A stretch of 34,434 nucleotides of DNA from Spirochaetales bacterium (GTDB lineage Bacteria; Spirochaetota; Spirochaetia; DSM-2461): contig JAFGXR010000010.1 of the NCBI GenBank assembly GCA_016936555.1, positions 1-34,434 on the forward strand, written 5' to 3'. The notes under the pieces are model-generated. The model searched no databases. It was not told the DNA's origin and saw only the letters and a list, made by a program, of their open reading frames with translations. The position numbers and the translations under genes were made by a program. Positions 1 through 34,434 of the stretch are shown piece after piece (position 1 is the stretch's first letter; every line of letters starts with the position of its first letter).

Positions 1-249
1 CTCTTCTGTACGAATTATCACTTTGTTCTTTTCAGGGATCAACTCTATTTTTGAGATACTGTAAGGGTGTCCGTCGAAAAGCATTTCTTTGTGCATTTCT
101 TTTGTTTCGGGATTGAAAAAAAGTAACAGATCTTCAGGATGGATCTTAATCTTAGGGATTGTTTTCTTTTCGTTTTCTCTTCGGGGAAATTTCACTTGTA
201 CCTGGATAGGGCCATCGGTATTGAATTCCAGGTATTCATTGATAATCAT
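1..249 (-). CDS. Hypothetical protein, 5' part only (cut by window edge)
   Basis: An open minus-strand frame of 83 codons starts with ATG at 249-247 and runs off the left edge without a stop. An AGGAG ribosome-binding site (256-260 on the plus strand as ctcct) sits 6 bases before the ATG, which makes this a real start. The protein begins MIINEYLEFNTDGPIQVQVK and is rich in Lys, Glu and Ile/Pro strand-like segments. It has no signal peptide or membrane segment in the visible part. I do not recognise the family. The plus-strand open frame over the same bases is a shadow. Confidence 0.7.
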   Translation of the reverse strand, partial: MIINEYLEFNTDGPIQVQVKFPRRENEKKTIPKIKIHPEDLLLFFNPETKEMHKEMLFDGHPYSISKIELIPEKNKVIIRTEE

Positions 250-724
250 AAGGTTCTCCTCTTTTCGTTGTTTTAGTATAGTGATGATAAATCGTGTTGC
301 TGTAATATTAAAATCATATCAGGACCTTCAAGATTATTGCTGTATATAATATTGAGTACAACAAGAATACCATAAGAATCAGAGATCTGATATTTCTGAC
401 AAATCTAAGCATTTGATACTTATGAAGTAATTCTAATTCCAGGGATTCCGAGGGCCAATATAAAATAAGATCTTCAAATTGACTTTCTATAAGATTTACA
501 GGATAGAAAGAGTTCAATTGAATATCAGTATTTTGCCGGATTTGAATTTGAGAGATAATAAACTTGAATTTGGTAATTTTAAAAATCCGAATGAGCTGCC
601 TGTACTTGAACTGTAGTCATGTCATAATCCCCGAAACTATCAAAAGCCCCAGGATAAAATCCAGAATCACTCAATGAGCCTCCACGATAAGATTGCATTC
701 TGTCCTGAGTTTAAACTGACTATA

Positions 725-739
725 TGACAGAATCTGTCA
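725..739. promoter_or_regulatory. Palindrome TGACAG-AAT-CTGTCA, candidate operator
   Basis: A perfect 15-base inverted repeat (TGACAGAATCTGTCA) lies 80 bases before dnaB. It shares its arms with the sites at 771-783 and 4108-4122. Size and symmetry fit a dimeric repressor site. No regulator is identified, so the role is inference. Confidence 0.45.
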
Positions 740-770
740 CCGAAAATGTTTAAAGAAAAAAATATGCTGC

Positions 771-783
771 GACAGGCTCTGTC
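771..783. promoter_or_regulatory. Palindrome GACAG-GCT-CTGTC, candidate operator
   Basis: Second copy of the GACAG-N3-CTGTC palindrome, 36 bases before the dnaB start codon and 46 bases (centre to centre) from the first. The centre-to-centre distance is between four and five helical turns. The outer T/A pair of the other two copies is missing here. Confidence 0.4.
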
Positions 784-819
784 TCTGCGGGCATTTATTA
801 TCGCGATTGAGGTAATAAA

Positions 820-2166
820 ATGTTCAATCCGTCATTAAAAGATAAAATTCCGCCCCATAACGACGAAGCGGAAAGAGCAACCATAGGTGCTGTCCTGCTT
901 AACTTCACCCCCGAAGTGATTGACTCCGTTCAAATGCAAATCCGGTCAGAGGATTTCTATAAAACAGCACATAGAATCATCTTTTCCGTAATTTCGGAGC
1001 TGTATAACAAAGGTGAAGCTGTCGATATCCTCACTCTGACAAATGAACTGTCCCGCAGGAAAGAACTGGAGAAAGCCGGAGGTCCGGGTTATGTCTCCGC
1101 TTTAACGTCTGCTGTCCCGACAAGTGCCAATGTGGAGTACTACGCAAAGATCGTGAAGGAGAACAGTATCAGGCGGAGGCTGATCGAAATTTCCGGTGTG
1201 ATCACTTTAGAAGCCTTGAAAGAATCGAAAGAGTGCAGTGAGATTCTGGAAGAAGCGGAAAAATATATATTCGATATTAATGATCGGCAGAACAGTTCCG
1301 GATCTTATCAGACCGCTGCAGAGGTTATTGAAAATACGGTAAAGTCTATCGAGAAACGGTACCAGAGCAAAAACAATTTCACGGGAATCCCCAGTCTCTT
1401 CGATGGACTGGATAAAATGACATCGGGTTTCCAGAATTCAGAGATGATTGTGATCGGTGCCAGGCCTTCAGTCGGGAAAACAGCCTTTGCCCTTACACTG
1501 GCATGTAACATAGCCATATCTCAGCGTATTTCCTGTGGATTTTTCACTCTGGAAATGTCATCTGAGTCGCTCATGACGCGAATTGTTTCCTCGGAAGCGG
1601 GGATTGAGTCCCAGAAACTGAAAAACGGGTTGCTCAGACCTGCTGATTTCAGTTATCTCACTGATGCGGCGGGACGCATCTATGAAGCGCCGCTTTATAT
1701 CGACGATACGCCCAATATCAAATTACTGGAATTACGGTCATCAGCCCGCCGGATGAAAGCGAAACAGGATATCCGGATTCTGATAGTCGATTACATCGGT
1801 CTGATTTCCGTGGAGGATAAGCGAATCCCGCGCCATGAGCAGATGGCCGAAGTGAGCCGTTCCCTGAAATCATTGGCCAGGGAGCTGGATATTCCCGTTA
1901 TCGCCCTTTCTCAGGTCGGGCGGCAATCGGAAGGACGGGCCCCCGGACTGGCTGATTTGAGGGAGTCGGGCGCCATAGAGCAGGATGCCGATATGGTTAT
2001 GTTTCTTCATCGGGACAGGGGAATTGCGGAACCGGGAAACCAGCCTTCTGATTCAATAGCAACGGAACTGATTGTTGCAAAGAACCGGAATGGACCGGTC
2101 GGCATGGTGCCACTTAATTTTATTCCTCAATACACGAGATTTGAGAAGAGCGACGGTTTTCAGTAA
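820..2166 (+). CDS. dnaB: Replicative DNA helicase DnaB
   Basis: Hexameric 5'-3' helicase that opens the replication fork and recruits primase. The 448-residue length is normal for the family. An N-terminal helical domain (about 12-115) carries the usual DEAERATIGAVL start. A linker precedes the RecA-like ATPase: Walker A GARPSVGKT at 213-221, FFTLEMS, Walker B ILIVDYIGLI, then the DnaB signature DLRESGAIEQDADMVMFLHR near residue 390. The usual LSQLSRxVE stretch reads LSQVGRQSEGR, a small deviation. ATG is preceded by GAGG at 7 bases. No intein. The common neighbours rpsR-rplI are not upstream; instead there is a 570-base gap with two palindromes. This could therefore be either the sole DnaB in a moved location or a second paralogue. 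Confidence 0.95.
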   Translation: MFNPSLKDKIPPHNDEAERATIGAVLLNFTPEVIDSVQMQIRSEDFYKTAHRIIFSVISELYNKGEAVDILTLTNELSRRKELEKAGGPGYVSALTSAVPTSANVEYYAKIVKENSIRRRLIEISGVITLEALKESKECSEILEEAEKYIFDINDRQNSSGSYQTAAEVIENTVKSIEKRYQSKNNFTGIPSLFDGLDKMTSGFQNSEMIVIGARPSVGKTAFALTLACNIAISQRISCGFFTLEMSSESLMTRIVSSEAGIESQKLKNGLLRPADFSYLTDAAGRIYEAPLYIDDTPNIKLLELRSSARRMKAKQDIRILIVDYIGLISVEDKRIPRHEQMAEVSRSLKSLARELDIPVIALSQVGRQSEGRAPGLADLRESGAIEQDADMVMFLHRDRGIAEPGNQPSDSIATELIVAKNRNGPVGMVPLNFIPQYTRFEKSDGFQ

Positions 2167-2189
2167 AAAATAGAGTATTTACTCTTTTT
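2167..2189 (+). terminator. Weak intrinsic terminator after dnaB
   Basis: A short hairpin (AGAGT 2172-2176, loop ATTT, ACTCT 2181-2185) is flanked by A and T runs that extend the stem with one T-T mismatch, and it ends in TTTT. The stem is short and AT-rich, so read-through into the next gene is likely. Confidence 0.4.
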
Positions 2190-2223
2190 CAATATTAAAA
2201 CTTATTAGACCAAGGAGTCAAAA

Positions 2224-2775
2224 ATGAAACTTGTGACATTACTTCTCGCAGCGGTTCTACTGCCATCATCCCTTTACGCTCAAACATCTATACCGGAGGA
2301 TTTCTGGACAAGTCCGATACAAGGAATTAATCTGGTATTGAGTGAATTATATGCAGCGACACAGGGTCAGACTATTGAACCGTTCAGTATGGACCCGACA
2401 CCCGATATTCTGTTTAACAAGGTTAATTTCCGGATTGATACGCAGATGGATGGAACAGTCGTGAAAACTGTTAAAGGAAAGACCTCTCTCTCCGGTAATA
2501 CTGTGAGCTTTGAACTTCTGACATATCAGGGAGCATCCCTTGTTATAAAAAGCGTTGTATCCGTTTTCTGCAATTTACAGGCAAAACAGAACAAATTAGT
2601 CAGGCTGCAGATTATTCCTGCAGATGGAAATAGTATTGACCTTTCTGTTGCCTCTTATGATTTGTATGGTGATCCTATAGCCGCGAATAATCTGGCTCAG
2701 TTCTTTACGGTTTACAGCCAGCTTTTTTATCTGTGGTATGATTATGATTCGGTTGAAGAGTATTTAAGGCAGTGA
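2224..2775 (+). CDS. Secreted hypothetical protein
   Basis: A 183-residue protein with a clear Sec signal peptide: basic start MKL, hydrophobic core, likely cut after LYA near residue 20 (mature start QTSIPED). No lipobox. The mature part is mainly strand-like and ends in an aromatic segment (FYLWYDYDSVEEYL). It is therefore exported to the periplasm or cell surface. AAGGAG lies 5 bases before the ATG. I do not recognise a family. It starts 57 bases after dnaB and is more AT-rich than dnaB. Just downstream a very short open frame with its own ribosome-binding site suggests that a second gene once followed. Confidence 0.75.
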   Translation: MKLVTLLLAAVLLPSSLYAQTSIPEDFWTSPIQGINLVLSELYAATQGQTIEPFSMDPTPDILFNKVNFRIDTQMDGTVVKTVKGKTSLSGNTVSFELLTYQGASLVIKSVVSVFCNLQAKQNKLVRLQIIPADGNSIDLSVASYDLYGDPIAANNLAQFFTVYSQLFYLWYDYDSVEEYLRQ

Positions 2776-2816
2776 TTACCTGTAAAATTATTATTCTAAA
2801 AAAAGGAGCTCAATTA

Positions 2817-2873
2817 ATGAGTAATTATTTTAACTATTATGATGTTTCCCACCACCTCCTACTTCTCCTGTAA
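2817..2873 (+). pseudogene. 18-codon ORF with strong RBS, probable gene stump
   Basis: AAAAAAAGGAG is followed 7-8 bases later by ATG at 2817. The frame reads MSNYFNYYDVSHHLLLLL and stops at 2871-2873. From base 2837 it runs antisense to the 3' end of the FlhF-like gene. A well-placed Shine-Dalgarno before so short a frame suggests the start of a gene whose rest was deleted, or alternatively a genuine micropeptide. Confidence 0.35.
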
Positions 2874-3970
2874 AGATAAAAATCGGGAGGTATCAACGGA
2901 CCATTTGCAATCCATATTTTTATTTCTTTTGACAGGTTTTTAATCTTTTTTTTGATTTCTTCTTTTTTGTCAATTTCAAGAAGATCCAGGTGGTCATAAA
3001 AAGTGATGATAATTTCATCGGGCACAATTCCCCAATAGAGCTCTTCTTTTTTTACCTGAGGAAGCATCAGGCAATTTATTACAGCAATTTTTCTTATTCT
3101 GAATTTTTCAGATAGCAAATCGAAGGTCTTATTTATTTCGGTTCGAGATGATTCTTCTCTGAAATCGAAAAAAATATCTTCATATAGATTTTTGGGGTAG
3201 TCAGTCATTAATAAAGATTTGACTGATTTCAGGTCACTATCGATATTGCAAAATTCTGGCAGAGTCTTTAATCTGAGTTCAGATCCTGCCATATGATTAT
3301 CATAGGAAATGAGTAGATATTTGTCATTTACTTCCCTATTATAGATATATTTCAAGAGAGATGTGGTTTTCCCTGAACCAGTCAATCCGTAAAAAATATG
3401 CAGATTTATCATGTTATCTTTATCCGCAATTTTTTTACGCTCATTAGCCGGGAGGCTGTTGATCAGTAAGGTTCTTATTGACTTGTATAACGATGCATAT
3501 GAATTGATATAATAATCGAGTTCTCTGTATACTTTTTCTGGTTCTCCCTCCCAGACAGATAAATAGCAGTAAAGACCGGAAACTTCAATTTTAAGATCAA
3601 TGGTAATCCCGGACTTGTTTATCAGGTTTTCAAGTTCCAGTTGTACTTTATCTAAAAAAATCCTGTTACGTGAGGAAATTAAAACAAAATACCGGGGCGG
3701 GATTTTTGATTCTTTCGCAGCGAATCTGTAACCCAGGCAGAGAGACAGTGATTCGGTGAGATCTTCCTTTATGATATTTTCATATATATTTTTCTTTTCC
3801 GATACGAACATAGTCCGAGGTAGTTGTTTGAGAAGCCTTTTTAAAACCAGGGCTGCAATAAGATCTTCTAAATCATCTTTAAAGTTGATCATATAAGAGA
3901 TAATTTTCGTAATATTCAGATCACTTTTCAGTTTCAGGTAAAGTTCATTATTGTCTGATACTTCATTCAT
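2837..3970 (-). CDS. FlhF-like (SRP-type) P-loop protein with decayed GTPase motifs
   Basis: A 377-residue protein. The C-terminal half follows the layout of the FlhF/SRP GTPase G domain: P-loop GLTGSGKTT at 195-203, a strand and switch-like segment LLISYDNHMAGSELRLKTL where FlhF has DTYRxxAxEQLK, and a closing segment IANGPLIPPDF where FlhF has the TNGQxVPxD stretch. The other GTPase motifs are eroded: DFREE (269-273) replaces DTAGR, and TFYD (323-326) stands where TKLD is expected. Nucleotide binding may remain through the P-loop; GTP specificity and hydrolysis are doubtful. The N-terminal 190 residues are not recognised. There are no flagellar genes nearby, so it is an orphan and not the housekeeping flhF. 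Start is ATG 3970 with AGGAG at 8 bases. The gene is clearly more AT-rich than its neighbours, consistent with transfer or relaxed selection. Confidence 0.6.
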   Translation of the reverse strand: MNEVSDNNELYLKLKSDLNITKIISYMINFKDDLEDLIAALVLKRLLKQLPRTMFVSEKKNIYENIIKEDLTESLSLCLGYRFAAKESKIPPRYFVLISSRNRIFLDKVQLELENLINKSGITIDLKIEVSGLYCYLSVWEGEPEKVYRELDYYINSYASLYKSIRTLLINSLPANERKKIADKDNMINLHIFYGLTGSGKTTSLLKYIYNREVNDKYLLISYDNHMAGSELRLKTLPEFCNIDSDLKSVKSLLMTDYPKNLYEDIFFDFREESSRTEINKTFDLLSEKFRIRKIAVINCLMLPQVKKEELYWGIVPDEIIITFYDHLDLLEIDKKEEIKKKIKNLSKEIKIWIANGPLIPPDFYLYRRSRRWWETS

Positions 3971-4002
3971 TGCGGTTGCTCCTGAAGATTTTCCTAATTC
4001 CC

Positions 4003-4028
4003 GGACCAGCTTTGTAGAAAGCGGGTCC
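4003..4028 (-). promoter_or_regulatory. 11-bp hairpin in the leader of the FlhF-like gene
   Basis: GGACCAGCTTT (4003-4013), loop GTAG, AAAGCGGGTCC (4018-4028) pair at 10 of 11 positions with one A-G mismatch. It lies 32 bases upstream of the start at 3970. No long U-run follows on either strand, so it is not a standard terminator. It may be a leader structure or a weak 3' end for the operon that finishes at 4163. Confidence 0.4.
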
Positions 4029-4107
4029 TTTGATCAGTATCTAATTTCAGAGGAAGTTAATAATGGTTCTGTAATTCCTCATATTTTGAGAAAATACACT
4101 ATTGTAT

Positions 4108-4122
4108 TGACAGATCCTGTCA
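4108..4122. promoter_or_regulatory. Palindrome TGACAG-ATC-CTGTCA, candidate operator
   Basis: A perfect 15-base palindrome with the same arms as 725-739. On the minus strand it falls between CTTTCA (4125-4130) and TACAAT (4101-4106), a weak -35/-10 pair with an 18-base spacer that would serve the FlhF-like gene. On the plus strand its edge forms TTGACA (4107-4112). The eight bases CTGTCACC are shared with the dnaB site at its right edge. Confidence 0.45.
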
Positions 4123-4162
4123 CCTGAAAGTAAAAAGTATGTTCATTAAGACATTGCGAATA

Positions 4163-5059
4163 CTAAACCCGACCTTCATCAACAGGCTCGGAAATCTTTT
4201 CGAGGAATTGGATCGTCAGGGCCGAAGCCCGGGCCGTCGTGAACGAGCTCTCTCCCGTCCCTTTGAAATAAGCCTCAAGCTTCCCTTCGAGCAGTGTCAG
4301 ATCCCTCCCGGAAAAGGGGACTCTGCGGCCTATCATTTCCGCTTCCAGGTCTCTGTTTCTAATCAGTTTCTCCCGCACAGTGCTGTAGCTCAGGCGGATA
4401 TCAGTCAATATGTGCTTGTCCAGCCGGGCAAGGGCTGTAAAAATAAGGGGCGATCCGGGCCCGTCTATCTTCCGGTAACTCTCGAAGGTCCAGTTTTCAT
4501 TGGGAATTCTGATGCGGGTCAGGATTTCGCCTGATTCCATGATGATTTTTCCATCATTATCGATCAGTCTGGACACGGGAATCCACTTTGATCCGCTTCC
4601 CTTGAGAAATCGTCTAGGCGAACGGTATTCCCTGAATCTCCTCAGTTCCACCTGGCAGTCATGCAAATGGAGAATAGGGAAAATATCCATCGTATTGGCC
4701 TGGCGGCATATATTCCCGCCTATGGTGGCCATATTGCGGATCTGAGGCGGTCCCATCTGTTTCAGCGCTATGTATAAAGCTTCGGGGACTATGGATTTCC
4801 CCAGATCTATAACCTTGCTGACGGGAACAGATGCTCCCAGCTCCAGGTAGCGGTCCGTCCGGTTTATCTTTTTGAGTTCCTCGACGCCGGCTATGTTGAT
4901 GACGGATCCCCGGATATGTAAAATATCCCCTTCCGCACCGGAGAGGAGACCTGTTCCTCCGGCGTATATAAGAGCGTCGGGGTTCAGATGATAGATTTTC
5001 AGTAGGTCCTGTATGGTCGTGGGGCTGTATATGACAGGGGGCCTGTTCAGTTTAGCCAT
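4163..5059 (-). CDS. FAD-binding subunit of a molybdenum-hydroxylase-like complex (CoxM/XdhB type)
   Basis: A 298-residue protein of the FAD-binding PCMH type found as the medium subunit in xanthine dehydrogenase and CO dehydrogenase complexes. The FAD pyrophosphate loop AGGTGLL is at 33-39. The second FAD loop, IRNMATIGGNICRQAN, is at 107-122. The C-terminal CO-dehydrogenase flavoprotein domain occupies about 190-290. Its normal job is to pass electrons from the iron-sulfur subunit to NAD+ or another acceptor. Both FAD motifs are intact, unlike the motifs in the large subunit. Its start overlaps the iron-sulfur gene by 8 bases. It is the last gene of the operon that starts at 10339, and no clear terminator follows. 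Confidence 0.88.
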   Translation of the reverse strand: MAKLNRPPVIYSPTTIQDLLKIYHLNPDALIYAGGTGLLSGAEGDILHIRGSVINIAGVEELKKINRTDRYLELGASVPVSKVIDLGKSIVPEALYIALKQMGPPQIRNMATIGGNICRQANTMDIFPILHLHDCQVELRRFREYRSPRRFLKGSGSKWIPVSRLIDNDGKIIMESGEILTRIRIPNENWTFESYRKIDGPGSPLIFTALARLDKHILTDIRLSYSTVREKLIRNRDLEAEMIGRRVPFSGRDLTLLEGKLEAYFKGTGESSFTTARASALTIQFLEKISEPVDEGRV

Positions 5060-5531
5060 TGTCCTTTCTCCTGCTGAAATGGATCGAAGCCTGGATAATT
5101 CCTTTTTTCAGATGAGAGAAGCTGCTGCACCGGCACTGTACGGAAGAAATTATATCGTTGATCTGTTCCTCCGTCGGCATAATGTGTTTTCGCAGCATGT
5201 ACGCGGTGGACAGGACTCTGGCCGGTGCGCAGTAGGAACAGAGGTGGACCCCCGCTTCCTTGAAACCCGTAACGATATCGCTGAATTCCTTAGTCTGGGA
5301 GAACCCCTCGATGGTTACAATGCTCTTGTGGCGGGCAGCGAAAGCCGGAACCAGACAGGATGCGACCAGCTGGTCATCCAGCAGGATGAGGCAGCTTCCG
5401 CACCGTCCTGTCCCACACCCTTTCCGGATACCTTTGAGGTTGAGGTCGTCTCTGAGAACCGCCGAAAGTTTTTTATCCGGTCTGGTCTCAACAGCGACTT
5501 CCTTTCCGTTGACATTGCATATGATATTCAT
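5052..5531 (-). CDS. [2Fe-2S] subunit of a molybdenum-hydroxylase-like complex (CoxS/XdhC type)
   Basis: A 159-residue small subunit with two [2Fe-2S] clusters. The plant-ferredoxin-like domain has C39, C44, C47 and C59 (GCGTGRCGSC...ASC). The helical C-terminal domain has CSYC (C98, C101) and CRC (C133, C135). All eight ligands are present, although the usual CGFCTPG and CRCTGY read CSYCAPA and CRCSSF. Its role is one-electron transfer between the molybdenum site and FAD. Start ATG 5531 overlaps the stop of the large subunit in an ATGA, so translation is coupled. The length is normal for the family. Confidence 0.9.
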   Translation of the reverse strand: MNIICNVNGKEVAVETRPDKKLSAVLRDDLNLKGIRKGCGTGRCGSCLILLDDQLVASCLVPAFAARHKSIVTIEGFSQTKEFSDIVTGFKEAGVHLCSYCAPARVLSTAYMLRKHIMPTEEQINDIISSVQCRCSSFSHLKKGIIQASIHFSRRKDNG

Positions 5532-7699
5532 CGGTCCTCCAGTGCTGTGAAGATATCTTCGGGACGAACCGGCAGGGATGTGAATTGCGATTGGGCCGCC
5601 TGGGAAAGGGCGTTGCGGAAAGCGGCGGGAAATGTATTGAGAACAATTCCGCCCAGCGCATTGGCCGTCCGGCTCGATGATTCGGTGAAATCGATATGAA
5701 TTTCCGGGAGGCTGTCTATTCCGGGTAGCTTCCAGTAACGTATTCTTTCGGGATCCTCGTTAAAACACCAGCCCAGGGCCTGCATCGTCTCGCTTTCCAC
5801 CTCGGCGAGAGCCGAATCCCTGTTGAGAATGATACCGCAGTCTATGCTATACCAGACTTTTCTGACCACGGGGGAAAATGTCATCTCGTCTATTTCTATT
5901 TCGACGACACAGCCGCCCCAGGACAGTTCCTGAAAGGGATGCCCGGCGAATTTTTCCGTATCCCATTTTCTGGAGGAGCTGTTCTGGTATGTTTTCTTGA
6001 CGACGAGTGGAAGCGGATCGCGGAATCTTCTTTTCTTGATCTGCTCGCATGCCTGACTGACCAGGCGCGTTGTCACCGTAATGTTTCTCGACAGAGTCGC
6101 CGGTCCGGCCAGGGGAATCTGATTCTCTTCGTCGCTGCTGATATCCACCATGGATTCTTCGATCCCCAGGATATCCGCGGCACTCTGGCGCCATAGTTTC
6201 AACAGGGCGTAATTGTCGGGAACCGATGAGGTCGTCAGGTTCAGCCGCCCTTCCTTGTCGAGTCGTCCGATGACTGTGGCGGAAAACAGACCTCTTTCCC
6301 TGCGGAGGAAATTGCTGCCCATATAAGCGGTAGCCAGTCCTATCCCTTTACGGGCGAAAGAGCTTCCGCCGTTCTTCTCCCGTTTGCTCAGGGCATTGGA
6401 AAAAGCCGCGTGCTTTCTGGTAAAGTCCGATGAGGACACAAGCTTTTCCAGTACGGTGTCCAGAGGCGGGCTTTTCATCAGCTTGCCGCCGCTCAAATAA
6501 GTGTTGCCTTTTATCAGAAAGTTTCTCGACCGCCATATGGCGGGGTCCGTTGTGGTCCTCGTCCTGGCAGATTTCAGTTTATTGTCATCGCCTGCCGCAA
6601 CGGCTTCAGCGATAAGTCTCTCTATATCTTTTTTCTGCTGTTCGATAAACCGCGCAATCAGCATATCGGTGAGGGATTCCACGGCAAAAAAAGCCTGGGA
6701 CAACCCCATTCCGGAGAAGGCCCCCAGAGGTGGTTTGTTGCTTCTGTAGGCAAGACCCGTAACTTTTATGTTCCGGCACTGGTAGACCCCGGCCGTGCCT
6801 ATGCAGATTCTGTCGAGTATTTCCGAAGTCAGCATGGCATGGCTTCCCGTATCGATCTGAAAATCCATCAGAAGAGCCTGAAGCTTGCCGCTCTCGTCGA
6901 GTCCCGCTTCGCAATGAAAACGGACCGGGATCCTCATGGGGGAGCAGAGCAGGGTCTCTTCCGCGGAATAGGACAGGCTGACCGGTTTCCGGCTCTTCTG
7001 AGCCAGTAGAGCCGCCTGAGCCGCTACGAGGGATGGCATCCAGATCTTACTGTCCAGAGGGGTTCCCAGCGGATTGAGTTTGATTGAGAAGTTTGCGCGG
7101 CTTACTCCCGTTACGGCCGAGCAGTTCTGGATCACATTGGTGGGCCACTGGGTTGAGCTGCTAATAGTGAATTTCTGCCCTTCCGTTTTGACATGTACAC
7201 TGAGCAGAGGCGTAGCCAGATGCCGCTGAAGCGGTGTGGAGAAAGCTGATTCCACTTTGAAGGCCGATTGTTCCAGCGCTTCGACGGGGTCTCCTTTGAT
7301 GATCCTTCTCGCCGGACCGGCCGTCTCTTCTTTCTCTTCGCTGTACTTCCACTCCGGGAGGGGGTCATAGTCTATCTCTATTTTTTCAAGAAAGAGGTCG
7401 AGGGTTTCCCGGTCCGGTCCGGCAGCCAGCAGGACGGCTTCCCCTCTGTAGGTGACTTCTTTCCGGGCCAGCAGCGGCATGGAACCTCCGGGTACGGAAA
7501 TCTTATTGGCTCCCGGAATGTCCGAGGCCGTGATCAGGCAGATGTCTTCGGGAATCTCGGGGATTTTTATGTTCCTGATTTCGCCGTGGTCTATCGGCGA
7601 GCGGACCACTGCTCCAATAAGTGTCCTCTTTGTGCTGATATCTTCGGGAAACCGGATTTTTCCTGCCAGTTTCTCCTTCAGCCGTTTGGTCTCGATCAT
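5528..7699 (-). CDS. Molybdenum-hydroxylase large subunit homologue with degenerate active-site motifs
   Basis: A 723-residue xanthine dehydrogenase/aldehyde oxidase family large subunit. The N-terminal hammerhead domain covers about 20-130; the molybdopterin-binding domains fill the rest, recognisable by STQWPTNVIQ, the LGIEESMVDI stretch and EVEIDxxTxxPVVRKVWYSIDCGIILN-like region near 600-626. Motifs that hold the cofactor or do chemistry look lost: GGGFGGK reads LGTPLDSK (211-218), FRGFG reads FSGMG (328-332), GQGxxT reads SVPDNY (492-497), and the KGxGE segment with the catalytic Glu reads NALGG (680-684). It may be a non-catalytic or altered-cofactor protein. I chose ATG 7699 because it overlaps the aminotransferase stop as ATGA; a longer open frame upstream is only the other gene's antisense frame shift. 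Confidence 0.75.
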   Translation of the reverse strand: MIETKRLKEKLAGKIRFPEDISTKRTLIGAVVRSPIDHGEIRNIKIPEIPEDICLITASDIPGANKISVPGGSMPLLARKEVTYRGEAVLLAAGPDRETLDLFLEKIEIDYDPLPEWKYSEEKEETAGPARRIIKGDPVEALEQSAFKVESAFSTPLQRHLATPLLSVHVKTEGQKFTISSSTQWPTNVIQNCSAVTGVSRANFSIKLNPLGTPLDSKIWMPSLVAAQAALLAQKSRKPVSLSYSAEETLLCSPMRIPVRFHCEAGLDESGKLQALLMDFQIDTGSHAMLTSEILDRICIGTAGVYQCRNIKVTGLAYRSNKPPLGAFSGMGLSQAFFAVESLTDMLIARFIEQQKKDIERLIAEAVAAGDDNKLKSARTRTTTDPAIWRSRNFLIKGNTYLSGGKLMKSPPLDTVLEKLVSSSDFTRKHAAFSNALSKREKNGGSSFARKGIGLATAYMGSNFLRRERGLFSATVIGRLDKEGRLNLTTSSVPDNYALLKLWRQSAADILGIEESMVDISSDEENQIPLAGPATLSRNITVTTRLVSQACEQIKKRRFRDPLPLVVKKTYQNSSSRKWDTEKFAGHPFQELSWGGCVVEIEIDEMTFSPVVRKVWYSIDCGIILNRDSALAEVESETMQALGWCFNEDPERIRYWKLPGIDSLPEIHIDFTESSSRTANALGGIVLNTFPAAFRNALSQAAQSQFTSLPVRPEDIFTALEDR

Positions 7700-8877
7700 A
7701 TGCCGGCCCTGCGGAACCTCTCTCCGATCTTCTTTACGGCATCGACTACTCTGCTTATCTGATTTTCCGTCATCCCGGGGAAGAGGGGAAGGCTTATGCT
7801 TTTTCCGTATTTGTCCAGCGCTTCGGGGTAATCCTCCGGTTTCAGCCCGTAGCGGCGGCTGTAATAAGGCATGATGTGAAGCGGAATATAATGAACCGAT
7901 GTTCCGATCCCCTCTTCTCCGAGGCATTCGATAAACCGGTCCCGGTCGATGGTCAGTTTCTCCGGCACAATTCTCATGATGTACAGATGCCAGGAATGGG
8001 CCTGTGAAACAGGGGGCCGGATTATGAAATCGAGACCCTCGAATCTGACATTATAGGATTCGGCGATTTTTTTGCGGCTCAGATAGAAGGCTTCTGCCTT
8101 TTTCAGCTGTTCCCGGCCGATCGCCGCGGCGATATCGGTCATATTGTATTTGAAACCCGCTTCCACTACGGCGTATCGCCACGATCCGCCTCTGACCGTA
8201 TAGCGGTTCCACACATCTCTGTCTATGCCGTGGAGCCGCATGACCGAAACCCGCCTGGCTATTTCATCGCTATCCGTCACGACCATACCGCCTTCACCGG
8301 TGGTAATGGTCTTGTTGGCATAAAAGGAATAAACTCCCGCATCTCCGATTGTGCCAGAATAGCCCTTATCGGTTTTTACCGGGAAGCTGTGAGCCGCATC
8401 CTCCAGAATTTTCATCCCGTATTGACCGGCTATGGCACAAATCTCGTCCATTGGGCAGTGCTGTCCGCCCATATGTACGGGAATGACCGCTTTTATTCTG
8501 CCTTTGTGCTTCACCGCGGCTCTTTCCAGCTCCGCCGGATCGATATTCCAGCTGTCCCGTTCTATATCGATGAAGAGGGGATCGGCGCCGAGATAGCGGA
8601 TTACTTCGGCGGTTGCCGTAAAGGTGTATGTCGTCGTCGCCACAAGGTCTCCGGGACCGATTCCCAGTGCTTCCAGTGCAAGATGAAGACCCGCCGTGGC
8701 CGAGTTTACAGCCAGCGCGTGCTTCACTCCCACATAGGCGGCAAACTCTTTTTCGAATTCCTTCACCTCGATTCCGCTGGTCAGCCAGCCGCTGCGGATT
8801 ACCCGGACAGCCGCCTCCTCCTCTTCCGGACCGGTGCTCGGTCTGGCAAATGGAATATAATCAGTACTGGGGTTCAT
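7696..8877 (-). CDS. DegT/DnrJ/EryC1 PLP-dependent sugar aminotransferase
   Basis: A 393-residue aminotransferase that converts a nucleotide-linked 4-keto (or 3-keto) sugar to the amino sugar. PLP-site features: D160 in KILEDAAHS, and Schiff-base K189 in SFYANKTITTGEGG. A GLxLALxALGxGxGD phosphate-site segment lies near 63-77. The length is typical for the family. The start overlaps the preceding dehydratase gene by 17 bases, so the two probably act in sequence: 4,6-dehydration of UDP-GlcNAc, then 4-amination, as with PglF-PglE. The stop overlaps the start of the Mo-hydroxylase-like large subunit (ATGA). The exact sugar cannot be read from the sequence. Confidence 0.9.
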   Translation of the reverse strand: MNPSTDYIPFARPSTGPEEEEAAVRVIRSGWLTSGIEVKEFEKEFAAYVGVKHALAVNSATAGLHLALEALGIGPGDLVATTTYTFTATAEVIRYLGADPLFIDIERDSWNIDPAELERAAVKHKGRIKAVIPVHMGGQHCPMDEICAIAGQYGMKILEDAAHSFPVKTDKGYSGTIGDAGVYSFYANKTITTGEGGMVVTDSDEIARRVSVMRLHGIDRDVWNRYTVRGGSWRYAVVEAGFKYNMTDIAAAIGREQLKKAEAFYLSRKKIAESYNVRFEGLDFIIRPPVSQAHSWHLYIMRIVPEKLTIDRDRFIECLGEEGIGTSVHYIPLHIMPYYSRRYGLKPEDYPEALDKYGKSISLPLFPGMTENQISRVVDAVKKIGERFRRAGI

Positions 8878-10339
8878 TGGACGGTACCTCCACAGAGGGT
8901 AAATAGCGGTTTATGGTTTTCCTCAGCTCCACCCTGTTGCGGTAGAGCTCGTCGTTTTCACCGCCGGGAAAACAGATCCATGAAAGCTCGGAAAGCAGCT
9001 CATTCAATTGATTTGTTTCGAATTGCCGGCGGTTCGGCAGCTTCATGATCTTGGAAAACTCGGTCTGGATGGGGGAATCCTCATCGTTCCAGAGGGCCTC
9101 GTGGATTTTTTCCCCTGGTCTCATGCCTATGTAGGATATCTCGATATCTTCTTCCCTGAATCCGTAGAAACGGATCATCTGGCGGGCCATATCGAGAATT
9201 TTCAGCGGTTCGCCCATATCCAGTATGTAGAGATTGCCCCCGGTCCCCACGCCTCCGGTCCTGAGAACAAGAGTCGCCGCTTCTGGGATAGTCATGAAAA
9301 ACCGGCTCGTCTCGGGATGGGTAATCGTCACGGGGCCACCGGAGAGAATCTGTTCCTTGAACAGGGGAACGATGGATCCCCTCGAACCGAGAACATTTCC
9401 GAAGCGTACAACCATAAACTGGCTTATATCGGAACCGGCGTTAAGGACGATATTTTCCGCTATGTTTTTCGAAGCTCCGTAAACGCAGGAGGGCGTGACG
9501 GCTTTATCGGTTGAAATCAGAACGAAACGCTCGACGCCGGCGGCTTTTGCCGCGTCCACGACGTTTTTGGTCCCGAAGACATTATTCTTGACCGCTTCGA
9601 TGGGATTGTACTCCATCATGGGAACGTGTTTATAGGCGGCGCAGTGAAAAATGACATCGGCTTTGAGTCTCTTCAGGATAAAGAACATATAATCCCTGTC
9701 CTGAAGTTCCCCGATAACCGGGACTATGGTCGCCTTGTCGCCGACCCCTCCCGCCTGCAGTTTTCTCAGTTCCTTGTCTATACGGTAAATGCTGTTCTCA
9801 CCGTGACCGAACAGGTACAATCTCTCAGCGCCTCCCGACAGGAGCTGCCGGCTCAGTTCGCTCCCTATACTCCCTCCGGCACCGGTGATCAGAACCCTTT
9901 TTCCCCGTAGGTAGGAGAGGCTTTCCTTCAGATCAATGTTGACCGGCGTCCGTCCCAGAAGGTCCTGGGGATCGATTTCTCTCGTCTGTATGAAATGGGC
10001 GTCGCCGCTGACAATCTGGGAGATCCCCGGAAGAATCCGTATCCGTTTGAATTCCGCCTTCCGCAGGATATCGTAAATTTCCTTCAGCCTTTCCGTCGAT
10101 GCTCTGGGTATGGCTATAAGGGCTTCGGCATTCTGCGGGTTGCTCAGCAGCTCCGCACAGGATTTAATCGGTCCGAGAATGGGGATATCGTCGACAGATG
10201 TTCCTATTTTTTCGATATCGTCATCAATAAATGCGGCTACAGCTCCGGCTACGCGGTTGCTCATTATCTCCCGGGCAATGGCTTTGCCGGCGAAACCGGC
10301 GCCGATTATGAAAATCCTGGTGTCTCTGCTTCCACTCAT
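8861..10339 (-). CDS. UDP-sugar 4,6-dehydratase, CapD/FlaA1/PglF-like, without membrane domain
   Basis: A 492-residue protein. A Rossmann-like N-terminal domain (IIGAGFAGKAI at 11-21) corresponds to the CoA-binding-like part of CapD/WbpM proteins. The SDR dehydratase domain follows: NAD motif GAGGSIGSEL at 153-162, STDKAV at 276-281 and Y287-x3-K291 (YGASK). The four N-terminal transmembrane helices of PglF/WbpM are absent, so this is a soluble form. The expected reaction is UDP-GlcNAc to a UDP-4-keto-6-deoxy hexose. It carries Tyr at the position where WbpM-type proteins often have Met, so it resembles FlaA1-type enzymes there. It is the first gene of the five-gene minus operon; an AGGA sits before the ATG at 10339. 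Confidence 0.88.
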   Translation of the reverse strand: MSGSRDTRIFIIGAGFAGKAIAREIMSNRVAGAVAAFIDDDIEKIGTSVDDIPILGPIKSCAELLSNPQNAEALIAIPRASTERLKEIYDILRKAEFKRIRILPGISQIVSGDAHFIQTREIDPQDLLGRTPVNIDLKESLSYLRGKRVLITGAGGSIGSELSRQLLSGGAERLYLFGHGENSIYRIDKELRKLQAGGVGDKATIVPVIGELQDRDYMFFILKRLKADVIFHCAAYKHVPMMEYNPIEAVKNNVFGTKNVVDAAKAAGVERFVLISTDKAVTPSCVYGASKNIAENIVLNAGSDISQFMVVRFGNVLGSRGSIVPLFKEQILSGGPVTITHPETSRFFMTIPEAATLVLRTGGVGTGGNLYILDMGEPLKILDMARQMIRFYGFREEDIEISYIGMRPGEKIHEALWNDEDSPIQTEFSKIMKLPNRRQFETNQLNELLSELSWICFPGGENDELYRNRVELRKTINRYLPSVEVPSNEPQY

Positions 10340-10493
10340 TTTTTTTGTCCTGCTCCCATAAGCGGTTCCCCCTGTAAGAGCTCCCGCTCATAGGTAGATG
10401 GTAACACTAAATGTTTCATTAGTTAATAGAGAGTCTAAAAAATGAATTTCATATGTCGATAAGTGAAGAGGAGATCAAAATAAGGGAAAGTAA
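10340..10493. other. Divergent intergenic region
   Basis: Holds the promoters for the minus operon starting at 10339 and the plus gene at 10494. An AGGAG near 10472 lies too far from the ATG at 10494 to serve it. I see no convincing -35/-10 pair or hairpin. Confidence 0.4.
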
Positions 10494-10913
10494 ATGAAAA
10501 AAACTGCAATTCTGATTTTAATGCTGGCGGCGGTGCAGCTGTCGGCTTCGACTATAATCGTCAATTCCATTTTTGACGGCGAAAGGGACCCGGGAGCCTC
10601 TGCGGCGGCCGGTTTTGTCGAAGACGGTCTTATGGATGTCCTTTTTGACAGCGGTGTGATTCTCTTTTCCACATTCAATGCCGCGGATTACCGTGTGGAG
10701 GGGGCTAAAGATGCCCGTTTCATGGTTACGATTGAGCCTCTGGGTGACCAGGAGCTTGTCAGGTGGAAATTTCAGGCAACAGTAAACGGCATGGTTCTGG
10801 AAGAGGGGACGGTCCTTTTTTCGGAAATTCAGAACGGCAGCGGACTCGATCGCAGGCAGTTGTATTATCTTATCGGAGAAGCGGTTGCCGAAAAAATCAG
10901 TCTTTATCTGTAA
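10494..10913 (+). CDS. Small exported hypothetical protein
   Basis: A 139-residue protein. MKKTAILILMLAAVQLSAS is a good Sec signal peptide with cleavage after residue 18 or so. The mature part alternates short strands and helices and contains no Cys, so it is not a lipoprotein. It ends with a helix (LIGEAVAEKISLYL). I do not recognise a family. An in-frame TAA directly before the ATG fixes the start; AAGGGA lies about 8 bases upstream. It sits 46 bases before the SPOR-domain gene and probably shares its transcript, which suggests an envelope role. Confidence 0.75.
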   Translation: MKKTAILILMLAAVQLSASTIIVNSIFDGERDPGASAAAGFVEDGLMDVLFDSGVILFSTFNAADYRVEGAKDARFMVTIEPLGDQELVRWKFQATVNGMVLEEGTVLFSEIQNGSGLDRRQLYYLIGEAVAEKISLYL

Positions 10914-10959
10914 TCCAATTTTTTTATCTGCCGAAAATAAGCAGAGAGGTTTTTTATAA

Positions 10960-12834
10960 ATGAAACGGATATTTTTGACTTCACTGATAATCAGCACCGC
11001 TCTTTTCCTTTACGGACAGTCTGTTCATTTCGGAACAACGGCTGTATCGGGGGATGATGAGTTCAAGTCCTATTACAGCGAAGAGAGAAGCACGGGATCC
11101 AATCTCGGCGCTTCCAATTCCTTCCCCGTCAACACGATTGTTACGGTGACAAATCCCGGAAACGGGAAAGCCGTTTCTGTAACCATAGTGAAGAGACTGC
11201 GGTCTCCGGGATTGTTTCTCGTTCTCTCTCCTGAAGCCGGAGAAGCTCTCTCATTTCCCGAAAAGGATGTTCTGGATCTCCAGGTTGTGGAAAACAGAAT
11301 AAATGAAGAGGCTCTGACCGATTATGCCGAAGACAGGGCTTTCAGCCGTGACCCCGACGTCAATCCCTCGGCAGAGCTCGCGGAAGCTGTTGAGGAGACC
11401 CTATCGGAACCGGTTCTTACCGGACCGGCTGTGACTGAAGAAACTGTTCCCGAAGAAGTTCAGGCTATTGATGCCACGGAGGCGGCCGTCGAATCTCCCG
11501 CTGATTTTACCGACGAAATTGAACTTGCATCGATTCCTGCGGAAAGTGACAGTATTGAACCTGAAGCGGATATCGATGAATATATTCCCCCTGTCGTGCT
11601 GGACAGTGAAGGCTCATTCTATGAAACGGGATATGACCCGCTCGTTCTTCTGGAAAGCGGAGAGAAAATGGCTCCGGCCGGTGATGAAGAGAGTGTACTA
11701 CAGGAAGAGCTTCCATTGCCCGAAGAATTTTCAGACAGCGATCTTCCGGAAACTTTCGAACCGGACTGGCCGGCTGAACAAAGTGATATCGCCGAAGAAC
11801 CGGTATCTCCTATTGCGGAGGAACCGGTTATAACTCTGGAATCGGAAGATCTGGAATCGGATCTGTTTAATCCTTCTGTTGATGATCTTCTTATTTTCGA
11901 ACCGGTCAAACCGGAAAATGAAGAGACCGGTACCGGACTGGCAGATGCCGATGTCTCGGAACCGGCTGTCGGAGAGCTCCCCGAAAATCTCCGGGAGACA
12001 ATTGTCATGGTTCCCGATCTCGGGATTGAACCGGAAATCCTGGAGACCGCTGTTCTCAATGAGCCTTTTGTCTCTGTTCCGGTCACAGAAGAATTGGAAG
12101 AACCGGAAGTCATCTCCTACATTCCTGATGACGGAACCGGCTCGTCAGGCTCGTTGAATGATGATATAGCTCTCTATGAGCCGGAAGAAAATATAGAATT
12201 CGAAACGTTTCCCGATGAACCTGCCGTTATCGAAATGGAAGAGGATTTTGTTGAAGTAGCTGAGGTTCCGGAGAAAAAACCCGAGAAAAAACCGGAAAAA
12301 GAGAAAGCTCCCGCTGTGGTGGAAGAGATTCTCGTCCCTGTACCAGAAGAGGTCGGGGAGGTTATCGTCGCCGCACCTGCTGAGGAGACCGAACCCTTTA
12401 TCGAAAGGGAAGAACTGACCATGACTTCTCCGGTGGAGGAACCTGAAGGCAATGTTATCTATTTTCTTACCCCCGGTGATTTCAGACCCCCGCCGAAAAG
12501 CGAGGTGAAGCCCGAGCCTGACAAAGTGCCGGAGGAAAAAACTGTTGAGCCGAAAATGGTGGAGCGGTCGGAACTGGAACACCTGATCGTCAGGGAGCTT
12601 CACAACGGCGGGTCCTATCTTCAACTGGGAACCTACAGCGATGTCGAAGTACTCTACAGCACGATTAAAAGTATAAACGAGTCCTATCCCGCTATCGTTC
12701 TGACAATGGGCAGCGGAAACAATCAGTTGTACAAGCTGCTGATCGGTCCCATTACCAGGGATGAAAAGGGGATTGTGGTCACCCGGTTCAGGAGTCTGGG
12801 GTATGGAGATGCTTTCCTTTACAGTCCACACTGA
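10960..12834 (+). CDS. Secreted acidic SPOR-domain protein with RlpA-like N-terminus
   Basis: A 624-residue exported protein. Signal peptide 1-20 (cut after LFLYGQ or before). Residues 25-105 resemble the double-psi beta-barrel of RlpA (SYYSEE, NTIVTVTNPGNGKAVSVTIV, LVLSPEAGEAL), but the NDRGPF segment with the catalytic Asp reads VKRLRSP, so lytic transglycosylase activity is unlikely. About 115-540 is a long, low-complexity region packed with Glu, Pro, Val and repeated EEP/EPV units, presumably an extended periplasmic spacer. Residues about 545-622 form a SPOR domain (YLQLGTYSDVEVL, YKLLIGPI), which binds denuded septal peptidoglycan. It is likely a septal or cell-wall-associated protein. 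The gene is followed by a strong terminator. Confidence 0.8.
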   Translation: MKRIFLTSLIISTALFLYGQSVHFGTTAVSGDDEFKSYYSEERSTGSNLGASNSFPVNTIVTVTNPGNGKAVSVTIVKRLRSPGLFLVLSPEAGEALSFPEKDVLDLQVVENRINEEALTDYAEDRAFSRDPDVNPSAELAEAVEETLSEPVLTGPAVTEETVPEEVQAIDATEAAVESPADFTDEIELASIPAESDSIEPEADIDEYIPPVVLDSEGSFYETGYDPLVLLESGEKMAPAGDEESVLQEELPLPEEFSDSDLPETFEPDWPAEQSDIAEEPVSPIAEEPVITLESEDLESDLFNPSVDDLLIFEPVKPENEETGTGLADADVSEPAVGELPENLRETIVMVPDLGIEPEILETAVLNEPFVSVPVTEELEEPEVISYIPDDGTGSSGSLNDDIALYEPEENIEFETFPDEPAVIEMEEDFVEVAEVPEKKPEKKPEKEKAPAVVEEILVPVPEEVGEVIVAAPAEETEPFIEREELTMTSPVEEPEGNVIYFLTPGDFRPPPKSEVKPEPDKVPEEKTVEPKMVERSELEHLIVRELHNGGSYLQLGTYSDVEVLYSTIKSINESYPAIVLTMGSGNNQLYKLLIGPITRDEKGIVVTRFRSLGYGDAFLYSPH

Positions 12835-12849
12835 GATGTGTAGAATAAT

Positions 12850-12878
12850 AGCTGTCCCGATGAGGGGCGGCTTTTTTT
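12850..12878 (+). terminator. Intrinsic terminator after the SPOR-domain gene
   Basis: A 9-bp stem (12850-12858 with 12864-12872, two G-U pairs) with loop GATGA is followed by a T run ending at 12878. Confidence 0.8.
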
Positions 12879-12910
12879 ATCTCATAAAACGATGTTTTCA
12901 CGGGGAATAC

Positions 12911-13174
12911 ATGATATTAAAAAACTGGTTTAACAAAAGACAGAGAGAAAGAAGGCAGTACCTGCTTGAAGCCGTAGACAATCAGCTGCAGGATAATGAC
13001 CCCGCGGGGATTACTGATGTTTTCGAAAAAATGGAAAGCAGAGGATATACTGCTGCCGAAATTAAGGAGTTGTTCGCCGCAGTTTTCGAGGGGGAACTTC
13101 ACAGATTGAATAACGCAAAAGTCAAAGAATTTGACAGGCACCATTATCTCGAAGCGCTGAAAGCCATCAAGTAG
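12911..13174 (+). CDS. Small cytoplasmic hypothetical protein
   Basis: An 87-residue protein beginning MILKNWFNKRQRERRQYLLEA. It is highly charged and predicted all-helical, with no signal peptide or membrane segment. I chose ATG 12911 with GGGGA 5-6 bases upstream. A longer frame from 12761 would overlap the SPOR gene and read through its terminator. It lies 12 bases before fbp and is very likely co-transcribed with it. I do not recognise a family; a helper role for fbp would be guesswork. Confidence 0.7.
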   Translation: MILKNWFNKRQRERRQYLLEAVDNQLQDNDPAGITDVFEKMESRGYTAAEIKELFAAVFEGELHRLNNAKVKEFDRHHYLEALKAIK

Positions 13175-13186
13175 ACAGGAATTACA

Positions 13187-15157
13187 ATGAAAAACCACGA
13201 TATAGAAGCACTCAAGCTGCTGGCCAGACAGTACAATACGGTTCAGAAAGCCAGTACCGAGGTTATAAACCTCAGCGCGATTCTCAATCTTCCCAAAGGC
13301 ACGGAACACTTTTTATCGGACGTTCACGGCGAATCGGAAGCCTTTCTCCACGTTCTGAAGAACGGTTCGGGGTCAGTCCGCCGTAAAATCGAAGAGGTCT
13401 TCTCCGGTACTCTTATGGAGGACGACAAGCGGCATCTGGCTTCGCTTATCTTCTATCCGGAGCAACGGCTCCCCCTGATGCTGGAAAAGGTCGATAACCG
13501 CGACGAGTTCTTTAAAATCATTCTCTTCCGACTTATAAAAATCAGCCGGGTCGTCACGTCCAAGTACACCCGTTCCAAAGTTCGCAAAGCTCTGCCCGAA
13601 GCCTATGCTTATATAATCGAAGAGCTTCTCCACGAACAGGAAAGCGTTCTGAACAAACACGAGTATTACACGAGCATCATTGAATCCATCGTCTCGACGG
13701 AAAGGGCTCATTCCTTCATTGTGGCTATCTGCCGCTTCATTCAGAAAATGACCGTCGACCATCTTCATATCATCGGGGACATTTACGACAGGGGACCGGG
13801 AGCTCATATCATCATGGATTCCCTCATCGCCTATCATACGGTGGATATTCAGTGGGGCAACCACGATATCCTCTGGATGGGCGCAGCCTCGGGATGCGGG
13901 GCCTGCATCGCCAATGTCCTGAGAATCTCGCTCCGCTACGGCAATCTGACGACACTGGAAGATGCCTATGGTATCAGCCTCCTTCCTCTGGCACGTTTCG
14001 CCATGGAAACCTACGGCGATGATCCCTGCGCGCAGTTTTTCCCGAAGAACAGCAGCGATATCGATATGGATTACAACGAAGAGCAGATGATAGCGCGGAT
14101 GCACAAAGCCGTAACGATTATCCAGCTCAAGCTGGAAGGGCAGATTATTGCCAGGCGAAAACACTTCCGCATGAATAACCGCGATATTCTCAGTACCCTG
14201 GATCCGGAAAAGGGAACTGTTGTCGTCGAAGGCCTGGAATACCGGGTGAATGACAACAATTTCCCCACTTACGACAAAAATCATCCGCTTGCTCTATCGG
14301 AAAAAGAGAAGGAGATCATGACCAAGCTGACCAATTCCTTCAAGAGCAGTACCAATCTCCGCAAACATGTCCGTTTTCTCTACGAAAAGGGGAGTATGTA
14401 TCTGATCCACAATAACAACCTCCTCTACCACGGTTGTATTTCCATGAAGGATGATGGCTCTTTTGACGGTTTTGAAGTGGATGGTGAATCCTATGCCGGA
14501 CGGGCCTTCATGGACCGGGTGGAAAGACTGGCCCGCCAGGCATACTTCGCATCGGAGGATGATGAAGCCAAAGCCTATGGGCAGGACGCCGTCTGGTATC
14601 TCTGGAGCGGCCGTCAGTCTCCCCTCTACGGAAAAGATAAAATGGCCACTTTCGAACGGTATTTTATCCATGATGAGGCAACTCACAGAGAGAATAAAAA
14701 TCCCTATTACAAATTCAGGGACAGCGATGAAACGGCCAGAAAAATCCTGAAGGAATTCGGTCTCGATCCCGACAGGTCCCATATTATCAACGGACATGTT
14801 CCCGTAGCCGTTAAAAAAGGGGAAAGCCCCGTCAAAGGCGAGGGGAAGCTGATCGTAATCGACGGGGGATTTTCAAAAGCTTATCAGCCTCATACGGGAA
14901 TTGCCGGCTATACACTTGTATATAATTCCCATGGAATGTATCTTGTCTCTCACAAAGGTTTCAGTTCCACCCGGCTGGCCGTGGAAGAGGAACAGGATAT
15001 CCTGACAGAGGATATCCTGCTGGAGAGCGCAAAGGAAAGACTGAGAGTAAAGGATACTGATAAAGGAAAAAAAATCCAGAACCAGATCGATCTTCTCAAC
15101 GCCCTGCTCGATGCCTACAGAACAGGCAGGATAAAAGAAGGTGAGGAATCGTACTGA
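13187..15157 (+). CDS. fbp: Fructose-1,6-bisphosphatase, class III
   Basis: A 656-residue protein matching the Firmicutes-type class III FBPase, which hydrolyses fructose 1,6-bisphosphate to fructose 6-phosphate in gluconeogenesis. It belongs to the calcineurin-like metallophosphoesterase fold: FLSDVHGESEAF near 43-54, IIGDIYDRGPGAHI near 195-208, and WGNHDILWMGAASGCGAC near 224-241 supply the metal ligands. NGHVPVAVKKGESPVKGEGK and DGGFSKAYQ near 540-570 are also family signatures. The length fits the family (about 640-670). AGGAA lies before the ATG. Family knowledge: activity is often tuned by PEP and AMP. Confidence 0.95.
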   Translation: MKNHDIEALKLLARQYNTVQKASTEVINLSAILNLPKGTEHFLSDVHGESEAFLHVLKNGSGSVRRKIEEVFSGTLMEDDKRHLASLIFYPEQRLPLMLEKVDNRDEFFKIILFRLIKISRVVTSKYTRSKVRKALPEAYAYIIEELLHEQESVLNKHEYYTSIIESIVSTERAHSFIVAICRFIQKMTVDHLHIIGDIYDRGPGAHIIMDSLIAYHTVDIQWGNHDILWMGAASGCGACIANVLRISLRYGNLTTLEDAYGISLLPLARFAMETYGDDPCAQFFPKNSSDIDMDYNEEQMIARMHKAVTIIQLKLEGQIIARRKHFRMNNRDILSTLDPEKGTVVVEGLEYRVNDNNFPTYDKNHPLALSEKEKEIMTKLTNSFKSSTNLRKHVRFLYEKGSMYLIHNNNLLYHGCISMKDDGSFDGFEVDGESYAGRAFMDRVERLARQAYFASEDDEAKAYGQDAVWYLWSGRQSPLYGKDKMATFERYFIHDEATHRENKNPYYKFRDSDETARKILKEFGLDPDRSHIINGHVPVAVKKGESPVKGEGKLIVIDGGFSKAYQPHTGIAGYTLVYNSHGMYLVSHKGFSSTRLAVEEEQDILTEDILLESAKERLRVKDTDKGKKIQNQIDLLNALLDAYRTGRIKEGEESY

Positions 15158-15393
15158 CGGTTCCCCTCTGCATAGGGAATTTCTCCCTTCGGGGCGGCAA
15201 TATACGGGGTGAGAAATATTTTTGGCCTTTTAGGATATAATCAGGTAAAATGACATAATTTAGGTTTTTTCTCATACTTTCTTCTTATTTTGAGCATGAC
15301 AAATATTGAAAAAACCTTTTCTATCTCATAAGTTTGTGTCCGAATAAATCAATCTGTGGTAAAATTGCTAAAGTTCAGAGGAGAACATTCAAG
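15158..15393. other. Intergenic region with possible promoter for the cyclase-domain gene
   Basis: Contains an exact TATAAT at 15236-15241 but no good -35 at the right distance, and the 12-base string TACTTTCTTCTT at 15275-15286 that recurs upstream of the paralogous gene at 24894. Some GC-rich small hairpins at 15162-15200 lack a T run, so an fbp terminator is not clear. Confidence 0.35.
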
Positions 15394-16344
15394 GTGTTGG
15401 ATATTTCATTAAAGCAGGAAGTCATCGAAATGCTGGCTCTTACTTTCAAGGCCGATGAAATTAATGAAATAGGGGTTATTCTCTTCAGAAAATTCGACCT
15501 CCATCAGGTCTCGGGAACGCGATCGACAGAAACGGTATCGTCGCGTCGTGCCGCGACGATTCTTGTAGAATACTGCATGGATAAAAAAGGGGAGCTAGGT
15601 CTTCTCGAATTTCTGATTCAGATCGATGATTCCGTATTCCTCGGCAGGCAGGTCGCCGTCGAGGGACTCGAAACTTTCCTCCTCAAGCTCTCCCAGTACG
15701 GATACTTCTACAATCCCGACAAAAGACGGCTGGTCAGCGGGAAAGACGACCCTATGGATATGAAAAACTGGGGTGCCCTTAAAGAGGGAAAATCCTACAG
15801 CATGTCAATTCTCAGCCTGGATATTGTCGAAAATTCAAGACTTGTCAAAGAGTACGGATCAGGGAAGATGAAAAAGCTCTACGCTTCGCTCTGGTCTTTT
15901 TTACGGGAGCGTCTGGCCGCTTATGAAGGCAGAATCTGGTCCTGGGCCGGAGATGGCGGACTTATCGCTTTCGCCATGAAAAAGCACATGATACATTCCA
16001 TACAGTTCGCCATGGAAATTCAGACGCTTATGCTTCTTTTCAATCATGATCCTTCCTATCCGCTGAAGGAACCCATCCAGTTGAGGATAGGCCTGGACAC
16101 GGGAAAAGTTCCCTTTTCTTTTAATACAGGTGAAATCATCTCCGAAGTGATCAACTGTGCGGCCCATCTGGAAAAGGGGGTATGCCTTCCAGGGCATATA
16201 GCCGTTTCCTGCAGGGTTTTTGACGCTATGGGAAAAGGTTACGCCGTTTTCTTTTCCTCGGCCGGGGAGTTTGAAGGGGAGAATACCTATCTCTCCATAC
16301 CTCTGACATATAATATCAAAGAAGCGGAACCGGCATACAGTTGA
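15394..16344 (+). CDS. Class III nucleotide-cyclase-domain protein with small helical N-terminal domain
   Basis: A 316-residue protein. The C-terminal domain (about 133-300) matches class III adenylyl/guanylyl cyclases: first metal Asp D143 in SLDIVENS, second D187 in WAGDGG, exactly 44 residues apart as in known cyclases, then IQLRIGLDTG. The VNxAAR-like segment reads VINCAAHLE, so the transition-state Arg is His. The N-terminal 80 residues are helical and resemble effector-associated or death-like adaptor domains, which is inference. A motif QYGYFYNP...NWGAL joins the two parts and is shared with the gene at 24894. I chose GTG 15394 because AGGAG (15379-15383) is 10 bases upstream; TTG 15397 is possible. 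No membrane segments. The product could be cAMP or cGMP. Confidence 0.75.
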   Translation: MLDISLKQEVIEMLALTFKADEINEIGVILFRKFDLHQVSGTRSTETVSSRRAATILVEYCMDKKGELGLLEFLIQIDDSVFLGRQVAVEGLETFLLKLSQYGYFYNPDKRRLVSGKDDPMDMKNWGALKEGKSYSMSILSLDIVENSRLVKEYGSGKMKKLYASLWSFLRERLAAYEGRIWSWAGDGGLIAFAMKKHMIHSIQFAMEIQTLMLLFNHDPSYPLKEPIQLRIGLDTGKVPFSFNTGEIISEVINCAAHLEKGVCLPGHIAVSCRVFDAMGKGYAVFFSSAGEFEGENTYLSIPLTYNIKEAEPAYS

Positions 16345-16362
16345 TTTGAAACCGGATAAAGC

Positions 16363-16401
16363 ATCCCCCTGTCCCGTTGCGGATAGGGGGATTTTTTTTT
16401 T
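16363..16401 (+). terminator. Strong intrinsic terminator
   Basis: A 12-bp stem starting ATCCCCCT and ending AGGGGGAT (16363-16374 with 16381-16392), loop CGTTGC, is followed by ten T residues. It ends the cyclase-domain transcript. Confidence 0.9.
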
Positions 16402-16489
16402 GATAGTATATGAACTACAACCACGTATTAATATAATCAATTATATATGTGTATAAAATTAATATAATTAATAAAAATATCATAATAAG

Positions 16490-16517
16490 TTGACATAGTT
16501 AATATAAATGCTATATT
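16490..16517 (+). promoter_or_regulatory. Sigma-70 type promoter of the DUF2089 operon, with inverted repeat
   Basis: TTGACA at 16490-16495, a 16-base spacer, and TATATT at 16512-16517. An ATATAAA/TTTATAT inverted repeat (16502-16508 and 16516-16522) covers the -10, a natural place for a repressor, possibly the HTH protein encoded just downstream. The surrounding 16425-16530 stretch is almost pure A/T. Confidence 0.65.
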
Positions 16518-16537
16518 TATATCAAGGAGTATGAGAG

Positions 16538-16903
16538 ATGGTAAAGGATTGGCAACAGTTAATGGCAATCAGCGGCGGCAGAAAAGTCATTATCGAGAAA
16601 GTTTATATCCCCGACCTGGATGTCCGTATCGAAGGGAAATTCAATATGCCCGAGATGCTGACTCTCAGTCAGGAGGACCAGGTCTTCGCAGCCCGATTTA
16701 TAATATCCGGGGGATCTATCAAGGAGATGGAGAAACAGTTCGGAATAAGCTATCCCACAGTGAAGAACCGTCTGAAAAATATTGCATCGGCGCTCGGGGG
16801 AGTGGATATCGAAATGGAATACCGCAAGCCCGCTCTGTCGGTGCTGGATCTTCTGGAAAAAGGGGAGATCTCTGTAGAAGAGGCGATGAAGGAGTTATCG
16901 TGA
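16538..16903 (+). CDS. DUF2089-type HTH regulator lacking the zinc ribbon
   Basis: A 121-residue protein. The middle (IEGKFNMPEMLTLSQEDQVF to YPTVKNRLKNI, about 30-86) matches DUF2089, with a helix-turn-helix ending in GISYPTVKNRL. The C-terminal 25 residues (LSVLDLLEKGEISVEEAMKELS) are a SHOCT/YvlB-like helical hairpin. DUF2089 proteins normally begin with a Cys4 zinc ribbon; here the equivalent region has no cysteine. Likely role: DNA-binding regulator of its own operon and possibly of envelope stress genes, which is inference from the family and the inverted repeat in the promoter. AAGGAG is at 16503-16530 region: AGGAG lies about 9 bases before the ATG. Its stop overlaps the next start. 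Confidence 0.75.
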   Translation: MVKDWQQLMAISGGRKVIIEKVYIPDLDVRIEGKFNMPEMLTLSQEDQVFAARFIISGGSIKEMEKQFGISYPTVKNRLKNIASALGGVDIEMEYRKPALSVLDLLEKGEISVEEAMKELS

Positions 16904-17184
16904 TGCTGCCTGTTATTATGCGACTGAAAGTGAAAAATGAAGAGGGGCGCGGAGTCAATCTGTATATACCGCTGGTTCTGGTTTATCTGCTTCTCCTCCC
17001 TTTTGTACTTATCGTACTGCCCCTGGGGTGGTGGTGGTACAACAGAGCTGTCGAAAAGGAGGGATCAGCGGGGAAAACATCCCTGAAGTTGATTCCCGCC
17101 GTCCTGACCCTGCTCGGATCTTTGAGCGGAACGGAAATTGAGATCAAAGATAAAAAATCAGAAGTTATTCTGAAGTTGATATGA
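16903..17184 (+). CDS. Small one-pass membrane protein
   Basis: A 93-residue protein with one strong transmembrane helix near residues 19-45 (LYIPLVLVYLLLLPFVLIVL, then LGWWWYN). A short N-terminal and a charged C-terminal part flank it. ATG 16903 overlaps the preceding TGA; a GTG one codon upstream is also possible. AAGGAG is 8 bases before the ATG. The longer frame back to 16531 is only an overlap with the DUF2089 gene. Middle gene of a three-gene operon; perhaps a membrane partner or sensor for the two soluble proteins. Family not recognised. Confidence 0.7.
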   Translation: MLPVIMRLKVKNEEGRGVNLYIPLVLVYLLLLPFVLIVLPLGWWWYNRAVEKEGSAGKTSLKLIPAVLTLLGSLSGTEIEIKDKKSEVILKLI

Positions 17185-17206
17185 TAATCCCAAAGGAGAA
17201 TAAAAA

Positions 17207-17635
17207 ATGAACGAAGAGAGAATGAAGATTTTAAGCATGCTCAGCGAAGGTAAAATTACAGCGGAAGAAGCGGACAGGCTCCTCGATGCTGTAGGTGTTC
17301 CGGCGGTCGGGAAGGGCGATCATGGGGTTGGAAGCGATGGTCTGCCGAGATATCTCTATGTGAATGTAAACAGCTTTAATGAAAACGGTGAGGAGAAGAA
17401 GGAAAACGTCAATATCAAAGTGCCGATGGCCCTGATAAAAGCCGGAGTCAATATCGCATCACTCATGCCCGAAGATGTGCAGGGCGAAATAAACAAAGCC
17501 ATGAATGAGAAAGGTGTGAAATTTAATCTTTCCGATATAAAAAAGGAGAATCTCGATGAATTCCTGGTCGCGCTCAGAGAACTGGAAGTCAATGTGGACG
17601 GAGAAAATGAACGAGTTAGGATTTACTGCCAGTGA
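17207..17635 (+). CDS. YvlB/SHOCT-like N-terminal domain protein
   Basis: A 142-residue soluble protein. Its first 30 residues (MNEERMKILSMLSEGKITAEEADRLLDAV) form the short helical domain found at the N-terminus of YvlB/LiaX-like proteins, and the same type of hairpin ends the DUF2089 protein two genes upstream. A linker rich in Gly follows, then an alpha/beta part of about 95 residues. A perfect AAAGGAG precedes the ATG. The shared domain suggests that the operon's first and third products interact or bind a common partner. The transcript ends in the strong hairpin at 17735-17776. Confidence 0.7.
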   Translation: MNEERMKILSMLSEGKITAEEADRLLDAVGVPAVGKGDHGVGSDGLPRYLYVNVNSFNENGEEKKENVNIKVPMALIKAGVNIASLMPEDVQGEINKAMNEKGVKFNLSDIKKENLDEFLVALRELEVNVDGENERVRIYCQ

Positions 17636-17734
17636 TGAACACTTGCGGATCCATTGTGAAGAAAGCAAGTCCCGCCGCGATGGGTCTGTGGGAATAACGT
17701 ACCGATCCCCGCTGGTTATCCGGCGGAACTTTTG

Positions 17735-17776
17735 AAAGCGAAGCTTCACGGTGGCCGCCGTGGAGCTTCGCTTTTT
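17735..17776. terminator. Long intrinsic terminator between convergent genes
   Basis: A 17-bp stem (17735-17751 with 17758-17774, one G-U pair), loop TGGCCG, with T residues at 17772-17776 for the plus strand. On the minus strand only a short T run follows, so it works best for the plus-strand operon. Confidence 0.88.
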
Positions 17777-17782
17777 AAAATA

Positions 17783-18454
17783 TCACAGAATGAGTGAAAG
17801 GAGCAATGCACTGAAGTTATAGAAGCCGTGGATGAGCGCCGGGATATGAATATTCTTCTTCTTAACCAGGAGAAAAGAAAAATAGAAGCCGAGAATAAAG
17901 GCATTTATGCCTCCCGGTATCCCCTCGTAGAGATGGCCTGCCGCAAAAATGAGGTTTACAGGGAGCATCCGGGGCAACAGGCTCTTATCCAGAATTTCCA
18001 GCCTCTTGAAAAGATAGGATCGGAAAAACAATTCCTCACTGTAACCGGTCAGAATTGAAGAGATAAGAACGGGAAAAATCATGGCCCTGTCCGTTAACTG
18101 CCGGAGAGGTTCCTCTCCGGCCGATTGTCCGGTAAATACTGAAATCGACAATTGCAAAGCTGCAGCCAGCCCTGCCGTGCCGGCGAGAGCAAAAAGGGCA
18201 AAGGGGATGTCCTTTTTGCCGGGGCGGACGATGCCGAAATCTCTATACCCGAGATTTTCATCGCGGTGAATGAGGTAAAGAACTGTCAGTATCTGGGGTG
18301 TGAGAAAAACCCAGATCTGAAAATTGTATGTAAGCGAATCAAAAGCGGAGGGTTCGGGAGGTCCTGCTGAAAAGAGATATCCCGGCAGATAGAACAGAGA
18401 AAAAAGCAATCCAGCCTCAATTAATGCATCTCTTCGGTATTTCTTTGTTCCCAT
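17783..18454 (-). CDS. CPBP family intramembrane metalloprotease (CAAX protease-like)
   Basis: A 223-residue multi-span membrane protein. The three family motifs are complete: EExxxR as E140-E141...R145 (SEELFFRSYL), FxxxH ending at H174 (FAAGH), and HxxxN as H209...N213 (HGFYN). These residues bind and activate the catalytic metal within the membrane. About six hydrophobic segments are visible. In bacteria such proteins process membrane peptides or give bacteriocin self-immunity; the substrate here is unknown. It stands alone on the minus strand, with the convergent terminator at 17735-17776 near its 3' end. Confidence 0.88.
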   Translation of the reverse strand: MGTKKYRRDALIEAGLLFSLFYLPGYLFSAGPPEPSAFDSLTYNFQIWVFLTPQILTVLYLIHRDENLGYRDFGIVRPGKKDIPFALFALAGTAGLAAALQLSISVFTGQSAGEEPLRQLTDRAMIFPVLISSILTGYSEELFFRSYLFKRLEILDKSLLPRMLPVNLIFAAGHLYEGIPGGINAFILGFYFSFLLVKKKNIHIPALIHGFYNFSALLLSLIL

Positions 18455-18543
18455 ATCTAAGGCTTATATAGTAATATTTGTCTATTATCAATAAAAATAT
18501 TCCCGTATTCTTCTGATATTACCGGGTACTCACAGGTGAAAAT

Positions 18544-19659
18544 ATGTGGATTGCTATACTGTTACTGGTGGTCATTGGAGCCGTTACCGCTCTTATCGTG
18601 GCCGGAACCGGAAAACAATGGAGAGAATTTTATGTGCGTGGAGCCGATGCGGGATTCAGTATCGGCGAGATGAAAATGCTGAAAAGCGCAGCCGAACAGG
18701 CCGGTCTGGAAAGCCCCGTTTCTATTTTTTTCTCCATAGATCAGCTCGATCACAGCATTTCCGTCTTGAGCCGGTATGTCGAGGATAACGGAATCGAATA
18801 CACGCCCGAAGAAAGCACGCTCCTCAGAAAACTCTACGAATATAGAAAAACTATCGAATTTAATAAACCCCGGTACAAATCGGGTCTGAAGCACACCATC
18901 GAGCTAAAAGAGGGGCAGCCCCTGAAGATCGCTTTGGGAAAATCAGGTCTTTTCAAATCGGAAGTCCTAGAAGTCGATGAGAATTTTCTCGTCATAAGCT
19001 ATCCTTCTGGTAACACATTGCCTCAGGGGGTTACCTGGAGAGGGCAGAATCTCAGAGTCTATTTTCAGAAAAAAAACGATGCCAGCTATTATTTCGAATC
19101 CCGTGTCAAAGATGACTATTTCGACAGGTCCTTCAAACTCCTCCATATTGCCCATTCCGGGAAAATCCTGAGAAGTCAGAGAAGGAATTCAGTCCGGACT
19201 AAAGCGGAATTTCCTGTTACCATATTCCCTTTGCAGGATATCGGCCAGGTGGACAATGTCATCATGTCCGAAGGTGGATTCCGGGGGGAAATGCAGGATA
19301 TTTCCGAAGACGGCGCATCGCTGATAATCGGAGGCAAGGGGAAAGAAGGACTTCTCCTCAAGCTCCAGTTCCAGCTATCGGATTCGATTCTGGTTGTATG
19401 CGGTATAATCAGATATTTCGAATACAATCCCGATCAGGACAGATCTATTCTCCATCTCCAGTTCATGCGGCCCGATGAAGAGACGAAAAATAAAATTCTC
19501 TCTTTTGTTTATGATGTCCACAGACGCCGTGAAGCCGAAGGGGATGGTGATGAGCTGGAACCGGTTGACGAAGAGGTTGATGAGGGACCGGGAACTGGGG
19601 AATTGCCCGATGAAGAGGTGGAATTGCTTGAGATGATCGAAGATATCTCTGAGGATTAG
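18544..19659 (+). CDS. Membrane-anchored PilZ-domain (c-di-GMP-binding) protein
   Basis: A 371-residue protein. Residues 1-21 form an N-terminal membrane anchor (WIAILLLVVIGAVTALIVA). A helical region to about 115 is followed by a YcgR-N-like barrel (about 115-208) and a PilZ domain (about 208-325). c-di-GMP ligands: RxxxR as R210-SQR-R214, and DxSxxG as D252-I-S254-ED-G257. The C-terminal 45 residues are strongly acidic. It is probably a c-di-GMP receptor acting at the membrane, for example on motility or envelope functions. An insertion between the two PilZ motifs (about 235-248) is longer than usual. AGGTGA lies before the ATG. It is divergent from the CPBP gene. Confidence 0.85.
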   Translation: MWIAILLLVVIGAVTALIVAGTGKQWREFYVRGADAGFSIGEMKMLKSAAEQAGLESPVSIFFSIDQLDHSISVLSRYVEDNGIEYTPEESTLLRKLYEYRKTIEFNKPRYKSGLKHTIELKEGQPLKIALGKSGLFKSEVLEVDENFLVISYPSGNTLPQGVTWRGQNLRVYFQKKNDASYYFESRVKDDYFDRSFKLLHIAHSGKILRSQRRNSVRTKAEFPVTIFPLQDIGQVDNVIMSEGGFRGEMQDISEDGASLIIGGKGKEGLLLKLQFQLSDSILVVCGIIRYFEYNPDQDRSILHLQFMRPDEETKNKILSFVYDVHRRREAEGDGDELEPVDEEVDEGPGTGELPDEEVELLEMIEDISED

Positions 19660-19726
19660 TTCTCTTGATTTTTTTTCAGATGGACCTTACAAATTATTAT
19701 ATAAGATCAGCAAAAGGATAAATAAT

Positions 19727-20584
19727 ATGAAAAAGATATTTTGGTCAGCAGCCCTTATGATTCTGGTTCTTGCAGGATGCGTCACCACGGAACCTCAGGT
19801 GGTTGAAACCCCGGTACAGGAGGAAAAAGCAGCCACACCGGTCGAACCCGTTCAGGAAACAAGGATTATTGATGTCTATCTTCCGGTTAAGGAGACTATC
19901 AAATCTTCTGACGGCATTGTCGACGGTTATAGAGAGTTCGATTATGATGACGCAGGCAATCTCCTGGAAGAGCGGGAGTACAATTCCGAAGGGATCCTTC
20001 TTACAAAAATGGAAAACACCGTTGAGGGAGGGCAGATCGTCCGGACCCAGTACTTTCGGGGAGAAGAGAACGAGCCGGGTATTTATATTCTTCGAAAATA
20101 TGAGAAGGGATATGCGGTAGAGGAAATCTCCTATGACCAGAAAGATGTTCCCCAGACCATCTCCCGGTATGAGCGCGACTCGAATGGAAATGTACTCAAA
20201 TGGACCGTCGCAAGTGGAGATAACGTTCCCATGATGGTAACCCGATACGAATACAGCGGTGATATTCGGATTAAAGCCGAGTTTTTAACACCTCTTGGAG
20301 AGAGTGAAGGTTTTATTGAGTACGAGTGGGATGAAGAAAACCTCTCTTCCGAAAAAACTTATGATGCCGATGGCAAGCTCGATAAAGCTGTGGAATATGC
20401 CTACGAAGGGGGATTCCTCGTCGGAGAGACCCATTACAGAAAAACCGTGGTAAACTATACTATTGCCTATGAGGTCGATGATGTCGGAAATGCCCTTGTA
20501 AAAAAACAGTATTACAGAAGCGGCAATCTTAAAGCTGAGTGGGAATACGAATATACATCGATAAAGAAAGAGGTGCTTAAATAA
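19727..20584 (+). CDS. Lipoprotein with YD/antitoxin-like strand repeats
   Basis: A 285-residue lipoprotein: signal peptide with lipobox LAGC, lipidated Cys at 18. A Pro/Glu/Val-rich tether (19-45) leads to tandem repeats of about 20 residues with the pattern YE-x-(D/N)-x-(D/N)GN-x-L-x-(E/K)-x-x-Y, for example YDDAGNLLEEREYNSEG and YERDSNGNVLKW. These recall YD-type or MORN-like strand repeats. Anchored at the outer or inner membrane, likely a surface or periplasmic binding scaffold. AAAGGA lies 8 bases before the ATG. Its TAA overlaps the next ATG (TAATG), so it is translationally coupled to the HEAT-like protein. Confidence 0.75.
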   Translation: MKKIFWSAALMILVLAGCVTTEPQVVETPVQEEKAATPVEPVQETRIIDVYLPVKETIKSSDGIVDGYREFDYDDAGNLLEEREYNSEGILLTKMENTVEGGQIVRTQYFRGEENEPGIYILRKYEKGYAVEEISYDQKDVPQTISRYERDSNGNVLKWTVASGDNVPMMVTRYEYSGDIRIKAEFLTPLGESEGFIEYEWDEENLSSEKTYDADGKLDKAVEYAYEGGFLVGETHYRKTVVNYTIAYEVDDVGNALVKKQYYRSGNLKAEWEYEYTSIKKEVLK

Positions 20585-21783
20585 TGAACAGGTTTCAAAT
20601 ATCAGTTCTTTCAAGAAAAATTATTTTATCTATTGTTATGCTGACTGTCTCTCTTTCTTTTCTTGCAGCGGGAGACCGTTCGGAAGTCTGGAAAAGAATG
20701 TACAGCCGCGCCATGACAATCGATCAACAGTATGCCATTATGCAGAACATTGTCGCCATGGACGATCCATCGCTCATAGAGGTTCTCGATGAAGCCCTCG
20801 CCGAGCAGATTGCTTCTCTTGAAGATCAGATGAACAGAACGGAAAGAGCAAAGAAAGATGAGCTGATGCGCATGATTGTCAATGAGCTTTCCTCATTGAA
20901 AGCGGAAGAATCGGCGGGAACGATTTTTACCCTCTACAATAATGTGGACAATCACATTCTCAAAGCGGACTGCCTGGTGGCTCTCGGTCAGATCCGTGCG
21001 GTCGATCTGGTTCCCCAGATCAGCACTATTCTGAGGAATCTCAATTTCAACACAGATTCGGAGCAGCAGGTAGCCGAAATTCTGGCATATGCCGCAGTTG
21101 TCTCTCTGGAGAGAATGAGAGATCTCCGGGGATTTGAACAGGTCTTTTACGCATCCCAGGGATGGTATTCCCGTCGTGTCAGGGATAAGGCCGACGAAGC
21201 GCTGAAAACCATCTCAGACGATCCGACCGAGCCGATTCTGTCCATCCTCTCCGGACCGGACAGCAGCTATAAAACCAAACTGGTCGCACTGGAAGTCGAA
21301 AAAAACTCATCGGCTCCGGTTGAAAACAAAAGCCGTATCGCCGTCGTCGCTTTGAACGAAGGACTCAGATATTCTCCCAATGATAAAACGGAAGCCGATC
21401 AGCTTGCAAAACTGCGACAGACAGCCATGCTCATTCTTATCGAGAATCAGAACAAGGACGAGGCTGTGGTTGAAGATCTGTCAAAAGCCTACGATCGCGC
21501 CGGGGATATCAATGAAAGGCTGATCTCCATTCAGGCTCTGGGTGTAAACGGCAGCGATGCCGCTGTCGCATGGCTGAGCAATAAGCTTTCTGACTACAAC
21601 AGCCGCCAACTCAGCGGCATCGCTGCCAATCAGACTGAACTGATTTACATCAGACAAATGATAAGTTCTCTCGGATTAAGCGGCAACGTCAATGCCAAAC
21701 CCGTGCTTCTTGAAGTTCAATTCTCCGACTACACACCGGCTGTCGTCCGGTTGGCCAAAGAAGCTCTCGCCAATTTCAACTGA
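20584..21783 (+). CDS. Exported HEAT-like helical-repeat protein
   Basis: A 399-residue protein with an N-terminal signal segment (IILSIVMLTVSLSFLAAG; cleavage near residue 29). The rest is a series of helix pairs resembling HEAT/armadillo repeats, for example ADCLVALGQIRAVDLVPQISTIL and INERLISIQALGVNGSDAAVAWL, suited to protein-protein contacts. No Cys lipobox, so periplasmic. Coupled to the upstream lipoprotein gene and followed by a strong terminator; the two probably form one envelope complex, which is inference. Homologous proteins are common in treponemes, but I cannot name a function. Confidence 0.75.
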   Translation: MNRFQISVLSRKIILSIVMLTVSLSFLAAGDRSEVWKRMYSRAMTIDQQYAIMQNIVAMDDPSLIEVLDEALAEQIASLEDQMNRTERAKKDELMRMIVNELSSLKAEESAGTIFTLYNNVDNHILKADCLVALGQIRAVDLVPQISTILRNLNFNTDSEQQVAEILAYAAVVSLERMRDLRGFEQVFYASQGWYSRRVRDKADEALKTISDDPTEPILSILSGPDSSYKTKLVALEVEKNSSAPVENKSRIAVVALNEGLRYSPNDKTEADQLAKLRQTAMLILIENQNKDEAVVEDLSKAYDRAGDINERLISIQALGVNGSDAAVAWLSNKLSDYNSRQLSGIAANQTELIYIRQMISSLGLSGNVNAKPVLLEVQFSDYTPAVVRLAKEALANFN

Positions 21784-21814
21784 TCGAGTTAACCGGTCTT
21801 GCCGGAATGAAAAT

Positions 21815-21854
21815 AAGCCGGTTCGGGGGATTATCCCCGAACCGGCTTTTTTTT
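21815..21854 (+). terminator. Strong intrinsic terminator
   Basis: A perfect 14-bp stem (21815-21828 with 21835-21848), loop GATTAT, with eight T residues to 21854. It separates the HEAT-like gene from comEC. Confidence 0.93.
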
Positions 21855-21889
21855 GAAGTGCCGAAAGCTTTTTATCCGTTATTACCACT

Positions 21890-23416
21890 GTGAAACCATT
21901 CAGAATCATCGTAAGACCGGATATCGACCTCCCGCTCTTTGCCGTCACTCTTTTTGCGGCCTATTACTATTCATCTCTCGCTCTTTTCATTTTTCTTCTT
22001 ATTCCGCTGCTTTACCGCTACAAGCTTTCTCTGCTCATAGTGATCTTTGGTCTTGTCTGCGGTCTTCTTCTCGGCGGGTCAGTTTCGGTGGAGCAGTGGA
22101 GATCCTCTTCCGGATTGGCGCCGGAGTTGGTCCGGTATATAACAGTCCGTCTCGAGGAGGATTCCTTTATCTCTTCAAAGGGGCGCATCATAATAAAGGG
22201 CGAGCTTCTTTCGGTTTCGGGACTATTTGACACGCGCTGCTCTGCTGAAGGTTCTGTGCTGGTTCTGGGACAGGAAGACGGGGTTGTCTTCCACACGGGA
22301 GAAATTGCCGGTCTTTCCTGTTCCCTTGGTAAGATGGATGATTCGCCTGATCTTTCTTACATAGCGTTTGCCAGGGGAGAGCTTGAACGGATCGGCTGGA
22401 TGTCCTCTTTCTGGAAATGGCGATACGGATTGATCAAAGCCTTCGACAGGAGAACAGAAGCAATGAATCATTCCGTCGCGGCTCTTTTTCTCGCTCTATA
22501 CCGCGGAAACAGCGATTATCTACCGATAGGGCTCAAGGAAAACTTCCGGTTGAGCGGAGTCCCTCATCTGCTGGCTCTATCGGGATTCCATGTCGCAATT
22601 ATTGTCCTTTTATTGACAGGCCTCATCACACCCCTGACCGGGAGAAAAACCGCGACCATCCTGGCGGTGCCTCCTTTATTCCTCTATATGATTTTTGCCG
22701 GATCAGGTCCTTCTCTGATCCGGGCTGTCCTTATGTTTTTTCTTGCTGTGCTGTTCCGGCTTCGAGGCAGAAGAATCACTCTCTTTCAACTCCTTCTCGT
22801 GACGGCTTGCCTCCAGCTTTTTCTGCGGCCGGCGGAGGGCTGGAGCCTTTCCTATCAGCTTTCCTATCTGGCTCTGGCCGGTCTTATCAGATTGGGAAAG
22901 AGATTTGAGCTGTCAATGCCGGCTGTCGTTCCTTCATTTATCACTGTACCACTCAGCGCTTCTCTCGGAGCCCATATCTCCACGGCTCTGCTGCTTATTG
23001 TTCAATTCGGACAGATCACTCCCGCCGGTATTATCTCTTCTTTGGCGGTTACTCCTCTTGTCGTGCTTTTTATGTGGTTCTCTCTCGGGGCATATGTAGC
23101 TGGTTTGGTGGAAGTTCCCTTGGAGGTGTCCCGTTTACTGAACGGCCTCTGCATTTTCCTCTACGACTCTATAGATTCCGCTGTCTCCCTGTTTGCCCGG
23201 TTTCCTCCGGTCGATTTTTCCCGGAAGTGGGAGGGGCTGCTCTATTTATCAATCATGTTGCTTATAGTATTATGGCTCTATAGACCATTTTGGAGACCTT
23301 ATGGAAGAAGAGAGAAATCTCAATTTAAATTACGATTCCCCGTCAGAAATAAAAGCCCTTCTCGAATTGATGGGATTGGGACCGCGGAAGAAATGGAGTC
23401 AGAATTTTCTCATTAA
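21890..23416 (+). CDS. comEC: ComEC/Rec2 family DNA-uptake channel protein
   Basis: A 508-residue inner-membrane protein. Two to three N-terminal helices precede an OB-like extracytoplasmic domain (about 70-150), then the competence domain with eight or more helices. The family hallmark HLLALSGFHVAII lies near 226-238. The C-terminal metallo-beta-lactamase domain of long ComEC proteins is missing, as in several other bacteria. Expected role: passage of single-stranded DNA into the cytoplasm. Start GTG 21890 has no visible Shine-Dalgarno and lies 36 bases after a terminator. The last 39 codons overlap rsmA by 116 bases, and that tail is basic and unlike the membrane domain, so an ancestral stop was probably lost. 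Confidence 0.85.
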   Translation: MKPFRIIVRPDIDLPLFAVTLFAAYYYSSLALFIFLLIPLLYRYKLSLLIVIFGLVCGLLLGGSVSVEQWRSSSGLAPELVRYITVRLEEDSFISSKGRIIIKGELLSVSGLFDTRCSAEGSVLVLGQEDGVVFHTGEIAGLSCSLGKMDDSPDLSYIAFARGELERIGWMSSFWKWRYGLIKAFDRRTEAMNHSVAALFLALYRGNSDYLPIGLKENFRLSGVPHLLALSGFHVAIIVLLLTGLITPLTGRKTATILAVPPLFLYMIFAGSGPSLIRAVLMFFLAVLFRLRGRRITLFQLLLVTACLQLFLRPAEGWSLSYQLSYLALAGLIRLGKRFELSMPAVVPSFITVPLSASLGAHISTALLLIVQFGQITPAGIISSLAVTPLVVLFMWFSLGAYVAGLVEVPLEVSRLLNGLCIFLYDSIDSAVSLFARFPPVDFSRKWEGLLYLSIMLLIVLWLYRPFWRPYGRREKSQFKLRFPVRNKSPSRIDGIGTAEEMESEFSH

Positions 23417-24194
23417 TAGCAGCGCCCGGCAGAGGCTTGTCGATGCCATCGGAATAAATGAAGGGGACAGGATCTGGGAGATCGGGCCGGGACTCGGTTC
23501 CATTACCAGCCATCTCCTGGAAAAAAATGCCGATCTCACCGTATTTGAAATCGATCCGGGATACATCGAATACCTTTCCATGGCTTTCTCCGGAGAAAAA
23601 GCTTTCAAAATCGTAAAGGGCGATGTCATCAAAACCTGGAAAAACGAGTATGAGATTTCTGGCAGTCCCGACGGCGTCATCGGGAATTTCCCCTATAATG
23701 CCGCTTCAGCCATCATCGCTTCCTTTATAGAAAACCGGAAATTCCCGCGGCAGCTTGCGGCTATTGTCCAGAGTGAAATGGCCGACAGGATAACTGCGAA
23801 ACCGGGTTCGAAGAATTACTCCTCTTTCTCAATTATCTGTCAGTACGCCTGTGATGTCCGGGAAGTCGGTTCGATAAGTTCCGGGTCCTTTTATCCCAAA
23901 CCCAACGTTTCTTCAAAAATCATAACAATGATTCCCCGGGCTGTGCCCATTGAACTGATTGATCCCGACCTTTTTTTTATCCTCGTCAGAGACTGCTTTT
24001 CCTCCAGAAGGAAAACCCTCCAGAACAATCTTAAAAACGCGGCGGCGCGGCGGCTTCAGAAATATGGTGCCGATCTCCTCTTCCGGGGATTTGAATCTCA
24101 GGGTATTCCTCTTTCAGCCAGAGCTGAAACGGTTGCCGTAGAACAGTATGCGGCTATAGCCAATGAGATAAGCCGTCTTTTCAAAGAGCCCTAA
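23301..24194 (+). CDS. rsmA: 16S rRNA (adenine1518-N6/adenine1519-N6)-dimethyltransferase
   Basis: A 297-residue RsmA/KsgA enzyme that dimethylates two adjacent adenines in helix 45 of 16S rRNA late in 30S assembly, using SAM. Signatures: GLGPRKKWSQNFLI at 26-38, SAM motif I EIGPGLGSIT at 60-69, acidic FEID (82-85), and catalytic motif IV NFPYNA at 129-134 (usually NLPYN). The C-terminal helical domain follows. GGAG lies 7 bases before ATG 23301. The start is inside comEC in another frame (116-base overlap); the N-terminus LNYDSPSEIKALLELMGLGPRK matches the family, so this start is credible. TAATG overlap with the next gene. Confidence 0.93.
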   Translation: MEEERNLNLNYDSPSEIKALLELMGLGPRKKWSQNFLINSSARQRLVDAIGINEGDRIWEIGPGLGSITSHLLEKNADLTVFEIDPGYIEYLSMAFSGEKAFKIVKGDVIKTWKNEYEISGSPDGVIGNFPYNAASAIIASFIENRKFPRQLAAIVQSEMADRITAKPGSKNYSSFSIICQYACDVREVGSISSGSFYPKPNVSSKIITMIPRAVPIELIDPDLFFILVRDCFSSRRKTLQNNLKNAAARRLQKYGADLLFRGFESQGIPLSARAETVAVEQYAAIANEISRLFKEP

Positions 24195-24826
24195 TGACGG
24201 AGTGCCTCCTCTGCCGGAATGAATGCCGGATTATTTCAGATAATAAAGGCCGGTCCTATCACATCTGCCGTTCATGCGGCTTTATCTCTCTTGACAGAGC
24301 CTTCGCACTGTCTGAAAAAGAAGAGGAAGAGAGATACAGGCTCCACAATAATGATGCCGGAGATCAAGGATATGTCCGCTGGCTGAAATCTTTTATCGAT
24401 CGAGCCGTGGTTCCCTTCGCCGAAAAGAATGCCCGGATTCTCGACTTCGGATCCGGTCCCGAGCCGGTTCTCGCCGGTCTTCTCGGTGAAATGGGGTTTG
24501 AAGTCTGCGTTTACGATAAGTATTTTTCACCGTTCATGCCCGAAGGAACTTTTGATGTCATAACATCCACAGAAGTTTTTGAGCATTTGGCGGATCCTTA
24601 CGAAACGCTGCTTCTGCTGAAGGACAGACTTCGTTCCCGTGGATTTTTGGCTTTAAAAACTTCTTTTATTCCTGAAACAGATGAGGAATTTCTCTCCTGG
24701 TGGTACAGGGAGGACAGCACTCACATCAGTTTTTTTTCCCCTCAATCCTTTTCTTTTCTGGCCGGTGCGTCCCATCTGACGCTGGAATACTGCGATGAAA
24801 AATCAATAGTAATTTTAAGAAATTAA
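24194..24826 (+). CDS. Zinc-ribbon class I SAM methyltransferase
   Basis: A 210-residue protein. The N-terminal zinc ribbon has C4/C7 (CLLC) and C25/C28 (CRSC). The methyltransferase domain has motif I ILDFGSGPEP near 84-93, VYDKYF (acidic loop) and FDVITSTEVFEHLADP near 118-134, the usual 'Methyltransf_23' layout. The C-terminal part keeps HISFFSPQSF. The substrate is unknown; related proteins modify small molecules, sugars or tRNA. It overlaps the rsmA stop by one base, so it belongs to the comEC-rsmA operon. Confidence 0.82.
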   Translation: MTECLLCRNECRIISDNKGRSYHICRSCGFISLDRAFALSEKEEEERYRLHNNDAGDQGYVRWLKSFIDRAVVPFAEKNARILDFGSGPEPVLAGLLGEMGFEVCVYDKYFSPFMPEGTFDVITSTEVFEHLADPYETLLLLKDRLRSRGFLALKTSFIPETDEEFLSWWYREDSTHISFFSPQSFSFLAGASHLTLEYCDEKSIVILRN

Positions 24827-24840
24827 CTTTTTAGATTTAA

Positions 24841-24868
24841 TTGTTACTTTCTTCTTTTCCTTTATACT
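24841..24868 (+). promoter_or_regulatory. Candidate promoter of the cyclase-domain gene pair
   Basis: TTGTTA at 24841-24846, a 16-base spacer and TATACT at 24863-24868, 25 bases before the ATG at 24894. The spacer contains TACTTTCTTCTT (24845-24856), also found upstream of the paralogue at 15394. Confidence 0.5.
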
Positions 24869-24893
24869 TAATAGAGAGAACAGGAAACTCCTT

Positions 24894-25832
24894 ATGGTAA
24901 TGAAACGTCATGTGAGAACATTGGCAATTAACAGTCTCACAGAAGCTCTTGACATAAAAACCATGCTCACTGTAGCCAATCTACTTATGACCGGATACGA
25001 TTCCGATTATATCTACAACAGAACGGGCTTCCCCCGGAATATGCCCATGCCTCCCCGGGAAGTAGCCCGGCAGATAATCGACGATGTGAATACTCTCGGT
25101 CTCTATCTGGAGTTCGTCACGATTCTCATCAGGATGCAGGAAGAGGGGCTCAAATCGCGGCAATACCGCATCCCCTACCTGAGAGAGCTTCTCAACGATA
25201 TTCTCGAACAGGGATACATTTACGAACCGAACCGCAAAATGTTCATAGAGGATCCCGATGTGAGGCGGACACCCAACTGGGGAGTTCTCCGTGCCGATGA
25301 GGATACTTTTTCATTCCTGAGAGTGGACATCGTCGGAAATTCCGATCTGGTGCGAAAATACCCCTCCGATTTAATCCGCTCGACCTATAGCGACTTCAAA
25401 AACATAGTTACGAGGACAGTTGAAAAGAGAAATGCCAGAATCTGGAACTGGGAGGGAGACGGCGGACTGGCCGCTTTTTATTTCGGACGAAATATCCATC
25501 AGTCGGCAGTTCTTTCGGGTATGGAAATCCTGCATCAGCTTTTCATGTACAACAGACTGAGCAGCAGGCTCGATGAAATCCTTAATATCAGGATTGCCGT
25601 GCACAGCGGGCCATGTCATTTTTGTGCCAATCCTTCCGATCTGGACAGAAGCGAGACCATTATGACCATCAAGGATCTGGAGAAAAATAATACCGATGCC
25701 AATTCCCTCTCCATCAGCCGGACTGTCCATGTCATGCTCGATCCCCTCATTGTCCGGCAGTTTGATACAATCAAGAGAAATCAGAAAACCGAATGCTACA
25801 ACTACAGAATCCGGTGGGAGGAGATCCGGTGA
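24894..25832 (+). CDS. Class III nucleotide-cyclase-domain protein (metal ligands present)
   Basis: A 312-residue paralogue of the protein at 15394. N-terminal helical domain (about 15-85), second helical segment to 106, then the shared linker EQGYIYEP...NWGVL (105-132) and cyclase domain (138-305). First metal Asp D145 in RVDIVGNS, second D189 in WEGDGG, again 44 residues apart, followed by LNIRIAVHSG. The segment after DxxG is shorter or altered, and the VNxAxR motif is not obvious (NTDANSLSISRTV). It could make cAMP or cGMP, perhaps only with the partner encoded next. No membrane segments. AGGAAA lies about 8 bases before ATG 24894. GTGA overlap with the next gene shows translational coupling. 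Confidence 0.75.
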   Translation: MVMKRHVRTLAINSLTEALDIKTMLTVANLLMTGYDSDYIYNRTGFPRNMPMPPREVARQIIDDVNTLGLYLEFVTILIRMQEEGLKSRQYRIPYLRELLNDILEQGYIYEPNRKMFIEDPDVRRTPNWGVLRADEDTFSFLRVDIVGNSDLVRKYPSDLIRSTYSDFKNIVTRTVEKRNARIWNWEGDGGLAAFYFGRNIHQSAVLSGMEILHQLFMYNRLSSRLDEILNIRIAVHSGPCHFCANPSDLDRSETIMTIKDLEKNNTDANSLSISRTVHVMLDPLIVRQFDTIKRNQKTECYNYRIRWEEIR

Positions 25833-26809
25833 TTGTTGCCGTAATGTCCGCCTTCGACGATGTCCATCACTTTTTCGGGGAAATCGAATCATCCATGGAA
25901 CACTCCATCTATTATCTGCCCTGGAGAAACTATCAGGAGGAAATTCATAAAATGCCTGCCGATACTCTCTTTTATATTGATATCAGGAATTTCAGGCAGG
26001 ATAAAATCTCCGAAATGATCGATTGTTTCTCTCTCCTGGAAGAGAAAAACTTCGGTGTCATCGATCCGGACGGGCTGATCAACGATGTGGGAAGGCTTTT
26101 CCATAACGGAGCTTGTGATTACATAGGGGGAAAAGTCTTCTCCGGCTCATTTTCGCCTATAAGATTGAAAATTGTTTCGCGCTATATCCTGGCCCGGGAA
26201 TTCGAGCCCGAACCGGTCATGGAAATATTTGATGAAAAGGCCGAGCTCAGCGGCGATAACTGGACATCCATAGTTACGGGCCGGAACTACACTTTCGGCA
26301 TGCTTTTTGCCGAAGTTGATAATTACAGCGAGTGGAAGCTGAAGCTCGGAAGCGATAAATATGAGCATTTTATGCGTAGCTTTTATAATATACTCAATAA
26401 TGTCGTGGAGCCGCTCATGGGGCGCTTCTGGATGTGGTCCGATACGGGGGGGATTGTGCTTTTTCCCTTCGACGGCAAGAAACTGGATATTATAAGAGAG
26501 GCTTTCCGATTATTTCTGAACCGGCAGATCATTTCAACGGAAAATCCTGATTTTGATATCGGCATGACCTATCATCTTGTCATACATATCGGGGAAACTA
26601 TTTATGAAGACCGGGGGTTCACCAGTGAACTCATATCCGATTCGGTCAATTCCATCTTTCACATCGGAAACAATTATTCCCGTGCAGACAGCCTCTATAT
26701 CACGGAGGAAGCGGAAAAATTCATTCCACTTCGCCTGCGGGAGTATTTCGCCGATCAGGGGATGTTTGAAGGCCGTCATATCAAGCGGATGAAAAAGGTG
26801 CATCGATAA
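25829..26809 (+). CDS. Receiver-like plus inactive cyclase-like domain protein
   Basis: A 326-residue protein. I chose GTG 25829: GGAGGAG (25817-25823) is 5 bases upstream and the GTG overlaps the previous TGA. N-terminal 1-105 looks like a response-regulator fold: hydrophobic strand IVAVMSAF, D51 in FYIDIRNF at the phospho-acceptor position, and GACDYIGGKVF with K102 as the conserved Lys. The C-terminal part aligns with the two cyclase domains in this window, but the two metal Asp positions are E162 (LFAEVDNYS) and T206 (WSDTGG), 44 residues apart. It is probably non-catalytic and may pair with the upstream protein to form or regulate an active site. Followed by a bidirectional terminator. 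Confidence 0.65.
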   Translation: MIVAVMSAFDDVHHFFGEIESSMEHSIYYLPWRNYQEEIHKMPADTLFYIDIRNFRQDKISEMIDCFSLLEEKNFGVIDPDGLINDVGRLFHNGACDYIGGKVFSGSFSPIRLKIVSRYILAREFEPEPVMEIFDEKAELSGDNWTSIVTGRNYTFGMLFAEVDNYSEWKLKLGSDKYEHFMRSFYNILNNVVEPLMGRFWMWSDTGGIVLFPFDGKKLDIIREAFRLFLNRQIISTENPDFDIGMTYHLVIHIGETIYEDRGFTSELISDSVNSIFHIGNNYSRADSLYITEEAEKFIPLRLREYFADQGMFEGRHIKRMKKVHR

Positions 26810-26836
26810 AAAAACCGGCTCCAGGGCCGGTTTCTC
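26808..26836. terminator. Bidirectional intrinsic terminator
   Basis: An 8-bp stem AAACCGGC (26812-26819) with GCCGGTTT (26826-26833), loop TCCAGG. A seven-base A run on the left gives a strong U tract for the minus-strand dapA transcript; the T-rich right side serves the plus strand. Confidence 0.85.
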
Positions 26837-26837
26837 T

Positions 26838-27713
26838 TTATATGAGATTCTGTTCTTTCAGAACCGCTCGCAGTTTTTCTTTTGTCTCTTCCGACGGCGG
26901 GCAGAGGGGCAGCCGGAAGACATCCTCAACCTGTCCCATTATGGCCATGGCGGATTTGACGGGCAGGGGATTGGTTTCCAGAAACATCGCTTTAAAAAGA
27001 GGCAGCATTTTGTAATGCATATATCTGGCCCGGGCGACATCTCCCTTCATCGCGGCGTCGATCATGGCTTCCATCTGCGCCGGGATCAGATTGCTGGCAA
27101 CGGATATGACGCCGTTTCCTCCCATAAGTGTGACGGGCATGGCAATATTGTCATCCCCCGAGAGCAGAGCGAAATCTTCGGGCTTTCTGGCAATGACATC
27201 CATCATCTGACCAAGATTTCCGCTTGCTTCCTTGACGGCGACTATGTTGGGGTGGCCGGCAAGGCGCATGAGAGTGTCGGTCTCTATATTAACTCCCGAA
27301 CGGCCCTGGATGTTGTAGACGACGAGGGGCAGATCCACTTCGTCGGCAATCGTCATGAAGTGCCGGTACAGGCCTTCCTGTGTCGGCTTGTTGTAGTAGG
27401 GGGCGACCTGGAGGCTCGCATCAGCTCCGATATCTTTTGCCGCTCTGGTCATTTCCAGTGCTTCGGCTGTGCAGTTCGAACCTGTTCCCGCTATGACCTT
27501 CTTTCTTCCCGCCGAGCCTTTGACGACCAGATCTATGACTTCGATATTCTCTCTAATCGATAAGGTCGGGCTTTCCCCCGTCGTACCGACAGGAACGAGT
27601 CCGGTAATCCCTTCGCTGATCTGGAAATCAACCAGCTCTTTCAGTTTGGCTCTGTCCAGCTCTCCTTTCCTGTCAAAGGGGGTGACCAGCGCCGTATAAA
27701 CGCCTGAAAACAT
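26838..27713 (-). CDS. dapA: 4-hydroxy-tetrahydrodipicolinate synthase
   Basis: A 291-residue TIM-barrel enzyme that condenses pyruvate with aspartate semialdehyde, the first committed step to diaminopimelate and lysine. Key residues: Schiff-base K161 in VAVKEASGN, Y133 in VVYNIQGRSG, R138, and GTTGESPTL at 43-51. The position numbers match those of the E. coli enzyme. Normal length. AGGAG precedes the ATG at 27713 by about 6 bases. It starts 9 bases after dapB, so the order in the operon is dapB-dapA, and it ends at the bidirectional terminator. Confidence 0.96.
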   Translation of the reverse strand: MFSGVYTALVTPFDRKGELDRAKLKELVDFQISEGITGLVPVGTTGESPTLSIRENIEVIDLVVKGSAGRKKVIAGTGSNCTAEALEMTRAAKDIGADASLQVAPYYNKPTQEGLYRHFMTIADEVDLPLVVYNIQGRSGVNIETDTLMRLAGHPNIVAVKEASGNLGQMMDVIARKPEDFALLSGDDNIAMPVTLMGGNGVISVASNLIPAQMEAMIDAAMKGDVARARYMHYKMLPLFKAMFLETNPLPVKSAMAIMGQVEDVFRLPLCPPSEETKEKLRAVLKEQNLI

Positions 27714-27722
27714 AATTTTCTC

Positions 27723-28475
27723 CTATTGACCTAAAAGGTCGCTGATATAGTCTTCTACTGTGAAAAAACCTTTTTTCCCGATCAGCCAGCTTGCGGCAAG
27801 AACGGAGCCGAGAGCAAAGCCCTGCCGACTTCTGGCCCTGTGTGTTATCTCTATGGTGTCGGCAAGGCTGTCCAGGTAGACCGAGTGGGTTCCGGGTATA
27901 TTTCCGCCTCTGACCGAGGCGACGTGGAGTTCCTTCCCTTCAATCTTTCTCTGCAGAGGATCGATGACAATTTCACTCTTCCTGATATTATTCTCTATGA
28001 TTTTGTGTGCCGTTGTCAAAGCGGTTCCCGAAGGAGAATCCACCTTTTTGTTGTGGTGAAATTCTGTCATGAAAATATCGTATTCCGGGAGGGGATTTAT
28101 CATCGCTGCGGCTTTTTCAACCAGGGCGAAAAACATATGAGCCCCCACGGAGAAATTGGATCCGTACAGATAGGCCGATTTGTTGGACAGAACGATATCT
28201 TTTACGATCTCGATTCTGTCATTCCAGCCGGTTGTTCCCACAACCAGGGGAATTCCGGTTTTCGAGCATATTTCAGCGTGTTTGACGACGCAGTCTTCTG
28301 TGGCGAACTCAATGACAGCATCGGGTTTCAAGTCATTCAGGATATCCTCCGTCAGTTCTCTGTAGTCCCCTTTGCCGTTTATATCTATTCTGGCTGAAAC
28401 GGTATCGCCTCTGTCCAGAAGGATCTCTTCAATCTGACGGCCCATGCGGCCATATCCGTTTATCAGTATATTCAT
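27723..28475 (-). CDS. dapB: 4-hydroxy-tetrahydrodipicolinate reductase
   Basis: A 250-residue NAD(P)H-dependent reductase that follows DapA in the diaminopimelate pathway. N-terminal Rossmann loop NGYGRMGRQI at 6-15; substrate motif EFHHNKKVDSPSGTAL at 138-153 with the catalytic His-His and Lys. I chose ATG 28475 because GAGG is 6 bases upstream and the protein then begins right at the Rossmann strand; a frame from 28511 would add 12 residues that overlap the pta terminator. It shares an operon with dapA. The gap to pta contains only the terminator and a short leader. Confidence 0.95.
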   Translation of the reverse strand: MNILINGYGRMGRQIEEILLDRGDTVSARIDINGKGDYRELTEDILNDLKPDAVIEFATEDCVVKHAEICSKTGIPLVVGTTGWNDRIEIVKDIVLSNKSAYLYGSNFSVGAHMFFALVEKAAAMINPLPEYDIFMTEFHHNKKVDSPSGTALTTAHKIIENNIRKSEIVIDPLQRKIEGKELHVASVRGGNIPGTHSVYLDSLADTIEITHRARSRQGFALGSVLAASWLIGKKGFFTVEDYISDLLGQ

Positions 28476-28493
28476 CTGAATCCTCAGTTTGCT

Positions 28494-28519
28494 AAAAAGG
28501 CCGTTTCGCAACGGCCTTT
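28494..28519 (-). terminator. Intrinsic terminator of pta
   Basis: A 10-bp stem AAAGGCCGTT (28496-28505) with AACGGCCTTT (28510-28519), loop of 4, and a U-run on the minus strand. It ends 18 bases before the dapB start, so dapBA may rely on read-through or on a promoter inside this short gap. Confidence 0.85.
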
Positions 28520-28524
28520 ATATA

Positions 28525-29523
28525 TCAGTCTTCCACCTGTGTCATGGTCACTGCACAGGTATTGACGATATCCTCGACCGAACAGCCTCTGGAAAGATCG
28601 GAAATCGGTTTGGCAAATCCCTGGAGAAAGGGACCGTAAGCCCCTGCATTGCCGAATCTCTGAGCCAGCTTGTATCCGATATTACCCGACTGAAGATCCG
28701 GAAAGATCAGTGTATTGGCTCTTCCCGCTACTTTGGAACCGGGAGCTTTTTTATCTCCGACCGATGGTACGATGGCAGCATCGAGCTGCAGTTCCCCGTC
28801 TATGTTCAGTTCGGGCGCTTTTGCTTTCACCATGGCAAGAGCTTCAAGAACTTTGTCCACATTGGGATGCTTGGCAGATCCTTTTGTTGAAAAGGATAGC
28901 ATCGCTGTAACCGGCTCGGTCTGAAGAAATGTCTTACAGGACGTTGACGCCTGAATGGCGATTTCCGCCAGCTGCTCCGTTGTCGGTTCGGGAATTGTCG
29001 CGCAGTCGGAGAATATCATCAGACCGTCCTTGCCCCATTTTTTATCGGGAAAATCCATAACAAAGCAGGACGATGCTGAGCTGACTCCGGGGGCTGTCTT
29101 GATTATAGTGAACCCGGCGACAAGGACTTTTCCGGTGGCGTTGTCGGCTCCGGCTACCATGGCGTCGGCATCTCCGAGGCGTACCATCATGGCTCCCCAC
29201 TTCAGTGGGTCTTTGATCCCTTCAACGGCATCGGCTTCACTCATACCTTTGTGTTTTCTGAGTTCGTGATATTCTTTTCCGTAGGCTTCGAGCTTTTCTG
29301 AAACAGCCGGATCGGAAATCACAATTCCCGCGAGGTTGACACCCAGGTTGTCCGCGGCTTTTTCGATGGCCGATTTATCTCCGACCAGGGTTACTTCCGA
29401 GGCGATTTTCTCATCACAGATAATTCTGGCCGCCTGTATGGTTCTGGGCTCGGTTCCCTCGGGAAGAACTAGTTTTTTACCCATGCTGACAGCTTTGGCT
29501 TTCATCTCTTCAACGAATGACAT
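28525..29523 (-). CDS. pta: Phosphate acetyltransferase
   Basis: A 332-residue short (single-domain) Pta that interconverts acetyl-CoA and acetyl phosphate, used with acetate kinase for ATP formation during fermentation. Family signatures: LPEGTEPRTIQAA near 20-32, KWGAMMVRLGDADAMVAGA near 107-125, and SVEDIVNTCAVTM at the C-terminus. Length is typical (about 325-335). AGGAG lies 6 bases before the ATG at 29523. It is monocistronic, with its own terminator. No ackA is adjacent. Confidence 0.95.
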   Translation of the reverse strand: MSFVEEMKAKAVSMGKKLVLPEGTEPRTIQAARIICDEKIASEVTLVGDKSAIEKAADNLGVNLAGIVISDPAVSEKLEAYGKEYHELRKHKGMSEADAVEGIKDPLKWGAMMVRLGDADAMVAGADNATGKVLVAGFTIIKTAPGVSSASSCFVMDFPDKKWGKDGLMIFSDCATIPEPTTEQLAEIAIQASTSCKTFLQTEPVTAMLSFSTKGSAKHPNVDKVLEALAMVKAKAPELNIDGELQLDAAIVPSVGDKKAPGSKVAGRANTLIFPDLQSGNIGYKLAQRFGNAGAYGPFLQGFAKPISDLSRGCSVEDIVNTCAVTMTQVED

Positions 29524-29683
29524 TGGATTCTCCTATATATTTAACTATGATTAACTGCAGATTTCACTTTAAAATATAGACAATTCTCTACGGGGAATAC
29601 AACCGCCGGCAGGTTAAAATAATTATTTATATAATTTCAAAGAACTGTTCAGAACATTTTTTTTATTGTAACATTGGCCCATT

Positions 29684-30418
29684 ATGAAAATTGGAATTTA
29701 CGGTCTCGGTCGTTTCGGTTCGTTCTGGGCTTCCACGTTGAGCCGGGTTGCCGAGGTTCAGGCATATTCGCGCAGCAGTTCCGCTCCTCCGGGAGTGCGT
29801 ACTGTCTCCGAAGAGGAATTGTGTCGGAGCGATCTGCTTTTCCTCTGTAATTCGATATCTTCAGTAGGTGAAGTCTGCGGCAGGATAGCGCCTCTACTCA
29901 AAGAGGGGATCATTGTCGCTGATACCTGTTCGGTAAAAGTTCATCCTATGAAGGCGATGATAAGCCGCCTTCCTGCCAATATACGGATACTGGGCACGCA
30001 TCCCATGTTCGGACCTGATTCGGGTCGGAACGGTGTTGCCGGTCTGCCGATAGCCGTGTGTCCCGGAAGAATAGATCAGGAATCAGAAGAATCCGTACTG
30101 GCTATTTTCGAGGCACTGGGGCTTCGTATTGAAACACTGACAGCCGATGAACATGACCGCGAAGCGGCATATTCCCAGGGAATCACCCATTTTATCGGCA
30201 GAACACTTGATCTGCTCAAACTTCAGCCCAGCCGTATTTCTACAACCGGCTACGAAGATCTCCTCGATATTGTCCAGCAGACGTGCAATGACAAATGGCA
30301 GCTTTTTGTCGATTTGCAGAAGTACAATCCCTATACGGAAGAAATGAGGAAAAAACTTCATTCATCAATTGAGGAAATGCTGGTAAAATTAGATTCCATA
30401 GAGAGTATAGGAGAATAA
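29684..30418 (+). CDS. tyrA: Prephenate dehydrogenase-like protein
   Basis: A 244-residue TyrA-type protein: NAD-binding GLGRFGSFWA at 7-16, H106 in GTHPMFGPDSG and H169 in SQGITHFIGR, the substrate-binding and catalytic segments of prephenate (or arogenate) dehydrogenase. Expected role is oxidative decarboxylation to 4-hydroxyphenylpyruvate in tyrosine synthesis. It is somewhat short (usual 270-370) and has no chorismate mutase or ACT domain, so feedback control is missing. No Shine-Dalgarno is visible before ATG 29684. It is followed 4 bases later by the bactofilin gene. Confidence 0.85.
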   Translation: MKIGIYGLGRFGSFWASTLSRVAEVQAYSRSSSAPPGVRTVSEEELCRSDLLFLCNSISSVGEVCGRIAPLLKEGIIVADTCSVKVHPMKAMISRLPANIRILGTHPMFGPDSGRNGVAGLPIAVCPGRIDQESEESVLAIFEALGLRIETLTADEHDREAAYSQGITHFIGRTLDLLKLQPSRISTTGYEDLLDIVQQTCNDKWQLFVDLQKYNPYTEEMRKKLHSSIEEMLVKLDSIESIGE

Positions 30419-30422
30419 TGTA

Positions 30423-30791
30423 ATGGCGGAAATCCATTCAAAACGCATAGATGAAAAAAGACTGGATACGGTTCTGGCTGAAGATATCAGTTTTGAAGGG
30501 GATGTCACTTTCTCGAAACCCCTTATGATCAAAGGGGCTTTCAGCGGCAGCATTAATGCGACCGGTGATCTGTATATTGAAAGCAATGCTGTTGTCCATG
30601 CCGAGATCACAGCACATTCTGTTGTTGTCCGGGGAAAAGTGAGAGGTAATATTACAGCTCAGTCGAAAGTTGAGCTTCAGGGATCAGCTGAAGTTATCGG
30701 AGATATCACAGCGCCCAGGATCGTAATGGAACCGGGCTGCCTGTTTGACGGAATAAGCCGGATGAGACCGGCGGGAGGAGTGACATCATGA
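30423..30791 (+). CDS. Bactofilin
   Basis: A 122-residue bactofilin (DUF583): residues about 15-110 form a right-handed beta-helix with a strand every 5-6 residues (SFEGDVTFSKPLMIKGAF, SVVVRGKVRGNITAQSKVEL). Such proteins polymerise without nucleotide and act in cell shape or envelope positioning. The flanking tails are short. AGGAG lies 9 bases before ATG 30423. The stop overlaps the TPR gene's ATG (ATGA), so the two are made together. In spirochaetes bactofilins have been tied to cell helicity; that role here is inference. Confidence 0.9.
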   Translation: MAEIHSKRIDEKRLDTVLAEDISFEGDVTFSKPLMIKGAFSGSINATGDLYIESNAVVHAEITAHSVVVRGKVRGNITAQSKVELQGSAEVIGDITAPRIVMEPGCLFDGISRMRPAGGVTS

Positions 30792-31417
30792 AAAGAAGAC
30801 TACTTATAGCAATACTCTTAATTACAGCTGCCCTGTTTCTGTATGCTCAGGAAAAAAGGGATGCCCTCAAGAACTTCCGGGAAGGAAAGTACAAGCAGGC
30901 CATTGAAATAACTCTGGAGGAAATAGAGTCTCTCCCCGACAGCAGTGTCCGGGCTAAAATGGATGCCTATACCGTTCTGCTCTGGTCTCTTATTGTCGAG
31001 AAAAGATATGAAGAAGCAATCAGCTATGGAAACAGAGCTAAAGATTTATCGCCCTATGACAGCAGAATAACGGAGGCGCTGGGAGAGGCTTATTATTTTA
31101 AAGGTGATGGACCGAACGCACTTAAATTCTTTGAACTATATACGGTTCAGGCTCCTCTGGGAGACAGAATTGCCCGGGTGTACAATTTTATGGGTGAAAT
31201 TTATATTACTCAGGCCAAGTACAATCACGCGGATATTGCGTTTTCCACAGCACTCTATCACGCCCCTTCCATTACAAGATGGTGGTACCGGCTCGGCTAT
31301 TCCCGGGAACTGGCTGAAGACTTCAAAGGCTCCGAAGCCGCTTACAGTAAAGCGCTGGATCTCGACCCCACCTTTGCCGAGGCTACAAGAGCTCTCAACA
31401 GGATCCGAAACAGGTAA
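30788..31417 (+). CDS. Exported TPR protein
   Basis: A 209-residue protein with signal peptide (LLIAILLITAALFLYAQ, likely cut near residue 21) and four or five TPR-type helix pairs, such as ALKNFREGKYKQAIEITLEE, ALGEAYYFKGDGPNALKFFE and AYSKALDLDPTFAEATRALN. Periplasmic scaffold. It begins with a GGAGGAG ribosome-binding site and overlaps the bactofilin stop by 4 bases and the mtaB start by 1 base. Coupling to bactofilin suggests a shared role in cell-envelope assembly, not in tRNA modification. Confidence 0.85.
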   Translation: MKRRLLIAILLITAALFLYAQEKRDALKNFREGKYKQAIEITLEEIESLPDSSVRAKMDAYTVLLWSLIVEKRYEEAISYGNRAKDLSPYDSRITEALGEAYYFKGDGPNALKFFELYTVQAPLGDRIARVYNFMGEIYITQAKYNHADIAFSTALYHAPSITRWWYRLGYSRELAEDFKGSEAAYSKALDLDPTFAEATRALNRIRNR

Positions 31418-32754
31418 TGAAAGCAGCTTTCTACACTTTGGGGTGTAAATTGAATCAGGTGGAGACTGAAGCTCTAGTCTCTTCTTTCCGGCAACAGGGG
31501 GTTTCTATTGTCTCTGCTGAAAACGGTGCGGATATTTATGTTGTCAATACCTGTACCGTCACATCGAAAAGCGAGCAGAAAGCCAGAAGGATGATCAGAA
31601 AATTTTCCCGGGACAATAATTCCTCTCTGGTTATCGCTACTGGTTGTTATGTTCAGATGGAAGAAGAGGAAGTCCTGACTCTCGGAGATAACGTCGTCAC
31701 AGTCTCTCTCGATGATAAGGATACCATTCTTGATCTGGCGGAGTTTATCGGCTCATACCGCTTCGATCTTAAGGAGCTGAAAAGCCGGACCGCTTTATGG
31801 CTTCAGGAACATCTCGCCACATCGAGAACTGATGGCGGGGAAAGATTCCGCTATTCTCCCGCAGATTTCAATTTTCATTCCCGTGCCTTTCTGAAAATAC
31901 AGGACGGCTGTGACAATAAATGTGCCTACTGCAGGGTAACCATAGCAAGAGGGGCATCCGTCAGTCTCGATTCAGAGGAAATTGTTCTAAGGCTGAACCA
32001 GCTGGCGCAAAAGGGCTATAGAGAAGTTGTGCTGACAGGCATCAATATCGATTCCTATAAATCGGGAAACCTCGACCTTGCCGGCCTGCTGAGAAAGATT
32101 CTTGATGAAACCTCTGGGTTCCGAATCAGGCTTTCTTCTCTCGAACCGGATACCCTGACAGAACAGATGTGCCGTGTTCTCGCCGATGAAAGGATCTGCC
32201 CTCATTTTCATCTTTCCGTTCAGTCCGGTTCAGATGCCGTTCTCAAGGCCATGAGGCGGAATTACACATCTGAAACAGTTCGAGAGGCTGTCAGACAATT
32301 AAGGGCTGTAAAGGATAATCCCTTTATCGCAGCTGATATTATTGCCGGCTTTCCCGGAGAAACCGAAACGGATCTGGAAGAATCCATGAAAATTATAACA
32401 GAGCTTAATTTTGCCCGCGCTCATGTTTTTCCTTTTTCTCCACGGCCCGGTACGGAAGCCTATGATATGACCCCGAAAGTTCCGGAACGGGAAACGGTGA
32501 TCCGCGCATCCCGCCTGCGAAAAGCTTCGGAGGAGTCCTACAGATCCTATATCGCCGAATCCCTTGGAAAAGAAGCGACTATTTTGCTTGAGCATTGCGA
32601 TGAAAAAGGTCTCTGGTATGGTTTTTCGGAAGCCTACATCCGATTTGCCGTTGAGAACGTTGATAAGAATGCCCATGCAGGAGAAATGGTTGTCTCTATT
32701 ATCAAAGAGCTTACAGGAGGGACGGGTTCAGCAGTCTTTCAGAGATTTGCGTGA
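31417..32754 (+). CDS. mtaB: tRNA N6-threonylcarbamoyladenosine(37) methylthiotransferase
   Basis: A 445-residue radical-SAM methylthiotransferase of the MtaB branch, which turns t6A37 into ms2t6A37 in tRNAs reading ANN codons. The N-terminal UPF0004 domain carries C10, C46 and C77 (TLGCKLNQVET, NTCTVT, TGCY). The radical-SAM cluster is C165-x3-C169-x2-C172 (GCDNKCAYC). A short TRAM-like end follows. TLGCKxNQxET points to MtaB and not MiaB or RimO. Last gene of the tyrA-bactofilin-TPR-mtaB operon; its ATG overlaps the preceding TAA. Confidence 0.93.
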   Translation: MKAAFYTLGCKLNQVETEALVSSFRQQGVSIVSAENGADIYVVNTCTVTSKSEQKARRMIRKFSRDNNSSLVIATGCYVQMEEEEVLTLGDNVVTVSLDDKDTILDLAEFIGSYRFDLKELKSRTALWLQEHLATSRTDGGERFRYSPADFNFHSRAFLKIQDGCDNKCAYCRVTIARGASVSLDSEEIVLRLNQLAQKGYREVVLTGINIDSYKSGNLDLAGLLRKILDETSGFRIRLSSLEPDTLTEQMCRVLADERICPHFHLSVQSGSDAVLKAMRRNYTSETVREAVRQLRAVKDNPFIAADIIAGFPGETETDLEESMKIITELNFARAHVFPFSPRPGTEAYDMTPKVPERETVIRASRLRKASEESYRSYIAESLGKEATILLEHCDEKGLWYGFSEAYIRFAVENVDKNAHAGEMVVSIIKELTGGTGSAVFQRFA

Positions 32755-32844
32755 AAACTCCCCGGCTTTTGCGTGCCGATGAGATTCGATTGGTTTTTCT
32801 GTTTAAATATAATCTCTTCGGGCGTATATTGTTAATACTAAATC

Positions 32845-32864
32845 AGAGAATGATTTTCTCTTTT
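32845..32864 (+). terminator. Weak hairpin between mtaB and UPF0164 gene
   Basis: A 6-bp stem AGAGAA (32845-32850) with TTCTCT (32856-32861), loop TGATT, then TTT. AT-rich and short, so it may be only a leader structure of the next gene. Confidence 0.3.
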
Positions 32865-32905
32865 CATTGCTGCGGTTGAAGGATTATAGAGAAAGGTAAA
32901 GATAG

Positions 32906-34144
32906 ATGAGAAAAAAAGTTACTAAATTCTTAATAGCGGTAATTACTTTGGTTTCTCTCTCTGCTGAAACATCTTATCTATACGATTCGCCCTTCGGTTG
33001 GCAATCTCCAGAGATTCTAGCACAGGGAGGATCGTTCGTAGCCGTAGCCAATGGTTTCAATGCGCTTATGACAAATCCCGCCGGATTTTCCATGAGTAAA
33101 ACATTCAAATACATCGAAAGGGAAAATGAAGAAGGCGAAAGGGTCGTCGAGAAAAAAGAGAAGGGTGAAATGACCGTTCTCGGAGTTCTTCCTTACGCTG
33201 TGATAAATCCTTATGCTCTCAGCGAGAACCTCTCTGTTGTTGACAATGTATCCATCGGTACAGTTCTCGAGGCCGCACTCAATCAGAGTTCTGGTAACAG
33301 CACAGGTGCCGGAGTAGAAGCGGGGATAGGTTATGTCGGCCACGGTTTCGGAATCGGATTCATTAATACTTTGGATATGATTTTCCCCCCGACCGATGTT
33401 CCAATCGATCTCAGAGGTGATATAACGGCAACATCCGCACTTGTTTTCGGCTATGCCCATAAATTCAATCTGGGTAATATTAAACTGTCCGTCGGTGCGG
33501 ATATCAGGCCTATGTGGAGAGTTAAAGTCGGTGATATCCCATTGGATACGGTTTTCGCTTTTCTGGGTATCGGAGATGAACCTGAAGGAGCGGACTTCTC
33601 TTCCGTAGGCGCTTTATCCGGATATGCCGTCGGTTTTGATGCCGGTGCTATCCTTGAGATCGGCATGTTCTCTATCGGTGCTTCTCTACGGGATATAGGC
33701 CATACGCGATTTACCTATCAGCTGACAAATCTTGATGAACTTACAAAAGATCTTTTAGCAGGGGATGAGTATTCCGGTGTCCGATACATAACTCCCATGT
33801 CTCTCCGTTTAGGAGCTGCCATTCATCCTGATCTGGGGCGGTTCAGCCGGATATTTGATCCCAAAATACATTTGGAGTACGTTCCGCTGAATCTTGTCGA
33901 TATCGATGTCAGTGGAAGTGATATTCAATCTTTTCCCGATAATGTACGGGTTGGTGCGGAAATAAGACTTCTCAGTTTTCTGTCTGTGCGGGCCGGATAT
34001 GCATCGGGATATCTCTCCGCCGGTCTGGGGGTGGATTTTGTAATCGGGGAACTGAATGCTGCGCTTTATTCGATTGAAACGGTCAATCATCCGGGACTCG
34101 ATCAGCCGATGGGTGCCTCAGTGGAATTTGCTTTTCGTTTCTAG
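32906..34144 (+). CDS. UPF0164 family outer-membrane beta-barrel protein
   Basis: A 412-residue protein with signal peptide (1-20, KFLIAVITLVSLSA). The mature part starts LYDSPFGWQSPEILAQGGSF and has NPAGFSMS, as in treponemal UPF0164 proteins, which are related to FadL-like porins (PF03687). Alternating strands fill the sequence, and it ends with Phe (FAFRF), the classical outer-membrane barrel signal read by BamA. It probably transports hydrophobic small molecules. A charged insertion of about 12 residues (ERENEEGERVVEKKEKGE) lies near 71-88. AAAGG lies upstream of ATG 32906. Its presence is the best taxonomic marker in the window. Confidence 0.85.
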   Translation: MRKKVTKFLIAVITLVSLSAETSYLYDSPFGWQSPEILAQGGSFVAVANGFNALMTNPAGFSMSKTFKYIERENEEGERVVEKKEKGEMTVLGVLPYAVINPYALSENLSVVDNVSIGTVLEAALNQSSGNSTGAGVEAGIGYVGHGFGIGFINTLDMIFPPTDVPIDLRGDITATSALVFGYAHKFNLGNIKLSVGADIRPMWRVKVGDIPLDTVFAFLGIGDEPEGADFSSVGALSGYAVGFDAGAILEIGMFSIGASLRDIGHTRFTYQLTNLDELTKDLLAGDEYSGVRYITPMSLRLGAAIHPDLGRFSRIFDPKIHLEYVPLNLVDIDVSGSDIQSFPDNVRVGAEIRLLSFLSVRAGYASGYLSAGLGVDFVIGELNAALYSIETVNHPGLDQPMGASVEFAFRF

Positions 34145-34269
34145 TCCCGGTTCTGTCTCCCGACCACACCCGACATGTAGCTCTTTATACTGTCTGGAGT
34201 ACTGCGGTTGCTGCAAATGAAGCAGATGATGCCACGAATTGATTTTTACTAATAATTTCCAATTACCAA
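34145..34269. other. Noncoding gap before the tRNA promoter
   Basis: I see no gene, hairpin terminator or repeat in these 125 bases. Confidence 0.4.
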
Positions 34270-34298
34270 TTGACACTTTTTTCAGGAATTGATACATT
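34270..34298 (+). promoter_or_regulatory. Sigma-70 type promoter of tRNA-Glu
   Basis: TTGACA at 34270-34275, a 17-base spacer and TACATT at 34293-34298. The tRNA begins 49 bases after the -10. Spacing is ideal and the -35 is a consensus match. Confidence 0.8.
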
Positions 34299-34347
34299 CC
34301 TCAAGGTCGGTTGAACAGCTTCATATTGTTGCTGAAACAGAAATTAT

Positions 34348-34419
<72 letters not shown>

Positions 34420-34434
34420 TCAGATGCTGCGGCA

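Follow-up and report, generated by a model that had tools for sequence, protein, structure and literature searches.

Two overlapping genes in a segment of spirochaete DNA probably encode the two halves of a single heterodimeric enzyme resembling the class III nucleotidyl cyclases. The window (the whole stretch of DNA that was analysed) comprises 34,434 nucleotides from a Spirochaetales bacterium (GenBank assembly GCA_016936555.1, contig JAFGXR010000010.1), and the features described below lie on its + strand unless otherwise indicated. The first gene, A (24894–25832, 312 amino acids), codes for a helical N-terminal domain followed by a class III cyclase domain that carries both metal-binding aspartates (C1-like half). 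The second gene, B (25829–26809, 326 amino acids from a GTG start), codes for a pseudo-receiver followed by a class III cyclase domain that carries only the Asn/His half of the active site (C2-like half). We infer that the A and B proteins bind each other and that catalysis takes place at a composite site between them. Strong support for the assignment as a mixed pair of cyclase domains comes from the conserved tandem order of the genes and from the complementary loss of active-site residues. To this extent the results agree with the initial annotation, which had proposed a heterodimer of a cyclase and a pseudo-cyclase, whereas its view of B as a mere regulator that acts through phosphorylation is not supported.

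The gene arrangement in that annotation was confirmed, including the GTGA overlap of A and B (25829–25832), D145 and D189 in A, and E162 and T206 in B. Coding of A runs from 24894 to 25829 and is followed by the TGA stop codon at 25830–25832, while the GTG start codon of B occupies 25829–25831. An ATG at 25793 was favoured by the ORF lister as the start of B. The GTG is judged to be the better start because a Shine-Dalgarno-like sequence, GGGAGGAG (25816–25823), is located 5 nucleotides upstream of it, and because of the spacing seen among homologues. This spacing is tight (mostly -3 or +1), with exact 4-nucleotide overlaps or abutting genes being most frequent and the 4-nucleotide overlap being the commonest arrangement (24 of 107). 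Upstream of A, a possible sigma-70-type promoter (TTGTTA-16-TATACT, 24841–24868) was identified by consensus match at 9 of 12 positions, and promoter-type matches in this region are no more numerous than in shuffles of it. Downstream of B, pattern matching identified a terminator-like hairpin, AAACCGGCTCCAGGGCCGGTTT (26812–26833), with a 9-base-pair stem including 5 GC pairs that is followed by the T-rich sequence CTCTTTATAT. This putative hairpin is consistent with A and B forming a two-gene unit. Judging from their sequences, we take the genes upstream of A to be ksgA-like and methyltransferase-like, and the gene that follows B on the opposite strand to be dapA-like. The 4.7-Mb genome from which the window derives also has 15 stronger class III cyclase domains and 15 cNMP-binding domains above the family cut-off.

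Searches across the order and the phylum, together with a scan of 84,980 species genomes, yielded 113 distinct A genes. The pair is conserved across Spirochaetota, and all 80 named relatives among the matches listed are spirochaetes, which in itself makes a spirochaete origin of the window very probable. B directly follows A in 111 of the 113 cases, of which 107 were recognized by script and four have a B frame that had been drawn too long. One of the two remaining A genes is located at a contig end and the other is interrupted by an N gap approximately 90 nucleotides into B; likewise, the sole main-type B found beside a broken A is explained by an assembly gap. A solo A and a solo B in one genome (G028; L124 and L123, respectively) were considered as exceptions and rejected, since both lie at 100-N scaffold gaps, and they are probably the halves of one pair. 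The initial annotation had named separate occurrence of the two genes as evidence against its reading, and no A was found without B where the sequence continues. Members of the family are mostly 20–35% identical to P0002. B-like cyclase domains that are short or differently built, and that have no A partner, were observed at L063 (C37:28352-28846 of the same genome), L062 and L061, and in these the loop around the second metal position is changed.

Neither A nor B alone gives a meaningful Pfam match, and a search of solved structures with the A sequence alone returned nothing useful, such that profiles were needed. AlphaFold single-chain models made with homologues have mean pLDDT values of 94.3 for A and 89.5 for B. 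Comparison of these models with the PDB identifies a class III fold in both C-terminal domains, with mycobacterial Ma1120 as the best structural match of each. The cyclase domain of A matches Ma1120 (4wp8) with a Z score of 21.5 (2.0 Å over 160 residues), and that of B matches the same structure with a Z score of 17.9 (2.4 Å over 159 residues). Residues ~1–121 of A (24894–25256) form an all-helical domain as assigned by DSSP from the AlphaFold model. This domain has no Pfam match of note, and no match to it appeared among those listed in fold searches with the whole A model, an outcome from which no conclusion is drawn. Residues ~1–124 of B (25829–26200) are homologous to receiver domains (profile against receiver 8svz, E 1.4e-5).

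In class III cyclases, the transition-state Arg stands four residues after the Asn that orients the ribose. The active sites of these enzymes are formed at the dimer interface, with two metal-binding Asp residues from one subunit and the Asn and Arg from the other (PMC2576301). The metal-binding positions D145 (25326–25328) and D189 (25458–25460) of A share alignment columns with E162 (26312–26314) and T206 (26444–26446) of B. Both metal Asp residues are present in all 113 A homologues, compared with none of the 110 B homologues, a difference far beyond chance. B homologues with both aspartates had been cited in advance as evidence against the pairing, and none was found. The corresponding positions of B vary. 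The first of these is E in 61, G in 18 and D in 2 of the 110 proteins, and the second is F in 29, Y in 15, A in 10, D in 9 and T in only 8. While the metal positions of B drift, its other half of the site is near-invariant. The ribose-orienting position, N274 (26648–26650), is Asn in all 108 readable homologues, and the transition-state position, H278 (26660–26662), is His in 105 of these and Asn in three. This half of the split had been overlooked in the initial annotation: A has lost both residues that B retains, having Asn at the corresponding site in only 5 of 113 homologues and having lost the Arg/His site as well. None of the 107 readable pairs has all four residues in A alone or in B alone, yet the union of A and B provides them in 105. 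The register of the active-site columns is the same in MAFFT alignments, in profile-profile alignment and in HMMER alignment to the solved structure 3mr7. At the level of sequence, the degeneration of A and B is complementary, as it is in mammalian C1 and C2.

The near-absolute conservation of N274 and H278, in a family whose members are so divergent, would be surprising in a subunit with a purely regulatory role. B is therefore probably not merely the regulatory pseudo-subunit that had been proposed, and is most likely a second catalytic half. However, replacement of the transition-state Arg by His, which is found in 105 of 108 B proteins and in 24 of 28 stand-alone relatives, is unusual, so catalysis by the pair is not certain and the Asn and His of B may serve another purpose. 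One alternative is that the A-B dimer forms but has no enzymatic activity, its composite site holding a nucleotide that is not turned over, and that the pair acts as a sensor or scaffold. The His substitution in both B and the stand-alone type would fit this alternative, as would the replacement in B of the Lys that specifies the base, which is mostly Met, Ile or Leu. Little or no variation is nonetheless seen at the metal Asp residues, at the Asn and at R233, the beta-4 Arg of A, as would be expected of a functioning metal site, and we consider a pair without turnover unlikely.

Adenylyl cyclases specify the base through Lys and Asp/Thr, the Lys/Asp pattern denoting ATP. The Lys belongs to the subunit that bears the Asn, where it precedes the second metal Asp position by four residues. 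At the Lys position B has M, I, L or F in 58 of 59 proteins. Of eight ordinary cyclases of the same genome used as references, six were read on the correct strand, and all six have Lys there. Purine-specifying residues are absent from the pair. Given the changes from Lys to Met, Ile or Leu and from Arg to His, neither ATP nor GTP should be presumed to be the substrate. A more extended proposal is that the pair constitutes an obligate split-site, two-gene enzyme found throughout the phylum, which makes a non-standard nucleotide signal other than cAMP or cGMP and is controlled through a non-phosphorylated pseudo-receiver and a dead site. The non-standard signal is suggested by the His in place of the transition-state Arg and by the hydrophobic base pocket. 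We put this proposal forward tentatively, as less likely than not. Residues 313–316 of B (26765–26776) include an FEG motif that is common to B and the stand-alone type. This motif is near the triphosphate-binding L-K-G of ordinary class III cyclases, with the Lys seemingly replaced by Glu in a region where the alignment is uncertain.

The receiver-like domain of B was the basis for the proposal that phosphorylation of B controls A. In this model, catalysis is performed by the cyclase A, and phosphorylation of the receiver of B, a regulatory pseudo-cyclase, switches A. Both residues named in support of this, D51 and K102, are present. D51 (25979–25981) indeed aligns with the phospho-Asp position of the receiver homologue and is Asp in 100 of 110 B proteins, but K102 is offset by one residue from the receiver Lys and is not conserved. 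Moreover, neither the receiver acidic pair nor the full five-residue set (acidic pair, Asp, Ser/Thr and Lys) occurs in any of the 110 B proteins, and 102 of them have Asp at the Ser/Thr site. Control by phosphorylation is unsupported because the domain lacks these required residues. In the divergent lineage described below, it is the phospho-Asp itself that has given way to Glu or Thr among the sequences read. The model also requires A to be catalytic, but A, lacking the Asn/His half, is not expected to be active by itself. In addition, no kinase or other third gene is a conserved neighbour of the pair, the commonest neighbouring cluster being present in 8 of 107 loci. Together these observations make a phosphorylation switch very unlikely. 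Pseudo-receivers are defined as receiver homologues that lack one or more of the five phosphotransfer residues (PMC12632262), and by this definition the N-terminal domain of B, as read from its residues, is a pseudo-receiver.

A gene for a stand-alone relative (S type, 336 amino acids, 15334–16344) is located 8.5 kb before the pair in the window. Its product carries all four active-site residues (D163, D207, N274 and H278) and has the same helical N-terminal domain as A (hhalign P 99.6, E 1.7e-23). Among stand-alone relatives, the two Asp residues and the Asn are present in 28 of 28 proteins each, and the His in 24 of 28. The S type is likely the symmetric homodimer version of the pair. Some other genera of the family have the stand-alone type only.

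A second, divergent lineage of 18 pairs was found in another family of the phylum (f42; L224-L240). In all 18 pairs, the first gene carries both Asp residues and the second carries the Asn and His. The first Asp is present in none of the second genes, and the second Asp is often retained (15 of 18), so the loss of the metal site in this lineage rests on the first Asp. A receiver homologue likewise forms the start of the second gene's product (hhalign P 97), which makes it likely that the two lineages of pairs descend from a common ancestral pair. The loss at the phospho-Asp position in this receiver domain is the reverse of the loss pattern in the main lineage. In a tree of the cyclase domains, the stand-alone type clusters with A and its divergent counterpart, the two B groups branching more deeply, with long branches that leave the order of events unsure.

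If the split-site heterodimer is correct, A would give D145 and D189 to the composite site while B would give N274 and H278, with His replacing Arg. Because the Asp pair is on A and the Asn and His are on B, an A-B dimer would have a single complete composite site, its other site being dead, and A-A and B-B dimers would have no complete site. Translational coupling at the gene overlap would be expected to produce A and B in equal amounts. The helical domain of A and the phosphorylation-incompetent pseudo-receiver of B would be the likely input modules. Co-variation indicative of a salt bridge in the dead site, between an acidic residue at B162 and a basic residue at A257, was not significant (p 0.15).

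We also considered that the pair might be a Pycsar anti-phage system that makes cUMP or cCMP, given that the PADLOC profiles for PycC match A (E 3.1e-6) and 58 of 60 of its homologues. This match is not specific, since these profiles give far better matches (E to 2e-27) to ordinary class III cyclases encoded in the same genome, and on the strength of this control membership was rejected. There is also no PycTM or PycTIR effector and no recurrent neighbour in the 107 pair loci. PycC resembles the pair in having the class III fold and metal Asp residues and in lacking ATP-type base residues. It differs in that its structures are symmetric homodimers and its gene is located beside an effector for cyclic pyrimidines (PMC11224242), and A scores lower with the PycC profiles than ordinary cyclases do. 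We therefore regard a Pycsar function as extremely unlikely. A mobile or defence origin was likewise rejected, as searches of phage records and viral contigs gave no relatives, and those of plasmids only one weak match, to an ordinary cyclase.

How pseudo-receivers signal is an open question (PMC12632262), to which the pair brings a defined example. Together with the intact stand-alone relative encoded nearby, it also offers a natural system for asking how a homodimer becomes an obligate heterodimer and what purpose a dead site serves.

Textbooks describe animal adenylyl cyclase as having a single active site shared between two degenerate halves, an arrangement attributed to duplication and fusion in early eukaryotes. 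Mammalian C1 and C2 form one active and one degenerate site, with the metal Asp residues on one half and the Asn and transition-state residue on the other (PMC2576301, PMC8815786), which is the distribution seen for A and B. Unlike C1/C2, which is a single membrane polypeptide that uses Arg, the pair is encoded by two bacterial genes, has His at this position, carries a pseudo-receiver on the second half and has no Lys/Asp base pattern. Soluble guanylate cyclase is similar to the pair in that separate genes encode the homologous alpha and beta subunits of a heterodimeric class III core (PMC2576301, PMC3591389), but it is eukaryotic, is regulated by haem and NO, and has other accessory domains. 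Bacterial class III enzymes have been described as homodimerising proteins (PMC9552081). Among these, Ma1120, 3mr7, CyaC and Cya2 are the best profile relatives and have the same fold as the A and B domains (Z 16 to 21), but all residues reside on each monomer, unlike in A or B. Other bacterial pseudo-receivers resemble that of B in having receiver homology without the full phosphotransfer set (PMC12632262), while that of B is fused to a C2-like cyclase domain and retains D51 but not the acidic pair. We found no description of this pair, or of such a split-site layout in bacteria, in a literature search whose coverage of subscription journals was thin. Split-site heterodimers are already known in eukaryotes, and what appears new here is a probable split site encoded by two adjacent bacterial genes.
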